Origin: Cellvibrio sp. UBA7671
Lineage (GTDB): Bacteria > Pseudomonadota > Gammaproteobacteria > Pseudomonadales > Cellvibrionaceae
Length of the DNA stretch: 64,000 nucleotides
Direction: 5' to 3'
NCBI GenBank assembly: GCA_002483145.1
Contig: DLHJ01000003.1
Span: forward strand, 186,001-250,000
Below are positions 1 through 64,000 of this stretch, piece after piece. A model generated the notes under the pieces. It did not search any database, was not told the DNA's origin, and was given only the letters and a program-made list of their open reading frames with translations. Numbering within the stretch: the first letter of the stretch is position 1; each line of letters opens with the position of its first letter. A program made the position numbers and the translations under genes.

Positions 1-7
1 ATAAAAA

Positions 8-26
8 AACCCGCACAAAGCGGGTT
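8..26 (-). terminator. Intrinsic terminator after the small exported protein gene
   Basis: A 7-bp GC-rich stem (AACCCGC/GCGGGTT) with a 5-base loop has an A-run on its left side. Read on the minus strand this is a hairpin followed by T residues, about 30 bases after the stop codon of the gene at 56-355. Confidence 0.8.
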
Positions 27-55
27 CTTCACAATATCTTTGGTCAGCGAATATA

Positions 56-355
56 TTAGCCCGCCGATCTCGCTTTAAAAGCACGTACAACCTGGTTGAA
101 ATCGTCAGCAAATTTTTTCAAATCATCCAGCTCTTTTTTCTCATCCGAGCGCCCCAGACCAGCACACCCCAGGTAGGCCTCCATGTCTTTTACATAGGCC
201 TTCATATCATTGTTCGCTTTTACCATTTGTGCAGTAACCACAGTAGCTGCATCAGGAATTTCTGGTTTAGCGGCGGGCTTTTCGCTAGCTGCAGCAGCCA
301 TTGAAGTTACAACGCATGATGCAAAAAAAGTAGCAGCGATAACAAACGATCTCAT
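56..355 (-). CDS. Small exported protein of unknown function
   Basis: The product is 99 residues. It has a typical Sec signal peptide (MRSFVIAATFF..., small residues around position 22), an Ala/Pro/Lys-rich stretch, then a charged region likely to be helical with a single Cys in YLGCAG. The start is ATG at 355, because GAGAGG lies 7 bases upstream; an earlier in-frame codon at 373 has no such site. The gene sits just downstream of the chemoreceptor gene on the same strand and has its own terminator. I do not recognise the family. Only the predicted export is supported, and a periplasmic helical protein is the most that can be inferred. Confidence 0.7.
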   Translation of the reverse strand: MRSFVIAATFFASCVVTSMAAAASEKPAAKPEIPDAATVVTAQMVKANNDMKAYVKDMEAYLGCAGLGRSDEKKELDDLKKFADDFNQVVRAFKARSAG

Positions 356-418
356 GAATTTTCCTCTCAACAAAAGAACAAGATTACATAATTAACAAAA
401 CAAACATTCACAACAAAA

Positions 419-1956
419 TTAAACCCGGAAACGCCCAACCAACTCCGCCATACGCGCCGCCATTTCAGCCAGGTTGCCTGTATTGGTAGTAATGCGACTG
501 GAGCTTTCTGCCGTATGAGTAGCAACTGAAGAAATACGATCAATATTGTTTTCAATTTGGCGTGTAGCTGCGCTCTGTTGTTCCGATGCAGCCGCAATCT
601 GATTGGTCCTATCGCGAATCACACTTACAATTTCGGTAATATTTTCCAGGGCGTGACTTGCATCGCTGGCTTGCACTACCGCATTGCCCGCCTGGTTAGT
701 ACCTGCCGCCATCATTTCTACTGCTTTTTGTGAGCCTGATTGCAAGCGCTCAATCATTTCGCGAATTTCAGTGGTGGAGCTTTGCGTTTTAGATGCAAGC
801 GTGCGCACTTCATCGGCAACTACCGCAAAGCCGCGCCCTTGTTCACCGGCACGCGCCGCTTCAATCGCCGCGTTCAATGCGAGCAAATTAGTTTGCTCGG
901 CAATACCACGAATCACATCCAGCACCGAGCCGATACTCACTGTTTCTTGACGCAGACGGTCAATTACATCGGCTGCCGTTTTAATATCACCCGACAGGTT
1001 GGTAATTTGCCCCATAGTATTGACCACTAGGGTTTTACCTTCTGCTGCTGCATCGTCAGCTTGTAAGGACTTATCAGCGGTTTCCGTCACACTCACAGTC
1101 ACATCTTGCACCACACCCGCCATCTCTTTCACTGCACCAACAATGTGTTGGATCTCAGTTTGCTGGGTGCGAATTTCGCGTTCATTTTCACGTGATAATT
1201 GCGAGAGGCTCACTGCACTATCACTCACATCGCGCGCGGTATGTGCCACGCTGGCGATAATCGATTGCAGACGCTCTACAAACTGATTAAAACAACGCGC
1301 CAGTTCTGATACTTCGTCATTACCGGTTACCGGTAAGCGACGGGTTAAATCGCCCTCGCCTTCAGCAATATCGCGCAACGCAGTCACCACATTATTTACC
1401 GGGCGCACAATACTCAATTGCACCGCATAGGCGAGCGATGCCGCTATCAGGCTGATAATAAAAACCAAGCCCAATGCGGAGTAAATTGCATCAGTCACTA
1501 TCACATCTACCTCGCTCATATCCACACGCAAACTGATGGCACCTATAGTGGCGCCGTCAGATTTAATCGTTTCAGTAATCAACAAAAGCTCGCCTTCAAC
1601 TTCAATGCCAGTCGCGCGCGGAGTGCCTGATAATTCACGCGGCACTATTTTGGAGTCGGTATTTTTTTCATACCAGGCAAAAGGTTTTTGGGCGCTATAT
1701 ACAACCGCGCTCAACACGCGTGGGCTTACACGCAAAGCACCCAGTGATGCGTTAACGGTGCGCTATCGTCAAAAGTCATTGCCCCAACACTTGCCTCTCC
1801 TAACACCTGCGCAAGCGTGCGTGTGTCTTCAATAATGGCGGATTCTGTTGTGGCAATACCGGTGCGCACAGTTACCAAAGTTGTTGCAATAACAGCGGCG
1901 ATACAGGTCAAGGTCACGCTGAGCAGAATCTTCCATTTAAGTGATAGATTGTTCAC
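419..1956 (-). pseudogene. Methyl-accepting chemotaxis protein, frameshifted
   Basis: Two reading frames make up one chemoreceptor. The first (1956 to about 1760) carries a start, a TM helix (WKILLSVTLTCIAAVIATTL) and the beginning of a periplasmic sensor resembling CHASE8 (EASVGAMTFDD). The second (about 1759 to 419) continues with [16 protein letters not shown], a second TM helix, a HAMP domain ([17 protein letters not shown]) and a complete methyl-accepting signalling domain with the hairpin tip [20 protein letters not shown]. One missing base near 1758-1761 breaks the frame: the codons read AGC GCA CCG where AGC GCN ACC would restore a continuous protein of about 512 residues. Both halves are otherwise well conserved, so this is either a very recent mutation or a sequencing error. 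As written, the first product ends soon after the break. Confidence 0.85.
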
Positions 1957-1998
1957 TTACACCTCGGTTAGCACATGAATAAACTAAGAAAAAGCCTT

Positions 1999-2014
1999 TG
2001 TGATGCTGATCACA
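1999..2014. promoter_or_regulatory. CRP/Vfr-type binding site
   Basis: TGTGATGCTGATCACA matches the CRP consensus TGTGA-N6-TCACA at every specified base. It is centred about 50 bases upstream of the chemoreceptor start codon at 1956. CRP control of the chemoreceptor is inferred from position; whether it would activate or repress cannot be told without the transcription start. Confidence 0.65.
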
Positions 2015-2221
2015 ATTTGCGCGTAAGACTAGCAGACAATTTTTTTAATGCATCTTTTTTTATTCCATTTTTTGAATAAAAAATAATAATTGTGCAATTG
2101 CAGAGCAGATCCGAAATAAGCAGATTCACTGCAGTCAATAAACTGGCGAACCGTTAACTAACCCAAGATGCAAGTGAAGAATAGACAGCTTTTCGACACC
2201 CCAATAAGTGAGCGCAACCCA

Positions 2222-2270
2222 CAAACAAAAAATCCACTCACCGAAAAACAATGAGTGGATTTTTTGTTTG
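2222..2270 (-). terminator. Strong terminator of the GH43/transporter genes
   Basis: A perfect 19-bp inverted repeat (2222-2240 and 2252-2270) with an 11-base loop contains the core TCCACTCA/TGAGTGGA and ends in a T-run on the minus strand. It lies about 30 bases after the stop of the GH43 gene. Confidence 0.85.
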
Positions 2271-2302
2271 CAAGCACTAATGAAAATATGGTGCGACTGG
2301 TT

Positions 2303-3271
2303 TTAATCCGCCATAGAAGGCTTGCCAAATACCGGCATGCCTTTGTCATTCCAGCGCAAGGGTTTTACAAAAGTATGGCGATCAGGATTCCATAAAGGAT
2401 CGCCAATTATTTCAGTATAAGTACGTGCGTGATAAACCAACATCACCGTGTCGCCATCTTCACCATAAGTAAAACTGTTATGGCCAGGGCCGAAAATTTT
2501 GTTGGGGATATCCGAACAAAGTACTGGTTCTTTGGATTTGGTCCATGATGCAGGATTCAGTAAATCGGAGTTTTCATCTGCCCACAATAAACCCATCGCA
2601 TAATTTTCATCAGTCGCACTCGCAGAATAACTGATAAATATTTTTCCATTACGCTTTAATATCGATGGCCCTTCATTAACCCAGAAACCGCGAATCTCCC
2701 ATTCGAACTCCGGTTTGGTGAGCAGCACGGGTTCACCAGCCAATTGCCAGGGTGTTTTCATCGGCGCGATATACAAATTGGAATTGCCGCGAATATTTAC
2801 ATCTTTTTGCGCCCACAAATAATAGAGCACGCCATCGTGGGTAAAGGTGGTGGCATCCAGGCAAAAGGTATCTATACCGCTATCGATCTGCCCCATAAAT
2901 TCCCACTCACCTTCCAGCGGATTCGCATTTTTGTTGCGAACGCAGTACATACGGTGTTGGAACAAATCGAATTTTATTTCACGGCTGGGCGCTGCGGCGA
3001 AGTAAACATACCAAGCAGATTCACCGGATTCAGGATCTTTGTTGAAATGAAGTTCCGGTGCCCATAATAATTCGCTGTAAGGACCGGCTTCGGGTTTGTG
3101 CCATGCATCAACCGTCTTAGCAGTTGCCAATTCAGCAATTGTTTTTGCGCGGCGCAATTCAATGCGGTCGTATTGAGGCACTGATGCAGTGAAATAATAA
3201 TAGCCGTCGGTGTGTTTATAAATAAACGGATCGGCGCGCTGGGGGATCAGGGGTTTTAATAATTCGCTCAC
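2303..3271 (-). CDS. Cytoplasmic GH43 alpha-L-arabinofuranosidase
   Basis: A GH43 five-bladed propeller enzyme without a signal peptide. The three expected acidic residues are visible: the base Asp in RADPF near the N-terminus, the pKa-modulating Asp in FCLDATTF, and the acid Glu in WVNEGPS. The N-terminal pattern (ADPFIYKHTDGYYYF, YDRIELRRA) recalls exo-1,5-alpha-L-arabinofuranosidases of GH43 subfamily 26. I place the start at the GTG at 3271, because GGAG lies 7 bases before it; a TTG at 3283 is the alternative. The gene follows the GPH symporter gene by about 30 bases. The pair would import short arabino-oligosaccharides and trim arabinose from them inside the cell. Family is certain; the exact linkage specificity is inferred. 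Confidence 0.9.
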   Translation of the reverse strand: MSELLKPLIPQRADPFIYKHTDGYYYFTASVPQYDRIELRRAKTIAELATAKTVDAWHKPEAGPYSELLWAPELHFNKDPESGESAWYVYFAAAPSREIKFDLFQHRMYCVRNKNANPLEGEWEFMGQIDSGIDTFCLDATTFTHDGVLYYLWAQKDVNIRGNSNLYIAPMKTPWQLAGEPVLLTKPEFEWEIRGFWVNEGPSILKRNGKIFISYSASATDENYAMGLLWADENSDLLNPASWTKSKEPVLCSDIPNKIFGPGHNSFTYGEDGDTVMLVYHARTYTEIIGDPLWNPDRHTFVKPLRWNDKGMPVFGKPSMAD

Positions 3272-3301
3272 AACATTCTCCAAACTCTTTTAATTTCGTA
3301 T

Positions 3302-4669
3302 TTAATTCCGCGCAATATAACCTTTAAGTATCATGGTACCTTTCAGCTCGGCGTAATAGCGGTCATTAATGCGGTACATAAACATCAGCAGACCCATCAA
3401 AGCATGAAAGAATCCGGGTATGACGGACAACATAAGTGCAATACCCATCATTGAGGTTTCTGATTGCTCCTGGTTGGGCACATATTGGAAATAGGTCAGC
3501 AACCAACCCACCATCAAACCCGCAATCCCCATACCCGCTTTTTGTCCTACCGAAATACCACCATAGGCAAAACCGGATACACGCTTGCCATTTTTAACCT
3601 GGCCATAGTCAATCGTTTCAGAAATAATTGACCAGAATACTGGCGCATGCAGATCGACAACAAAGGACAACAGGAAATACAAAATAAAAGCCAGCAAGAC
3701 ATCTTGCGGATCAACAAAGACATAGATCGCCACACTCAAGCCAGCCACTATCAACTGGGTGTAGCGGAATAAATTAATCTTGCAATAAAACTTGGTGATC
3801 CAGGTGGATGCAATCATCGCCAGAATCGCCGCCACAACGCCGGTGGATATAAACGCTGATACAAGCGTGTCATCTCCGCCCAAGTAATATTTCGCGTAAT
3901 AAATTGCAACTGAGCCGCGGATTACATAACCAATGGTGCCGGTAATACACACTGCCACCAGGATTAACCATTGGTCGTTTTTTAATAGTTGCAAAAACTG
4001 GCTGAGCAGCGGTTGCGGCTCGACGACATGCACAACACGCTCTGAGGTATTGAAATAGCAAAATAAAAACATTGCAGCGCCAATGAACGACATAATTGCC
4101 ATCGCGATTTGATAGCCCAAGGCTTTGTCTTCCCACATACCTGATACAACAGGCACAACTGCAGCCACCATAAATGCGCCGATTTTGGCAAGAAATAAAC
4201 GATATCCATTGGCCGATAATTTTTCTTTAGGGTCACTGGTGAGTGCGCTGGGCAAGGAAATATAGGGAATGCCTACACCCGACGTAATTAAAGTCATCAT
4301 GATGTAGGTGGAATACGCCCAAATTAATTTTGCGTCGTATTCCCAATTAGGCGTGGTGAATACAAAAAACACGCTCACAGCGTAGGGAATTGCCAACCAC
4401 AATAACCAAGGGCGGTAGCGGCCTTGCAGGAAAGTAAACCGATCAGTGATTTGCCCCATTACTAAATCGGAAATGGCACCGACGATTTTTACAGTGAAAA
4501 ATAAAATCCCCATATCCATCGGGGTTAGACCAAAAATATCAGTGTAATAAAAAGTGATGATTAACATCATCGACGAGATCACTACGTTCAACGCCATGTC
4601 GCCAGCGCCAAACCCTACTTTCTCGGTAACCGATAATTTATCGGTTGCGTGCACATTGGAAGCTTGCAT
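3302..4669 (-). CDS. GPH-family sugar:cation symporter
   Basis: The 455-residue protein has about 12 hydrophobic segments and the start typical of glycoside-pentoside-hexuronide (GPH/MelB-type) carriers: KVGFGAGDMALN near residue 17 and MDMGILFFTVKIVGAISDLVMG in the second and third helices. It would sit in the inner membrane and couple sugar uptake to H+ or Na+. Its place between an intracellular GH43 and the ara genes suggests that arabinose or arabino-oligosaccharides are the cargo; this is inference from context. The start is ATG at 4669 with GAGG about 11 bases upstream. The terminator of the HAD gene lies just upstream, so the symporter probably has its own promoter in 4670-4700 or depends on read-through. 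Confidence 0.88.
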   Translation of the reverse strand: MQASNVHATDKLSVTEKVGFGAGDMALNVVISSMMLIITFYYTDIFGLTPMDMGILFFTVKIVGAISDLVMGQITDRFTFLQGRYRPWLLWLAIPYAVSVFFVFTTPNWEYDAKLIWAYSTYIMMTLITSGVGIPYISLPSALTSDPKEKLSANGYRLFLAKIGAFMVAAVVPVVSGMWEDKALGYQIAMAIMSFIGAAMFLFCYFNTSERVVHVVEPQPLLSQFLQLLKNDQWLILVAVCITGTIGYVIRGSVAIYYAKYYLGGDDTLVSAFISTGVVAAILAMIASTWITKFYCKINLFRYTQLIVAGLSVAIYVFVDPQDVLLAFILYFLLSFVVDLHAPVFWSIISETIDYGQVKNGKRVSGFAYGGISVGQKAGMGIAGLMVGWLLTYFQYVPNQEQSETSMMGIALMLSVIPGFFHALMGLLMFMYRINDRYYAELKGTMILKGYIARN

Positions 4670-4696
4670 TTATTATAGTGACCTCGTGTTGTTATT

Positions 4697-4739
4697 AAAA
4701 AAAAACGGCAATACCAAACAGAGTTCTGCCGTATTGCCG
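4697..4739 (-). terminator. Intrinsic terminator after the HAD phosphatase gene
   Basis: A 9-bp stem CGGCAATAC/GTATTGCCG (4706-4714 and 4731-4739) is flanked on the left by a run of nine A, which is a T-run on the minus strand. It lies about 65 bases after the stop of the HAD gene and separates it from the symporter gene. Confidence 0.85.
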
Positions 4740-4804
4740 CTTCCTTTATCTCTCACCGTTTTGTACGGTTTATAGTGTCCGAATAATCCGGCTCGCTCTA
4801 GTTT

Positions 4805-5404
4805 TTACAAAAAGTAATCGTTCTCTACCGCATGGACTAATAACACATCGATTCCTGCCATGCCTGCACTCGCTGCTGCTTGCAACCCGAGTTTTGAATC
4901 TTCAAATACCACACACTGTTTGGGATCAACGCCCAATAATTCTGCACAGCGTAAAAAGGTATCCGGTGCGGGTTTTGGATTTTTTACCTGGTCAGCACCG
5001 ACTACAGCACTGAGGTATTTTTCCAAACCACAAATCTTCAAAATGGTTTCGGCTTCCTGGGTATAAGCCCCAGTACCAATCGCCATGGGTTTCACGCCGT
5101 GGTATTTCTGAGCAACTTCAAGCAGTGCAGTTGGTTTTACATATTTGTGCATATTCTCGTGCACGACCTGCTCTTTAAAATCATTCATTTCATCAAGGCT
5201 GGCATCGACCTTGAGATTGAATTTTTCGAGCAGAATTTCAATCGTTCCTTTAGTGGGAACGCCCGCCAATGAACGCATAAACGAGCGGTCAATGGGGATG
5301 CCGTATTTGTTCAGCATGGTGGTCCATGCAAATTCATGTAATTGGCCGCTATCGACTAGCGTACCGTCCATATCAAAAATCAGTGCTTCGTAATGGTCGT
5401 ACAT
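4805..5404 (-). CDS. HAD-family sugar-phosphate phosphatase (beta-phosphoglucomutase-like)
   Basis: The 199-residue protein has the HAD motifs in order: DMDGTLVDS (residues 11-19, nucleophile Asp and acid Asp), the Thr of motif II in AIGTGA, Lys in KNPKPAPDTF, and the acidic FEDSKLG. The cap is the small helical type of the beta-phosphoglucomutase/YqaB group, whose members dephosphorylate small sugar phosphates or convert hexose phosphates. Its position between araA and the arabinoside importer suggests that it acts on a sugar phosphate made in arabinose metabolism, for example to relieve pentose-phosphate accumulation. That role is inference. The start is ATG at 5404 with GAGAG upstream. It is separated from araA by a repeat-bearing gap. 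Confidence 0.85.
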   Translation of the reverse strand: MYDHYEALIFDMDGTLVDSGQLHEFAWTTMLNKYGIPIDRSFMRSLAGVPTKGTIEILLEKFNLKVDASLDEMNDFKEQVVHENMHKYVKPTALLEVAQKYHGVKPMAIGTGAYTQEAETILKICGLEKYLSAVVGADQVKNPKPAPDTFLRCAELLGVDPKQCVVFEDSKLGLQAAASAGMAGIDVLLVHAVENDYFL

Positions 5405-5539
5405 CTTTTGCTCTCATTTCATTGTTGCCGGGTAAGGTAGAAATTAGAGCACAAACCAGCGTTAAGTTCGAAAGGAAAAGACCTGACTTTACAACTTTCT
5501 GATCTTGACTGCGTATGCGAGCCGGTAGTGGTTTCCGGG

Positions 5540-5634
5540 TTAGGTAGAGGCATGTGCGACACGCCGTGAATACATCCATGTAGGCTCGTTGTCGACATCC
5601 ATGTCGCCAAACGGTCTCACATGCCTCTACCTAA
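5540..5634. repeat. Interspersed inverted-repeat element, copy 1
   Basis: Perfect 17-bp outer arms (TTAGGTAGAGGCATGTG at 5540-5556 and its complement at 5618-5634) enclose a core that begins CGCCGTGAATACATCC. The core holds two small hairpins, TACAT-CC-ATGTA and CGACAT-CC-ATGTCG. A related core in the opposite orientation lies at 39979-40040. The element fills the gap between araA and the HAD gene. Its two copies share the core but not the outer arms. Confidence 0.8.
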
Positions 5635-5680
5635 TCCCTCACATATCAGTTCTTTTCAAGCTCGTTAAAAGCAAAAGCGC

Positions 5681-7183
5681 TTAAACACCATCTTTCAAAT
5701 GAAAGTAAGCCGCATTGTGGCGCAATTCGGTTTTGAAATTGCGTACAGTGGTATCCGCACCAATTACCAGCGCTTCAATTCCTGCCATTTCCGCGTAGTC
5801 TACGATTTCGTCAGCAGTTACACCTTGGGTGTAGGCGCTGTGGTGCGCGCCGCCGGCTTGAATCCAGGCTGCAGCAGAAATCTCCAGATTGGGGCGTGGT
5901 TCCCACAGCGCTTTTGCCACTGGCAACTTCGGCAATTCTTGTGGTGGATTTACGGTGTCTACTTCATTGATGATCACGCGGAAACGGGTGCCGATATCAA
6001 TCAAGGAAATGCACAGTGCTGGACCTGCTTTGCCGGTGAAAATCAAGCGGGCGATATCATTGCGGCAACCGATGGTGTGCAAATGCACTTCCAGTTTTGG
6101 TTTTGCTGCAGCGATCGATGGACAAACTTCCAACATATGCGCGCCCAGTACTTGATCCACAGCACCGAAGTGATAAGTGTAATCTTCCATAAAGGATGAA
6201 CCACCCACACGGCCTTTAGACATCACTTTGCAGATGTGTACCATCGCAGCGGTTTTCCAATCGCCTTCACCGCCGTAACCAAAACCAGCCGCCATCAAGC
6301 GTTGTGTTGCAAGACCAGGAAGGTTGGTCAAACCAGTCAGGTTTTCAAAGCAGTTGGTGAACGCACCGAAGTCGCCGTCGGTTAAAAACTTCAACATGCC
6401 CAATTCCAAACGCGCTTCGTTTTTCAGCATTTGGTATTGATGCGCATCATCAAAAATCGCAGGATTTACATCGTATTCTTTTTTGTAGATTTCAATTTGT
6501 GCAGCAACTTGCTCATCGGTGACTGCATCAACTACTTTTTGCAGATCGCCCAAACCATAAGCGTGAACTTCGTAACCAAATTTAATTTGCGCAGCAACTT
6601 TATCGCCATCAGTAACAGCTACTTGACGCATGTTGTCGCCAAAGCGTGCCACTTTTAAATTCTGGCTAGCGTACCAACCCATAGCAACGCGGCACCAACT
6701 GTCGATTTGCTTTTGCACTGATTCAGTTGCCCAATGGCCTACAACCACTTTGCGCTCCTGGCGCAAACGTGTGCTCACATGACCAAATTCGCGGTCGCCA
6801 TGTGCAGACTGGTTGAGGTTCATAAAGTGCATATTGATTTCAGCAAACGGCAGCTCAGCATTGAACTGGGTGTGCAAATGCATGTAGGGCTTGCTCAATG
6901 CGCTCAAACCGGCGATCCACATTTTCGCCGGAGAGAACGTGTGCATCCACAGAATCAAACCAACACAGTTGGGATTGCTATTAGCCGCTTGGCATACAGC
7001 AAGAATTTCTTTGGGAGATTTAACCGTATCCTGTGCAACAACTTTGATTGAAATATTGTTGGATTCAGTCAAACCCGCCGCAATTTTTTGACTGTTCTCG
7101 GCGACTTGTTTTAATACGCCTGGACCATACAAATCTTGTGAGCCGGTGACCAACCAGACTTCTTTATCGCCGTAGATTTTCAT
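5681..7183 (-). CDS. araA: L-arabinose isomerase
   Basis: Interconverts L-arabinose and L-ribulose in the cytoplasm. The 500-residue length is normal for the family. The metal and catalytic residues are in recognisable places: Glu in [10 protein letters not shown], Glu and His in FMEDYTYHF, His in the [15 protein letters not shown] region and the C-terminal [11 protein letters not shown]. The start is ATG at 7183 ([10 protein letters not shown]), which has GAGGAAAACAAA directly upstream; the open frame extends further 5' but the extra residues do not resemble the family. It is the third gene of an araB-araD-araA run, 52 bases after araD. No terminator was seen between it and the repeat at 5540-5634. 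Confidence 0.98.
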
Positions 7184-7235
7184 TTTGTTTTCCTCAAAAA
7201 TATTTTGTATTCGTTTAAATAAAAATGTGGGTTTA

Positions 7236-7928
7236 TTACTTCTGCCCGTAATAGGCATTTTTCCCGTGTTTGCGTAAATAATGTTTGTCCACAATGCCTT
7301 GTTTTAACGGCGGAGTGTTTTGCTGTAAGGTTTTGGTTAAATAGGCCATGCGCGCAATTTCTTCGAGGATTACCGCGTGGTAAACCGCATCGGCACCGCT
7401 CTTGCCCCAGGTAAATGGCGCGTGACCGGCCACTATCACCATAGGAACTTCTTTCGGGCTGCGCGTTTTAAAGCAATCGGTAATTTGCACGCCGGTTTCT
7501 TCTTCGTAATCGCGCTCGATTTGTTCATCAGTCATTACCGCGGTGCATGGAATTTCGCCGTAGGCGTAATCAGCATGGGTAGTGCCGTAGCAAGGAATAG
7601 CCTGTTGGGTTTGCGCCCAGGCAGTGGCGTAAGTTGAATGAGTGTGCGTCACTCCGCCAATCGATTCAAAGTGGTGATACAAATGCGTGTGGGTTTTGGT
7701 ATCGGAAGAAGGACGCATCGCTCCTTCTACGATATTGTTTTCCAAATCGACAATCACAATATCGTCAGGCGACAATTTTTCGTAGGCCACGCCGCTTGGC
7801 TTGATAGCAATCACACCTTTGCTACGATCAATTTGCGATACATTACCCCAGGTATACACCACCAGATTGCGGCGCTGTAATTCCATATTGGCTTCGTAGA
7901 CTTCGCGCTTTAATTCGGTGTAACTCAT
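7236..7928 (-). CDS. araD: L-ribulose-5-phosphate 4-epimerase
   Basis: Converts L-ribulose 5-phosphate to D-xylulose 5-phosphate by a retro-aldol reaction using a class II aldolase fold and zinc. The protein is 230 residues, the usual size. Zinc ligands are visible in the [12 protein letters not shown] segment and in [10 protein letters not shown], with the phosphate-binding WGNVSQID near residue 28 and KPSG near residue 43. The start codon overlaps the araB stop as TAATG, so the two are translationally coupled. D-xylulose 5-phosphate then enters the pentose phosphate pathway. Confidence 0.97.
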
Positions 7929-9607
7929 TAAGCGTTACCTCCAACACCACCAGCAGAGACAAAAGTGCCGAGCTTGAGATATTTTTGATACAAGCCTTCA
8001 TAGATAGCGGCAGCATTGGCATTGGGCGTGTAGGTTTTGCACACACTGGATGCCATCACTTTTTGTGCACTTGCAACATCGGGATAAACTCCACCGGCAA
8101 CCGCAGCAAAAATCGCAGCGCCCAGTGCACAGCTTTGCTCGCTCTCCAATACTTCGATGGGGCAGTTCCATACATCGGCGCAGGTTTGCATTACAAAATC
8201 CGATTTTTTCGAGATGCCGCCAATCGCCACAACAGAATTGATCGCCACGCCTTCTTGTTTAAAGCGCTCGATAATCGCACGCGCACCATAAGCTGTTGCT
8301 TCAACCAGCGCGCGGAAAATATGCGGTGCACTGCTGCCCATTTTCAAACCTGCGATGGCCATGGCGACCGACTGATCAGCATCGGGAGTGCGGCGACCAT
8401 TCACCCAATCCAGTGCGGTAATACCCGCTTCACCGATAGCTAATTTGCTCGCCGCGTTACTCAATGCAACCAGCGTTTGATCTTCAATTTCTTGTGCGAG
8501 TTTTTGTTTGGTGTCTTCATCAAGCAATGAAGAGTTTTGCAAGATGTTAGTAACCGGCCAGTTCACCAGATTGCGGAACCAGGCATACAAATCGCCAAAT
8601 GCTGACTGCCCTGCTTCAAGGCCAACGAATCCTGGCGTTACCGATCCATCAACCTGGCCGCAAATACCGGCGATACATTTATCGCCAATATCGTCGTAGG
8701 TTGCGACGGTAATATCGCAAGTGGATGTACCCATAATTTTGGTGAGCACACCCGGTTTTACTTTTGCGGCAACCGCGCCCATATGACAATCGAATGCGCT
8801 AAAACCGACAGGGGTATTTATTGGCAACCCGAGCTTGTCCGCCCATTTTGCTGAGAGGCCACCGCAGACTTGATCTGAAGTAAATGTCTCGGCCGGTAAA
8901 CGGTCACGCAAACCATTTAATAGAGGATCAATGCCCACAAAGAAATCATTCGGTGGATAACCACCCCAGCTTTCATGCCACATTAATTTGTGGCCAGTGG
9001 CGCAGCGGCCCATACGCAATTTGCTTGGGTGCGTAGTATCAGTCAGCATTGCTGACATCCAATCACAATGCTCCACCCACAGGTAAGCGGCTTTGGCGAC
9101 TGAAGAGTCTTCACGCAATACGTGCAGGGTTTTTGCCCAGAACCATTCAGAGGAATAAATTCCGCCTTCGTACTTTAAATAGTTCTCGGATGATTTATGT
9201 GCAGCCGCCGTAATTTCCTGCGCTTCTTTAATCGCGGTGTGGTCTTTCCAAAGCACAAACATAGCGTTGGGGTTTTCGGCAAATTCCGGTTTGAGTGCGA
9301 GCGCAACGCCTTCGCTATCGACCGCAACCGGCGTTGAGCCGGTGGTATCAAAACTGACGCCGACAACCTGCTGAGCAGCACCTGCTGGTGCCTTGCTCCA
9401 CAATCCCCGAACAACTTGTTCAAGGCTCTCCAGATAATCGAGCGGATGCTGGCGGAATTGGTCTTTCGCCGGTACGCAGTACAAGCCTTTTTTCCAGCGT
9501 GGGTAATAGACCACATTGCTGGTTACTTCTTCACCGGTCAGGGCATCTACTAACAGGGCTCTGACGGAGTCAGTACCGTAATCCAGCCCCAAGGCATAAG
9601 AGGTCAT
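7928..9607 (-). CDS. araB: Ribulokinase (FGGY family)
   Basis: Phosphorylates L-ribulose with ATP. The N-terminal phosphate loop LGLDYGTDSVRALLVD and the C-terminal ATPase segment (AIGGISKKSDFVMQTCADVW, SCALGAAIFAAVAGG) define a ribulokinase-type FGGY kinase of about 560 residues. I chose the ATG at 9607 (MTSYALG), where the protein begins to match the family. An ATG four codons upstream at 9619 is possible, as GTGAGG lies somewhat far before it. Its stop overlaps the araD start by one base. A 9-bp inverted repeat at 9649-9669 lies just upstream and is a likely operator for the araBDA run. Confidence 0.96.
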   Translation of the reverse strand: MTSYALGLDYGTDSVRALLVDALTGEEVTSNVVYYPRWKKGLYCVPAKDQFRQHPLDYLESLEQVVRGLWSKAPAGAAQQVVGVSFDTTGSTPVAVDSEGVALALKPEFAENPNAMFVLWKDHTAIKEAQEITAAAHKSSENYLKYEGGIYSSEWFWAKTLHVLREDSSVAKAAYLWVEHCDWMSAMLTDTTHPSKLRMGRCATGHKLMWHESWGGYPPNDFFVGIDPLLNGLRDRLPAETFTSDQVCGGLSAKWADKLGLPINTPVGFSAFDCHMGAVAAKVKPGVLTKIMGTSTCDITVATYDDIGDKCIAGICGQVDGSVTPGFVGLEAGQSAFGDLYAWFRNLVNWPVTNILQNSSLLDEDTKQKLAQEIEDQTLVALSNAASKLAIGEAGITALDWVNGRRTPDADQSVAMAIAGLKMGSSAPHIFRALVEATAYGARAIIERFKQEGVAINSVVAIGGISKKSDFVMQTCADVWNCPIEVLESEQSCALGAAIFAAVAGGVYPDVASAQKVMASSVCKTYTPNANAAAIYEGLYQKYLKLGTFVSAGGVGGNA

Positions 9608-9648
9608 AACATCACCCATTTTTATACTGTTGCCTCACCAGAGGATAT

Positions 9649-9669
9649 TAATATTGTATGACAATATTA
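9649..9669. promoter_or_regulatory. Candidate operator upstream of araB
   Basis: A perfect 9-bp inverted repeat TAATATTGT-ATG-ACAATATTA sits 40-60 bases before the araB start. Its core ATTGTATGACAATAT matches 13 of 15 bases with a site in the GH43/dehydratase divergent promoter region (10760-10774, other strand). TTGTAT/ATACAA-type palindromes are often bound by FadR-subfamily GntR regulators, but no regulator gene is present here, so the binding protein is unknown. Confidence 0.5.
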
Positions 9670-9727
9670 TTCAGATTAGATATCCCCATGTCAATTGGTT
9701 TCATGGGGAGGCGGAGCGCTTAAACGC

Positions 9728-10699
9728 TTATTTCTGCAGCGGCTTGACGGCTTTATTTGCCGTTACGCCTTCGCTGGTCATGACAATACGCTTGATAGTG
9801 CCATCCGGGTTATAGAACAGCTCATCGATAGCCACCGAGCGGCGATATTGGCCACCATCCGGACGCCCTGCGCCGGTGTGATAAATGAAGTAGTGCTTGC
9901 CGTTAAATTCAATAATCGCCTGGTGGTTAGTCGGCGTATTGCCCGCGACTTCATTGAGAATCCCCTTGTATTCCCAAGGGCCGGTGATGCTCTTGCTCAT
10001 CGCATAACCCAGCTTCTCGGGGAAGCCCATGGCATAGGAGAGATAATAGTTGTCGCCGTATTTGTGCACCCAGATTGCCTCGGTGAATTCCGGCAGGCCT
10101 TTGATATCCACAATCGGTCCATCCAGCTCGATCATATTGGGCTTGAGCTTGGCGTAACGCGGCTTGCTGTTGCCCCAGAACAGATAGGCTTGGCCGTTAT
10201 TATCGATAAACACTGACGGGTCGATATCATCCCAGTCGTTGGGGGTATCAGTGGTCATATCGTTGGTTATCAATGCCTTACCCAGCGCATCTTTAAATGG
10301 CCCGAGCGGGCTATCTCCCACCGCCACGCCTATGGCAAAACCCGGCTTGGTGTCGTTGTGGCGCGCGGTGATATACCAGTAAAACTTGCCATTCTTTTCA
10401 ATAATCTGGCTCGCCCAGGCATCACCTTTAGCCCATTTGAAATCTTTTATATGCAGGCGCGGGCCATGGGATTCCCAATTGACCATGTCATCCGAGGAGT
10501 AAACCAGCCAATCGTGCATCTCAAAAAACTTGGTGTTGTCTTTCGCCTCGTCGTGCCCCGCATAGAGGTACACCTTGCCGTTATGCACCATGGCCGCCGG
10601 GTCGGCAGTGAAGACATCGGTAAAAATCGGGTTGGCGGCCTGCGCGGCGCCAGCAAGCACGGACAAGGCTAAAAACATCGGTTTAATCAGGGTGCGCAT
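9728..10699 (-). CDS. Exported GH43 glycosidase (arabinofuranosidase/xylosidase type)
   Basis: A 323-residue GH43 enzyme with a clear signal peptide (cleavage near AGAAQA-A). Candidate catalytic acids are Asp in FTADPAAMV, Asp in DDIDPSVF and Glu in PEFTEAIWV. The pattern FEMHDWLVYSSDDMVNW followed by KGDAWASQI is common in GH43 enzymes acting on arabinose or xylose side chains. It probably acts in the periplasm or outside the cell on hemicellulose or arabinan fragments before uptake. The start is ATG at 10699. It is divergent from the dehydratase operon with a 278-base shared upstream region, and lies upstream of araB on the same strand. Confidence 0.88.
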   Translation of the reverse strand: MRTLIKPMFLALSVLAGAAQAANPIFTDVFTADPAAMVHNGKVYLYAGHDEAKDNTKFFEMHDWLVYSSDDMVNWESHGPRLHIKDFKWAKGDAWASQIIEKNGKFYWYITARHNDTKPGFAIGVAVGDSPLGPFKDALGKALITNDMTTDTPNDWDDIDPSVFIDNNGQAYLFWGNSKPRYAKLKPNMIELDGPIVDIKGLPEFTEAIWVHKYGDNYYLSYAMGFPEKLGYAMSKSITGPWEYKGILNEVAGNTPTNHQAIIEFNGKHYFIYHTGAGRPDGGQYRRSVAIDELFYNPDGTIKRIVMTSEGVTANKAVKPLQK

Positions 10700-10759
10700 T
10701 ATTCACTCTCACTCTTATTGTTGGTGATACCCGTTTTTTGAAGGGGTTGATTTATATTG

Positions 10760-10774
10760 ATATTATAATACAAT
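10760..10774. promoter_or_regulatory. Candidate operator in the GH43/dehydratase divergent region
   Basis: ATATTATAATACAAT reads ATTGTATTATAATAT on the other strand, matching the araB site core at 13 of 15 bases and containing the perfect 10-bp palindrome TATTATAATA. It lies about 60 bases before the exported GH43 start. The remaining divergent gap (10700-10977) shows no gene. Confidence 0.4.
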
Positions 10775-10977
10775 TAAATCAAGTATTGGCAGTGAAAAGT
10801 TTTGTCCAAATCCGAAGCAGCGCCTGTATTTAAACGGTAAACCTGCGTAATTAGGATTGCGGCAGCTTAGCCCAGCTCTTATATTGTCTGACTTTAATAA
10901 TAATTGATGCCCTGACTGGGACAAGGTTAGGGCTGATCCTGCCATAGCTGTGGCTCCATAAGATGTAGCAGCCTTGT

Positions 10978-12741
10978 ATGAACCAAGATAATAAGACAAA
11001 AAAAGCCCCCACTTCAGCGCAAAAACCGCTGCGAAGTACCCAATGGTTCGGCACTCAGGACAAAAACGGCTTTATGTACCGCAGTTGGATGAAGAACCAG
11101 GGCATCCCTGAACATCACTTCCAAGGCAAGCCGATTATCGGCATCTGCAATACCTGGTCAGAACTCACCCCCTGCAACAGCCACTTCCGCGAACTCGCCG
11201 AAAGCGTCAGGCGCGGCATTTTGGAAGCGGGCGGCGTGCCGGTAGAGTTTCCAGTTTTTTCCAATGGCGAATCCAACCTGCGCCCAAGCGCCATGCTCAC
11301 GCGCAATTTGGCGGCGATGGATGTAGAAGAATCGATTCGCGGCAATCCTATCGACGGCGTGGTCTTATTGGTCGGCTGCGATAAAACCACTCCCGCATTA
11401 GTGATGGGCGCCGCCAGTTGCGACCTGCCTACTATCGTTGTGACCGGCGGCCCCATGCTCAACGGTAAACATAAAGGTAAAGATGTCGGCTCAGGCACTC
11501 TCGTGTGGCGCATGAGCGAAGATTACAAAGCGGGAAAAATTTCCCTGCAGGAATTTATGGATGCCGAAGCGGATATGTCCCGCTCCACCGGCACCTGCAA
11601 CACCATGGGCACGGCATCGACTATGGCCTGCATGGTTGAATCACTCGGTTTATCGCTGCCGCAAAATGCCGCGATTCCCGCAGTCGATGCGCGCCGCAAA
11701 ACCCTCGCCTATATATCCGGTATGCGCATTGTGGAAATGGTGCAGCAAGATTTACGCATCTCGCAATTGCTCACGCGCGAAAGTTTAATCAACGCGATTC
11801 GCACTAACGCGGCGATTGGTGGCTCAACTAACGCAGTCATCCATTTAAAAGCCATAGCCGCGCGCATGGAGTTGCCGCTCACGCTGGAAGATTGGCAAAC
11901 CTACGGCCAGCAAATTCCCACGCTGGTAAATTTGCAGCCCTCCGGCCAATTTTTAATGGAAGATTTTTATTACGCCGGCGGTTTGCCCGCGGTATTAAAA
12001 CGTCTGGGCGATGCAGGTTTACTCTACAAAGACTGTCTCACCGCAAACGGAAAAACACTTTGGGAAAATAACCAGCAAGCGCCCTGCTATAACGATGATG
12101 TAATCCGTACGATTGATAATCCGCTGTGCAGCAACGGCGGCATTTGCATTTTGCGCGGCAACCTTGCACCGCGCGGCGCGGTATTAAAACCGAGCGCAGC
12201 ATCGCCACACCTAATGAAACATCGCGGTCGCGCAATCGTGTTTGACAGTTTTGATCACTACAAAGAGCGCATTATGGATGATGCACTCGATGTTGATGCA
12301 AACAGCGTAATGGTATTAAAAAATTGCGGCCCCAAGGGGTATCCCGGCATGCCGGAAGTGGGCAATATGGGGCTGCCACCCAAATTATTGCGCGCAGGTA
12401 TTACCGATATGGTGCGCATTTCCGATGCGCGCATGAGCGGCACTGCTTTTGGCACCGTAGTTCTGCATGTCGCACCTGAAGCACAAGAGTTTGGCCCGCT
12501 TGCTGCGGTAGAAGATGGCGATTGGATCGCATTGGATACCGATGCAGGCTCACTTGAATTGGAAGTGAGCGCAGCAGAAATTAGTGCGCGTCTGGATACC
12601 TTGCGCCAACAAAAAATCCACAAAAAAACCGGTGGTTATTTACAGCTTTATATCGAACACGTGATGCAAGCCGACGAAGGCTGCGATTTTGATTTTCTCG
12701 TGGGTTGCCGTGGCGCCGATGTGCCCGGCCACTCCCATTAA
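10978..12741 (+). CDS. L-arabinonate (pentonate) dehydratase, IlvD/Edd family
   Basis: The 587-residue protein has the three cysteines expected for an Fe-S cluster in IlvD/Edd dehydratases: CNTWSELTPCNSH, VGCDKTTPA and TGTCNTMGTAST. The N-terminal MYRSWMKNQG and the GGSTNAVIHL and DARMSGTAFGTVVLH segments are typical of the branch that dehydrates sugar acids (L-arabinonate, D-xylonate, L-fuconate). The expected product from L-arabinonate is 2-dehydro-3-deoxy-L-arabinonate. The following SDR gene, 12 bases downstream, would supply the lactone/acid. Arabinonate is the likely substrate from context; other pentonates cannot be excluded. Downstream enzymes of the route are absent from the window. 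Confidence 0.88.
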   Translation: MNQDNKTKKAPTSAQKPLRSTQWFGTQDKNGFMYRSWMKNQGIPEHHFQGKPIIGICNTWSELTPCNSHFRELAESVRRGILEAGGVPVEFPVFSNGESNLRPSAMLTRNLAAMDVEESIRGNPIDGVVLLVGCDKTTPALVMGAASCDLPTIVVTGGPMLNGKHKGKDVGSGTLVWRMSEDYKAGKISLQEFMDAEADMSRSTGTCNTMGTASTMACMVESLGLSLPQNAAIPAVDARRKTLAYISGMRIVEMVQQDLRISQLLTRESLINAIRTNAAIGGSTNAVIHLKAIAARMELPLTLEDWQTYGQQIPTLVNLQPSGQFLMEDFYYAGGLPAVLKRLGDAGLLYKDCLTANGKTLWENNQQAPCYNDDVIRTIDNPLCSNGGICILRGNLAPRGAVLKPSAASPHLMKHRGRAIVFDSFDHYKERIMDDALDVDANSVMVLKNCGPKGYPGMPEVGNMGLPPKLLRAGITDMVRISDARMSGTAFGTVVLHVAPEAQEFGPLAAVEDGDWIALDTDAGSLELEVSAAEISARLDTLRQQKIHKKTGGYLQLYIEHVMQADEGCDFDFLVGCRGADVPGHSH

Positions 12742-12753
12742 GGTGATGCGGCT

Positions 12754-13524
12754 ATGACACTCACCAACCAGTATCCGAGCCTGAAATATAAAGTGGTGTT
12801 AATCACCGGCGGCGCTTCCGGTATTGGTGCCAATCTGGTTGAAGCATTTTGCCATCAAGGTGCGCAGGTGTGTTTTATCGATATTCTCGATGATGACGCG
12901 CGCAAACTTGTCGAGCAACTGAGTCATCGCCCCGATAACACACCGCCGCGCTACTATCGTTGCAATCTGTTAAATATTCCCAAACTGCAGGCGACGATCA
13001 AACAAATCTACAACGATGTTGGCCCCATCAACATATTAATCAACAATGCCGCCAATGATACGCGCCACGATTTCCGCGAAGTTACCATCGATTACTGGAA
13101 CGAGCGTTTGGCGGTGAATTTGCGCCACCATTTTTTTGCAGCGCAGGCGGTGTATGAACATATGCTTGAACTCGGCAGTGGCTCGATTATTAATTTGGGC
13201 TCAATGAGCTGGTACGCAACCCAGGGCGGCATGCCTGGTTACACCAGCTCCAAAGCGGCGATAGAAGGTTTAACACGCGGGCTCGCACGTGATATGGGCG
13301 GCAATAATATTCGCGTAAATACGCTGGTGCCGGGCTGGGTGATGACCGACCGCCAGATGGCGATGCTCACTAAAGATAAATCTGCCAAAAATATTTTAGA
13401 TAACCAATGTTTAAAAAAATCGGTGATGCCGGAAGACATTAGCGCTATGGCGTTATTTCTGGCATCGGATGATAGCCGTTTATGCACCGCCCAGCATTTT
13501 ATTGTCGATGGTGGGTGGATTTAA
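12754..13524 (+). CDS. SDR-family sugar 1-dehydrogenase (probable L-arabinose dehydrogenase)
   Basis: A 256-residue classical short-chain dehydrogenase. The nucleotide-binding TGGASGIG is at about residues 22-29, followed by NNAAND, the catalytic Ser in LGSMSWYA, and the YxxxK motif in YTSSKAA; it ends in FIVDGGW. An acidic FIDI segment after the second strand suggests NAD+ preference. It starts 12 bases after the dehydratase stop and 33 bases before the ytfQ-like gene, so it is co-transcribed with both. Oxidation of L-arabinose (or a similar aldose) to the lactone is inferred from this context; sequence alone only establishes the SDR family. Confidence 0.82.
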   Translation: MTLTNQYPSLKYKVVLITGGASGIGANLVEAFCHQGAQVCFIDILDDDARKLVEQLSHRPDNTPPRYYRCNLLNIPKLQATIKQIYNDVGPINILINNAANDTRHDFREVTIDYWNERLAVNLRHHFFAAQAVYEHMLELGSGSIINLGSMSWYATQGGMPGYTSSKAAIEGLTRGLARDMGGNNIRVNTLVPGWVMTDRQMAMLTKDKSAKNILDNQCLKKSVMPEDISAMALFLASDDSRLCTAQHFIVDGGWI

Positions 13525-13557
13525 CCTAACAATAATTTAACGATACGAGAACTTACT

Positions 13558-14502
13558 ATGAAAACGATTTTTAAAACCCTGACACTTGCCGCTGCCATTG
13601 GCATCAGCGCTACCGCAAATGCATTGACCGTTGGATTCGCGCAAGTGGGTTCCGAATCCGGTTGGCGCACCAGTTTTTCTGAATCGGTAAAAGCCGAAGC
13701 AGAAAAACGCGGCATCACATTGAAGTTTTCCGATGCACAACAAAAGCAGGAAAACCAGATTAAAGCCGTGCGCAGTTTTATTGCGCAACGTGTGGACGCC
13801 ATTTTAATTGCGCCAGTGGTAGAAACCGGTTGGCAACCGGTGTTGATGGAAGCTAAGCGCGCGCGCATCCCGGTGGTTATTCTGGATCGCAATGTATCGG
13901 TTACTGACCAATCACTTTATCTCACACGTATCGCGCCAGACTTTGAAGTGGAAGGCCAACGCGCCGCCAGCTGGCTCACTGAAAAAACCCAGGGCAAGTG
14001 CAATATTTTAGAACTGCAAGGCACTGTAGGTTCAAGCGCGGCGATTGGGCGCATGAAGGGTTTTAACGATACCATCGCTAAATTTCCGGAAACCAAAATT
14101 GTGCGCAGCCAAACTGCCGAATTTACCCGTGCAAAAGGTAAAGAGGTAATGGAGACCATGCTCAAAGCAGAAGGCGGCGGCAAAAGCATTTGTGCAATCT
14201 GGGCGCATAACGATGAAATGGCGTTAGGTGCAATCCAGGCTGTGCGCGAAGCGGGTTTACAACCGGGTAAAGATATTTTAATCGTATCGGTTGATGCGGT
14301 AGACGATGCATTGAAATCGATTGTTGCAGGCGAGATTAATGTGTCGGTGGAGTTAAGTCCACACCTCGGTGGCCCGGCGTTTGATGTAATCAATGAATTC
14401 CGTGCAGGTAAAAAAGATTTTGAAAAATGGATTCGTATGGGTGGTTCTGTGTATACCGCTGAAAATGCGGCGGCTGAATTGGTGAAACGCGGAGCTAAGT
14501 AA
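13558..14502 (+). CDS. ytfQ: Periplasmic sugar-binding protein of ABC importer (YtfQ-like)
   Basis: A 314-residue type-1 periplasmic binding protein with a signal peptide ending near ATANA. The mature part begins LTVGFAQVGSESGWRTSFSES, the ligand-pocket segment typical of YtfQ, the galactofuranose-binding protein of E. coli. It is the receptor of the four-gene importer that follows (ATPase, two permeases). In an arabinose cluster the physiological ligand is likely a furanose pentose such as L-arabinofuranose; this is inference. ATG at 13558 is preceded by a purine-rich GATACGAGAAC. Confidence 0.9.
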   Translation: MKTIFKTLTLAAAIGISATANALTVGFAQVGSESGWRTSFSESVKAEAEKRGITLKFSDAQQKQENQIKAVRSFIAQRVDAILIAPVVETGWQPVLMEAKRARIPVVILDRNVSVTDQSLYLTRIAPDFEVEGQRAASWLTEKTQGKCNILELQGTVGSSAAIGRMKGFNDTIAKFPETKIVRSQTAEFTRAKGKEVMETMLKAEGGGKSICAIWAHNDEMALGAIQAVREAGLQPGKDILIVSVDAVDDALKSIVAGEINVSVELSPHLGGPAFDVINEFRAGKKDFEKWIRMGGSVYTAENAAAELVKRGAK

Positions 14503-14515
14503 TTTAGCCGGGAGT

Positions 14516-14580
14516 CGTCATCCTCACGTAGCGGGGATCCGCACGATAACTACTGGATGCCTGCATTTGCAGGCATGACG
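14516..14580. repeat. CGTCAT-type inverted repeat, copy A
   Basis: The element starts CGTCATCC and ends with the complement GGCATGACG, with inner hairpins around GCGGGGATCC and GCCTGCATTTGCAGGC. It lies in the gap between the ytfQ-like and ytfR-like genes. Related copies follow at 14631-14695, 16252-16319 and 16352-16380. Confidence 0.8.
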
Positions 14581-14630
14581 AACACATGAGTAATTGTAGA
14601 TACCACTGCGAATTGATTTAAAAAGGGAAT

Positions 14631-14695
14631 CGTCATCCTCGCGAACGCGGGATCCACTAAACAGCAGCTGGATACCTGCGTTCGCAGGTATGACG
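14631..14695. repeat. CGTCAT-type inverted repeat, copy B
   Basis: CGTCATCCTCGCGAACGCGGGATCC on the left is answered by CTGGATACCTGCG-TTCG-CAGGTATGACG on the right, giving a two-hairpin element of 65 bases. It directly precedes the ytfR-like gene and resembles widespread proteobacterial intergenic repeats of this form. Confidence 0.85.
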
Positions 14696-14722
14696 ATGAT
14701 TGCATTAATTGAGAATAATCAA

Positions 14723-16225
14723 ATGTCAGATCAAGCAACACCAGTCTTACAACTCAAAGGAATTCATAAAATATTCCCCAGTGTCCATGCTCTGAAAGGT
14801 GTGGACTTCAGTTTGCGCGCAGGAGAAATTCACGCGCTACTAGGTGAAAATGGTGCCGGTAAATCGACACTCATCAAAGTGATGACGGGTGTTTACCAGC
14901 GCGATGGCGGCGATATTTTATTGGAAGGCAATCCCATATTCCCCAACAACACTGGCGATGCACAAGACCTCGGCATTAGCACTGTGTATCAGGAAGTGAA
15001 TTTGTTGCCCAACCTTACCGTTGCGCAAAATATTTATCTTGGCCGTGAACCGCGCCGCTTCGGCTTAATCAACTGGAAAAAAGTCAATCAAGACGCAGCG
15101 CAATTACTCAAAGGTTACGATTTGGATATCGATGTAACCCTGCCGCTCTCGCACTACTCCATCGCCGTTCAGCAATTAATTGCGATTGCGCGCGGTGTGG
15201 ATATGTCCGCAAAAGTATTGATCCTCGATGAGCCCACCGCGAGCCTCGATGCAGATGAAGTGCAATCGCTATTCCGCATCATGCGCGATTTAAAAGCACG
15301 CGGTATCGGCATTGTATTCGTAACCCACTTTCTCGATCAGGTGTATGCCGTATGCGACCGCATTACCATTTTGCGCAGCGCAGAATTGGTAGGCGAATTT
15401 GTTGCCGCAAATTTATCGCGCACTGAATTGATTGGCCATATGCTCGGCAAAGAGCTTGCTGAATTGGGTGAGCACAAACCACAAATCGATTCAGCATGCG
15501 GAGATTCATTATTAAATGTGCAAGGTATTGCGCGCAACGCCACCCTCTCCCCTGTCGATTTACAAGTCTGCAAAGGTGAAGTTGTAGGCCTCGCCGGTTT
15601 GCTCGGTTCCGGCCGCACTGAATTATGTCGCTTGATTTTTGGGGTGGATAAAAAACACAGCGGCACAGTGATGTTTAATGGCAAAACCGTAAACTTTTCT
15701 TCGCCACGCGATGCAATAGACGCAGGCATGGGCCTCTGCCCAGAAGACCGCAAACACGATGGTATCCTCGGCCAACTTTCTATCCGTGAAAATATGATCC
15801 TCGCTCGCCAGATTAAACAAGGCTGGTGGAAATTTATTTCGCGCAAAGAACAGGAGGAGATCGCCAACCAATACGTTAAAGAATTAAGTATCGCCACATC
15901 GGATATTGAAAAACCAATTGAGCAGTTAAGTGGTGGTAATCAACAAAAAGTGATTCTCGCTCGCTGGCTTGCTGCGAATCCGTCACTGTTAATTCTCGAC
16001 GAACCTACCCGCGGGATTGATATTGGCGCCCACGCCGAAATCATCCGTTTGATCCGCAAACTTTGCGACCAGGGTTTGGCCTTGGTGGTTGCATCATCGG
16101 AGTTGGAAGAATTGGTCGCATTCAGTAGCAAAGTGATTGTGCTGCGCGATCGCCATAAAGTCGCTGAGCTGGAAGGCAGTGACATTAATCCGCAGCGGAT
16201 TATGCAGGCGATTGCGGCAAGCTAG
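14723..16225 (+). CDS. ytfR: Sugar ABC importer ATP-binding protein (YtfR-like)
   Basis: A 500-residue protein of two fused ABC domains, typical of pentose/hexose importers (AraG/RbsA/YtfR). The first domain has an intact Walker A (GENGAGKSTLIK, about residue 40) and Walker B (LILDEPTASLD). The second has the usual degenerate P-loop GLLGSGRTE but an intact LSGGNQQKV signature and LILDEPTRGID. I place the start at ATG 14723 (MSDQATPVLQL); the open frame begins earlier inside the repeat at 14631-14695. It is separated from ytfQ by 220 bases holding two repeats. Confidence 0.94.
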   Translation: MSDQATPVLQLKGIHKIFPSVHALKGVDFSLRAGEIHALLGENGAGKSTLIKVMTGVYQRDGGDILLEGNPIFPNNTGDAQDLGISTVYQEVNLLPNLTVAQNIYLGREPRRFGLINWKKVNQDAAQLLKGYDLDIDVTLPLSHYSIAVQQLIAIARGVDMSAKVLILDEPTASLDADEVQSLFRIMRDLKARGIGIVFVTHFLDQVYAVCDRITILRSAELVGEFVAANLSRTELIGHMLGKELAELGEHKPQIDSACGDSLLNVQGIARNATLSPVDLQVCKGEVVGLAGLLGSGRTELCRLIFGVDKKHSGTVMFNGKTVNFSSPRDAIDAGMGLCPEDRKHDGILGQLSIRENMILARQIKQGWWKFISRKEQEEIANQYVKELSIATSDIEKPIEQLSGGNQQKVILARWLAANPSLLILDEPTRGIDIGAHAEIIRLIRKLCDQGLALVVASSELEELVAFSSKVIVLRDRHKVAELEGSDINPQRIMQAIAAS

Positions 16226-16251
16226 ATAATCGCTGAAAAGTATATATTTTT

Positions 16252-16319
16252 CGTCATACCCATGAACGGGGGTATCCATAACAATCAACACCTGGATCCC
16301 TGCGTCCGCAGGGATGACG
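16252..16319. repeat. CGTCAT-type inverted repeat, copy C
   Basis: The copy starts CGTCATACCCATGAACGGGG and ends in CCTGCGTCCGCAGGGATGACG-like sequence, with the same two-hairpin layout as copy B. It lies between the ATPase gene and the first permease gene. Confidence 0.85.
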
Positions 16320-16351
16320 ACGGATATATCAAGCAGAATATAAATGGGAAT

Positions 16352-16380
16352 TGTCATACTCGCGAACGCGGGTATCCATA
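16352..16380. repeat. CGTCAT-type repeat, half copy D
   Basis: Only the left half is present (TGTCATACTCGCGAACGCGG and GTATCCA). The right arm is missing, and the permease start follows 18 bases later. It is probably a truncated copy of the same element. Confidence 0.7.
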
Positions 16381-16397
16381 GAAACGAAGAGAACATT

Positions 16398-17417
16398 ATG
16401 AACCTAACCAAAAACCAAAACCTGCGCCGCTATTTGTGGCCCTGCGCCGGTTTACTGGTGCTGTTAATTATCAACGCCATTATTTCACCGGAATTTTTCC
16501 AAATTGAATTTAAAGATGGCCGCTTTTACGGCAGTTTGATTGATGTACTCAATCGCGCCGCGCCAGTTGCATTACTCGCTATCGGTATGGCTTTGGTTAT
16601 CGCAACTGGCGGTGTCGATTTATCCGTGGGTTCGATTATGGCAATCGCTGGAGCAGCAAGTGCTTATTACATCACCAAAGGTGTGGATAATCTTGCGATT
16701 ATTATTGGCGCAGGGTTAGTCGCTGGATTAATTGCCGGAATTATCAATGGCTTTCTAGTGGGCTACATGAGCATCCAACCGATTGTTGCCACCTTAATTT
16801 TAATGGTGGCCGGGCGCGGTATTGCGCAATTAATGAATGAAGGTCAGATAGTCACCTTTGATCACGCCGGATTTGCTTTTTTAGGTACCGGCGATTTTCT
16901 TGGGCTGCCCTTCCCTGTCGTGCTGGTGATTATCACATTTATTATTGTGCAATTATTAACGCGCAGAACTGCATTGGGTTTGTATATTGAAGCGGTGGGC
17001 GCAAATCCATCGGCAAGCCATTACATGGGCTTGAATGCCAAAGCTATTAAGATGAGCGTGTATTGTGTAGCAGGGCTTTGCGCTGCACTGGCCGGTATGA
17101 TTGCAGCGGCCGACATCAAAGGTTCCGATGCTAACAACGCCGGTTTGTGGTTAGAACTGGATGCCATTCTCGCCGTGGTTATTGGTGGTGCATCGCTAAT
17201 GGGCGGACGCTTTTCTATTTTTCTCGCGGTAATTGGTGCGCTGATTATCCAGACACTGACCGTCACTATTATCCTCAGCGGCATTCCACCGAAATTTAAT
17301 CTGCTGATTAAAGCCAGCGCTATTATTATCGTGCTGTTAATGCAATCACCGCGTTTCCAACAGCAGCTGAGCCAGTTGAACTTCTGGGCAAAGAAGAAGG
17401 AGAGCAACCGTGCTTAA
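16398..17417 (+). CDS. ytfT: Sugar ABC importer permease (YtfT-like)
   Basis: A 339-residue inner-membrane permease with about ten hydrophobic helices. It contains the BPD_transp_2 signature around AIGMALVIATGGVDLSVGSIMAIAG and the coupling segment EAVGANPSASHYMGLN. The start is ATG 16398 (MNLTKNQNL), with AAGAGAAC upstream; the frame is open further upstream through repeat copy D. It pairs with the next permease gene, overlapping it by 8 bases, to form the heterodimeric channel of the importer. Confidence 0.92.
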   Translation: MNLTKNQNLRRYLWPCAGLLVLLIINAIISPEFFQIEFKDGRFYGSLIDVLNRAAPVALLAIGMALVIATGGVDLSVGSIMAIAGAASAYYITKGVDNLAIIIGAGLVAGLIAGIINGFLVGYMSIQPIVATLILMVAGRGIAQLMNEGQIVTFDHAGFAFLGTGDFLGLPFPVVLVIITFIIVQLLTRRTALGLYIEAVGANPSASHYMGLNAKAIKMSVYCVAGLCAALAGMIAAADIKGSDANNAGLWLELDAILAVVIGGASLMGGRFSIFLAVIGALIIQTLTVTIILSGIPPKFNLLIKASAIIIVLLMQSPRFQQQLSQLNFWAKKKESNRA

Positions 17418-18372
17418 ACTAAATCCCAAATTTATTCCGCTCGCCGTCACCTGCGCACTGTTTTTTGTATTGTTTGGTGTAGGTGCAATCCAATTTGATG
17501 GTTTTGGCAGCTCGCGCGTATTTTTTAATTTACTCAGCGACAACGCATTTTTAATTATTGCCGCTGTCGGCATGACCTTTGTAATTCTCTCAGGTGGTAT
17601 CGATTTATCAGTAGGCGCTGTGATTGCATTAACTGGCGTAGTGTGCAGTGTATTAATCAGCAAATACCAATGGCATCCACTGGTGGTATTTCCCGTGGTA
17701 TTAATTGGCGGCACTGCATTCGGTGCAATCATGGGTGCAATTATTCACTACTACAAAATGCAGCCGTTTATTGTGACGCTCGCGGGAATGTTTTTCGCAC
17801 GCGGTTTGGCGAGTGTAATCAGCGAAGAATCCATTCCTATCGAACACGAATTTTACAATCAGGTTGCTGAATTTGGTTTTATGTTGCCCGGCGATGCCTG
17901 GATTGGAACCTCAACGATCATTTGTTTGCTGGTGTTATTCGCGGCAATTATTGTCGCCCACTACACCCGCTTCGGCGGCCGTGTTTACGCCATAGGTGGC
18001 GATGCAAATTCTGCCGCATTAATGGGCATCCCACTCGCACAAACCACCATCCGCATTTACGCCATCAGCGCCTTCCTTGCCACGCTCGCAGGCATCGTCT
18101 ACTCCTTCTACACCTTCTCCGGCTACTCACTCGCCGCCGTCGGCGTAGAGCTTGATGCAATTGCCGCAGTGGTTATCGGCGGCACCTTATTAACCGGTGG
18201 TTACGGCTACATGTTCGGCACCCTGATGGGTGTACTGATTATGGGTGTAGTGCAAACCTATATTTCATTTGATGGAACGCTAAGTAGCTGGTGGACGAAG
18301 ATTGTGATTGGATTGTTGCTCTTCTGCTTTATTGCGTTGCAGCAGTTGTTGGTGCGGGGAAAACCGCGATAG
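17410..18372 (+). CDS. yjfF: Sugar ABC importer permease (YjfF-like)
   Basis: The 320-residue second permease has the family segment AVGMTFVILSGGIDLSVGAVIALTG and AIGGDANSAALMGIP. The start is a GTG at 17410 inside the end of the previous permease gene, with AAGGAG 7 bases upstream; this site decides the start. It is the last gene of the dehydratase-SDR-ABC importer run and is followed by a strong terminator. Confidence 0.92.
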   Translation: MLKLNPKFIPLAVTCALFFVLFGVGAIQFDGFGSSRVFFNLLSDNAFLIIAAVGMTFVILSGGIDLSVGAVIALTGVVCSVLISKYQWHPLVVFPVVLIGGTAFGAIMGAIIHYYKMQPFIVTLAGMFFARGLASVISEESIPIEHEFYNQVAEFGFMLPGDAWIGTSTIICLLVLFAAIIVAHYTRFGGRVYAIGGDANSAALMGIPLAQTTIRIYAISAFLATLAGIVYSFYTFSGYSLAAVGVELDAIAAVVIGGTLLTGGYGYMFGTLMGVLIMGVVQTYISFDGTLSSWWTKIVIGLLLFCFIALQQLLVRGKPR

Positions 18373-18396
18373 GTTTAGATTACTTCTAGTGAAATG

Positions 18397-18430
18397 AAAA
18401 AGCCCAAGGTGAAAGCCTTGGGCTTTTTTA
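18397..18430 (+). terminator. Terminator of the arabinonate/ABC importer operon
   Basis: The stem AAAAAGCCCAAGG/CCTTGGGCTTTTTT (18397-18409 and 18417-18430) has a 7-base loop and a T-run on the plus strand. It is symmetrical enough to also serve the convergent gene at 18503-19090. Confidence 0.9.
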
Positions 18431-18502
18431 CTTTACATAAACATGATCATGCTGGGGCTCATCCATCGCCTGCGCAACCAGCACCAATCTACGAATCTCT
18501 TA

Positions 18503-19090
18503 TTAATCCCCATCTGCCCCCAACTTTTGCATCTTCGCAAACCATTTCTGCGCAGTTTTTTCATCCATGTTGCCGACATTGCCAATCAAGGTTTCATTGA
18601 TGGGGGCAATGCCGACAAAACCTAAAATATTGCGCTCTAATGATTTCAAACTGTGCGCGCGAAAATACCAGCGGTACACCAATGCCGGCATCCCCATGGT
18701 GACCACTACACGGGCGGAGCGGCCAGTTAAGCCTTTTTGCGCGAAGGGATTTTTACCATCGGATGTGAATGCAAAATCGGGGCGGGCGATTTGCTCTAAA
18801 AACCCTTTGAGTACGGCGGGCATATCACCGAGCCAGAGCGGAAAAAATAACACTATATGCTCGGCCCAATGAATATCATCTTGCGCAGGCTTTAAATTGA
18901 CGGGGAGCAAGCCATGCTCCCATTCTTGCTGGCTGCGCAATAAGGGAAAATCGATTGCGGCGACATTGATGTGACGAATTTCATGGCCAGCATCAGTCGC
19001 ACCGCGCGCGTAAGACCGCTCTAGCTCGTTACAGAGGTGATGCTCCTGTACATCGGGATGCCCCTGGATCAATAAGATATTTTTGCTCAT
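18503..19090 (-). CDS. NAD(P)H-dependent quinone reductase-like flavoprotein
   Basis: A 195-residue flavodoxin-2-fold protein (KefF/MdaB/NQO group). The FMN-phosphate loop is ILLIQGHPDVQEHHLCNEL, and LFFPLWLGDMPAVLKGFLEQ and VTMGMPALVYRWYF follow. Such enzymes reduce quinones or nitro compounds with NAD(P)H in the cytoplasm. The ATG at 19090 is chosen because GAGGTGA lies 6 bases before it; the GTG inside that site is not a likely start. It stands alone, convergent with the importer operon. The physiological substrate is unknown. Confidence 0.85.
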   Translation of the reverse strand: MSKNILLIQGHPDVQEHHLCNELERSYARGATDAGHEIRHINVAAIDFPLLRSQQEWEHGLLPVNLKPAQDDIHWAEHIVLFFPLWLGDMPAVLKGFLEQIARPDFAFTSDGKNPFAQKGLTGRSARVVVTMGMPALVYRWYFRAHSLKSLERNILGFVGIAPINETLIGNVGNMDEKTAQKWFAKMQKLGADGD

Positions 19091-19340
19091 AAATGTCACC
19101 TCAAATGTGGTGATGGAAAATAAAGCAGGAAGATCAATTGTTAGGCTACGCCAGAATCATGGAACTTTTGTTGATGCAAAACAAGTTTTACCGGCTATCG
19201 CTCGCAGATGCGTACCGATGGGCGGTAAGCTATGATGCACCGCATAATTTTGTAGGACATTCGTTTATCGAGCTTAAGATTTTTATAGCATCCAGCACTA
19301 ATAGAAAAACTGTATTTAATATTTGGTTTTATCGTCCTTT

Positions 19341-20294
19341 ATGCGCCACTTTTGTATGCCACTTGTTTTGTACATCACTAAATGGGAACACACATTGAAA
19401 CAACTGCCCAGCTCCATTTTGACTCACCACCCTTGGCTATCAGTGGCAATAGTGATGCTCATTGCAGTGATGCCGCACAGCAGTATTGCCGAGCAGGCCA
19501 TTGTGGCAGCGGTTGATGAAGACATTATTGCGGATTACCAATTGTTTGTTGGCGAGCGTGATCCATTGCAGATTAATTACTATGGCGGACCCGGTGCACG
19601 GCGCGATGTAATTGAAATCATATTGTTGCAGCAGGCGCTGGCCTTGGGTGGATTTAAAGAAAAAATCACACTGCGTCCAGAAAATAGTTATTTACGTATT
19701 TTAAAATTAGTAGCTGATGGAGATATAGCTTTATCCGGTGCACTTAAGTGGCGCGAAGATATAAAACCTTACGCATCGCATTTATTTAAAACCAAAGCAA
19801 TAGTGAAAGAAGGAGATTTTATTGCCGGTCTATATACGCGTGCCGATAACCAACGCGCATTGCAAGCAAACACACTCGATAAAGTTAGCCACCTGAGCGC
19901 GGCCTCTAATAACCACTGGAATGCCGATGTAAAAACATTAACCGAATTAGGCATTCGAAAAATTCACTTCTCCACTTACTGGGTACAAATTGTGCGTATG
20001 GTGGTAGCAAATCGTGCAGACGTAACACTTGCTCCCTTTCAGATAAATCCTGATATGAAAGTAATGGTAGATGGTTTGGAGCTGGTACCTATTCCCGGAA
20101 TTAAAATTGCACTACCTGGCAGCCGCCACTGGCCAGTAAGTAAAATTCATCCCAAAGGAAAAGCAATTTTTGATGCATTGGAGCGTGGCATTGAAGAACT
20201 GGAAAAGAAAAAAATTATCCAGCGTGCATACGAAGAGTGTGGATTTTTTCACCCACAAGTTAAGGACTGGAAATTATTGAATCCTCCCCGATAA
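19341..20294 (+). CDS. Orphan periplasmic solute-binding protein, type-2 fold
   Basis: The roughly 300-residue exported protein has a hydrophobic segment (WLSVAIVMLIAVMPHSSIA) and then a body resembling family-3 solute-binding proteins, with a central hinge pattern (LKLVADGDIALSG, ANRADVTLAPFQI) and a C-terminal helix pair. The start is uncertain: ATGs at 19341 and 19356 lack good ribosome-binding sites, and a TTG at 19396 preceded by GGGAACACACA would give a more usual signal peptide. No ABC permease or ATPase gene, histidine kinase or GGDEF domain lies next to it, so it may act as a signalling or sensing partner, or be an isolated remnant. Confidence 0.7.
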   Translation: MRHFCMPLVLYITKWEHTLKQLPSSILTHHPWLSVAIVMLIAVMPHSSIAEQAIVAAVDEDIIADYQLFVGERDPLQINYYGGPGARRDVIEIILLQQALALGGFKEKITLRPENSYLRILKLVADGDIALSGALKWREDIKPYASHLFKTKAIVKEGDFIAGLYTRADNQRALQANTLDKVSHLSAASNNHWNADVKTLTELGIRKIHFSTYWVQIVRMVVANRADVTLAPFQINPDMKVMVDGLELVPIPGIKIALPGSRHWPVSKIHPKGKAIFDALERGIEELEKKKIIQRAYEECGFFHPQVKDWKLLNPPR

Positions 20295-20416
20295 ACCACC
20301 ACGAAGCAATTCACATCTATTCCAACCTCCAGCAAATCATTACATATTAAGGCTTAACAACGACTTGTTTAATCGCTACCCTTGAGTCACTTACATTCTT
20401 CCAATAACACTATTTT

Positions 20417-21661
20417 ATGCCCGCCAGTATCGAAGCTTTAATCAATGGACTTTATCGCAGCGAATCGCGCCGAGTGCTCGCGACCTTGATCCGCCTGCTG
20501 AAAGATTTTGATCTCGCCGAAGAGGCCCTGCAGGACGCCTTTGCCGCTGCACTACAACAGTGGCCGGTTGATGGAGTGCCGCTGAATCCGCGCGCATGGT
20601 TGGTATCCACCGGTCGCTTCAAAGCGATTGACCATATCCGCCGCCGCGCGCGTTTTAATACCTCGCTCGACGATGTTGCCGAAGAGTTGGAAGAAGCATT
20701 GAGCGAAGAGCAAGAATGGTCTGACGAGCATATCGAAGATGACCAATTGCGTCTTATCTTTACTTGCTGCCATCCAAGCCTCGCACCCGAAGCGCAAATG
20801 GCGCTCACCCTGCGCGAAATTTGCGGCTTGACGACTGAGGCCATTGCGCGTGCGTTTTTAACCTCGCCCAGCACACTGGCGCAGCGCATAGTGCGCGCGA
20901 AAAACAAAATCCGCGAAGCAAAAATCCCCTACGAAATTCCTGCGCGCAGCGAATTGCCTGACCGCTTGGACGCGGTGCTGCACGTGATTTATCTGGTATT
21001 TAACGAGGGTTATTCTGCTTCATCTGGCACAGAATTAATCCGCCAGGAATTAGCACAGGAGGCGATCCGCCTCGGGCGCCTGCTCGCCACTTTATTGCCC
21101 GACCCGGAAGTGCTGGGTCTACTCGCATTAATGCTTTTGCAGGATTCGCGCCGCCACGCGCGCATCGATAACAGCGGGGATTTGATCCGACTGGAAGATC
21201 AGGACAGAAACCTGTGGGATCGCGATCAAATCGCTGAAGGCTCAGCATTAATCCGACGGGCATTAAGCGGTGGCAGCGCCGATATTTACTGCCTGCAAGC
21301 CGCCATAGCCGCACTGCACGCTGAAGCACCCAGCTTTGCACAAACCGACTGGCAGGAAATTTGTGGTTTCTACGACTTACTCTTGCACCTCAACCCATCG
21401 CCCATTATTGAACTCAATCGCGCTGCCGCTATTGCAATGCGCGATGGCCCCTCAGCAGGCTTAAACCTGCTCGACGACCTGCTCGCACGTAAGCAGCTCC
21501 TCGATTACTACCTGCTCCATGCCGCACGTGCCGACTTACTCGCCCAATTGGGGGAACTTGATGCCGCTACCGCCGCCTATGCCACGGCACTGGAATTAAC
21601 CGGGCAGGAACCCGAGCGCCGATTTCTGCACAAGAAGATGAGCGGTTTGAAACGGTTATGA
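20417..21661 (+). CDS. RNA polymerase ECF sigma factor, ECF42 type
   Basis: The 414-residue protein starts with sigma-2 (LYRSESRRVLATLIRLLKDFDLAEEALQDAF) and sigma-4 (EICGLTTEAIARAFLTSPSTLAQRI). It continues with a long C-terminal region (VFNEGYSASSG, then TPR-like helices, ELNRAAAIAM) that is the hallmark of ECF42 factors, which have no classical anti-sigma factor. ECF42 factors usually control genes for DGPF/YCII-related proteins. Here such a gene lies 8 kb away at 29399-29785, behind a matching promoter. The start is ATG 20417; no ribosome-binding site is strong. Confidence 0.92.
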   Translation: MPASIEALINGLYRSESRRVLATLIRLLKDFDLAEEALQDAFAAALQQWPVDGVPLNPRAWLVSTGRFKAIDHIRRRARFNTSLDDVAEELEEALSEEQEWSDEHIEDDQLRLIFTCCHPSLAPEAQMALTLREICGLTTEAIARAFLTSPSTLAQRIVRAKNKIREAKIPYEIPARSELPDRLDAVLHVIYLVFNEGYSASSGTELIRQELAQEAIRLGRLLATLLPDPEVLGLLALMLLQDSRRHARIDNSGDLIRLEDQDRNLWDRDQIAEGSALIRRALSGGSADIYCLQAAIAALHAEAPSFAQTDWQEICGFYDLLLHLNPSPIIELNRAAAIAMRDGPSAGLNLLDDLLARKQLLDYYLLHAARADLLAQLGELDAATAAYATALELTGQEPERRFLHKKMSGLKRL

Positions 21662-21797
21662 TCCCTGCTTAGCTAAAACACCCGTAAAAAGTCGGCCCTT
21701 TTAAGATTCACGTAAGAATTGGTCGATAAAATCCATAGCAATGTCCGTTTAACGCACCTGTTAAATATACCTCTCATCATTGCCGTGGGTGATCACT

Positions 21798-22139
21798 GTG
21801 TACAACTTCACTACACCGCTGCTTGAAGTAGCGCCCTATGCAACCTTTTGCATATTGCTGCTCATGGTTTTTTCCACCCTTTATTTACGCAGCCAGATCC
21901 TCAAGTACGCCGAAAAAAACCTGCCCCAATGTTTTACGGAATTCAAACTCTATGAAGAACAACAAGAAGATACAACAAGCCTGGCACTATACCGCTACAT
22001 TATGTCCAACACCTTTCTACAGACCAATGACCCGGTTTTCATCGCCCTGTGCCAGCGCTACATTCGTTGGGGGCAACTATTTATTTTGTTTTTTGTCGCC
22101 GCGATAGCGGATATTGATTTTATCAATGCCTTTTTTTAA
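21798..22139 (+). CDS. Small two-helix membrane protein, UspB-like
   Basis: A 113-residue protein with an N-terminal TM helix (YATFCILLLMVFSTLYL), a charged middle part and a C-terminal TM helix (GQLFILFFVAAIADIDF). The length, topology and the pattern of a cytoplasmic segment ending in VFIALCQRYIRWGQLF recall UspB (universal stress protein B), though similarity is remote. No ATG is available near the start. I prefer the GTG at 21798, which follows GGGTGAT by 5 bases; TTG at 21780 and GTG at 21789 are alternatives. It converges on eptA. Confidence 0.6.
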   Translation: MYNFTTPLLEVAPYATFCILLLMVFSTLYLRSQILKYAEKNLPQCFTEFKLYEEQQEDTTSLALYRYIMSNTFLQTNDPVFIALCQRYIRWGQLFILFFVAAIADIDFINAFF

Positions 22140-22175
22140 TCGGCGGGACGAGTGAGAAATTTTTAATCACTCGCG

Positions 22176-23828
22176 CTAAAACAGCCTCTTACAGCGACTT
22201 ATGATGTCCAAACTCGCATCGTACACATGGGTTTGCAGGTTTAACATTCCCAGCACAGTGTGGAACAAATTGTCGTGAGAATATGGGTTTACACTGAGAT
22301 CGCGCATACAATCGCTATCAATATGATTAGCCGCTGAGTAGCCCGCTGACAGCCACATAAAAAAAGGAACTTGCTTCTGCTCTTTTGGCGCAATCGAATA
22401 GGGCATTCCGTGCAAATATAAATTATTTTCTCCCAGAGATTCCCCGTGGTCAGATAGATAAATGAATGAGGTATTGTAATAGTCACCCTTGCTTTTTAGC
22501 CATTCTATTGTTTTATTGAGAAAATAATCGGTATAACGAATGGTATTGTCGTAGGCATTGACCACTTCGGCCTTCGTACAATTTTGCAACTGATTGCTTT
22601 TGCAAACCGGCGCATAAAATTCGTTACCCTGAGGGTAGCGCTTAAAGTAATCAGGGCCATGGCTACCTTTTTGATGCAGCACGATAACCTTACTGCCAGC
22701 AGCAGAAGCGACCTGCTCATCTAACTGATGCAATAAAATTTCATCAAAGCATTCGCGCCCAGTGCACAATTCCGGAACCTGCAGATGTTGCATTTCTTCA
22801 TAATTAACCCGGTTACAAGCACCCTTACAACTTGAATTATTGTCCCGCCACAAAACAGAAATACCTGCGTGGCTGATTACATCGAGCAAGCCTTCTTGTG
22901 AATTGGCTTTGGAATCGGAATAACTACTTCGCCCGAGATTGGAAAACATACAAGGCACCGACACAGCAGTTTCAGTACCGCAGGAAATCACTTTCGGAAA
23001 ATTAATTATGTTTTGCTGGGCAATCAATGGCGTGGTATTACGCTCATAACCATTAATCCCAAAGTGGTCAGCGCGTGCAGTTTCACCCACCACTAAAATA
23101 AACAACGTTGGCTTTTCCTGCGCTTTTCCTGCGGCGCTGATAGCTGCATCATTTTCAATTGGTTTTACTTCGATGATGCGATCATTCGTCGTCGCATAAG
23201 ATAGCCCTGCATAAATGAAATTAAGCGGGTTTGCCATTTGACGGATTTCTTTATGGTTGCGAAAAAAAGAGGCATAATCCATCGACATACTCAAAATCAA
23301 CGTCAGGCAACTTAAAAATGCAACAGCGATAAATTTAGATTTTCGCAACAACTCGACACTGAAGTTTCCGTAGCGGAGATTAATTTTCAGCAACAGCATT
23401 GATGGCAATACACCTAAAGCGACCATATACAACAACAGGTTCATGTTGATCAGATCTCTGGTTTCCGAATAATCAGTCTCCAGCACACTCTGGATCATCA
23501 GACGGTGAATCACCACACCATAAGCATCCATAAAATAAGCAACGCTCGCTCCACCAATACACAATACAGACAAAATAGGTTTGGCCAAATAGGGCAAGGT
23601 AGCCAAAGCAATAAAAATTGCAGTCAGCAGCCAGAGCACAAGGCTCACATTGGCAATAAAAATCACGCCCCTGAAACTGGATAGATCAATCAGAGCAATT
23701 ACATGCTCAAAAAATGTGGCGTTATAAAAAATCACAAAAAATAGTGCTGCCGCTAGTGAAAACTGTGCAGAATTAAAACACTGCTCTGATTCTTTACACT
23801 CGACGGGTGCGACAATACTTATTGACAT
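22176..23828 (-). CDS. eptA: Phosphoethanolamine transferase (EptA/MCR family)
   Basis: The roughly 550-residue inner-membrane enzyme transfers phosphoethanolamine to lipid A. There are five N-terminal TM helices, then a periplasmic sulfatase-fold domain. The metal and nucleophile motifs are in order: VVGETARADHFG, the Thr nucleophile in GTETAVSVPCMFS, and LSDHGESLGE with a following YLHG. Paired cysteines such as SSCKGAC, CTGREC and CKSNQLQNC fit the disulfides of the family. The start is ATG 23828 (MSISIVAP) with AAGAG upstream. A PmrA-type box 240 bases upstream suggests control by a PmrAB-like system. The modification lowers the negative charge of LPS and is linked to resistance to cationic peptides. 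Confidence 0.93.
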   Translation of the reverse strand: MSISIVAPVECKESEQCFNSAQFSLAAALFFVIFYNATFFEHVIALIDLSSFRGVIFIANVSLVLWLLTAIFIALATLPYLAKPILSVLCIGGASVAYFMDAYGVVIHRLMIQSVLETDYSETRDLINMNLLLYMVALGVLPSMLLLKINLRYGNFSVELLRKSKFIAVAFLSCLTLILSMSMDYASFFRNHKEIRQMANPLNFIYAGLSYATTNDRIIEVKPIENDAAISAAGKAQEKPTLFILVVGETARADHFGINGYERNTTPLIAQQNIINFPKVISCGTETAVSVPCMFSNLGRSSYSDSKANSQEGLLDVISHAGISVLWRDNNSSCKGACNRVNYEEMQHLQVPELCTGRECFDEILLHQLDEQVASAAGSKVIVLHQKGSHGPDYFKRYPQGNEFYAPVCKSNQLQNCTKAEVVNAYDNTIRYTDYFLNKTIEWLKSKGDYYNTSFIYLSDHGESLGENNLYLHGMPYSIAPKEQKQVPFFMWLSAGYSAANHIDSDCMRDLSVNPYSHDNLFHTVLGMLNLQTHVYDASLDIISRCKRLF

Positions 23829-24065
23829 ATCAACTCTTTTTGCAGGTCCAACTATTGCATTGAACAAAAATAATCCTTCACCATTCGATCAGGATCGACC
23901 GCTGAAATGTAAACGGAAATAGACAATAGCCCGAACATGGGTATTAACCCATGAGCGACCAGAAATGATTTGAAATTCAGCATCACTACTACACCAAAGG
24001 ACGAAAGGCGTGCGTACCGGTAGATAAGCTATCGGTACTCTTAATAGCGATTTTAGGGGAGGAAA

Positions 24066-24082
24066 ATTAAGAAAAACTTAAG
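24066..24082 (-). promoter_or_regulatory. PmrA/BasR-type box upstream of eptA
   Basis: On the minus strand the sequence is CTTAAG-TTTTT-CTTAAT, a direct repeat of the half-site YTTAAK with exactly 5 bases between, which is the known PmrA box architecture. It faces eptA, a classical PmrA target. No pmrAB genes lie in the window. Confidence 0.65.
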
Positions 24083-24111
24083 ACTGGTGCGAATGTAAAA
24101 AAGATAAGCAG

Positions 24112-24134
24112 AGGCCAGCAAAGGGGGCTGGCCT
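24112..24134 (-). terminator. Possible terminator after ompW
   Basis: The 8-bp stem AGGCCAGC/GCTGGCCT with a 7-base loop lies 19 bases after the ompW stop. On the minus strand a T-run follows only after about 9 bases, so it may be a weak or Rho-assisted terminator. Confidence 0.45.
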
Positions 24135-24152
24135 TACCTATAAAACAAAAAA

Positions 24153-24800
24153 TTAAAAGGAATAACCAACACCAAGCATATACACAAGCGGATCAATAGC
24201 CACATCGACATTTGCGGCATGGGCGCCATTGACAGAAATATGCGCGGTGGTTTCGATATCGATTTTCCACACAGCCGCATTCAAATACCAGTTATCCGCG
24301 ATCTGGACATCTGCCCCCAATTGGAACGCGATGCCTGTTGAATCATCCAAAGAAATATCGGTTGTGCCATTCAGTGCTGAATCCAAAGTATCGCTGGTAT
24401 TGCTGTCAAAAAAGGTAGTGTAATTCAGGCCGACACCAACGTAGGGCTGAAATGTTTTTCCTGAGAGTGGATAATACTGCAGCGATAGGGTTGGCGGTAA
24501 ATGCTTGGTACTACCAATATCGACTCCTTTTAATGCACCAGTACCCACTATGTCGTGTTCGAAGGGCAACGCAGCCAAGACTTCAATACCGATATGCGGC
24601 GAATAAAACCATGTGCCAGAAAATCCCAGGCCGGTTGCATCATCTACATCCACACCGCCACCCAATACGCTGCCGCTCTCGGCATCAGGCGCAACCTGTG
24701 CAGCACCAACACGCAGAAAATATTCCCCTGCCTCATGTGCTTGAACAACACCCGCCACACAACTGCTCCCCAATAAAACTGCCAGTACTAATTGACGCAT
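24153..24800 (-). CDS. ompW: OmpW-family outer membrane protein
   Basis: A 215-residue protein with a signal peptide (cleavage near VVQA-HEAGEY) and an eight-strand beta-barrel pattern. It contains typical OmpW segments FSGTWFYSPHIGIEVLAALPFEHDI, HLPPTLSLQYYPL and QPYVGVGLNYTTFF, and ends in the outer-membrane signature GYSF. OmpW forms a narrow hydrophobic channel in the outer membrane. A perfect FNR/Anr box lies 61-74 bases before the start codon, in line with the oxygen-dependent control of ompW in other gammaproteobacteria. Confidence 0.93.
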   Translation of the reverse strand: MRQLVLAVLLGSSCVAGVVQAHEAGEYFLRVGAAQVAPDAESGSVLGGGVDVDDATGLGFSGTWFYSPHIGIEVLAALPFEHDIVGTGALKGVDIGSTKHLPPTLSLQYYPLSGKTFQPYVGVGLNYTTFFDSNTSDTLDSALNGTTDISLDDSTGIAFQLGADVQIADNWYLNAAVWKIDIETTAHISVNGAHAANVDVAIDPLVYMLGVGYSF

Positions 24801-24860
24801 TTGCTCTTCCTCTGTTGTTTAACGACAGAGGTAGTGTTACCAATATGCACATGCTTTCGT

Positions 24861-24874
24861 TTGATATATATCAA
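24861..24874. promoter_or_regulatory. FNR/Anr box upstream of ompW
   Basis: TTGATATATATCAA is a perfect match to TTGAT-N4-ATCAA. Its centre is 67 bases upstream of the ompW start, a distance expected for class II activation with a short leader. A weaker related half-site (GATCTAAAGCAA) lies at about 24921. Confidence 0.7.
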
Positions 24875-24994
24875 ATACAAAGGCAACCCAGAAATATAAC
24901 CCAGGTTGAATGGCAAGTTTGATCTAAAGCAAATACGTACATAAATCGCACACTATATTGATCAATCAAGATTTTTTCTGAATTGTATTTTTCA

Positions 24995-26797
24995 TTACAG
25001 CTGAACATCCTTGCTAAATAACTCTTTTAATTCCTTCCGGCTTTTTTTCACTAGTTCCGCTAATTCTTTCGGGTCTTTACTAATCGCGATTGCCTGGTGA
25101 AGCAAGCTTTGGTCGTGTTCACGGAAAATATCAATGGCGTTTTGCGATTGCCCTTCGGTGTAGCCCACCTCTGTTAATGTGCGCATAGCGGCGCTGAGAC
25201 TGGATTCATAAATTTCGCGAATGGGATTTTCAACACCCAGCTCCGCCAATTGATAAGCATGAGCGCGGTCTCGCGCACGGACAATTAAAGTGATGTGTGG
25301 AAAATGTGCTTTCACCAACCGAACAACAGCTAATGATGCTTCAATATTCACCAGAGCCACCACTAGTACTTTAGCAGCCCGAATTCCGGCTGCCTCCAGT
25401 AATTCAATCCGTGTGGCATCACCGTAATAACTTTTAACGCCGTAATTTTTCAGAAATTCAATATGGTCGGGATTTTTATCCAGCGCATTAAACGGAATAT
25501 TGCTGGCGGTGAGGATACGACCAATAATTTGGCCGAAGCGACCAAACCCGGCGATGATCACTTCAGCTTTGGAGGCGTCCGGTTGCTCCAATTCTTTCAA
25601 TGCATTTTCTGCCTGCAGCGATTCATGCTGAGCATTCTCTTGCATGGTTCGCTTGCGACTAATCAACTCATACAGCATAACTAATGGGCTTGTTAGCGCC
25701 ATAGATATTCCCACTACCAACACAACATAATTGCCAATTTCTTTGGGGATAAATGCCGATTGCTCAGCAGTCGCCATAACAACAAAGGCAAACTCACCAC
25801 CTTGCGCAAGCATCACACCCATTAACAAACTGTCTTTCGATGGAAATTTGCGAATGCGCAGGATGAGCGCCACCACTAAAATTTTCACTAGCATTAATGT
25901 GAGGGCGAATACTAAGATCAATAAGGGTTCGGCAAATAACAAGCGCAGATTTAGTGACATGCCCACAGCAATAAAAAATAAACCGAGCAGCAATCCTTTG
26001 AAGGGTTCTATATCTGCCGCCAATTGATGACGAAAGCTGGATTGGGCCAGCAGCATCCCGGCAAGGAATGCACCCATACTCATAGAGAAGCCGACCATCT
26101 GCATTAAGTAGGCAACACTCAACACAATTAATAACCCGGCGGCGGTAAGAATTTCGCGGCTGCCGTATTTAGCTACAACCTGTAACAGCGGATTAAAAAT
26201 TCTCGCGCCAGCTAATAATAAAAAAGCAACAGTGCACAAGCCCAACCACCAAGGTACTTGATGCTCTGCATCGCCCGAGGGCGCCCAGTTGGCGAGCAGC
26301 AATAGAATAGGAATGACAGCAAGGTCTTGTAATAGCAGAATTGAAAATCCCTTACGACCAATCGGCACCCCCATGATTTTATGTTCTTCCATCAAGGGCA
26401 CTGCAAACGCGGTGGATGAAAGCGCGAGAGCGAGACCAATCATAAATCCCTGCTGCCAGGTCAAATCCAGGAACACCGCAATCAATCCCGTAATCGCGAG
26501 TGCCGTGAGTAGCATTTGTGCACTGCCTAATACCCCGACATCCAACCGCATCTTCCATAACTGGTGCGGATTTAATTCCAGGCCGATAACAAACAACAGC
26601 AACACCACGCCCAACTCGGAAAATTGAAAGGTAGCTTCCGGTTGATAAATCAATCCCAATTCGTGTGGACCGATAATCGCCCCCGCCACCAAATAGCCGA
26701 GAATCGCCCCCAAACCCAGGCGCCGAAACAAAGGCACTGCGATGGTAGCAGCGAGCAAATAATAAATAGCGTGCAGAAGAGATTGATGCTCGTCCAT
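24995..26797 (-). CDS. Monovalent cation:proton antiporter, Kef type (CPA2) with RCK domain
   Basis: A 600-residue inner-membrane transporter. Residues 1-380 form about 12 helices of the Na/H-exchanger fold, with the CPA2 pore motif around LLLQDLAVIPILLLL and LAQGGEFAFVVMATA. A TrkA-N/RCK domain follows (VIIAGFGRFGQIIGRIL, then DKNPDHIEF and YYGDATRIELLEAAG) that binds NAD(H) or another nucleotide. KefB/KefC proteins export K+ for H+ during electrophile stress. No KefF/KefG ancillary gene is adjacent, though a flavodoxin-2 protein lies 6 kb away. ATG at 26797. Confidence 0.9.
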   Translation of the reverse strand: MDEHQSLLHAIYYLLAATIAVPLFRRLGLGAILGYLVAGAIIGPHELGLIYQPEATFQFSELGVVLLLFVIGLELNPHQLWKMRLDVGVLGSAQMLLTALAITGLIAVFLDLTWQQGFMIGLALALSSTAFAVPLMEEHKIMGVPIGRKGFSILLLQDLAVIPILLLLANWAPSGDAEHQVPWWLGLCTVAFLLLAGARIFNPLLQVVAKYGSREILTAAGLLIVLSVAYLMQMVGFSMSMGAFLAGMLLAQSSFRHQLAADIEPFKGLLLGLFFIAVGMSLNLRLLFAEPLLILVFALTLMLVKILVVALILRIRKFPSKDSLLMGVMLAQGGEFAFVVMATAEQSAFIPKEIGNYVVLVVGISMALTSPLVMLYELISRKRTMQENAQHESLQAENALKELEQPDASKAEVIIAGFGRFGQIIGRILTASNIPFNALDKNPDHIEFLKNYGVKSYYGDATRIELLEAAGIRAAKVLVVALVNIEASLAVVRLVKAHFPHITLIVRARDRAHAYQLAELGVENPIREIYESSLSAAMRTLTEVGYTEGQSQNAIDIFREHDQSLLHQAIAISKDPKELAELVKKSRKELKELFSKDVQL

Positions 26798-26833
26798 TAA
26801 ACTGACTCGGAATAAATTAATGAAACGGTTGGA

Positions 26834-27181
26834 TTAAAAATCCCGCCCATTAAAATGGGTGACTGGAATTTTCTCCAGATCAATATTTTCGATACAGCGG
26901 ATATTCACCGCAACAGAGCGATTGCCCTGCGGATCTTTTCCTTCTGAATAGGGGCTAATGCCGCAGACCTGACAAAATTTGTGGTCGATAACATGTTTAT
27001 TAAACAGGTAAGACCCCACATTCTCACCCAAACTTAGCAGAGTAAATTGATCGCCTGAAAAAAAAGACAACAGCGAACCTTTGCGCTGGCAAATTGAACA
27101 ATTGCATGACAGAGCGCCGTCAATCTCCCCCTCCACTTCAAACTTAATATTGCCGCAATGACAGCTACCTTGATATTTCAT
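26834..27181 (-). CDS. GFA (CENP-V/glutathione-dependent formaldehyde-activating) family protein
   Basis: The 115-residue protein has the complete zinc-binding cysteine pattern of the GFA fold: GSCHCGNIKFEV near the N-terminus, SCNCSICQRKG near residue 25, and FCQVCGISPYSEG near residue 72. Members bind zinc and are often annotated as S-(hydroxymethyl)glutathione synthases, but most lack a proven activity. It lies 36 bases upstream of the Kef gene on the same strand and may share its transcript. Confidence 0.88.
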   Translation of the reverse strand: MKYQGSCHCGNIKFEVEGEIDGALSCNCSICQRKGSLLSFFSGDQFTLLSLGENVGSYLFNKHVIDHKFCQVCGISPYSEGKDPQGNRSVAVNIRCIENIDLEKIPVTHFNGRDF

Positions 27182-27291
27182 AGCGATGCTCCTTACAGAG
27201 TTAATGAATGCTGTTTTGATATTTCAAAAATAACTACTAAAGAAAATAGTGACTCAAAAAAATTTATGGTGGGTGTTTTGTGGTAGTCAAT

Positions 27292-27322
27292 AAAATCCCT
27301 GGCAAGATTACCCAGGGATTTT
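27292..27322 (-). terminator. Probable terminator after the LecA-like protein gene
   Basis: The 11-bp inverted repeat AAAATCCCTGG/CCAGGGATTTT (27292-27302 and 27312-27322) lies 15 bases after the stop codon. The T-run on the minus strand is short, so efficiency is uncertain. Confidence 0.6.
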
Positions 27323-27336
27323 CAATAAATCAGAAA

Positions 27337-28224
27337 TTAATAGCGACCGACACTAACCTCGTAGCTGCCAAGATTATCGCCAATCTCTGCTGGTGTAGTT
27401 TTATCGTTAACGGCAAAAAATAATTCGCCGGCACGATCTGCATTTAATACATAATTTTCACCCGCAACCAACCAGCGCCCATAAGGGCCAATTTTCACCA
27501 ACAGTGCACCTAAATATGCGCCGGGAAGGAGACAAAGCTGCCCGCAGTGTTCAGTACCTCTAGGTGAAGAAAGTGGATAACCTACATTGCTGGGCCATAC
27601 ATTAATCCGCCCGGCCGATTTGATTATTACGCGCTGACCGGCAACCACTGAAATATTGGCTGATGTATTGAAACTTGTCCCTCTCACTACAAATCGCTTC
27701 GGTTCTGGCGCACCCGCAAGATCATAGAATTTACGCTGGCTTTTACTGAGATGATAAGAAGCCTTGGCAACGTAAATTGGCTCATTAAATTGCTGAATGG
27801 AAATTTTTAATTCATTGATACCTTCAACGAAAGGGGTGTAATCCGAGCTTTTGCACAGCAATACACGCTCGTTTACCGCTAGTGCCCAATGTTGCTCTAT
27901 ACATTCATGAAACCAAGCGCTCACATCATAGTTATTAACTGACGCGTATATTTTCAACGCTGATGGCCCACGTTGCGGTGCCAGCGCTGGTGACGGGTAA
28001 GGTAGCGGGTAAATAGGCTCAAAATCGGGTCGATTTACCGGCAGCTGAATGTTATAGGGAAGGTATACGGCGATATCAAACTTTTGCCCGACCAATACAT
28101 CGGCAGTCTTTGGCTCTATCCTTAAAGTTGGGTCTATCCCGGGCTCATCCTGCGCCATCAGGTGACTGCCTACTGTTAATCCTGCAATAACACCAAATAA
28201 AGAAAATATTTTCTCAAAAGTCAT
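27337..28224 (-). CDS. Exported protein with LecA-like C-terminal domain
   Basis: A 295-residue protein with a signal peptide (cleavage near HLMA-Q). Residues about 30-160 form a domain I do not recognise, with a proline-rich loop (PIYPLPYPSPALAP) and a Cys pair. Residues about 170-295 resemble the PA-IL/LecA-like jelly-roll found in secreted and lectin-like proteins: VVRGTSFNTSANISVVAGQ, PGAYLGALLVKIG, AGELFFAVNDKTT and DNLGSYEVSV. Sugar binding is inferred from this resemblance, not shown. An almost perfect 33-base palindrome lies about 90 bases before the ATG at 28224. Confidence 0.72.
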   Translation of the reverse strand: MTFEKIFSLFGVIAGLTVGSHLMAQDEPGIDPTLRIEPKTADVLVGQKFDIAVYLPYNIQLPVNRPDFEPIYPLPYPSPALAPQRGPSALKIYASVNNYDVSAWFHECIEQHWALAVNERVLLCKSSDYTPFVEGINELKISIQQFNEPIYVAKASYHLSKSQRKFYDLAGAPEPKRFVVRGTSFNTSANISVVAGQRVIIKSAGRINVWPSNVGYPLSSPRGTEHCGQLCLLPGAYLGALLVKIGPYGRWLVAGENYVLNADRAGELFFAVNDKTTPAEIGDNLGSYEVSVGRY

Positions 28225-28311
28225 ACTTATATCCTATTAGTTATCCAAACAATGGTTTTTTGAGCAATTCGATAATCCAAACGCCGTCTCCTTGCCCCAT
28301 TACTCTCTTTT

Positions 28312-28344
28312 ATTAATACCGCCTTTTTAAAAGGCGGTATTAAT
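28312..28344. repeat. 33-base perfect palindrome
   Basis: Two 16-base arms (ATTAATACCGCCTTTT and complement) meet around a single central T. The near-absent loop makes it unlike a normal terminator and more like an operator or a cruciform-forming site. It is located 88-120 bases upstream of the LecA-like gene. Confidence 0.7.
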
Positions 28345-28488
28345 CTAGAGAGATTCATTTTAGCGGTGAATCCTGCTGGCGCATAAAGTTTTTCCAGATT
28401 CTGACCAAATGCACTCGTAAGGGAAAAACCCAACAATCGTGCATGTTAAGCAGCAATATGCAGATATTTATAATTTTCTTCACGCGGC

Positions 28489-28515
28489 TGTCGATTTCCC
28501 CCGACGCCATTCGAC
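28489..28515 (+). promoter_or_regulatory. Candidate ECF42-dependent promoter
   Basis: TGTCGA at 28489-28494 and CGAC at 28512-28515 are 17 bases apart. They match the -35 TGTCGA and -10 CG(A/T)C elements described for ECF42 sigma factors in Streptomyces. It lies 44 bases before the DUF1428 start, and the operon it would serve includes a DGPF-domain gene, the typical ECF42 target. The cognate-type sigma gene is at 20417-21661. Confidence 0.6.
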
Positions 28516-28558
28516 TAATCAGTGAAACACCTCATTATTAACCTGAAGGAGAACTACT

Positions 28559-28924
28559 ATGAGCCACTATGTTGATGGTTTTTTACTGCCCCTCGCATCC
28601 GAAAAGCTGGCGGAATACCAGCAAATGGCGAATAAAGCCGGTGCCGTTTGGAAAGAGCATGGTGCTATTGCCTATTGGGAATGCGTGGGTGATGACCTGG
28701 ATATTCAGGACATGACCTCCTTTCGCACATCGGCGGGCTGCAAAGACAATGAAACCGTTGTTATTGCCTGGATTGTTTACCCCTCGCGTGAAGAACGCGA
28801 CCGCATCAATGCACTGGTGATGGCAGACCCGCGCCTGGCCGACATGTGCGACAAAGATAATCCACCCTTTGATTTCAAGCGCATGGCCTACGGTGGATTT
28901 AAAAGCATCGTACGCTACGAATAA
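28559..28924 (+). CDS. DUF1428 family protein
   Basis: The 121-residue protein begins SHYVDGFLLPLASEKLAEYQ and contains the conserved EHGAIAYWECVGDD and WIVYPSREERD, all typical of DUF1428, a dimeric alpha/beta-barrel (ferredoxin-like) family of unknown activity. ATG at 28559 follows AAGGAGAACTACT, a strong ribosome-binding site. It is the first gene of a four-gene run with VOC, DGPF and GyrI-like proteins, all of the small stress/antibiotic-related fold classes often linked to ECF sigma factors. Confidence 0.9.
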   Translation: MSHYVDGFLLPLASEKLAEYQQMANKAGAVWKEHGAIAYWECVGDDLDIQDMTSFRTSAGCKDNETVVIAWIVYPSREERDRINALVMADPRLADMCDKDNPPFDFKRMAYGGFKSIVRYE

Positions 28925-28966
28925 AAACGTAACTATTTTAAACCGACTAGCAGGAGCAACCAGACT

Positions 28967-29374
28967 ATGCCAACGCAAGTATTTATCAACTTTCCGGTTA
29001 AAGATCTGGAAAAATCCAAAACTTTTTTTGGAAATCTCGGCTATACATTCAACCCGCAATTCACTGACGAACATGCCGCCTGCATGGTGATTAGCGATAC
29101 CATTTATTCCATGTTGGTGACCGAACCCAAATTTAAAACCTTTACATCAAAAGAGCTTGCCAACGGCCACGCAACCAAGGAAGTAATTGTTTGCCTCTCT
29201 TGCGAAAGCCGCGAAAAAGTCGATGATACGATAAGCAAAGCGGTAGCCGGTGGCGGCAAAGCCTGGCCTGCCGAGCCGCTTGATTATGGGTTCATGTATT
29301 ACCACGGTTTTGAAGATCTGGATGGTCACCACTGGGAGATCATGTATATGGACCCCAATCACGTACAGTCCTGA
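28967..29374 (+). CDS. VOC-superfamily (glyoxalase-like) protein
   Basis: A 135-residue two-module VOC protein: VFINFPVKDLEKSKTFFGNLGY at the start, DTIYSMLVTEPKF in the middle, and FEDLDGHHWEIMYMDPNH at the end, where the conserved DxxGHxWE metal/active-site segment lies. Close relatives are annotated as glyoxalase or bleomycin-resistance-like proteins of unknown substrate. ATG at 28967 follows AGGAGCAACCAGACT; it is 42 bases after DUF1428. Confidence 0.9.
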   Translation: MPTQVFINFPVKDLEKSKTFFGNLGYTFNPQFTDEHAACMVISDTIYSMLVTEPKFKTFTSKELANGHATKEVIVCLSCESREKVDDTISKAVAGGGKAWPAEPLDYGFMYYHGFEDLDGHHWEIMYMDPNHVQS

Positions 29375-29398
29375 TTTTTAATTGTTAATGGAGTTGCT

Positions 29399-29785
29399 AT
29401 GAAATATCTGTGCATGGTTTTTTATGATGAAAATATTATTAACAATATGACATCGAGCGAATGGAAATCACTGAACAACGAATGCGTCGCTTGCGGTGAA
29501 GGCCTGCGCGCGAGTGGAAAAATGATTGGCGGCAACGCACTGCATCCAACCGCTACCGCCACCAGCCTGCGCATCCGCGATGGCAAAACCGTCATTACCG
29601 ACGGCCCCTTTGCGGAAACTAAAGAACAGCTAGCAGGATTTTATTTGCTCGATGCGCGCGACTTGAATGAAGCACTGCAACTCGCCAGTAAAATCCCGCC
29701 GGCGCGTTTTGGCACCATTGAAATTCGACCCATCCGCGAACTGGACCCAGAAAAAGATGAACGATTCCAACAGCATTTTGCTTGA
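29399..29785 (+). CDS. DGPF/YCII-related domain protein
   Basis: The 128-residue protein carries the name-giving motif DGPFAETKEQLAGFYLLD at about residue 65, plus the N-terminal MKYLCMVFYDE and the C-terminal TIEIRPIREL. These ferredoxin-like proteins are the standard genomic partners and targets of ECF42 sigma factors, though their biochemical role is unknown. Here the gene is 8 kb from the ECF42 gene but in an operon with a matching promoter. Its end overlaps the next gene by 29 bases. Confidence 0.92.
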   Translation: MKYLCMVFYDENIINNMTSSEWKSLNNECVACGEGLRASGKMIGGNALHPTATATSLRIRDGKTVITDGPFAETKEQLAGFYLLDARDLNEALQLASKIPPARFGTIEIRPIRELDPEKDERFQQHFA

Positions 29786-30272
29786 TCCGAACGCGGTCTT
29801 ATCTCCGCGTTTTGAAACTGCAGGTCCGTTATTAATTGCCGGTTTGCGTGAACAATTGGATGAGCATGCCGCACAAAAAATCCCGCAACTCTGGCAGCGG
29901 TTGGTTGCCTGCTGGGATGCAATTCCACAGCGTGTTGGTGTTACAGATTATGGTTTGTGTATTCATCTGCAAGGACATGAATACTATTACATGGCTGGTT
30001 GTGCGGTATGGGATTTCACCGGACTGCCAGACACATTTAGCCCGTTTATTATTCCCTCGCAAACCTATGCTGTATTCACCCATGAAGGTCACATCAACCA
30101 CATCAGGGATACAATTGGCTTTGCATTTGACCAATGGCTACCAAACTCTGATTATCGCCAGGCAACTGCACCTGAAAATGCATTGCATTTTTTTGAGCGA
30201 TACGGCGAAAAATTTGACCCGCAAATTGGCAAAGGAGATGTTGAAATATGGTTACCGGTTACACACCGTTGA
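29757..30272 (+). CDS. GyrI-like/AraC effector-binding-domain protein
   Basis: The 171-residue protein has the GyrI-like fold pattern: LWQRLVACWDAIPQRVGVTDYGLCIHLQ, YYYMAGCAVWD, the conserved QTYAVFTHEGHINHIRDTI, and the C-terminal FDPQIGKGDVEIWLPV. This domain binds small hydrophobic molecules and occurs as a stand-alone protein or in regulators. The start is ATG 29757, overlapping the DGPF gene, so translation is coupled. It closes the operon before the terminator at 30288-30307. Confidence 0.85.
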   Translation: MNDSNSILLDPNAVLSPRFETAGPLLIAGLREQLDEHAAQKIPQLWQRLVACWDAIPQRVGVTDYGLCIHLQGHEYYYMAGCAVWDFTGLPDTFSPFIIPSQTYAVFTHEGHINHIRDTIGFAFDQWLPNSDYRQATAPENALHFFERYGEKFDPQIGKGDVEIWLPVTHR

Positions 30273-30287
30273 TGCGACCAAATAAAA

Positions 30288-30307
30288 AAGGAGCCTTGCG
30301 GCTCCTT
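30288..30307 (-). terminator. Shared terminator between GyrI-like and tubulin-like genes
   Basis: The stem AAGGAGCC/GGCTCCTT with a 4-base loop has six A residues on its left side. On the minus strand a full T-run follows, so it best serves the tubulin-like gene (stop at 30329); on the plus strand it may also stop the DUF1428 operon. Confidence 0.8.
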
Positions 30308-30328
30308 GGTAGTTTTGTGTGCTTCGGC

Positions 30329-32515
30329 TTAGTCTTTGGTGCTTGGTGCAGATAGCGTATTGAGTGAGACAATGCGCGTTTTGCTGATTTTGTGGCGATA
30401 GATTTCACGTAAGTATTTAATCGCCTTCTTCACACTGTCGCGCGACAGGCGAATATCGTTGATAGAGCAGAATTTATCGGCGTCATTGATCAGTTCGCGA
30501 TATTTTTTCTCGTACATGGGTTTGATCGCGTACCAGTTGGTATCGAGAATCTTGGCAGGGTTTTCATACTCATTGAGCATTTTATCCACTAACTTTTCAT
30601 CGAACTCTTCGGCGCGGATAAAATCGAGCATAGCCGTGTCCAATTGCTCATCAAACCGGTACGGGTCTTTGGCAAAGCAGCGTTTAATAAAGGCCACAAT
30701 CAGGGTGAGGAAATCATCACTCAAGCAAGGGCTTTTTACGATCAATGTGGTCAATGAAATATTGGCTGATGCACCGATCACCAAGGCGTAGCGTTTCAAT
30801 GTGGTGTTGGGGAATAAGGCATTCAAATGGGATTTGAGTTTATTCAAATCCATGTAGGACAACTTGTAATCTTTTGGCAATGAGATAATTGACACAATTG
30901 ACGAGCAATTTTTAAAGAAATGCAGGTCTTTCAACTCCTCAGCGTCATAGCCTTTCTGTAAATATTTTGCCAGCGAGTCGCGGTAACGGCCGGATTCGAT
31001 GGGCAGCAAACTAATGCCCTCAATTGCCTGGGTTACTTTGTTAAAGTGCGGCAAATCAATTGAGCGGTAGAACAAATCATCAATATTTAATTCGCCAATT
31101 TTTTTGGTGTCTATACCGCGCAATTTATCCACGCCCTGCGGCATCATATTCGGAATGACAGACTCGGCATAAGCAACAGCTACGGGGCCCGCCAAACTCA
31201 TAAATAAATCATTGGCGTCGAGGCGAATGGTTTCGCCGATATCAATTCCCGCGCGACGGAAATAGTTCTCGTCGTAATCAGTCGTTACCGCCTGGGCGGT
31301 GAGAATGTTGAAAATTTGCTGGGAAATATATTGGTTGGCGTATTTCTCCATAGCGTTGACATCAATGTGCTGAATGTTGCCATCATCAGTTGCTTCAGCG
31401 TAGCGCATGATGTCGTTGGAGATCAGCATCATCGCATTCCAGGGGCGGATGCGATGCATCACACTGGCTTCGCTGCTGTCTTCGTTGTCGAAGTTGTAAG
31501 AAAAATCCCATTCTTCCGATAAGTATTTACACAGCAAACGTCCCGCGTTGATATGCAGCGCTTCCGACATTTCTACGCCATGATCAGAAATATTGGGCAA
31601 TATGCAAATACCACTGGTGAAGATGGGCTCGAACACAAATGAGTGGCCGCGATTTTCTGCGTTTTCGCTTTGCGCGCGCGCATCGAAAGTTTTGCTCATG
31701 TAGGCATACTGCTGAGCCAAGCCAAATTCACTCGCCATGCCTGAACCGGTGCCACCACCAGCGCTGAAAATATAAAAATACAGGCGCGATTGGTTAGCTT
31801 TAATACCGCAGGAATCAATTAAATAGGAGTGCACAAATTTCCAATCGGGATTGGAAAAGCGTTGGGTATCTTTATTGAGAATTATTTTGGCGAGATATTG
31901 GCCGAGGATCGGCGCATTACCGGAACCACCGGCATGGACTTCAGACAAGTCCATGATTTTCATTTTGGTGTAATCCTTGAGGAAACCGGAGCGCTCACCT
32001 TTGTGCGAAAAACGAATCCGGCCTTCGATGTCTTTATCCAAATCGCCGAGCATCACCAACGGCTCGATTAAAAACACCGGCTTAAGTTGGTGGCCACCTT
32101 TTAAATGCAAACTGCGCTTGATCCAGCGCATGGGTTTATCTTGTTCGCGGGTTTCTTTTTCTTCGCTATTAAATTCGTTGAGGTAAAAATTGCGCGCGTT
32201 GTACACCAGCGAGGCGACATCCAATGCGATATTGGAACCGCAGCGACCAAGGCCAATGAGGCACACCGAGGGAAATTGCGGCTGCTTGAAATTCTCTGCA
32301 TCTTGAATGTTGGCAAGATGCGGGTAGACGCTGGAGCGCAGGGTATCCAGGTTGAACAGGATTTTGTTCAGGTCCCGCTCGGTGAAATACATATAGCCAT
32401 TGCTGGGCGCTGGCGTGAGCAGGTTAATGACCTCTGCATCTGGAGGTGAATCCAGGGTAATCAAATCATCCTGTTCCAGTGTCTCAGTCGTGCGCGAGGT
32501 CTTTTTGGTGGCCAT
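30329..32515 (-). CDS. Tubulin/FtsZ-superfamily GTPase-like protein
   Basis: A 728-residue protein with the GTP-binding landmarks of the tubulin superfamily in the right order. GLGRCGSN (residues 88-95) fits the T1 loop, HAGGSGN (195-200) a T3-like loop, and FSAGGGTGSG (250-259) is the tubulin/FtsZ signature. MLISND (363-368) resembles the S7 IPND of FtsZ, and IRLDANDLFMS (430-440) resembles the T7 synergy loop, with two acidic residues at 433 and 436. It is far too divergent and long for FtsZ or TubZ, and resembles the Tubulin-like (Tubulin_2) group of unknown function. The last 290 residues are helical and unassigned. No partner gene of known type is adjacent; an LdtD-like gene lies 186 bases upstream on the same strand. 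Polymerisation is inference. Confidence 0.82.
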   Translation of the reverse strand: MATKKTSRTTETLEQDDLITLDSPPDAEVINLLTPAPSNGYMYFTERDLNKILFNLDTLRSSVYPHLANIQDAENFKQPQFPSVCLIGLGRCGSNIALDVASLVYNARNFYLNEFNSEEKETREQDKPMRWIKRSLHLKGGHQLKPVFLIEPLVMLGDLDKDIEGRIRFSHKGERSGFLKDYTKMKIMDLSEVHAGGSGNAPILGQYLAKIILNKDTQRFSNPDWKFVHSYLIDSCGIKANQSRLYFYIFSAGGGTGSGMASEFGLAQQYAYMSKTFDARAQSENAENRGHSFVFEPIFTSGICILPNISDHGVEMSEALHINAGRLLCKYLSEEWDFSYNFDNEDSSEASVMHRIRPWNAMMLISNDIMRYAEATDDGNIQHIDVNAMEKYANQYISQQIFNILTAQAVTTDYDENYFRRAGIDIGETIRLDANDLFMSLAGPVAVAYAESVIPNMMPQGVDKLRGIDTKKIGELNIDDLFYRSIDLPHFNKVTQAIEGISLLPIESGRYRDSLAKYLQKGYDAEELKDLHFFKNCSSIVSIISLPKDYKLSYMDLNKLKSHLNALFPNTTLKRYALVIGASANISLTTLIVKSPCLSDDFLTLIVAFIKRCFAKDPYRFDEQLDTAMLDFIRAEEFDEKLVDKMLNEYENPAKILDTNWYAIKPMYEKKYRELINDADKFCSINDIRLSRDSVKKAIKYLREIYRHKISKTRIVSLNTLSAPSTKD

Positions 32516-32701
32516 TTGGTGTTGATCCTTGGTGAGCTATTACGCGTGGGACTTTTCTTACAAGCCGGCTAGTCAAAAAACAATTCGGCTTATGGTCTAA
32601 ATTCCTATTAACGCTAGTCGCGACTTGGCATAAATACAAATTTGCATGCCGCGATCACTCAATAAGTCACCAAAATCTACTCTTTTCGCTCACTTTTCAG
32701 G

Positions 32702-34630
32702 CTAACTACGCTTATTCAGGGCGGCGAGTACCTTGGCGTCGCGCGCATAGATATCCGGCTTGAAGGCAATTTGGGTTTCGCTGACGGCATCTACTGTCCA
32801 ATAGGCGAGCAGTATGGGCACACGTTTGGCCAGTGTGACATTGCGGGTTTTACCGGTTGCCAGAGCCTTGTTGATCGCCGCTGAATCCCAAGAGGGCGTC
32901 TCAGCGAGCAGCAATTCAACCAGCTCCAATGCCCGCTCCACGCGGATGCAACCCGAACTAAACGCGCGCTGGCTTTTATTGAACAGTTTCTGGTGCGGCG
33001 TATCGTGCAAATAGACAGCGTAAGCATTGGGGAAGCGAATCACCGCTTTGCCGAGCGCCGCATCCTCGCCGGCGTCCTGGCGCAGCGTGATATTGCCCGG
33101 CTTGTACCAATCGATTGTGGCGGGATCGAGCTGCTTGCCGCTGCTGTCCAGCACGCGGATGTTATGCTCGCGCAGGTAGTTGATATCCTTGCGCACCTTG
33201 GGCAGTACATCTTTGCGCAAAATCGTGGGCGGTACCGTCCAGGTCGGGTTGAGGGTGATGTAATTCACTTCTGACTTGAAAATCGGGCTGGTGCGATAAG
33301 CCATACCCACTTGCACGCGCGAACGCCAGATCGGTTGGCTGGCTTTGAAGTAGGTGATTTTAAACCCAGCGACATCGACCAACAGCATTTCCGGCGGGAT
33401 GTTGTGCAACAACCAGCGCGCACGGTCGAGGTTGACGCGAATCTGGTCAATACGCGATTGCACCGACACATTGAGCGCCGCGCGTGTGGCTGGGCCTATA
33501 GCGCCATCTACTTCCAAATATTGCTCGCGCTGGAATTTTTTTACCGCTTCCACCAGATATTCATCAAATACTTCATCGGGATTCATTGGCGCAGCGCTGG
33601 AGGATTGTGCCGAAGACTGACTGCTAAAAACCGCTTCCTCAGTAAACACTGAGTCTACAGAACTGGATTGCCCCGAGCTGCGCATAGTGGGCGATAGCTC
33701 GTCGGCAACAGAACTGGCGGCTCTGCTAGACGCAGCCAATGAGGCCGCTTTAGCGTTGGCGATTAAACAGATCTGGGCAGGCGATTGATTCACTCCAGCA
33801 TCAGGCAATACCGGATCGATATACTCCCCCGTCACCCGCAGACGCTGGCGCAATATCGCAACCTGCGGATCAACAGCGCAGGGTTTGAGCGTCGCCCCAA
33901 CGGGCAAAGACGGCCAACCACCCAAGAGCGCCAGTTGGCGATACTGCTGTAAACCCGCCTTTAAGCTGCGATAAATCGGATGCTGTGGCCGGGTTTGCTC
34001 GAACAGCTGGGCAATTTGCCCGGTCTCAATACTATCGGCTACGCGCGCGCCATCGGCTACCGGAGCCATATCCTGCAATTCAAAATTCCATTGCGGGTCG
34101 AGGCCGGCGGGATCGACCTTGCCGTTATAAAGATGATAGAGCGCACGCAGATAGGCATTGGTCGCGCGCAGCTCATCGGCAACGCGCAAAGGAATGGCCT
34201 CGGGGGAATTGTCGCCCAACAAAGGCAAAGCATGGCGCAGCTGCTCAACCTGGTAGTCATCGGGCGTAAGGCCGTCCGCCTCCACTGACTCCAGGGCACC
34301 GATCAACTGCTCAAGACGCCCCGCTTGATCCCAAATCGGGCGATATTGGCGCTGCTCGTAAAAGCCGATTACCGCCTGGGTCAAATGGCGGGAGTCGAGT
34401 GTCTGGCGTCCCTCTGCGACATCCAACTGCAAAGCCACCATCTGCACCTCAATTTCGCGGGCGATTAAGGTAGAGGAACTGAGCATTTTGCCCAATTCAG
34501 TGGTGGTTGGATTACTCCCCTCAGCTGAGGTGGTCATTGCACAACAGCCGATTAACAACAACGACAATCTTTTCAGCAGAACCGAACCTGGCCTCCACCA
34601 ACAACACACCCAGAAACCAATTGCCAGCAT
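32702..34630 (-). CDS. L,D-transpeptidase, YcbB/LdtD type
   Basis: The 642-residue cell-wall enzyme has an N-terminal membrane segment ending LLLIGCCA, which could be a signal peptide or a lipobox. A helical scaffold region (YRPIWD, DGLTPDDYQ, LRALYHLYNGKVDP) follows, then a peptidoglycan-binding module (KKFQREQYLEVDGAIGPATRAALN, about residue 400) and the YkuD domain with the catalytic FSSGCIRVERALEL near residue 570. The scaffold is interrupted by a Ser/Ala-rich linker of about 60 residues. It forms 3-3 cross-links between meso-diaminopimelate residues. The gene is divergent from a second transpeptidase-fold gene at 34846. Confidence 0.92.
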   Translation of the reverse strand: MLAIGFWVCCWWRPGSVLLKRLSLLLIGCCAMTTSAEGSNPTTTELGKMLSSSTLIAREIEVQMVALQLDVAEGRQTLDSRHLTQAVIGFYEQRQYRPIWDQAGRLEQLIGALESVEADGLTPDDYQVEQLRHALPLLGDNSPEAIPLRVADELRATNAYLRALYHLYNGKVDPAGLDPQWNFELQDMAPVADGARVADSIETGQIAQLFEQTRPQHPIYRSLKAGLQQYRQLALLGGWPSLPVGATLKPCAVDPQVAILRQRLRVTGEYIDPVLPDAGVNQSPAQICLIANAKAASLAASSRAASSVADELSPTMRSSGQSSSVDSVFTEEAVFSSQSSAQSSSAAPMNPDEVFDEYLVEAVKKFQREQYLEVDGAIGPATRAALNVSVQSRIDQIRVNLDRARWLLHNIPPEMLLVDVAGFKITYFKASQPIWRSRVQVGMAYRTSPIFKSEVNYITLNPTWTVPPTILRKDVLPKVRKDINYLREHNIRVLDSSGKQLDPATIDWYKPGNITLRQDAGEDAALGKAVIRFPNAYAVYLHDTPHQKLFNKSQRAFSSGCIRVERALELVELLLAETPSWDSAAINKALATGKTRNVTLAKRVPILLAYWTVDAVSETQIAFKPDIYARDAKVLAALNKRS

Positions 34631-34845
34631 AAACGAGCGCTCCTGCGCGCTTAATACAACGAGGGTTTATTCCCTAAAATTAGAACGAAAACGCAAAATA
34701 TGGTCTACTTTTTGAACTTTAGTTATTTGCTGCATTCCTATCTGGATGCTAGCATTCCAGCATCACCAGTATTAACTGGTACAACCATAAATTTCCATAG
34801 CAAGGCCGCTACAACTTTAATTACCCAGAGTATTCGGGGCTATCC

Positions 34846-35592
34846 ATGTTGTACACGACCCTTAAGGGCCTGATTTTTTCGGCCTGCATAAGTTTTTTAT
34901 TCGCGTTAAATGCCGCTGCGACACAAGATCGCCCTGCAAACCCTTTTAGCTACACCCCCTTCAGCAAAGACCAGACGCCCCTTGCACTGCTCAATAAACT
35001 CAGCCGCGCTGCGCCCGCCGCCAACCCCAAAGTGATTGGACTGGCATTGTCTGCACTCGATTGTGCACTAACCCAAGGCATGTCACCCGCGCGCAACCTG
35101 ACAGTGATTGATTACTCGCTGGTCTCCACCAAACCGCGCCTTTGGGTGTTCGACTTGGTCACCGGCAAACTCCTGTTCCAGGAGCTGGTCGCCCACGGTA
35201 TGAATACCGGCAAAAATTTTGCGCGCAATTTTTCCAATACCTACGGTAGCCGTCAAACCAGTTTGGGATTATTCCGCACCAAAGAGACCTATGTTGGCGC
35301 CAATGGCTACTCATTGCGCATGGAAGGTTTGGAAAATGGCTTTAATGACAAGGCAATGGAGCGCGCGATTGTGTTCCACGGCGCCGACTATGTGGATTTA
35401 AAGCTCGCTAAAAAATTAGGCCATCTCGGCCGCAGCCATGGCTGCCCGGCAGTGCGCAGAGGCGTAGCACGCAAAGTAATTGATACCATCAAGGGCGACC
35501 AATTTTTATTTTCTTATTATCCCGATCAGCAATGGTTAGCTAAATCCCAGTTTTTAAATTGTTCGGGCAGCCAACGCTGGGCACAAAAGTAA
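34846..35592 (+). CDS. Murein L,D-transpeptidase catalytic-domain (YkuD_2) family protein
   Basis: A 248-residue exported protein with a signal peptide (LNAAATQ). Its catalytic segment is HLGRSHGCPAVRRGVARK near residue 200, preceded by VFHGADYVD, matching the YkuD_2/PF13645 family. The active Cys is in HGCPAV. It lacks a peptidoglycan-binding module. It may modify or cleave peptidoglycan cross-links in the periplasm. It shares a 215-base divergent upstream region with the LdtD-like gene, so both may be co-regulated. Confidence 0.88.
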   Translation: MLYTTLKGLIFSACISFLFALNAAATQDRPANPFSYTPFSKDQTPLALLNKLSRAAPAANPKVIGLALSALDCALTQGMSPARNLTVIDYSLVSTKPRLWVFDLVTGKLLFQELVAHGMNTGKNFARNFSNTYGSRQTSLGLFRTKETYVGANGYSLRMEGLENGFNDKAMERAIVFHGADYVDLKLAKKLGHLGRSHGCPAVRRGVARKVIDTIKGDQFLFSYYPDQQWLAKSQFLNCSGSQRWAQK

Positions 35593-35797
35593 TTTCCACT
35601 TCTCGCATTCCCCCTGTTTACGGCGCTTTTACAGCGCCAATCCCGCTCTGTAAAGCTGTGTTAACAAACCCTCTATTTATCAGATAATTTTATCAAGCTG
35701 TGTAAAAGCATTCGCCCAGTCTGCATTTAACCGCTATAACTAAAATCAAAAAACACAACCATAACAATCACCACAAAAAACTTCAGGGTCAAACTCC

Positions 35798-36589
35798 ATG
35801 AACAAGCGTTTTTTACAGCGAGGATTAGTCCCCGCCATCGGCATTATCAGCACTGTATTTGTTTGCTCGGCAACCTGTGTAGCTGCCACAGAAAAAAAAG
35901 AACCTTGGCAACTCGCCGAGGAGACCGAGGTATGGGAACCTGTTCCCGCTGTTATCAGTGTACCGTCATCGGGCATCCCCTCTGACGCGACTGTCTTGTT
36001 TGATGGTAAAAACCTGAACCAATGGCAAGGCGCTGAAGGTGGCGAAGCCAAATGGAAAGTGGCCGATGGCACCCTGACCGTTGTCCCTAAAACGGGCGAC
36101 ATTAAAACCAAAGAATCTTTTTGCGATGTGCAATTGCACGTTGAATGGAAAACCCCAACGCTGATTACCGATGAAAAGGGTAAATTGCTAGAGAGCCAGG
36201 GGCGCAATAACAGCGGCGTATTTTTGCAAGAGCGCTACGAAGTGCAGATGCTGGATTCCTACAACAACAAAACCTATCCCAATGGCCAGGCAGGTTCGAT
36301 TTACAAACAATCGATTCCGTTGGTGAATGCGTCGCGCGCGCCGGGCGAATGGCAAACCTACGATATTATTTTTACTGCCCCCAAATTTGATAGCGCACAA
36401 AAACTTACATCACCCGGTTATGTGACTGTGCTGCACAACGGTGTGTTGGTACAAAACCATTTCGAAATCCAGGGCGCCACCGAATGGATTGGCAAACCTG
36501 TCTATAAAGCCCACGGCTGCGCCCCTATTCGTTTGCAAGATCACGGCAATGCGATGAACTTCCGCAACATCTGGGTGCGCAAACTCTAA
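35798..36589 (+). CDS. Exported DUF1080 (3-keto-disaccharide hydrolase-type) protein
   Basis: The 263-residue protein has a signal peptide (cleavage near CVAA) and a LamG/jelly-roll DUF1080 fold: VLFDGKNLNQWQG, WKVADGTLTVVPKTGDIKTKE, NNSGVFLQERYEVQMLDS, a catalytic-type region APGEWQTYDIIFTAPKFD, and GCAPIRLQDHGNAMNFRNIWVR at the end. Members of this family hydrolyse 3-keto-glucosides; others have no known activity. The gene immediately downstream encodes a larger protein with a DUF1080-like N-terminus and a cytochrome c, which suggests an oxidative sugar pathway. Confidence 0.88.
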   Translation: MNKRFLQRGLVPAIGIISTVFVCSATCVAATEKKEPWQLAEETEVWEPVPAVISVPSSGIPSDATVLFDGKNLNQWQGAEGGEAKWKVADGTLTVVPKTGDIKTKESFCDVQLHVEWKTPTLITDEKGKLLESQGRNNSGVFLQERYEVQMLDSYNNKTYPNGQAGSIYKQSIPLVNASRAPGEWQTYDIIFTAPKFDSAQKLTSPGYVTVLHNGVLVQNHFEIQGATEWIGKPVYKAHGCAPIRLQDHGNAMNFRNIWVRKL

Positions 36590-36641
36590 TTTCCCGCTCT
36601 ATCCGCTGACAGTTACTTATTGCTCTAACTGTCGTCTGTTT

Positions 36642-36673
36642 GCGCCGCAGTGAATTCACTGCGGCGCTTTTTT
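36642..36673 (+). terminator. Terminator after the DUF1080 gene
   Basis: A perfect 26-base palindrome (GCGCCGCAGTGAA and complement) is followed by six T. It separates the DUF1080 gene from the cytochrome fusion gene, so the two are probably transcribed separately or with attenuation. Confidence 0.85.
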
Positions 36674-36695
36674 AATTAGATCACAGGTATAGATT

Positions 36696-39600
36696 ATGTC
36701 TCTCCTGAAAAAAATATTGCTCGGGTCCTTTGTGATTTTCAGCACACAGGTTTACGCACAAAACCCCGCAGATTATTTCAAAGCTAACAGTAACTGGATC
36801 AATGCCAGCAAAGTCAGCGCAGTCGGAAATAAATTGCAAGTAACACCAGCCAAAGATGGCAATATTCTTGTGCTTAATGCCAAAGGCAGCAGCGAACACT
36901 TGAATGCGAATGAACATATCGGCGACTCAGTATTAGAAACAGAATTTCTGGTACCCGAAGGCAGTGACGCAAAACTCTATGTGCAAGGTCGTTACGCAAT
37001 AGACCTCAAAAATGTCAACAATGAATGGCAACGCCTTTACGTTACATTTCGCGCGCCGCGCTATAACGAAGCCAGTGCGAAGGTCGATGCGGCATTAATT
37101 ATGGAAGTGCGTGTCAACGGTGAAACTGTGTTGGTAAATGATATCCGCACAGGCATGAGCGAAAACGCCAACATCGGATGGGAGAATCCTGCTGGCCAAA
37201 CCAGCTTTCTGGTGAAAAAAGGCCAGCTCGCATTGCGCAATTTCTCCATTGCGCCTGCAGATTTTTCATTGATCACCATGCCGAAAAAATCCGGTGAGGT
37301 GACCAACGAAAAAGAGCTGGTCGATTTTGTTGCGCTCGGAAAAGAAACCTTCGAATCAGTTGGTTGTAACGCTTGTCACTCAGTGATAAAAAACGATTCC
37401 GGTGTAAGTACCGGCCCCAACCTCTACGGTTTGTTTAAACGCGAACCGCGCGACCGCGAAATTGTGGAAGGTGGTGAAGGCCATAGATTTACGATAAAAG
37501 CAGATCGCCAATATCTGCATCGCAGTATTCGCGCCGCTACCGATCAGTTAGCCGTTGCTGAAAGCGGTGCAAAAAAAGGCGAAGCCTTTATGCCAATCAT
37601 GCCCGCATTTTCAGCACAGGTTTTAAGTGATTTACAAATCAGTGCAATCGGTGATTACCTCGCCACACTCAATGACCTACGCGACCAAGGCCCAATCATT
37701 AAATTGCTCGCGCAATCGGGCGCAGAAGAATACGACCCGCTTGCTGATCGCTTGCAATTGTTGGTCGATGATGAAGTGCGCATCCAACGCGGCCCGCTAG
37801 TTGGTGTTTCCGGCCGTGCAATTCACGTGGGCTCCCCATGGGGCGTTAACTATTCATTTGATCCGCGCCTGCTTGCCATTACCAAAATTTGGCAAGGCGG
37901 CTTTTTGGATATGACCGGCGAATTTACCAATCGCGGCGGCAAAGGGTTGAAGATGGGTTTTGAGAGCCGCGAAATTAATTTTGGCGGTCAGGAGTTTTTA
38001 TTCGCACCATTAAATGCGCAAGGCAAGATAATCGACTTCTCGTTTAAAGAGGCAAAATTCGGCGATGTAGAAACTATCAAGGCATCGCTCAATAGCAAAG
38101 AAGATCACCTGGCCCGCGTCGCGTCTATGGATGCGCAATTTTTAGGTTTTACGCGCAACTCCAAACAAAAAAATGAGCTGCCAACCTTTAATTATCGCGT
38201 CGGCAAAAACACCCTGAAAGTCCAAACGGCAATTGCCGCCAATGGCGATGTAAAAATCACCTTGAATGGCGATATAAAAACGGCGCAGCAATTTTTACTC
38301 AACACGCAACTCCTGCAAAACGTAGCAGTGAGTAAAGGTGAAATCAGCAACGGCCAATGGACTTTACCTGCGGGCAGCAACTCCGCGACGCTCACTGCAA
38401 AAATGCAAGTTGCGGCCAACGTCTGGCATGCAAAAAAATCAGCATTTGATTACCGCAAACAACCTATCAGAATTACCGAAGCCAAAGCGGATTTGCCTGC
38501 AGGCTATAGCATCGAAAGTTATTATCCGCCCAAAGATAATTTTGGTCGCGAGCAATTATTTGAAGCACTGGGTTTATCGCTAACGCAAGACAACACGACG
38601 GTCATTGCTACACGCACTGCGGGAATCTGGCGCATGGTGAAAGGCCAATGGCATTTATTCGCCGAAGGTACTTTTGACAGCCTTGGTGTATTAGTCGAAG
38701 ACAAAAAAGGCCTCACGGTTATCGCAGGACAAAAAGCGGAACTCACGCGCATCAGCGACACCAACGGTGACGGTATTGCTGACAGTTACGAAACCTTATT
38801 CGATGCCCACTCCTATCACGGCAATTACCACTCTTATATGCACGGCCCTGTGCGCGGTGGCGATGGTGCTTACTACATCAGCATCAACCTCGCCGATGGT
38901 GGCGACGGCTCCACGTATAAAGCCGGTGGTAAATACATGGGGTCTCAAGGTGGTTTATCTGGCTGGAATATTCGCGTTGAACCCAACGGAAAATTCGCAC
39001 TCTGGGCGAATGGTTTGCGCAGCCCTGCCGGTTTGGGAACTGGCCCTGATAATCGTCTCTGGTATTCCGATAATCAGGGAGAATATATGGGCACCTCGAA
39101 AATTTTTGTGATTGAAAAAGATAAATTTTACGGTCACCCATCAGGCCTTGTTGATTTGCCAGGCATGACACCTGACTCGCCCGACATTGCCTGGGATAAA
39201 GTCCAAAACAAACGCACCAATGCAGTTATTTTGTTGCCGCACAACCGTGTTGCCAACTCACCGGGCAATCCTGCGTGGGACACCACCAAAGGAAAATTCG
39301 GCGCGTTTGCCGGGCAAATGTTAATGGGCGACCAAACCCAGTCGAATTTGTTGCGCATCGCGTTTCAAACAGTTGATGGAGTTGAGCAAGGTAGTGTGAT
39401 GCCGTTTATCGATGGTTTGGAATCCGGCGTTATGCGCCCGCTCTTTTTGAAAGACGGCAGTTTACTGCTCGGCCAAACTGGCCGTGGCTGGCAGGCAAAA
39501 GGCGGCCACGTTGCGAGTCTGCAGCGTATTGTGTGGGATGGAAAAACCATTGCTCCAGCAATTACCCAAATGCTTGCAACACCAAGCGGTTTTGCCATAG

Positions 39601-39929
39601 AACTAACGCAAGCGGTTGCAGCCAACATCGACGCTGAACAGTTGAAATCCTTGCTGACAGTTGAATCCTGGGTCTATCGCGATGCACCGGATTACGGTTC
39701 AGATGAATTAGGTTTGCAGCAAGATGCCATCAAGTCAGTTGCCCTGAGCGAGGACCGCAAAACTATTCGAATTGATCTGGCATCACTGGCGCAAGCAAAA
39801 ATTCACCCGCAACAAACCGCGCGGGTTTATCATGCCCAGCTGAAAACCAAAACGCTGTTCACTGGCAACGCACCGGAAAAAATGGATGCGTATTACACCT
39901 TATATAAGTTTCCTGCTACAAAAAATTAA
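36696..39929 (+). CDS. Large exported c-type cytochrome/propeller fusion protein
   Basis: A 1077-residue protein with a signal peptide (TQVYA-Q). Residues about 25-200 resemble a DUF1080-type jelly roll. A cytochrome c domain follows, with heme motif C224-NA-C227-H228 and a likely Met ligand in FMPIMPAFS. Residues about 350-600 are unassigned. The C-terminal half (about 610-990) resembles the propeller of membrane-bound sugar dehydrogenase-like proteins (PVC-type heme-binding family), with calcium-like repeats ISDTNGDGIADSYETLFD and GLRSPAGLGTGPDNRLWYSDNQGEY. I infer periplasmic oxidation or processing of a sugar with electrons passed to heme c. The substrate is unknown. Confidence 0.82.
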   Translation: MSLLKKILLGSFVIFSTQVYAQNPADYFKANSNWINASKVSAVGNKLQVTPAKDGNILVLNAKGSSEHLNANEHIGDSVLETEFLVPEGSDAKLYVQGRYAIDLKNVNNEWQRLYVTFRAPRYNEASAKVDAALIMEVRVNGETVLVNDIRTGMSENANIGWENPAGQTSFLVKKGQLALRNFSIAPADFSLITMPKKSGEVTNEKELVDFVALGKETFESVGCNACHSVIKNDSGVSTGPNLYGLFKREPRDREIVEGGEGHRFTIKADRQYLHRSIRAATDQLAVAESGAKKGEAFMPIMPAFSAQVLSDLQISAIGDYLATLNDLRDQGPIIKLLAQSGAEEYDPLADRLQLLVDDEVRIQRGPLVGVSGRAIHVGSPWGVNYSFDPRLLAITKIWQGGFLDMTGEFTNRGGKGLKMGFESREINFGGQEFLFAPLNAQGKIIDFSFKEAKFGDVETIKASLNSKEDHLARVASMDAQFLGFTRNSKQKNELPTFNYRVGKNTLKVQTAIAANGDVKITLNGDIKTAQQFLLNTQLLQNVAVSKGEISNGQWTLPAGSNSATLTAKMQVAANVWHAKKSAFDYRKQPIRITEAKADLPAGYSIESYYPPKDNFGREQLFEALGLSLTQDNTTVIATRTAGIWRMVKGQWHLFAEGTFDSLGVLVEDKKGLTVIAGQKAELTRISDTNGDGIADSYETLFDAHSYHGNYHSYMHGPVRGGDGAYYISINLADGGDGSTYKAGGKYMGSQGGLSGWNIRVEPNGKFALWANGLRSPAGLGTGPDNRLWYSDNQGEYMGTSKIFVIEKDKFYGHPSGLVDLPGMTPDSPDIAWDKVQNKRTNAVILLPHNRVANSPGNPAWDTTKGKFGAFAGQMLMGDQTQSNLLRIAFQTVDGVEQGSVMPFIDGLESGVMRPLFLKDGSLLLGQTGRGWQAKGGHVASLQRIVWDGKTIAPAITQMLATPSGFAIELTQAVAANIDAEQLKSLLTVESWVYRDAPDYGSDELGLQQDAIKSVALSEDRKTIRIDLASLAQAKIHPQQTARVYHAQLKTKTLFTGNAPEKMDAYYTLYKFPATKN

Positions 39930-39958
39930 TCAGATAAATTACCCAAGAGCGATGAAAA

Positions 39959-40060
39959 TGGATTCCGGCATTTGCTTTGAGACCGTGCGCAGCATGGATG
40001 CTGTGCCCGAGCCTACAGGGATGTATTCACGGCGAGTCTCAGAGTGAATGACGGAGTCCA
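39959..40060. repeat. Interspersed inverted-repeat element, copy 2
   Basis: The core 39979-40040 is the reverse complement of the core at 5561-5618: on the minus strand it begins CGCCGTGAATACATCC and ends CACGGTCTC. The inner hairpin reads CAGCAT-CC-ATGCTG here against CGACAT-CC-ATGTCG in copy 1, so paired bases changed together. Outer arms (TGGATTCCG and CGGAGTCCA) differ from those of copy 1. Confidence 0.8.
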
Positions 40061-40112
40061 TTTGTCTCCCAGCTAAATACCAAATTACCAAACACAGAAA
40101 TTAAGGCTTTAA

Positions 40113-41975
40113 ATGAAAAATTTCCGTTCATCTCCATTATTCCTTGCATTAATCGCTTTACCCGCTTTCTCCGCCACCGAAGAACTTATCGTCACCGGCA
40201 GCTATAGCCCGGTGACTAATGAACAATTATCCTCTTCTGTTTCGGTTCTTAATAAAGAAGATTTGCTGCAACTCAGCAACCACAGCTTGATTGATGCATT
40301 GCGCCAAGTGCCCAGCCTCTGGGTGGAAGAACAAGGTGGCCCCGGCGGTATTACTTCAATCGCATTGCGCGGCGCTGAAGCAAACCACACATTAGTATTG
40401 CTCGACGGAGTGCAACTCAATGATCCCACCAATACCCGCGGTGGCGCATTTGATTTAAACGGAATTAATATTGAATCTATCGAGCGCATTGAAATTATTC
40501 GCGGCGCACAATCAGCGGTATACGGTTCAGATGCCCTCGCTGGTTTGATTCATATCATCACCCAAACACCTGGGAAAAAATCCACCACATTAAATGCCAG
40601 CCTTGGCAGCGATGATTACAGCAGCGTCGGTGTATCCACCAGCGGCAGCATCAACAAACTCGGTTACGCATTCAGTTTGCAGGGCAAAGATGCAGGCGAA
40701 CCCGTTGAAGGCAGTACCGCAAAAAATACCGAATTTACCAGCCGTTTAAATTGGCAAAAGGATATCCACGCACTGAATTTCAGCTACCGTTATTTTGACG
40801 GTGAACGCACCAGCTTCCCTGAACAAAGTGGTGGACCGGAGTTTGCTGTTGGGCGCGATTTGGATGTCAGCGAATATAAAGACCAAAGCGCTGCATTAAA
40901 TTGGGTAGCGCAAGTTAACAACATCTGGCAAAGCAAGGTGAGCGCCAGCTGGTACCAACGCGATGAAGACCTTACCTCCCCCGGCATAATCCCTTTCGAT
41001 GCAGTTCCGCCCAATGGTTCTGTAATTGACTTTAATCGCACCCAATTTAGTTGGGTCAACACCCTCGGCGACCAACAAAAAATCTGGGCAAACCTTGGTG
41101 TAGAAACCAAGCAAGAAGATGGCACCAGTGAAGGATATTTATATTCACCCGATGTATATCCCATTAATTTTGCACTGGACCGCCAGATCGATAGCGCCTT
41201 TATCAATCTAAACACCTATGCAACTGAAGCCTGGTTAGTTCAAGCCAGTATTCGCCGCGATGATACTGACGGTTTTGATGCAAATGATAGTGGCCAAATC
41301 GGTACCAAATTTACGCTAAACGATAATTGGACGTTATTTGCTAATTGGGGTGAAGGCTTTAAATTGCCGAGCTTTTTTGCACTCGGCCATCCGCTGGTTG
41401 GCAATCTTGATTTGCAACCTGAAACAGTAACGACGCGCGACGCCGGTTTTGAATTTAATCAAAATACATTCAGCGCACGCGTCAGTTATTTTGACCATCA
41501 CTATCGCAACTTAATTGATTTTGATTCCGAAACGTTTAAAAACGTTAACCGTTCACGTGTAGAAACCAGCGGTGTGGAAGCTGAATTTAATTGGCAAGTA
41601 CAACAAGACCTCAGCTTACGCGCACATGCGAGCTACACCGATATCGATATGATTTCTTCTGACAATCATTTGCTCGGCCGCCCACAAGTAACTTACGGCA
41701 CATCCGTTAACTATCAATTAAATGATGCATGGAGGTTCGACGCGCAGTATATGCGCGTAGATGAGCGCTTCGCCGTGAGCCGTTACACCGGTACCGATAT
41801 TGAACAAACTCTGGCTGCTTACAACCGTTTTGATGCAAGCATACACTGGCAACTCAATGCGCAAACCCGGCTGGGTTTAACGTTGGAAAACCTTGCAGAT
41901 GAAGACTACTACACCGACATAGGTTTTCCCGCATCAGGGCAGCTCGCCAAATTGAACCTGCGCCTAAACTTTTAG
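40113..41975 (+). CDS. TonB-dependent receptor, BtuB-like
   Basis: The 620-residue outer-membrane receptor has a signal peptide (PAFSA) and a TonB box EELIVTGSY immediately after it. The plug domain (RQVPSLWVEEQGGPGGITSIALRGAEANHTLVLLDGVQLND, RIEIIRGAQSAVYGSDALAGLIHIIT) and a 22-strand barrel ending in LRLNF follow. The compact size resembles BtuB-type receptors for cobalamin or small chelates. No cobalamin riboswitch was recognised in the 183 bases upstream, which instead hold the interspersed repeat. The ligand is therefore uncertain. Position next to the sugar-oxidising fusion gene is compatible with a saccharide ligand. Confidence 0.9.
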   Translation: MKNFRSSPLFLALIALPAFSATEELIVTGSYSPVTNEQLSSSVSVLNKEDLLQLSNHSLIDALRQVPSLWVEEQGGPGGITSIALRGAEANHTLVLLDGVQLNDPTNTRGGAFDLNGINIESIERIEIIRGAQSAVYGSDALAGLIHIITQTPGKKSTTLNASLGSDDYSSVGVSTSGSINKLGYAFSLQGKDAGEPVEGSTAKNTEFTSRLNWQKDIHALNFSYRYFDGERTSFPEQSGGPEFAVGRDLDVSEYKDQSAALNWVAQVNNIWQSKVSASWYQRDEDLTSPGIIPFDAVPPNGSVIDFNRTQFSWVNTLGDQQKIWANLGVETKQEDGTSEGYLYSPDVYPINFALDRQIDSAFINLNTYATEAWLVQASIRRDDTDGFDANDSGQIGTKFTLNDNWTLFANWGEGFKLPSFFALGHPLVGNLDLQPETVTTRDAGFEFNQNTFSARVSYFDHHYRNLIDFDSETFKNVNRSRVETSGVEAEFNWQVQQDLSLRAHASYTDIDMISSDNHLLGRPQVTYGTSVNYQLNDAWRFDAQYMRVDERFAVSRYTGTDIEQTLAAYNRFDASIHWQLNAQTRLGLTLENLADEDYYTDIGFPASGQLAKLNLRLNF

Positions 41976-41998
41976 GTTTTAAGCCACATAAACAAAAA

Positions 41999-42021
41999 CG
42001 CCCAAGTACTGTTCTTGGGCG
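41999..42021 (+). terminator. Terminator after the BtuB-like receptor gene
   Basis: The stem CGCCCAAG/CTTGGGCG with a 7-base loop lies 23 bases after the stop codon. The downstream T-run is short (CTTTC). Confidence 0.65.
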
Positions 42022-42320
42022 CTTTCATCTGTAGGTTGTACACGCCTCGCAAGATGAGCTTAAGAGCAAGCATCCCCTTCGGTCATGTCAGGTAGACAGA
42101 CCCCCTTCGCTTCAGATCAGCGCTATCCAAAACACCTCATCCCGCCGCTCAAATTTCAGTCGAAAAAATTTACATCGCCCCTTAAACATCCTCCTCAACA
42201 ATATACTAACCATTTGTTTTTAATAGTAAAAAATCACATGGCACACATTATGCTGCCAGCACCGTGGCTTAGGCTATTTTTAACTCACTCATTTTGGCTA
42301 AAGTAAAAAGGACGACTAAC
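42022..42320. other. Upstream region of the PEP-CTERM gene
   Basis: This is a 299-base gap. A 73-codon open frame (42085-42306) lacks a ribosome-binding site and protein features and is judged spurious. The sequence is AT-rich near 42190-42250 and must hold the promoter of the PEP-CTERM gene; I see no clear operator. Confidence 0.5.
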
Positions 42321-42926
42321 ATGAAACTTATCAAGATCGCAGCTGCGGCGCTCATTACATTGAGCTCATTCGCAGCACAAGCAGGACTGATGTACATTGA
42401 TGGGGGCGCCAACTTACCGGTACCCACAAACAATTACTTCAAAAACGTGCTCAACCCACAGACCTACAATATCGGCGGCAACCTCAAAGCCAACCAAACA
42501 GAATCCCTGTTTTTAAGCTTTGAATTCCTGGGTAAAGAAGCTGGCTGGACCAACACTTTCACCTCTGAAGGCAATACCATCACCACCAGTGGCGGCTCCT
42601 TCTCATACAGCAAGGCTTACACCCTGGGTGAATTGATCCAATTCACCTTCAAAACTGGTGGTGCCGTTGTCCCTAACACTGTAGCTAACGGCAACAACAA
42701 TGACGGTGAAGAGCTTGTATCATTTGCTATTGCATTGGACACTGAGTTTGACGGCGTTATGTATGATGCCATCCTGTTCTTTGATGACACAGGCGGCTAC
42801 AAAGATGACGACAACCACGACGACTTGGTAATCGGCATCAAGGCAAGTGTCCCAGAATCATCAACTTTTGTATTGATGTTGATGGGCTTGGCGGGCTTGT
42901 TTGCGGCGCGTCGATTGAAGGCTTAG
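42321..42926 (+). CDS. PEP-CTERM sorting-signal protein
   Basis: A 201-residue secreted protein with a signal peptide (FAAQA-G) and a C-terminal PEP-CTERM tripartite signal: VPESSTF, a hydrophobic helix (VLMLMGLAGLFAA) and a basic tail RRLKA. The mature domain has acidic, calcium-loop-like Asp clusters (DDTGGYKDDDNHDD) that recall other PEP-CTERM surface proteins. Exosortase-bearing bacteria cleave this signal for transfer to the cell surface or exopolysaccharide. No exosortase or EPS gene lies in the window. ATG 42321 follows AAAAAGGACGACTAAC. Confidence 0.9.
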   Translation: MKLIKIAAAALITLSSFAAQAGLMYIDGGANLPVPTNNYFKNVLNPQTYNIGGNLKANQTESLFLSFEFLGKEAGWTNTFTSEGNTITTSGGSFSYSKAYTLGELIQFTFKTGGAVVPNTVANGNNNDGEELVSFAIALDTEFDGVMYDAILFFDDTGGYKDDDNHDDLVIGIKASVPESSTFVLMLMGLAGLFAARRLKA

Positions 42927-42945
42927 TTAATTTGAGCCGAAATAA

Positions 42946-42970
42946 AAAACCCGACTTCACGTCGGGTTTT
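42946..42970 (+). terminator. Terminator after the PEP-CTERM gene
   Basis: The stem AAAACCCGAC/GTCGGGTTTT with a 5-base loop and flanking A and T runs can work on both strands. It lies between the PEP-CTERM gene and the end of the halogenase-family operon (stop at 43117). Confidence 0.9.
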
Positions 42971-43116
42971 TTAAACGTTATTGATATTGGATAAATAATT
43001 ATACTTAGCAAGTGCTGCAAGAAAACTAAAATCTAGCTAAGTCTTAAACTGCTAGATACTTATGACTATCAGCTTAAATTTAAATTAGTGCATACACTCA
43101 TGCCCGATCACTCAAT

Positions 43117-44625
43117 CTATTTTTCTGCTTTACAGTTCTCCGCAATGTATTGTGCATGGGTCGGCATGTAATCTACCGATTTATCGATGACTCGCTTGAC
43201 ACTTGCGAGCCGCTGGGAAATCTCTTCTGTTGTCATTCTATCCACTAACGGGTGATACGAACGAGGACGAATACCTTGTCCATGCATCACCTCAAACCAA
43301 CTAAGATCATTAAACATTTCATTATTGTTGCGATAAATGCGTCCATTTTTTTTAAATTGCTCAATCTTCTGAGTAAGTGATTCGGGCACATCCATTGTCC
43401 GGCAATAATTCCAAAAATCTGAGTCATTGCGTTCGGTCGCATGATAATGAAGTATCAGGAAATCGCGAATTTTTTCAAATTCGAAATCAGCCTGACGATT
43501 GAATTCGTCGATATCCTCTTGATCAAAATTTCTATTCGGAAAAAAGCTCATAAAGCGCGCGATAGCCGACTGAACTAAATGGATACTAGTAGATTCCAAT
43601 GGCTCCATAAATCCGCTCGCCAAACCGATAGCTAGACAATTTTTATTCCAGAATTTTTTGCGTTTACCCGTTAAAAATTTCAATAGCCTGGGCTCTGCCA
43701 AAGGTTTGCCATCCAGGTTGTTCAGCAATACTGATCTAGCTTCATCTTCACTCATAAAATTATTTGAAAATACATGTCCATTACCAATGCGGTGCTGCAA
43801 CGGAATACGCCACTGCCAGCCGGCGGCATGCGCAGTTGAGCGGGTGTATGGAAGGGGGTCTCCGGCACTCTCACAGGGGACCGCCCATGCGCGATTACAA
43901 GGCAACCAATGACTCCAGTCCTCATAGCCAGTTTTTAAAGCCTGCTCAATCAATAGTCCACGAAAGCCCGAGCAATCAATATAAAAATCTGCTTCATAGT
44001 TTTCGCCAGACTCCAACTGTAGGGATTTTATAGAACCGGTGTCCGAGTTTAGAATGACATCGACGACCTTACCTTCAGAGCGAATTACACCGCGCTGCTC
44101 AGAGTACTCACGCAGAAAGCGTGCATACAAACCTGCGTCAAAATGGAATGCATAAGCAATGTTGGATAAGGGCGAATTGCCTGCATCAAATGGTCGCATG
44201 AATTTACCCTGCTCACTTGCAGCACCACTGATGGTGTAACTCCCAAGTTCCTGTGCATTTCCCTCCTGCGCCATTTTCAGCCAGTAGTGATAGAATTGAA
44301 TTGACTCCATATCCTTACCCAAATCACCAAAGGCATGAATATATCTATCTCCTTTGCGCCCCCAGTTTACAAATTGAATGCCCAACTTAAATGTACCTTG
44401 AGTTTTGCGGACAAATTCATTTTCATCCAAATCCAATAGCTTATTAAACAATTGTATCTGCGGAATTGTTGCCTCACCCACACCCACTGTCCCTATCTCT
44501 TCAGACTCGATAAGTCTTATCTGACAATAGCCAGGCTTAATCAATTTAGCTAGGGCGGCGGCAGTCATCCAACCCGAGGTTCCACCACCAACAATAGCTA
44601 TGCGTCTAATATTATTATCTTGCAT
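43117..44625 (-). CDS. Flavin-dependent halogenase (tryptophan halogenase family), intact, third
   Basis: The 502-residue protein has all landmarks of flavin-dependent halogenases: FAD motif GGGTSGW (13-19), GVGEATIP (49-56), the catalytic Lys80 in GTFKLGIQF, the signature W270-Q-W272-R-I-P and the catalytic E344-S345-T346 in FMEPLESTS. The substrate is not predictable; tryptophan is not implied. Reduced FAD from an unlinked reductase is needed, as no reductase gene is nearby. ATG 44625 follows AGGTGG by 5 bases and is preferred over a GTG nine bases upstream. It is the last gene of the five-gene run, 45 bases after the degenerate paralogue. Confidence 0.93.
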   Translation of the reverse strand: MQDNNIRRIAIVGGGTSGWMTAAALAKLIKPGYCQIRLIESEEIGTVGVGEATIPQIQLFNKLLDLDENEFVRKTQGTFKLGIQFVNWGRKGDRYIHAFGDLGKDMESIQFYHYWLKMAQEGNAQELGSYTISGAASEQGKFMRPFDAGNSPLSNIAYAFHFDAGLYARFLREYSEQRGVIRSEGKVVDVILNSDTGSIKSLQLESGENYEADFYIDCSGFRGLLIEQALKTGYEDWSHWLPCNRAWAVPCESAGDPLPYTRSTAHAAGWQWRIPLQHRIGNGHVFSNNFMSEDEARSVLLNNLDGKPLAEPRLLKFLTGKRKKFWNKNCLAIGLASGFMEPLESTSIHLVQSAIARFMSFFPNRNFDQEDIDEFNRQADFEFEKIRDFLILHYHATERNDSDFWNYCRTMDVPESLTQKIEQFKKNGRIYRNNNEMFNDLSWFEVMHGQGIRPRSYHPLVDRMTTEEISQRLASVKRVIDKSVDYMPTHAQYIAENCKAEK

Positions 44626-44670
44626 AAAACCCACCTAATTGCGTTACAAACGTAACTCTGAAGAAAAAGA

Positions 44671-46152
44671 CTAATTTCTTAAAAAATAATTAATGTATTC
44701 ATCCAACGACGGTGATCGATCGCTGGCACTCTTCACTTGAGTTTGACGCTGAGCCGCCAGCGATGCAATTTTTTCCAAAGGGATTGAATCGAAACACAAT
44801 CCTCCAGTCATCGGAGCAACCCCAAATCCAATAAATAAATTAATCCATTGATCGCGAGTCAGTAAGGGGGACAAATAGTTCGAAATAACAGCACCGGACT
44901 TGAACAAATTTATGCTATGCACCGCATCTTCATAAATTGCTGGTTCAACTAACGCTTCTACCTGCGAACTCGTTAAAGCCGCAGTCAGCAACAAGAAAAT
45001 AACAATCAATTGTTGATGTTCCCTCGTCGTGATCAACGATAACCGATTAAACTCTTCACTTGCACCTGACATCGCTGCCGAGCATGCATAGCAATCGAGT
45101 AAATGCATCATGCTTTGACGAGCGGCTTCTCCGTACCCAGAAATCATATCCCATGGCACGTTGACAGCAGGAGGTATGCGAACATAATTCCCCTGCCAAC
45201 GAGCAGTATCATTAAAATCAAATTTACTCTTCTGTTCAGTTTTTACTCCGGATAAATCCAGACAAAGTTCCCGCACATTATTAATTGCAAAATTGTTATC
45301 GTTATTCTGAGTCTGGGTGCCCTCTTGCTGAAATGCGTAAAGGCGCATGCAAAATGTTGATTCAATATGCGTACGCGAAAAAAAACGTCGGCCGCGCACC
45401 CGCATGTGAGCCAAAGCTCCACCACCATTTTCAATGCCGTTATATTGCCTGCAAGTAATATTTACCGACGTCAACGATTCACTATCATCCCTTGATAAAC
45501 CTGCAGATGAGAGATCAATAAAAAGTTTCGCAGCAACATCTCGCTGCTGGTCCAGTCGCAGAAAATCGATATAAGTTGCAGAGCTGTCACCTGCGGGAGT
45601 TACCGTTTGCGCCCTGCACTCGGTCACTCCCAGAGCCAAAGCCCGCTCTCGCAACAGGTCAACATAACTTGCCAAGTGTAATTGCAAACCCACACCGAGC
45701 GATTGATAAATATCATGAGGCACCCGCTCTGGATCGATAAATTTGCCAGCGCGCGCCATAGTTGCGGCCAGCGAAAGCTCGGCCTGGTGGAAGTCACCAT
45801 AGGCAAGTAGTGAAGCCATAATTGACCAATCCACTTCCGCAGATCCAGCCAGGCTAGATCCATATGAGTGAAAAAAATAGCGGGCAGGTTCTTCAGCTGA
45901 AATATCAATACCCAACAACGGACGGGCAATTGATCGGCGCACTAATTCTTTTGCACTGATACCTAACAACTGATGAAATCGCCGAATAGACGGCGAAGCT
46001 GAAACGATTACCGCCTCATTTACACCTTCCGCAAAGCTGATAACAACTATTCTCGGGTTGAGCATATTTAGCTGTTTCGCCAGCAAGAGCGCCAGTGTCC
46101 AACAATCACTGGGGCTACCCACTATCGCAACGTCATATATTTTTTCTGCCAT
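44671..46152 (-). CDS. Degenerate halogenase-family protein (pseudo-enzyme B)
   Basis: A 493-residue protein collinear with its neighbours but lacking the catalytic set. The nucleotide motif is GSPSDCW instead of GGGTxGW. The catalytic Lys region reads ARPLLGIDI where the intact copies have T(F/Y)KLGIQF. The WxWxIP signature is absent, and the segment that should read FLEPLEST is NVPWDMISGYG. Collinearity is still clear in SPSIRRFHQLLGISAKELVRR (versus IPHIRHFNQFLGI) and the substrate-domain region. ATG 46152 overlaps the upstream stop as TGATG, so it is coupled to the intact copy before it. It has no internal stop and normal codon use. It probably cannot halogenate; a structural or regulatory role is inferred. 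Confidence 0.8.
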   Translation of the reverse strand: MAEKIYDVAIVGSPSDCWTLALLLAKQLNMLNPRIVVISFAEGVNEAVIVSASPSIRRFHQLLGISAKELVRRSIARPLLGIDISAEEPARYFFHSYGSSLAGSAEVDWSIMASLLAYGDFHQAELSLAATMARAGKFIDPERVPHDIYQSLGVGLQLHLASYVDLLRERALALGVTECRAQTVTPAGDSSATYIDFLRLDQQRDVAAKLFIDLSSAGLSRDDSESLTSVNITCRQYNGIENGGGALAHMRVRGRRFFSRTHIESTFCMRLYAFQQEGTQTQNNDNNFAINNVRELCLDLSGVKTEQKSKFDFNDTARWQGNYVRIPPAVNVPWDMISGYGEAARQSMMHLLDCYACSAAMSGASEEFNRLSLITTREHQQLIVIFLLLTAALTSSQVEALVEPAIYEDAVHSINLFKSGAVISNYLSPLLTRDQWINLFIGFGVAPMTGGLCFDSIPLEKIASLAAQRQTQVKSASDRSPSLDEYINYFLRN

Positions 46153-47651
46153 CAACTATGCTCCTCGTTGTTCAGCAGATGATTTATAAATAACTCGGCG
46201 CTCGGCATCTCATCAACTAATTGAGCTATTTCGTTGCGCATCCTCGCCAAATACCCCGCAACTGTAGCCTCCGAATATCCACCTACCCGCGGGTCAAAAT
46301 GCTGAGGAATAACACCCTGGCCGATACAAACTGCTGCATAAACACCATATTGCAGATGATCCACATGACCAACCTGCTGAAATATATTTTGTCGCTGCAC
46401 AAGAGAATCTGGCAGGCTCATCGTTTGGCAATAGCGCCAAAAAGCGGAGTCGTCACGTCGAGTTTCGGCATAATGCATGATTATAAAATCGCGAATACGC
46501 ACATATTCTGCGGTGACTCGCGCATTGAATTCGTGCTGCAACAATTGCTGATCGGCTCGAGGAGAAAATAAATCGAGCAACGCTTTTATACCGACTTGGA
46601 TAAGATAAATACTGGTCGACTCCAAAGGCTCCAAAAATCCTCCAGAGAGACCAATCGCAACACAATTTTTTCGCCACTGCTGCTGACGCATACCCGCCAC
46701 AAAACGAAACTTGCGCGGTTCCTCAAGCAAAGCAGCCCCTTCGAGCTGGGATAACAAGTGTTGGTATGCCAGATCATCCTGCATAAATTCGCTCGCATAC
46801 ACACAACCATTACCAACACGATGCTGTAAAGGTATTTGCCAACACCAGCCTGCAGAATGGGCGGTTGCTCGGGTATAAGGGCTTAGTCCAACCACTTTGG
46901 TGGAGGGCATTGCGAGAGCGCGATCGCACGGCAGCCAATGTGCCCATGATTCAAATTCGGCCCCCAAAGAACCGTTGATTAACAGCGCACGAAAGCCTGT
47001 GCAATCAACAAAAAAATCGGCCTCAACAACCTCGCCTGACTCCAAATGCAGTGAACAAATATTCCCTGTTACTGGATCACACTCAGTGTGTTTAACTTTT
47101 CCTTCCAGACGCACTACCGAACGATCTTCGGCGTAACGTCGTAAATAACTTGCGTAAAGTGCTGCATCAAAATGAAACGCGTAGTTGTAGCTGCCTCGCC
47201 AACCTGTATCATCGGATTGTGGATAGGCAAAACGATTTTTTTTAATTGCAGCAGCGGCTACGGAATAATCGTCGAACGAAGCCGCATTGCCCGATTGATA
47301 AGCACTCACCCAGAAATGTTGGAATTCAACACCATTTATATCGAATCCTACTGAGCCAAAGGGATGAATATATTCCTCACCAAGCTCACCCCAATTACGA
47401 AATTGGATACCCAATTTGAATGTTGCTTTAGTTGCACGAACGAAATCTGCCTCATCAATACCCAAAAACTGGTTAAAGTGACGGATGTGAGGAATGGTGG
47501 ATTCTCCAACTCCTACAGTCCCGAGCTCTTCGCTTTCGATTAGCCTTAAAGATAAGGGCATACCCGAAAATTTTTTCGCGAGTGCAGCCGCGGTCATCCA
47601 CCCTGCTGTACCGCCACCCAAGATCACCATCCGAGCATTATTGGTGGCCAT
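46152..47651 (-). CDS. Flavin-dependent halogenase (tryptophan halogenase family), intact, second
   Basis: A 499-residue protein with GGGTAGW (12-18), GVGESTIP, catalytic Lys79 in ATFKLGIQF, W269-C-W271-Q-I-P and E344-S345-T346 in FLEPLESTS. I choose ATG 47651 (MATNNARMVILGG): it is one base after the upstream stop, with GCGGAGCG just before it; the frame is open 14 codons further but without support. The substrate is unknown. It is tightly coupled both to the degenerate gene before it and to the one after it. Confidence 0.93.
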   Translation of the reverse strand: MATNNARMVILGGGTAGWMTAAALAKKFSGMPLSLRLIESEELGTVGVGESTIPHIRHFNQFLGIDEADFVRATKATFKLGIQFRNWGELGEEYIHPFGSVGFDINGVEFQHFWVSAYQSGNAASFDDYSVAAAAIKKNRFAYPQSDDTGWRGSYNYAFHFDAALYASYLRRYAEDRSVVRLEGKVKHTECDPVTGNICSLHLESGEVVEADFFVDCTGFRALLINGSLGAEFESWAHWLPCDRALAMPSTKVVGLSPYTRATAHSAGWCWQIPLQHRVGNGCVYASEFMQDDLAYQHLLSQLEGAALLEEPRKFRFVAGMRQQQWRKNCVAIGLSGGFLEPLESTSIYLIQVGIKALLDLFSPRADQQLLQHEFNARVTAEYVRIRDFIIMHYAETRRDDSAFWRYCQTMSLPDSLVQRQNIFQQVGHVDHLQYGVYAAVCIGQGVIPQHFDPRVGGYSEATVAGYLARMRNEIAQLVDEMPSAELFINHLLNNEEHS

Positions 47652-47652
47652 A

Positions 47653-49119
47653 TTAGCGCTCCGCATGATTATTTTGACTGCGCAACAGGTCATTGATATG
47701 CGCTACCTGTTGGGGAGCATTGGCTACAATCTCCCGAACCTTATTGAGAATGCTTTGGAAAAAATCCGGGAACTCATTGTCAGCTCGTTCAAGCCTTAAC
47801 GGCGGAAAGTGGATTGGCCATTTTTTTAGCCCCATGAGTAATGAAATCCATTCTGCCGCAGCTGGGTATCGCTCATCACGGTGAGGTAGTCGCGAGGATG
47901 CTATAAATACTTCTACCTCCTTGCGTAGTTCGGTCGGAAGAGATTGTAGATCGGACAGTTCGCCACCTTGAATCAACCAATAGCCTAGCAAATGCATATC
48001 CCTAACCGAACAATATAAGGTAGTTGCAAGGCGGTTGTACTCTTGCGCAAGGCTCGGTTGGAATGGAACAGAAGGCCAGAGTCCAATCAATAGCGCCAGC
48101 TCTTGCATAAGCAAATCCAACTCAGATACTAACAAGTTGCCAGGACGAGCGGCAGCAAGGCCAAGAGCCAATTTGCGGCCCTGCCAGGGCCGACAGAGGC
48201 AACCGTATGTATTTTGCCGCAGCGTTTTTTTCGCCGCTGAATGCGGTGACTGAGTTAAAAATTTGTCAAGCACGATTTTATTGCCAAGGTATTCGTAAGC
48301 AACCCCCGTGCGCAACGGTATTGCGTTGACAAGACTATCAGAACTAAACACAAGACTTGAAGTTGGATTCGGATTAAAATCGTTAGCAACAAACAGACGA
48401 GTAGCGTACTGATTTCCAAAATAATGAGTCCAGTCATGAACATCTTGATTGGGCTCGCTGGAAATACCCTCCTGAATATAGGATGCATCTATAACGAAAT
48501 CAGCAGTGTGACGCGCACCAGCTGAATCCAAAGCCTCCCCTTTCACTGCCTCATTTTTTTCTTTGCAAGGCGCGGTAACTTCATTTACAACTGTGATGCC
48601 GAGGTATGTCGCATAGCGAAGCAGTAGTCGGGTAAACGGAATTATATTTAAGTGTAACCCGGAGTAATTCTGCTCTTTTTTTTGCGCACCAGCCGCCGAT
48701 ACATGCCGCTGCAAATCAATTACTTTCCCATATTTTGATAATTGGGCAGTTACACAAAAATCATCATATCTGGCTTCCGGCCACAGAAAACGCTCAAAAA
48801 GCTGATGAAAATCCTGAACCTCATCTGATATACCGTAATCATCAACCGACCAATAGAATTCTCGTCCATATGACTCATCGACAATATGATGAGCTAAAAA
48901 ATAAGTACCGTCACATAGTCTCAGCAATGATTCCTGAGTGAGCTCCAGCACAGATAACAAACTTGAAAGCTCTCTCCTGACACTGACCGCACCATTGGTC
49001 TTCAGCTCGTTGTAACTCAGGGTTACTTTCAGGTTAGCGATTTTCTTTTTTAACGAGCAGGCTACGAGCAATGAATGCCACGAATTGCCTAACACCAATA
49101 CCGACTCAAGTCCCCTCAT
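47653..49119 (-). CDS. Degenerate halogenase-family protein (pseudo-enzyme A)
   Basis: A 488-residue protein collinear with the flanking halogenases but with its active-site motifs lost. The FAD motif is LGNSWHS, the lysine position falls in FLAHHIVDESYG, no WxWxIP is present, and ALGLAAARPGNLLVSELD stands where the intact copies have IGLSSGFLEPLEST. Matching blocks remain: FTRLLLRYATYLGITVVNEV, ADFVIDASYIQEGI and EYNRLATTLYCSVRDMHLLGYW. Its ATG overlaps the upstream halogenase stop by four bases (ATGA). The frame is open over its whole length, so it is likely expressed as a pseudo-enzyme or a protein with a new function. Confidence 0.8.
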   Translation of the reverse strand: MRGLESVLVLGNSWHSLLVACSLKKKIANLKVTLSYNELKTNGAVSVRRELSSLLSVLELTQESLLRLCDGTYFLAHHIVDESYGREFYWSVDDYGISDEVQDFHQLFERFLWPEARYDDFCVTAQLSKYGKVIDLQRHVSAAGAQKKEQNYSGLHLNIIPFTRLLLRYATYLGITVVNEVTAPCKEKNEAVKGEALDSAGARHTADFVIDASYIQEGISSEPNQDVHDWTHYFGNQYATRLFVANDFNPNPTSSLVFSSDSLVNAIPLRTGVAYEYLGNKIVLDKFLTQSPHSAAKKTLRQNTYGCLCRPWQGRKLALGLAAARPGNLLVSELDLLMQELALLIGLWPSVPFQPSLAQEYNRLATTLYCSVRDMHLLGYWLIQGGELSDLQSLPTELRKEVEVFIASSRLPHRDERYPAAAEWISLLMGLKKWPIHFPPLRLERADNEFPDFFQSILNKVREIVANAPQQVAHINDLLRSQNNHAER

Positions 49120-50660
49120 ACCACACCGTAAAGACTTGCAGCAACGGGCTGCTGGTTAATACCAGTCGCGCTTAGCTCTGCTTCCAAAACATCATTTGTC
49201 ATAGGCATCGCCTGCACCTGCAATTCCAGCTTTTCCCGCATCTTTTGCATTTCACCGAGCACAAAGGCGTCGGGATAATTAAGAACACGAGTATCGAAAT
49301 TGACTTTACCAACTCCCTGCCCAAGATATACAGCAAGCCAACTCGGCGACATAAAAAGACCATTTTGATAACGTTCTACATGCCCGGTAGCTCGGAACAA
49401 TTCAATACTACGTTCAAGTGACTCAGGCAGTGCCATATTCTGGCAGTAACGCCAGAACTCTGAGTCATTACGCTTGGTTATTTTATAATGCAGAATTAAA
49501 AAATCGCGAATCCGGACATACTCGGTTTCCATTTCATTATTATAAGCATCACGCAATGTAGACAGATCACCCGTCCCCGGAAAATACTCGAGAAACTTTA
49601 GAATCCCCTGCTGAATGAGATAGATACTGGTTGATTCCAGTGGTTCAAGAAACCCACTAGACAAGCCGATTGCAATGCAATTTTTTTCCCAATTTTTTTT
49701 TCGTCTTCCAGCAGTAAACTTCAAGAAATTTGGATCCGCCAGCGGGTAACCATCAAGATTAGTCAATAAGTTTTGCAAGGCATCTTCATCAGTGATCGCC
49801 GAACTGGAATACACCATTCCGTTACCCGTGCGATGCTGAAGCGGGATTCTCCATTGCCACCCCCAAGGCTTGGCATGGGCAACGGTATAAGGTTTTGGCG
49901 GTTCTACACGCTCACAAGGAACGGCGACAGCTCTATCGCAAAGCAGCCAGTTTGACCAGTCATCAAAAGGTACTGATAGTTTTTCGGCCAATAAGATTGC
50001 GCGAAACCCCGAGCAATCAATAAAAAAATCCCCTTCTACAGTTGCGCCGGAATCCATTTGCAAACTTGAAATGGCACCGCTAGTGGCATCGGTCATTACG
50101 TGAGACAAGCGCCCCTCAATACGAACGACGTTACGCTCCTCTGCATATTTTCGCAGAAACTTTGCATAACGTCCGGCGTCTATGTGATACGCGTAACTGA
50201 ATGCATTCTTGCCATTAATTGCGTTGGTTTCAGGAAAAGCAAAACGTTTTTTTTCTGCCATCACCACGGCAAGGGAAAACTGATCAAATGCCGGTGCCAC
50301 ACCTGAAGCCATAGCGGACAACCAGTAGTGATGAAAATCAATACTCCCTACAGGGTAACCGTGCGAACCAAATGGGTGGATATAAGCAGCCCCTAATGAA
50401 CCCCAATCGATAAATTGAATTCCTAGCTTATATGTAGCCTTAACCGCTGAAAGAAACGCCCGCTCTTCAATACCCAACATATTATTGAAATAACGAATAT
50501 GGGGAATAGTCGCTTCGCCAACACCAACGGTACCAATTTGCTCGGATTCGACCAAGACAACTTGATAGTTCTCAGGCAGAAATTTTGCACAAGCTGCCGC
50601 TGTCATCCAGCCAGCTGTACCACCACCCAAAATTATTATTTTTTTTAGTTCATTAAACAT
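49116..50660 (-). CDS. Flavin-dependent halogenase (tryptophan halogenase family), intact, first
   Basis: A 514-residue protein with GGGTAGW (12-18), GVGEATIP (46-53), catalytic Lys78 in ATYKLGIQF, W268-Q-W270-R-I-P273 and E342-S343-T344 in FLEPLESTS. These residues are those shown to matter in PrnA-type enzymes (Lys79 and Glu346 of PrnA; Ser/Thr chloride binding). ATG 50660 begins the five-gene run, 144 bases after the receptor stop, with a terminator-like hairpin in that gap. Relatives beside TonB receptors in Xanthomonas and Caulobacter have been found to brominate free indoles rather than tryptophan; the native substrate remains unknown. Confidence 0.93.
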   Translation of the reverse strand: MFNELKKIIILGGGTAGWMTAAACAKFLPENYQVVLVESEQIGTVGVGEATIPHIRYFNNMLGIEERAFLSAVKATYKLGIQFIDWGSLGAAYIHPFGSHGYPVGSIDFHHYWLSAMASGVAPAFDQFSLAVVMAEKKRFAFPETNAINGKNAFSYAYHIDAGRYAKFLRKYAEERNVVRIEGRLSHVMTDATSGAISSLQMDSGATVEGDFFIDCSGFRAILLAEKLSVPFDDWSNWLLCDRAVAVPCERVEPPKPYTVAHAKPWGWQWRIPLQHRTGNGMVYSSSAITDEDALQNLLTNLDGYPLADPNFLKFTAGRRKKNWEKNCIAIGLSSGFLEPLESTSIYLIQQGILKFLEYFPGTGDLSTLRDAYNNEMETEYVRIRDFLILHYKITKRNDSEFWRYCQNMALPESLERSIELFRATGHVERYQNGLFMSPSWLAVYLGQGVGKVNFDTRVLNYPDAFVLGEMQKMREKLELQVQAMPMTNDVLEAELSATGINQQPVAASLYGVV

Positions 50661-50753
50661 GGAAGAACTCTCTAACCCAAAGCACTATTCCAGAATAATA
50701 GACTGGAACTGTCAAATCGGATCATCGGGGGATACAAATGCAAAGATTTGGAA

Positions 50754-50786
50754 TAAAAAAAAGCGCACAACTTCCGTTGCGCGCTT
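50754..50786 (-). terminator. Terminator or attenuator between receptor gene and halogenase run
   Basis: The stem AAGCGCACAAC/GTTGCGCGCTT (one mismatch) has a 4-base loop and is followed on the minus strand by eight T. It lies 19 bases after the receptor stop. It should reduce transcription into the halogenase genes or end the receptor transcript. Confidence 0.85.
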
Positions 50787-50804
50787 CTCCTAGCGTATTA
50801 AAAC

Positions 50805-53800
50805 TTAGAACGTACCCTTCAACAACAGCGCTACACGTCTGTCATTGACAAACCATGAGCGACCAGCCTCCAAACCTTTGCCATCGAGAATCATGATAGT
50901 TTCAGTTTGGGTATTCAACAGGTTGGTAAACTGCAAACCTACTGTCAAATTATCGTTAAGCTTGTAGAACGCTGAACCGTCAAGGAAGCCAGAATCATCA
51001 TTCCACAGAGGATAACGACTGATTACGTCACGGGTAGTCAACAAGTAGCGTGAACGCCAGTTATAGGCCAAACGCAATGAAATAGCATCCTTATCGTACA
51101 TACCCACGATATTGAACGTGTCTTTCGATTGCCCCTGTAATGGCAGGCCAGAAAGATCTACTCGCGCACCTGTATCTATATCACCACCATTATCTGGATC
51201 AAGGCTTCCTGAATTGGGAATAGCTTTGGAATCAATATAGCTGTAGGTCACTTGCAAACCAAGACCATCAAAAGGAGCTGGCAACATGTCGTAGAATTGC
51301 TGATACGCAAGCTCAAACCCTTCCAACTCGCCCTCACCGTTATTGATGGTACCCTCGACTGTCGCAGTCTGCGTCACGCCAGATGTTGGGTTGGTGTAGA
51401 CACGATCAAATGCACCGTTCACAAAGAAGTTGGTCAGATCTTTCTTGAACAACGATAATGTCAAAGACCCTACATTGGCAAAATACCACTCCAGAGAGGC
51501 ATCGTACTGCTTAGACTCCATTGGATTCAAATAAGGGTTACCAGAACTGCCCGCCCAAGTGTTAATAGCTCCGCCAACAAGCGTCGTTGAAGGTGGAGTT
51601 ACCGACGTATCAGTCAACACAGCTCGAGTAGTTTCAAACGCTCGCAGACTGGTAGTATTGCGCACCAAGTCCATGTCAGGCATTGCGATTGCCTTTGAAG
51701 CACCAAAACGTACCAACAGGTCATCAGTTAACTCCACTTTCAAATTAAAGCTCGGCAACCATGCATCATAGTCATGGACTGAGTCCTCGATAGATGCACC
51801 GTTGTTACCAAACCCAAGTTCAGTTGGCGAGAGGAAGTTACCAATGTCACCGGCGTACTTCGTTGCAGCATCATAATCCGTCTTGATGAATGCATTGTCA
51901 TACGAACGACGAGCTGAAATCTCCTCAGCAGTGGGCGTAGCACTTAACGGCGGAGGATTGTATGCAGGGTTACTTGCTGCCGCTGCTAACAACTCGTTTC
52001 TTTTACCCTCGAGGTAGGCCAGGTGCGCCGCAGTGTTGCGCGGGTCTGGGGCACCTGCAGGAGGAAGATCGCGAGGGAGAACGTCGGGGTACTGTACCGA
52101 ACCAGTGGCAACGCGCTCAAAGTTTACGTAGCGTAAGCCGAAGTTTCCGTCAAATCGATAGGAATAATCCTCCGACCCAAAATCAACGCGCACGTAGGCA
52201 GCCTGATTGGTCTCTTCGGTAATAAAGACTTCTGACGGCAGGAAATAAGAACCGGTAGTGCCTGGACGATCAGCAGCATTTTCCCAAAGATTGCCACTAC
52301 CACCCGTCGGCAACTCACGTTGTTCTTTTACGATGGACTTAACCAGCGCATCTGAAGGATGAAGCATCGTATTTCCTGGGATAGTAATAACGCCACCACC
52401 ATGGAAATCCGACCAATCCACCTCTTCCCACTGACCACTTATCTCAGAGACAATTGGAGTATCCGCCCAGCCGATTTGATCAAACGGCTGCGCCCAAATA
52501 GGAGTTAATTGACCCCAGTTGTAGGCTGTTGAACGAACGGTTTGCTCGCGATTTGCATGGCGTATACCTGATCTAACTGCTTTTATAAAACCAGCGTCAT
52601 CGTCGAAGGTGTAAATTCCATCCAAGCGAGCCGCTTTAGAGTCACCTTCTGAGCGCTCGTAATGGTCCATCGCCGACTGCCACCAGTATGAAGTCGGATC
52701 TTGGAACCAGTTAGAATCGCCGGCAGGGTCATTTGAAAAGCCTGGCAGCGCCTTACCGCCAACCAACACACCCGCACCCGCAGCGCCAAATGGGCCAGTG
52801 CCCTCGCTACCCTCCACTACCAAGGCATTGCTATCTACGGCCATATTGTTATCGCGAATACCATGCCATGGTTCGATCAGTGTGAGGCGAGGCGTACTGC
52901 CTGACACATCGAAATCCTGAATGGCGTGAGTTGCCATCATTACAGTCACATCATCATCTTCGGTATTGGCCTTGATGTACTGCAAATCTAAACTCAATTC
53001 AAAATTGTCGCTTGGAGTCCACTTGAAGTTAGTGGCAAAGTCATCGATTACCGTGCGAGTACTCTTATAACGGTTATCAGTCTGGAAGCGAGAACCAAAC
53101 TGTGCGACAGCAGGGTTAGCCCAGCTGGCGGCGTGAGGCAAACGCAGCGCAGCCGGATTATCTGGGTCAGCAGAGCGCCAGCCGCCATCACTGAAGCGCC
53201 CATCCTGAGTGATAACACCACCCTGAAATAAGCCGTCATCGTCAAACTCGTACTCGGTGCCTTGCAGAGGAAGTGCTTGACGACGCTCGTAACCAGACTG
53301 GTATTTAATAGCATTTTCTGTCCAAGCCAACTCAGCATCTGAACGCATAAACTGCACAGTGGCCAGAAAGGTATCTTCGGGGTTTTCCCACTGCAAGGCA
53401 GTAGCCAAGCCTTGACGATCACGATCATCAAATTTCATGGTAGCGTTCGAGCCTTGAGGCATCCAAACAGAGCGGCCAGCTTCCGCAAAACGCTCCGCTC
53501 CAGCTATATCATTCGGCCCGGCATGCCCGGCACCTGGTGCAGACAAAGCGCGAGGAAAGTCGCTATAGTCGTCGCGATATTCAACATAAGCATCCGACTG
53601 AATACCATGGGAAATACCCTTCAAAGATGATTTTGATGCGTTGATTAAAAAGCCAAACTCTCCCGCCTCCGTTTCCCAGCGATCGCTGTAAAGACCAGAA
53701 AAAGTAGGTGTCCACTCTTCGGCCAAATCACCATACGAATAGTCAACGTTAAATGCCATAACGCGATCATTCGAATCGAAAGGCTTGCGAGTAATCAAGT

Positions 53801-54332
53801 TCACTGTACCGCCAATGCCACCTTCTACCATATCAGCTGATTGGTTTTTAAACACCTGAACGCCAGCCATCAACTCTGGTGGAACGTCTTGAAAGCTCAA
53901 ACCGCGCCCTGAGTTGGCTGTGAACGAATCGCGACCGTTGAATTCTGAACGAGTAGCGGACATACCGCGAATTACAGCACCTGAACCTTCAACCCCGAAA
54001 TGGTCAGGGTCGTTTGCGGCAGCAAAACGTTCGATTGATACACCAGGAATACGTTGCATCGCCTCCAGTACGCTACGATCTGGTAAGGAGCCGATGTCTT
54101 CTGCCGAAATAGCATCTACGAAGGTATCCGAGCTTCTTTTAACATCCTGCGCGTTTTGCAAGTTAGCACGCACACCAGTTACAACAATTTCCTCAACACT
54201 GGCATCTTTTTCTTCTGTTGTATCTTGCGCAAAAGAAGGAGCACTCAATGCCATGATGCACATAGCCAACATGGATTTTTTGAACTTAACGCCCTGCTGT
54301 TGTGCGGTTTTTTGATTTTTATGGAAAACCAT
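50805..54332 (-). CDS. Large TonB-dependent receptor (Xanthomonas/Caulobacter type)
   Basis: The 1175-residue outer-membrane receptor has a signal peptide (MLAMCIMALSAPSFAQ), a TonB box-like VEEIVVTGVR, a plug with ERFAAANDPDHFGVEGSGAVIRG and a large barrel ending in LLKGTF. It belongs to the long TIGR01782-type receptors that import glycans or glycosides in Caulobacter, Xanthomonas and Cellvibrio. ATG 54332 has AAGGGG 7 bases upstream. A LacI-type palindrome lies about 230 bases before the start. The five halogenase-family genes follow, so the receptor may import the substrate or a precursor. The ligand is not predictable from sequence. Confidence 0.93.
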   Translation of the reverse strand: MVFHKNQKTAQQQGVKFKKSMLAMCIMALSAPSFAQDTTEEKDASVEEIVVTGVRANLQNAQDVKRSSDTFVDAISAEDIGSLPDRSVLEAMQRIPGVSIERFAAANDPDHFGVEGSGAVIRGMSATRSEFNGRDSFTANSGRGLSFQDVPPELMAGVQVFKNQSADMVEGGIGGTVNLITRKPFDSNDRVMAFNVDYSYGDLAEEWTPTFSGLYSDRWETEAGEFGFLINASKSSLKGISHGIQSDAYVEYRDDYSDFPRALSAPGAGHAGPNDIAGAERFAEAGRSVWMPQGSNATMKFDDRDRQGLATALQWENPEDTFLATVQFMRSDAELAWTENAIKYQSGYERRQALPLQGTEYEFDDDGLFQGGVITQDGRFSDGGWRSADPDNPAALRLPHAASWANPAVAQFGSRFQTDNRYKSTRTVIDDFATNFKWTPSDNFELSLDLQYIKANTEDDDVTVMMATHAIQDFDVSGSTPRLTLIEPWHGIRDNNMAVDSNALVVEGSEGTGPFGAAGAGVLVGGKALPGFSNDPAGDSNWFQDPTSYWWQSAMDHYERSEGDSKAARLDGIYTFDDDAGFIKAVRSGIRHANREQTVRSTAYNWGQLTPIWAQPFDQIGWADTPIVSEISGQWEEVDWSDFHGGGVITIPGNTMLHPSDALVKSIVKEQRELPTGGSGNLWENAADRPGTTGSYFLPSEVFITEETNQAAYVRVDFGSEDYSYRFDGNFGLRYVNFERVATGSVQYPDVLPRDLPPAGAPDPRNTAAHLAYLEGKRNELLAAAASNPAYNPPPLSATPTAEEISARRSYDNAFIKTDYDAATKYAGDIGNFLSPTELGFGNNGASIEDSVHDYDAWLPSFNLKVELTDDLLVRFGASKAIAMPDMDLVRNTTSLRAFETTRAVLTDTSVTPPSTTLVGGAINTWAGSSGNPYLNPMESKQYDASLEWYFANVGSLTLSLFKKDLTNFFVNGAFDRVYTNPTSGVTQTATVEGTINNGEGELEGFELAYQQFYDMLPAPFDGLGLQVTYSYIDSKAIPNSGSLDPDNGGDIDTGARVDLSGLPLQGQSKDTFNIVGMYDKDAISLRLAYNWRSRYLLTTRDVISRYPLWNDDSGFLDGSAFYKLNDNLTVGLQFTNLLNTQTETIMILDGKGLEAGRSWFVNDRRVALLLKGTF

Positions 54333-54561
54333 AGCCAACCCCTTTGTTAAATTTATCTTTAGGTGATTTTTATATTGTTTTGTATTTCAGGAAGAAATCA
54401 AAACTCCTCAAGTGTAGATCAAGGTTTTGCTGCTAGAGCTGATCTTGCATACTTGTAAGCAAAAGAAAGCAAGATACTCATATCCTACGCCTATGATGAT
54501 TAATGTGTCAATCTGACTATAAGTCATAACAGAATAATAAATGATCCATCGCAAGATGAAT

Positions 54562-54575
54562 TGACAGCGCTATCA
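54562..54575. promoter_or_regulatory. LacI-family-type operator upstream of the TonB receptor
   Basis: TGACAGCGCTATCA fits the LacI/GalR pattern TGWNANCGNTNWCA at all specified positions and sits in a 20-base palindrome with a single mismatched pair. It resembles operators of LacI-type regulators of carbohydrate TonB receptors in Xanthomonas. No lacI-type gene lies in the window. Confidence 0.6.
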
Positions 54576-54628
54576 ATTGAAACAGAGATTATCAATTACC
54601 CTTGATTTGAAGTTTCGCAAATAAAAAA

Positions 54629-54650
54629 AGCCCGCTTCGAAAAGCGGGCT
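54629..54650 (-). terminator. Bidirectional terminator after purA
   Basis: The 9-bp stem AGCCCGCTT/AAGCGGGCT has a 4-base loop and A and T runs on both sides. It lies about 25 bases after the purA stop on the minus strand. Confidence 0.92.
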
Positions 54651-54674
54651 TTTTGACGACAAAAATTCGGGATT

Positions 54675-56009
<1,335 letters not shown>

Positions 56010-56017
56010 CTAACTGA

Positions 56018-57190
56018 TTAAAGCGCTACGACCTTGTAGCGACCATCCTGTAACAATAATTGGCGATCGCAGCCCAGCTCTGCCAGGTTGGCGCCTTCGC
56101 TAACTGCGATAATGCGCTGCCCTTGACTGCGTAGGTTTTGCATCATCTCCCACTGCTGCGTATTACCGGTTTCAATAACCGCAATGGCGGGCACCCCACC
56201 CTTGTTGAGCAAACCCAGTTTGCTAATAGCGGTAATATCGACCGCAAAACCGGTTGCCGGACGCGCGCGACCAAACACTTCACCGATATGATCATAACGG
56301 CCGCCGCTGGCAATAGGATTGCCATAACCTGGCGCAAAGGCCGCAAATACCAGACCGGTTAAGTAGTGATAACCGCGCAACTCGCCCAGATCAAAATACA
56401 GCTCAGCGGCGGGATAGCGCTGTTCGATAACCCGCGCAACTTCATCCAGTTGATCAACTGCAGCTTGCGCCGCTTTCACTCCACTGAACAAGTCACGCGC
56501 TTTCTGCAAAACGGATTTATTGCCCGCTAACCTTGGCAAGCTTAAAAACAACTGTGCTTTTGCCGGATCGGCAATATTGGCATCGACCCACGCGCGAATT
56601 TCAGTGCTTGCCTTGCGCTGCAACAACTCAAAAAAAGTATCTTCTTGTCCCTTGGTCAAACTGGCATCCGCAGCGATCGCGCGATAAATACCGACATGGC
56701 CTAAATCAATATGTAAGCGCGGGAGCCCCGCCACTTGCAATGACTCCAACAGAAGTGAAACAACTTCGATATCAGCCGCAACACCCGGCTCACCGTAAAA
56801 CTCAAGCCCAGCTTGGATAGGGGTGCGGGTTGCAAGCGGATTTTTGGGCCGGGTATGAACCACATGACCGGCATAACACAGGCGATTGGCGCCGGTGCGG
56901 TTAAAACTATGGGCATCCATACGCGCGGTTTGCGGGGTGATATCGGCGCGAATACCCAAGGTGCGGCCACTTAACTGGTCGGTGACTTTAAAGGTGAGCA
57001 GATCAACATCGCGCCCCAAACCAATCAGCAGTGAATCGGTGTATTCCAACAGTGGCGGGATCACCATGTCGTAGCCCCAAGTGCTGTACAGATCCAGCAA
57101 GCGGCGACGCAAACTATCTATGGCTTTGGCCTCGGCGGGGAGAATTTCCTCCACTCCGTCCGGTAATAGCCAACGATCAGCGTAGGTCAT
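56018..57190 (-). CDS. hisZ: ATP phosphoribosyltransferase regulatory subunit
   Basis: A 390-residue paralogue of histidyl-tRNA synthetase with motif 1 (LLDLYSTWGYDMVIPPLLEY), the nucleotide-like segment RADITPQTARM and RLCYAGHVVHTRP, and ASGGRYDHIGEVFG near the end. It lacks the tRNA-binding domain. HisZ binds the short form of HisG to form the first enzyme of histidine synthesis. The start is ATG 57190 (MTYADRWLLPDG), where family similarity begins; the frame is open 20 codons further upstream. It lies between the hfl operon and purA, as in many gammaproteobacteria. Confidence 0.96.
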   Translation of the reverse strand: MTYADRWLLPDGVEEILPAEAKAIDSLRRRLLDLYSTWGYDMVIPPLLEYTDSLLIGLGRDVDLLTFKVTDQLSGRTLGIRADITPQTARMDAHSFNRTGANRLCYAGHVVHTRPKNPLATRTPIQAGLEFYGEPGVAADIEVVSLLLESLQVAGLPRLHIDLGHVGIYRAIAADASLTKGQEDTFFELLQRKASTEIRAWVDANIADPAKAQLFLSLPRLAGNKSVLQKARDLFSGVKAAQAAVDQLDEVARVIEQRYPAAELYFDLGELRGYHYLTGLVFAAFAPGYGNPIASGGRYDHIGEVFGRARPATGFAVDITAISKLGLLNKGGVPAIAVIETGNTQQWEMMQNLRSQGQRIIAVSEGANLAELGCDRQLLLQDGRYKVVAL

Positions 57191-57263
57191 AAGCGACTCT
57201 AGGTTAAATGCAGGGTTAAATGCGCACTTTAGAGGTAAAGCATCTGGCAAGCACGCATAAAAA

Positions 57264-57284
57264 AACCGAGCGGCTGGCTCGGTT
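57264..57284 (-). terminator. Second terminator in the hflC-hisZ gap
   Basis: The stem AACCGAGC/GCTCGGTT with a 5-base loop and a T-run on the minus strand lies about 110 bases after hflC and 74 bases before hisZ. Together with 57354-57372 it isolates hisZ-purA from the hfl genes. Confidence 0.8.
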
Positions 57285-57353
57285 ACGGCATTTTAACACT
57301 GTTTGCCGGAGGATTTGTAGGCTAATCGCAATAAGATCAGCCGTACGAAAAAA

Positions 57354-57372
57354 TCGCCCGCACCGCGGGCGA
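57354..57372 (-). terminator. First terminator after hflC
   Basis: The 8-bp GC-rich stem TCGCCCGC/GCGGGCGA with a 3-base loop has a T-run on the minus strand. It lies 20 bases after the hflC stop. Confidence 0.85.
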
Positions 57373-57391
57373 CTTGCTAACGGATCAGAGC

Positions 57392-58264
57392 TTAGTTTTT
57401 ACCCTTTGGATCTTTCAGGTACCGGAAGAAATCACTCTGTGGATCAACCACCATCAAATCATCCTTACCGCTAAAGCTGAGCCGATAAGCATTTAGGCTG
57501 CGTACAAAGCTGTAGAACTCAGGATCTTTACTGTAAGCCTCAGCGAAGATTGCAGCTGCTTTGGCATCGCCATCACCGCGAATGCGCTCTGCGTCGCGAT
57601 AGGCATTAGCTTCCAGTACAGCGCGCTGTTTATCGGCATCTGCACCAATCACTTCAGCCTGCTCCTTACCTTGCGAGCGATATTCACGCGCTTCTTTTTC
57701 GCGGTCAGCGGCCATACGGGCGAACACAGATTGACTAGCTTCGGGCGGGAAATCGATGCGTTTTACACGAATATCCTTGACTTCAATACCGAGCAATTTC
57801 ATTGCATCAACATTGATGCTGGCAGTGATCTCACTCATCAACTCATCACGCTTCCCGGAAACCACATCGTGCAGGGTGCGGCGACCAAACTGGTTACGCA
57901 AACCGTCCGCTACACGTTGGGCAAGGCGGCTCTCTGCAGTAGCCTCATCTCCTCCGGTGGCTTTGTAGTAGGTTTCCACATCTTTAATTTGCCATTTGAT
58001 GTAAGAGTCAACCACAAGACGCTTCTGTTCCACGGTAAAGAAACTTTCGGGGGTCATATCGGCCGTCAGCAAACGACCATCGAATTTACTCACTTTGGCC
58101 CATGGCTTTTTAAAATGTAAACCGGGCTTGATGTCAGCCTGAACCATACGTCCGAACTCCAACATAATGGCGCGCTGGTACTCAGTAACGACATAAATAG
58201 AATTGAATGCGAGCAACAATCCAACAATCAATGCAATGATTGAAACAAAACCTTTAGTAGACAT
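57392..58264 (-). CDS. hflC: HflC, SPFH-family membrane protein
   Basis: The 290-residue protein has an N-terminal TM anchor (IALIVGLLLAFNSIYVV), an SPFH domain (AIMLEFGRMVQADIKPGLHFKKP) and a C-terminal coiled-coil rich in Glu/Arg/Ala (EKEAREYRSQGKEQAEVIGADADKQ). With HflK it forms a cage around the FtsH protease in the inner membrane and modulates turnover of substrates such as cII and SecY in E. coli. Its ATG overlaps the hflK stop as TAATG. Confidence 0.97.
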   Translation of the reverse strand: MSTKGFVSIIALIVGLLLAFNSIYVVTEYQRAIMLEFGRMVQADIKPGLHFKKPWAKVSKFDGRLLTADMTPESFFTVEQKRLVVDSYIKWQIKDVETYYKATGGDEATAESRLAQRVADGLRNQFGRRTLHDVVSGKRDELMSEITASINVDAMKLLGIEVKDIRVKRIDFPPEASQSVFARMAADREKEAREYRSQGKEQAEVIGADADKQRAVLEANAYRDAERIRGDGDAKAAAIFAEAYSKDPEFYSFVRSLNAYRLSFSGKDDLMVVDPQSDFFRYLKDPKGKN

Positions 58265-59394
58265 TAGCGAACCTCCCGACGAACAAGGGGCTTGGGTGAC
58301 TCAAGCGTCTGGGCAGCCCGACTGTTGAAACTATCTGCTTGCACTTGTGGCTCAGCCACTGGCGTACGCGACCCCATGCGATCAAGCGGTAGATACAACA
58401 TATTGTTGCCACCTTCGACATCCACCATCACTTTGGAGGAGTTTTTCATCACGCTCTCCATGGTTTCGAGATAGAGACGTTGACGGGTTACTTCAGGTGC
58501 GCGCTTATATTCAGTCAGCAAGTTTTCAAAACGATCTGTCTCACCTTCCGCGCGAGCAATAACTTCTGCTTTGTAGGCTTCAGCCTCTTCGATCATACGC
58601 TGGGCGCGGCCGCGCGCTTCCGGGATGATGCCGTTGGCATAGGCCTGCGCCTGGTTTTTCAAGCGAGCCTCATCTTCTTTCGCTTTGATCACATCATCAA
58701 ATGCGGAGCGAACCTCCTCGGGAGGACGAGCATCCTGGATATTCACAGTATTTACCTGAATACCTGCACCGTAAGAATCCATGTAAGTCTGCAAACGCTG
58801 TTTCACTTCTGCTGCAATCGCCTGACGACCTTCGGACAAAACCTGATTCAATTCGGTAGAACCAATTACATGGCGCACAGCCGAATCAGTTGCATGGCGC
58901 AGACTCACTTCAGGGTCTTTTACGTTGAGCACATAGGCGCGCACATCAGAGACGTTGAACTGCACAGTGATTGGCAATTCAACGATGCTCTCATCTTCGG
59001 TCAGCATCAAACCGCGCGAAGGATACTGCCGCTCGCCAGTCACGTTGACGATATACACCTCGGTAATCAAAGGCGCATTCCAATTCAAACCTTCTGTTTT
59101 GATTTCGGAGAAAGCACCAAATTTCAGCACCACAGCACGCTCTTTGGCATCCACCTGATAAACACCGGCGCCAACATAAAACACGGCAGCGATGATGGCA
59201 GCTACAGCAAACAGAGGGCCAAAATTGGCGCCACCAGATGATTTACCGCCACCTGATCCGCCACCAAAAATACCGTTTAGTTTGTCTTGCAGCTTTTTAA
59301 AGGCTTCATCGAGATCTGGCGGGCCATCATTATTTTTGCCGCTATCGCGTCCACCCCAAGGGTCTTTATCTTTTCCCGGTTCATTCCAGGCCAT
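58264..59394 (-). CDS. hflK: HflK, SPFH-family membrane protein
   Basis: The 376-residue partner of HflC begins MAWNEPGKDKDPWGG with a Gly-rich cytoplasmic tail, a TM segment (FAVAAIIAAVFYVGAGVYQV), an SPFH domain (KERAVVLKFGAFSEIKTEGLNW, PSRGLMLTEDESIVELPITVQF) and a C-terminal coiled-coil ending in a Ser/Pro-rich tail. Gene order hflX-hflK-hflC and the TAATG overlap with hflC are typical. Together they regulate FtsH. Confidence 0.97.
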   Translation of the reverse strand: MAWNEPGKDKDPWGGRDSGKNNDGPPDLDEAFKKLQDKLNGIFGGGSGGGKSSGGANFGPLFAVAAIIAAVFYVGAGVYQVDAKERAVVLKFGAFSEIKTEGLNWNAPLITEVYIVNVTGERQYPSRGLMLTEDESIVELPITVQFNVSDVRAYVLNVKDPEVSLRHATDSAVRHVIGSTELNQVLSEGRQAIAAEVKQRLQTYMDSYGAGIQVNTVNIQDARPPEEVRSAFDDVIKAKEDEARLKNQAQAYANGIIPEARGRAQRMIEEAEAYKAEVIARAEGETDRFENLLTEYKRAPEVTRQRLYLETMESVMKNSSKVMVDVEGGNNMLYLPLDRMGSRTPVAEPQVQADSFNSRAAQTLESPKPLVRREVR

Positions 59395-59444
59395 AGTTTT
59401 TCTCCACGTAGAAAGTAAAGCTGTATTGGGGATGATTCGTGCGT

Positions 59445-60779
59445 TTACAACTCCCCCGATAAATCATCGGGCACAGGTAAAGCCTGATCATCCCAAGTCA
59501 AATCCTCAAAAGCCAGAGAAGCGGCACTGAGAATTCGCAATAAATCACTTTTGGGCAGGCGTATTCGCAAGAGGCTGGCGCCATCTTCGCGATAATTTTC
59601 TTCCACAACTGCCTGCTGGGCGTAGAGCATAGCGCGCAAACGCCCTTGAGTGGGAGTTAACACCAAACATCCATTAACAACTTCTTTGCCTAACAATTCA
59701 GAGACGGCTTCAGCCAACAACTCACAACCAGGACCAGTTTGCGCAGAGAGCCACACGGCTATGGGTTTACCTGTCTCGTCGCGATCAATTTGCGGCTCCG
59801 CATCGGCAAGCAAATCGATTTTGTTGTAGACCCGCAACTGCGGCAAATCAGCCGCACCTATCTCTTCCAACACCAACTCAACTTGTTCGGTATTGCGCAT
59901 CCGCTCTTCCGCTGCGGAATCTATCACATGCAAGAGCAAAGTTGAGTTACTCGCTTCTTCCAATGTCGCACGAAAGGCTTCAACCAATTTATGGGGAAGG
60001 TGGCTGATAAAGCCTACGGTATCCGCCATAACGACGGCACCTATATCGGACAACTCAATGCGACGCATAGTGGGGTCGAGCGTGGCAAACAATTTATCCA
60101 CCGCATACACATCTGAACCGGTTATGCGGTTAAACAGGGTAGATTTACCGGCGTTGGTATAACCCACCAAAGATACAGTAGGAATTGCAGCGCGCTGGCG
60201 GGAGCGGCGCCCCTGTTCGCGCTGCGAACGCACTTTTTCCAAGCGCTGCTCGATCATACTGATACGGTTACGCAACAATCGGCGATCTGTCTCAAGCTGG
60301 GTTTCGCCGGGGCCACGTAAACCTATACCACCTTTTTGGCGCTCAAGATGGGTCCAGCCGCGAATCAAGCGTGTGGCCGTATGACGCAACTGCGCCAATT
60401 CCACTTGCAATTTACCCTCAAAGGTACGCGCGCGCTGGGCGAAAATATCCAGAATCAAACCGGTGCGATCAAGCACACGGCACTGGAGTACTTTTTCCAG
60501 ATTGCGCTCCTGACTGGGAGTGAGAGTGTGATTAAAAATCACCAGCTCGGCTTTGTGCTCAGCAACCAAATCGGCCAACTCCTGGAGCTTGCCCGTACTG
60601 ATCAGAAATTTAGCGGTGGGAATAATGCGTGAACCACTGGTAAGAAAGGCAACAGGATCACCACCTGCGGACAATACCAGCTCTTCAAATTCGCGGGGAT
60701 CTTCGGCATCTTGGCCGTGAGATAAATTCAGGTGAACCAGCACAGCCAGTTCACCCGATTCAGGGCGATCAAAAAACAA
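59445..60779 (-). CDS. hflX: GTPase HflX
   Basis: A 444-residue ribosome-associated GTPase with an N-terminal glycine-rich HflX domain (RTGLILDIFAQRARTFEGKLQVELAQL, GGIGLRGPGETQLETDRRLLRNRI), then the G domain with Walker A GYTNAGKSTLFNRI, the switch-II DTVGF and NKID. It rescues stalled or heat-stressed ribosomes. The start is TTG 60779: GAGG lies 7 bases before it and FFDRPESGELAVLVHL aligns with the known family start. It follows hfq by about 35 bases. Confidence 0.96.
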   Translation of the reverse strand: MFFDRPESGELAVLVHLNLSHGQDAEDPREFEELVLSAGGDPVAFLTSGSRIIPTAKFLISTGKLQELADLVAEHKAELVIFNHTLTPSQERNLEKVLQCRVLDRTGLILDIFAQRARTFEGKLQVELAQLRHTATRLIRGWTHLERQKGGIGLRGPGETQLETDRRLLRNRISMIEQRLEKVRSQREQGRRSRQRAAIPTVSLVGYTNAGKSTLFNRITGSDVYAVDKLFATLDPTMRRIELSDIGAVVMADTVGFISHLPHKLVEAFRATLEEASNSTLLLHVIDSAAEERMRNTEQVELVLEEIGAADLPQLRVYNKIDLLADAEPQIDRDETGKPIAVWLSAQTGPGCELLAEAVSELLGKEVVNGCLVLTPTQGRLRAMLYAQQAVVEENYREDGASLLRIRLPKSDLLRILSAASLAFEDLTWDDQALPVPDDLSGEL

Positions 60780-60815
60780 TTAGCGACCTCGAGGTTGTAT
60801 CAATGATTTGATAAA

Positions 60816-61082
60816 TTACTCGGCTTGCTCGTCTTCTTCGCCTTCGATACCACCTGCTTCGTTCAACAGAGGTACACGTACTGCGCGTGATGGTACTACA
60901 GTGGAGATTGCATGCTTGTAAACCATTTGGCTTACGGTGTTTTTCAACAGCACGACAAACTGATCAAATGACTCAACCTGACCTTGTAATTTAATTCCAT
61001 TTACCAAGTAAATGGATACAGGTACACGCTCTTTACGCAGAACGTTCAGGTAAGGGTCTTGTAAGCTATGCCCTTTTGACAT
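60816..61082 (-). CDS. hfq: RNA chaperone Hfq
   Basis: The 88-residue Sm-like protein has [30 protein letters not shown] (Sm1) and the YKHAIST Sm2 segment, followed by an acidic tail (EGEEDEQAE). Hfq hexamers pair small RNAs with mRNAs. ATG 61082 follows AGGAGATAAAC, a good ribosome-binding site. The C-terminal tail is short compared with E. coli. It lies between miaA and hflX, as in most gammaproteobacteria. Confidence 0.98.
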
Positions 61083-61199
61083 GTTTATCTCCTAGGGACA
61101 ATAAAATTATAGTAATTACCCACCCGAGACACCTAGTACATCCAGTAAGGAGAGGGTGGAAGAAAGCATGAAAATCTGACTAGGGTTCTCACGTAGGCA

Positions 61200-62201
61200 T
61201 TATATGGCTGCGGACCCTATAAAATTCAAGGCGCAACGCACAATTTCTTCCTTTGTAAGTGAAATTCCCTGCTCAGTCTCAGTGTATACCCAGTGTAGTT
61301 CACTATTTGGTGTTGTCGACCAACCGCGCAGCCAGGTGGATTGGCGCTTGGCTAATTGCCGCGTTGCAATAATTCCGCGCTCTATCATCTCGCTGTAATT
61401 CAAGCGCCCATCGAGATAATCCCACACTTGGCGATACCCCACCGCACGTATCGCAGGCAAATCCGGATGTAAATCCCCGCGCTGATGCAAGAACTTCACT
61501 TCATCAACCAAACCACTGGCGAGCATTTTCTCGAACCGGTTAGCTATACGCTGATGCAAGATGACGCGATCACGCGGCGCTATGGCAATTTGGCAAACAT
61601 TGTAACGCTCGCAAAACGATTGTTGCGCTGAAGGTTGACGTTGAACCTCGCGCAACTGCGCCATGGTTTTACCGCTCACGCGATACACTTCCACCGCGCG
61701 ACTGACTCGCTGTGAGTGGTTGGGATGAATTTCCGCAGCGGTTTCCGGATCAACCAACGCGAGCTGCGCATGGATATGCGGCCAGCCAAACTCCTCCGCC
61801 TCGCGCTCAATCTGCGCGCGTACCTCTGCATCTGCCGCAGGCATTTCAGCCAAGCCATCCAGCAGCGCGCGAAAGTACAGCATAGTGCCGCCGACCAGCA
61901 GAGGAATTCTCCCCTGCGCGTGAATTGCCGCAATTTCGCGCTCAGCGTCCACCAAAAAATCGGCCACAGAATAAGGCTTCGCAGGATCGCGAATATCAAT
62001 CAGGCGGTGCGGCGCCAAGGCCTGCTCTTGTGCCGAGGGCTTGGCTGAGCCGATATCCATACCGCGATAGACCAACGCAGAATCCACACTGATTAGTTCA
62101 ACCGGCAAATGTTGGCGCAAGGCGATCGCAAGATCGGTTTTGCCTGAGGCAGTTGGCCCCATCAAAAAAATCACGGGTAATTTTTGCGCAGAGCTGTTCA
62201 T
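61200..62201 (-). CDS. miaA: tRNA dimethylallyltransferase
   Basis: A 333-residue enzyme that adds dimethylallyl to A37 of tRNAs reading UNN codons. It has the P-loop [14 protein letters not shown], the [17 protein letters not shown] segment, [18 protein letters not shown], and [16 protein letters not shown] with the following [16 protein letters not shown] 62201 is preferred; a GTG at 62207 overlapping the mutL stop is an alternative. It is coupled to mutL by near-overlap. Confidence 0.97.
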
Positions 62202-62206
62202 GTTCA

Positions 62207-64000
62207 CTATTGTCCGCGCATAAACATTTTGTCGAGTTCATCAAGCGATTGCAGCAACCAAGTTGGGCGGCCGTGATTGCATTGGCCGCTGCGCTCGGTC
62301 GCTTCCATATCACGCAATAGTGCATTCATTTCGGGAATTGTCAGTTTGCGATTGGCGCGCACTGAACCGTGGCAGGCCATGGTGCCGAGAATTTCGTTAA
62401 TGTGATGCTGGATACGCTCACTGCTGCCATGCTCGATTAAATCCGACAATACATCGCGCACCAATTGTTCGACTTTGGCGCGATTTAAAATTACCGGCAA
62501 TTGGCGGATCAATAATGTCTCTGGCCCAGCGCGCTGCAATTCAAAACCGAGCGATTTAAAAATATCGTAAAAATTTTCAGCGCAGTCAGCTTCTTTTTGG
62601 CTTACAGCAATACTCTCGGGCACTAACAGTGGCTGGGTTTGGATACCCCCGCAGGCGAAGGATTCTTTCATACGCTCATAGGTGATGCGCTCGTGCGCCG
62701 CATGCATATCCACCACAATTAAACCCTGTGCATTTTCCGCAAGAATATAAATTCCTTTGAGTTGCGCGATGGCATAGCCCAGCGGTGGAATATCCTCGCT
62801 GCCGGAATCAGGCATCGCATAAGTTGCTGTAGGATTCGCAGGGCGATGCAATTCGCCATAGCTCGCCATTTGTTCGCGCACAGCACCGGGACTAATTGCG
62901 GCTGGCTGATAATTGGATTGATAGCCGGATGAATAATTCACGTTGGCAGCTGCGCGAAAGCCTATACTCTCCTGCCCTTTAAATTCGCCGGCGGCAATAC
63001 CTTGAATCGGTTTGGCAGATGAAAGCGCGAACGGATTTACACCAGCAGCTTCATCGGCGCCCTCGCCCAGTTCGCGTTTTGCCAAGGTATCTTCCGGACG
63101 AACTCTTGCTAAGGCGTGATGCAAACTCGAATAAATAAAATCGTGCACACTGCGATTATCGCGGAAACGCACTTCGTGTTTGGTGGGATGCACATTCACA
63201 TCAACGGTTGATGGATCCAATTCCAGATACAACACAAACGCCGGATGACGGCCGTGATACAAAACATCCTGATAAGCTTGGCGCACGGCGTGGCTGACGA
63301 GCTTGTCGCGAATCGCGCGACCATTCACATAAAAGTGCTGCAAGTCGGCCTGGCTGCGTGAAAACGTCGGCTGCGCCACCCACCCCCACAGACGTAAACC
63401 ACTACGCTCCATTTCAATATGCACTGCATTTTCCATAAATGCAGGACCACACACTTGTGCCACGCGACGCTCTTGCTCAAGCTGCGAATCACCGGCGCGC
63501 CACGAATAAATCGCGCGGCCGTTATGGCGCAAATTAAACGCGACATCAAAACGAGAGAGAGCCAAACGTTTTACAACATCTTCGAGATGTGTGTATTCCG
63601 TTTTATCGGTGCGCAAAAATTTACGGCGTGCGGGTGTGTTAAAAAATAAATCCCGTACTTCAACGGTGGTACCGCGCGGGTGAGGTGCGGGAGACAACTG
63701 TGTTTCCATATCGCGCCCTTCCGCAACCACTTGCCAGCCCGCGCTTTCTTCATTGGTGCTGCTGATTAATGCAAGGCGCGCAACCGAGCTTATACTCGCC
63801 AAAGCTTCGCCACGAAATCCTAAAGTCGCGACTGCTTCAAGGTCATCCAACTCATAAATTTTGCTGGTGGCATGGCGGCTCAGTGCGAGCGGCAAATCAT
63901 CTTTGTCGATACCGCCGCCATTATCGCGCACGCGCATTAATTTGATGCCGCCCTCTTCCACATCGATTTCCAAGCGCGTTGCACCGGCGTCGAGGGAATT
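62207..64000 (-). CDS. mutL: DNA mismatch repair protein MutL (5' end cut by the window)
   Basis: 597 residues are visible, beginning within the GHKL ATPase domain at NSLDAGAT (just after the first catalytic Glu, which is lost beyond the edge) and including [14 protein letters not shown] and the transducer segment PTKHEVRF. The C-terminal domain has [12 protein letters not shown], a form of the endonuclease motif DQHA-x2-E-x4-E, plus [12 protein letters not shown] and the final QCNHGRPTW. This is the endonuclease-type MutL of organisms without MutH/Dam-directed repair. Its stop overlaps the beginning of miaA. Confidence 0.97.

Follow-up and report, generated by a model that had tools for sequence, protein, structure and literature searches.

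Degenerate halogenase-fold genes are kept directly behind one subtype of intact BrvH-like halogenase gene in receptor-linked loci of Cellvibrio and other Proteobacteria

The tryptophan halogenases PrnA, RebH, PyrH and Thal are enzymes of biosynthetic clusters and act on free tryptophan. BrvH (6frl) and Xcc4156 (6y1w) act on indoles, and a preference for bromide typifies their subgroup. Loci in which a "tryptophan halogenase" is linked to a TonB-dependent receptor (TBDR) have SapC, cupin or Pass1 partners. Enzyme-pseudoenzyme heterodimers are formed by an active subunit and a dead paralogue that is retained as its partner. In the open-access literature, to which our search was confined (subscription journals and preprints were outside its scope), we found no paper on TBDR-linked halogenase loci with SapC, cupin or Pass1, no halogenase example of an enzyme-pseudoenzyme heterodimer, and no recognizable description of paired active and inactive halogenases. 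The available sections of the published reports describe BrvH as dimeric in gel filtration, place a second halogenase gene (42.7% identical) upstream of brvH (PMC5945002), and give Xcc4156 and the tryptophan halogenases the same crystal dimer (PMC5945002, PMC7336383). In the sections available, Xcc4156 is described as perhaps monomeric in solution, and for BrvH and three Xanthomonas halogenases the authors state that no native substrate is known (PMC7336383). These enzymes were studied singly, and the same sections make no mention of an inactive partner.

We analyzed a window of 64,000 nucleotides from Cellvibrio sp. UBA7671 (contig DLHJ01000003.1, positions 186,001 to 250,000). As in the TBDR-linked "tryptophan halogenase" loci, a receptor lies here beside PF04820 genes; unlike them, the locus is a module of intact genes of two types (A and B, defined with the phylogeny below) and a degenerate paralogue (D), in the order A-D-B. 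Its features are as follows.

50805..54338, minus strand: TBDR (1177 aa) preceding the halogenase genes (NCBIfam TIGR01782, 607 bits, cut-off 310; Pfam Plug and barrel)
50750..50795, minus strand: strong hairpin with a T run, just past the TBDR stop codon and ahead of H1 (predicted fold -22.3 kcal/mol, z -4.75)
49116..50660, minus strand: H1, putative intact A-type flavin-dependent halogenase (514 aa; PF04820, 598 bits; catalytic motifs; A clade)
47653..49119, minus strand: D1, degenerate protein of predicted halogenase fold, putative partner of H1, ATGA overlap (488 aa; PF04820, 80 bits)
46152..47651, minus strand: H2, putative intact A-type halogenase (499 aa; PF04820, 575 bits; A clade)
44671..46152, minus strand: D2, degenerate protein of predicted halogenase fold, putative partner of H2, TGATG overlap (493 aa; PF04820, 78 bits)
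43117..44625, minus strand: H3, putative intact B-type halogenase closing the module (502 aa; PF04820, 664 bits)

The initial annotation had read this run as five halogenase-family genes, alternately intact and degenerate. The alternation was borne out: the five open reading frames are full length, lack internal stops, follow the TBDR and all belong to PF04820, above the Pfam cut-off of 21 bits. The junctions ATGA (H1/D1), TAA-T-ATG (D1/H2) and TGATG (H2/D2) are also as it had described them, and translationally couple four of the genes, for which it had expected equal expression; D2 and H3 are separated by 45 nt. H1 to H3 are 47 to 51% identical to each other. D1 is 20 to 22% identical to the intact copies, and D2 25 to 27%, over its first ~220 residues only; between D1 and D2, BLAST found no significant similarity (best E 0.94). 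The closest relative of D1 is found in genome G009 (locus L022; 41% identity). The C-terminal tail of H1 reads SLYGVV, and H2 has no SLYG tail. The Cellvibrio genome of the window carries 25 strong PF04820 matches.

H1 to H3 retain the catalytic Lys (YKL or FKL), WxWxIP and EPLEST, as had been claimed, and with full-length PF04820 matches, GxGxxG and Glu-Ser they are, as judged from sequence, flavin-dependent halogenases. Their description as "PrnA-type" held for the fold and the catalytic motifs shared with PrnA, RebH, PyrH and Thal, but not for closest kinship: the A and B profiles score 638 to 697 bits to the BrvH group versus about 380 to 417 to the tryptophan halogenases, and the nearest solved relatives of the A, B and D profiles alike are BrvH, Xcc4156 and 9luq (Pseudoalteromonas sp. 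L11). The reported loss of these motifs from D1 and D2 is correct for Lys, Trp-x-Trp and Glu-Ser-Thr, except that D1 still has the "IP" of WxWxIP; both also lack GxGxxG. Since the catalytic Lys, Glu-Ser and the FAD loop are missing, we classify D1 and D2 as putative halogenase-fold pseudoenzymes rather than halogenases.

The same loss runs through the D family. The Lys-Glu-Ser triad (K78, E342 and S343) occurs in 0 of 100 D proteins, whereas all 107 A and all 53 B proteins have it. Residue conservation was tabulated over complete D open reading frames of 400 to 620 aa. Of the 92 positions invariant in A, only 10 are retained in at least 84% of D. The FAD-loop residues G46, V47 and G48 are present in only 14, 3 and 8% of D, respectively, and E38 in 34%. 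The core residues G12, D215, W324, N327, G332 and N374 are retained in 91 to 99%, and G157, E434 and G138 are conserved specifically in D. GxGxx[GA] is present in 48 of 100, so some D proteins may bind a cofactor. Three alphaproteobacterial D proteins of 344 to 368 aa (among the matches listed), each encoded behind an A gene, lack 98 to 103 of the 141 residues matching H1 205 to 345 and are gapped at 58 to 83 of the remaining H1 positions.

Structure prediction, one of the checks proposed in the initial annotation, gave a halogenase fold for both degenerate proteins and no unrelated fold. The AlphaFold models of D1 (pLDDT 86.5, pTM 0.89) and D2 (pLDDT 85.3, pTM 0.90) had as best Foldseek matches BrvH (6frl; TM 0.85, E 3.0e-31) and 9luq (TM 0.82, E 6.8e-29), respectively, with TM values of 0.78 to 0.85 against BrvH, 9luq and Xcc4156. 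On these models, D1 and D2 are homologous to flavin-dependent halogenases and share their predicted fold with the nearest solved relatives, whose catalytic residues they lack.

In the phylogeny, also proposed there, the degenerate proteins group in a single D clade to which no intact protein belongs (99, and 100 with the slow set); D2 sits on the longest terminal branch in the tree. The intact genes that immediately precede a D form the A clade, represented in the window by H1 and H2; H2 clusters with A genes of L082 and L083, the two other five-gene operons, one from each. H3 lies outside this clade ("B") and shares 83% identity with the gene that ends the G009 module. The unit is an A-D pair (H1 and D1, H2 and D2), after which comes an intact gene of another subtype (H3), and the alternation reflects this arrangement. 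The window stacks two pairs and one B gene behind one receptor.

The pairing was conserved elsewhere. In a first set of 31 D genes, 30 lay behind an intact gene and one (L086) behind a 5'-frameshifted A gene; 29 overlapped the upstream gene and two stood at +12 nt. Held-out loci (40 regions and 30 loci) came from the best rows of a family-wide A search, so this test concerns high-scoring matches rather than all. There, D was directly downstream (gap of -110 to +150 nt) of 34 of 36 A-type genes versus 0 of 33 others, two further B-type genes being left out as they had no room downstream. In a wider sample, mostly but not only from outside Cellvibrionaceae (gap of -600 to +150 nt), D followed 47 of the 50 genes that scored at least 40 bits better for A than for B and none of the 66 that scored higher for B; it was missing behind the other 3 clear A-type genes and behind 49 of 52 borderline ones. 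Training of the B HMM drew on every one of the 50 intact proteins that fall outside the A clade, closing genes and others alike. Counting distinct D-scoring frames of at least 330 aa, an A-type gene was directly upstream in 110 of 115. Among these 110 pairs, 94 overlap, 40 of them by exactly 4 nt; frames start at the first ATG, GTG or TTG, which may exaggerate overlaps such as -43 or -68 nt. The cut-off removed 10 of 160 frames (a total in which copies of one locus are counted repeatedly): 4 are the two pieces of a split gene in G031 counted twice, and 6 run off the locus edge. The scan of named genomes covered the best 80 of 589 relatives, and the module was found in both Gamma- and Alphaproteobacteria. 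A and D are thus paired almost without exception, in most cases as overlapping genes, and the degenerate genes are neither absent nor randomly decayed in relatives.

Several apparent exceptions were set aside. A 1014-aa open frame at G016, a candidate A-D fusion, was not borne out as one by the ORF map, where an A gene with a 5' frameshift stands beside a distinct D of 465 aa. As for the five D-scoring frames seemingly without A, the coordinates suggest that at L252 and L242 the ORF starts run far into the upstream stretch and that those at L295 and L306 sit at the locus edge; the one at L094 belongs to a different kind of FAD oxidoreductase (PF01494 and PF04820). This frame, at C3, and the one at C18:359190 (L095), both weak matches in the Cellvibrio genome itself, are such oxidoreductases and not D. 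Scanning its contigs with D1 peptide patterns gave no match, probably because D is too divergent for such patterns.

A TBDR was found somewhere in the locus for 82 of 91 A-D pairs. The hairpin between TBDR and H1, missing from the output of a generic scan, is by its sequence a predicted intrinsic terminator or attenuator-like element; a hairpin with T run occurs in 40 of 54 TBDR-to-A spacers (20 shuffles: mean 1.2, maximum 3). Genes for a PEP-CTERM protein and a second TBDR (40113-41975) lie on one side of the module, where a 3-keto-disaccharide hydrolase is encoded at a distance of 6.5 kb; on the other are adenylosuccinate synthetase and other housekeeping genes. GH43 and arabinose isomerase genes lie more than 35 kb from the module. 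Related loci have GH20, GH18, GH115, GH10, GH97 and CBM15 neighbors, a likeness to the TBDR-linked "tryptophan halogenase" loci, and in some TBDR-linked relatives an AraC regulator or histidine kinases are nearby. As the initial annotation had noted, no flavin reductase, SapC or cupin was found among the 32 window proteins (part of the window's ORFs) scanned with Pfam. In another locus of the Cellvibrio genome (L092), two halogenase genes flank a Cupin_8 gene.

D evolves fast (mean identity 0.22, versus 0.50 for A), and its divergence follows that of A more closely than that of the downstream halogenase or the TBDR. Over 63 triplets (downstream gene B-type in 50, A-type in 13), D divergence correlated with A at 0.70 and with the downstream intact gene at 0.50 (partial correlations of 0.59 versus 0.19). 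With the TBDR included (29 sets), the partial correlation was 0.63 for D-A and -0.21 for D-TBDR, so the idea that D follows the receptor is unsupported. Nearest-neighbor agreement was barely higher for A (33 of 63) than for the downstream gene (29 of 63), implying that some of the congruence comes from the operon being inherited as a unit. Of 25 close D pairs, 8 with saturated dS and 6 more with dS >1 were left out; the remaining 11 (dS<1, partly non-independent) gave dN/dS of 0.17 to 0.44, revealing that D is under purifying selection.

These data bear directly on whether the degenerate genes are decaying duplicates hitch-hiking in the operon. Their rapid divergence would fit, as would the split D of G031 (L216; 194 and 288 aa), whose B gene is split too. 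Yet those two pieces are the only complete frames below 330 aa among the 160, and the single clade, dN/dS well below 1 and conserved coupling and position lead us to reject neutral decay; we find the pseudogene explanation scarcely credible. It is also very improbable that D carries FADH2 to A in place of the missing flavin reductase: none was found among the 32 scanned proteins, but most D proteins have lost the FAD-loop residues and E38.

Two other roles deserve more weight. D could be a neofunctionalized flavoprotein-fold enzyme that carries out a different reaction on what A makes or uses, in a two-step pathway without a complex. The Rossmann G12 (99% of D), the GxGxx[GA] motif of about half of the proteins and the D-specific G157, E434 and G138 would suit such an enzyme. 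We nevertheless regard it as unlikely, given how few A-invariant positions survive, that no replacement set of conserved polar residues is apparent on inspection of the conservation table, that D1 and D2 lack GxGxxG, and that most of the active-site segment is missing from the three short proteins. We judge it quite unlikely that D is a cytoplasmic regulator or sensor that binds an imported ligand or A and switches A off or modulates expression. Fast divergence, linkage to TBDRs and the AraC or histidine kinase genes near some loci would agree with this, but the constant position of D next after A, together with the translational coupling, points to stoichiometric assembly, and Pfam found only PF04820, and no DNA-binding domain, in seven D proteins scanned.

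The conserved A-D pair in many bacteria instead suggests that D has been conserved as a partner subunit and is no remnant of decay. The initial annotation had proposed that the degenerate copies might be obligate partners, substrate-delivery subunits or dimer mates of the intact enzymes; their own clade, conserved position behind the A subtype and predicted halogenase fold support obligate partnership, so that neither loss or random decay in relatives nor an unrelated fold was encountered. We consider it fairly probable that D is a dedicated non-catalytic subunit of the BrvH-like A-type halogenase encoded upstream of it in receptor-linked loci, probably as an A:D heterodimer. Linkage, the D clade, co-divergence with A, fold, selection, loss of the chemistry with retention of the core, the short D proteins behind A genes and the dimers of BrvH, Xcc4156 and tryptophan halogenases all speak for this reading. 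Against it weigh the fast evolution of D, its nearly equal nearest-neighbor agreement with A and with the downstream gene, the A-type and borderline genes that lack a D, the GxGxx[GA] motif in about half of the D proteins, the perhaps monomeric state of Xcc4156 and the further gaps in the short D proteins. The inferred complex would resemble enzyme-pseudoenzyme heterodimers, with an active A paired with a dead paralogue. A and D would join, probably through the interface used by the BrvH, Xcc4156 and PrnA homodimers; A would perform the FADH2/O2/halide chemistry, and D would give stability and part of the substrate-binding surface. The substrate would be cytoplasmic and linked to the cargo of the cognate TBDR, which in several related loci would be a glycan, and H3 would serve the same pathway as a further halogenase, one that works without D. 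More tentatively, these pairs may represent a class of heteromeric flavin halogenases widespread in Proteobacteria, in which a fast-evolving dead D supplies the substrate-binding surface to a conserved catalytic A and tunes which receptor-imported or receptor-linked macromolecule is halogenated.

Genomes such as this one hold many PF04820 copies, and the annotation "tryptophan halogenase" can cover a protein without a halogenase active site, a caution for genome mining. If the heteromeric reading is true, a halogenase-pseudohalogenase pair would be added to enzymology, and lone BrvH-like enzymes would look sluggish and substrate-less in vitro because part of the system is absent. The conserved dead partner D is a concrete candidate for the factor missing from halogenases without a known native substrate.

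The run of five halogenase-family genes described in the initial annotation was confirmed at its place, downstream of a TonB-dependent receptor (TBDR) gene of class TIGR01782, from which the first gene starts 144 nt away:

50805-54338, reverse strand: TBDR
50750-50795, reverse strand: strong terminator-like hairpin with a T run, right behind the TBDR stop codon
49116-50660, reverse strand: H1, intact halogenase
47653-49119, reverse strand: D1, degenerate halogenase
46152-47651, reverse strand: H2, intact halogenase
44671-46152, reverse strand: D2, degenerate halogenase
43117-44625, reverse strand: H3, intact halogenase

H1, H2, and H3 match PF04820 strongly (598, 575, and 664 bits), while D1 and D2 are weak yet clear family members (80 and 78 bits; cut-off, 21). 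Alignment bore out that the catalytic Lys, WxWxIP, and EPLEST are kept in H1-H3 and gone from D1 and D2, and the coupling proposed for the junctions H1-D1, D1-H2, and H2-D2 also held. The genome (5.04 Mb; window in its contig 15) carries 25 strong PF04820 matches (at least 393 bits) and three degenerate genes: D1, D2, and one at position 282339 of contig 18. One flank of the module encodes, besides a PEP-CTERM protein and a second TBDR, a 3-keto-disaccharide hydrolase 6.5 kb away; the other flank holds housekeeping genes, and the substrate class of the module therefore cannot be read from its neighbors. The small PEP-CTERM-motif protein lies immediately past the module end on the opposite strand (42294-42926, forward). 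Two further loci of this genome (L094:7570-8919 and L095:8164-9771) encode FAD oxidoreductases matching both PF04820 and PF01494 and falling outside the groups described below.

The degenerate proteins form a clade of their own (D). In a tree of 112 proteins, 31 of them separated from all intact ones with a branch support of 99. The intact genes directly upstream of D, including H1 and H2, formed one clade (A; 31 rows, support of 93), and the closing gene H3 belonged to a separate group (B; 29 rows, support of 94). A 32nd row labeled degenerate was rejected as D, being the 5'-truncated A gene of locus L086. In a second tree of 76 rows, comprising 28 slow-evolving D from Alpha- and Gammaproteobacteria and their neighbors, a branch with a support of 100 set D apart, and B was supported at 96; the A group required two changes, because three closing-position genes had been scored as A by HMM. 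Both trees are quick searches, and exact places within D are unsure because of long branches, above all that of D2, the longest (4.81). Branching orders in the A, D, and B subtrees are largely parallel, e.g., for the Caulobacter, Aquisalinus, and Cellvibrio modules, as if these had traveled as a unit.

Searches with D1 and D2 over 195 genomes (the window genome and relatives) led to 40 inspected neighborhoods, some of them other loci of the window genome. Their common order was TBDR, intact, degenerate, intact. The five-gene form recurred in two further genomes of the same genus (L082 and L083), and a Cellvibrio mixtus J3-8 scaffold shows the A-D-A-D-B order of the window. Variants had A-D followed by a TBDR and then B (L085, L090, and L092), A-D with no halogenase after it (L087, L096, and L117), or the closing gene on the opposite strand (L097). 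In this first set, 30 of 31 degenerate genes lay behind an intact gene and one (L086) behind a 5'-frameshifted one, all on the strand of the preceding gene and at gaps of -70 to +12 nt. The search for D-scoring ORFs of at least 330 aa gave 115 distinct ones, spread over 100 different titles of genomes or records. An A-type gene was directly upstream in 110, overlapping D in 94 (by exactly 4 nt in 40 cases) and within 20 nt in the remaining 16. A locus of the window genome (L093, C1:326000-345900) has two convergent TBDR-halogenase-halogenase sets with four intact genes and no D, and in L216 (G031:C2:391000-400000) D and the next B are each split into two ORFs, by sequencing error or real decay. 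Modules are also present in records titled Arthrobacter sp. TPD3018 (L258) and Bacillus sp. 2B10 (L296), which are probably mislabeled or contaminated assemblies; D from L258 shares 64% identity with those of the Sphingomonas records L277 and L288.

The A-D linkage was also seen in held-out genes. Three HMMs were trained on the first set, one each for A, for D, and for all the remaining intact proteins ("B"). Searching 144 family genomes with the A profile provided 30 loci and 40 further regions, from high-scoring matches only. Among these matches, D was directly downstream of 34 of 36 held-out A-type genes; of the exceptions, L188_3050 is followed by a D with an over-extended ORF start, and L183_2534 is a closing-position gene 11 bits from B. 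D followed none of the 33 held-out B-type genes with enough sequence. In a wider sample, genes scoring at least 40 bits higher for A than for B were followed by D in 47 of 50 cases. The figure fell to 3 of 52 where A led by 0 to 40 bits and to none of 66 where B scored higher, revealing that the HMM split is less sharp in this sample and that A-like genes without D exist.

Modeled confidently with AlphaFold from their own sequences alone, D1 (pLDDT, 86.5; pTM, 0.89) and D2 (85.3; 0.90) match flavin-dependent halogenases over their whole length, best BrvH, 9luq, and Xcc4156 (TM, 0.78 to 0.85). At 92 positions at least 97% invariant in A, mean retention was 97% in B and 40% in D. D retains G12, D215, W324, N327, G332, and N374 (91 to 99%) and has lost K78 (12%), W270 (6%), E342 (10%), S343 (3%), and the FAD-loop residues G46, V47, and G48 (14, 3, and 8%). 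The set K78, E342, and S343 occurs in all 107 A, all 53 B, and none of 100 D, 79 of which have neither K78 nor E342. D also shows a signature of its own (G157, 76%; G138, 71%; L444, 69%; E434, 63%). GxGxxA and GxGxxG (H1 positions 12 to 17) are present in 25 and 23 of 100 D, suggesting that some may still bind a nucleotide cofactor. Three short D come from Erythrobacter and Sphingorhabdus records:

L239:7503-8537, L276:7467-8513, and L289:5200-6306: short D of 344 to 368 aa

They lack 98 to 103 of the 141 residues matching H1 205-345 (the WxWxIP and EPLEST segment); their N- and C-terminal regions are preserved apart from smaller gaps. In close D pairs with dS below 1 (11 pairs, some sharing members), dN/dS was 0.17 to 0.44, higher than in the A partners in every pair and far from neutral.

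Co-variation was analyzed in 63 complete triplets of A, D, and the downstream intact gene (B-type in 50, A-type in 13). Divergence matrices correlated at 0.70 for A-D, 0.50 for D-downstream, and 0.55 for A-downstream (each reached in 0 of 2,000 permutations), with partial correlations of 0.59 for A-D and 0.19 for D-downstream and nearest-neighbor agreement in 33, 29, and 28 of 63. In 29 sets with a TBDR, the partial correlations were 0.63 for D-A, -0.21 for D-TBDR, and 0.45 for A-TBDR. D therefore seems tied more closely to A than to the receptor. Common operon history accounts for part of all these values, those of the triplets and those of the TBDR sets alike. Among 91 A-D pairs with at least 2.2 kb visible upstream, a TBDR was directly upstream of 56 and anywhere in the locus in 82. 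A hairpin with a T run was found in 40 of 54 TBDR-A spacers of related modules (20 shuffles: mean, 1.2; maximum, 3), consistent with the receptor being made in excess over the halogenases. GH20, GH18, and an AraC regulator were among the neighbors in scanned loci of the window genome; GH115, GH97, CBM15 proteins, and GH10 together with a sugar transporter were among those in other loci. Such neighbors suggest that the loci concerned serve glycan uptake. A SLYG-like C-terminal tail, often MSLYGVFS, occurs in 52 of 107 A, none of 53 B, and none of 100 D; H1 has it (49119-49136, reverse strand), H2 does not, and it could be a docking tail.

In the open-access literature searched, no recognizable account of active halogenases paired with inactive ones was found. 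Proteins of halogenase fold and TBDR-linked halogenases are already known, but the conserved A-D(-B) module appears to be new. PrnA-type enzymes use FADH2 and O2 to form hypohalous acid, which Lys relays to the substrate, and the residues for this chemistry are present in A and B, with none in D1 and D2. Most simply, D would be a subunit of A with a structural or substrate-binding role. Halogenase dimers are described in two papers (PMC5945002 and PMC7336383), and D would most likely replace one protomer of the usual dimer. What the data show directly is the pairing, the separate D clade, its predicted fold, its selection, and its loss of motifs; we infer an A-D complex, with its stoichiometry, a role of D toward the substrate, and a link to the imported ligand.
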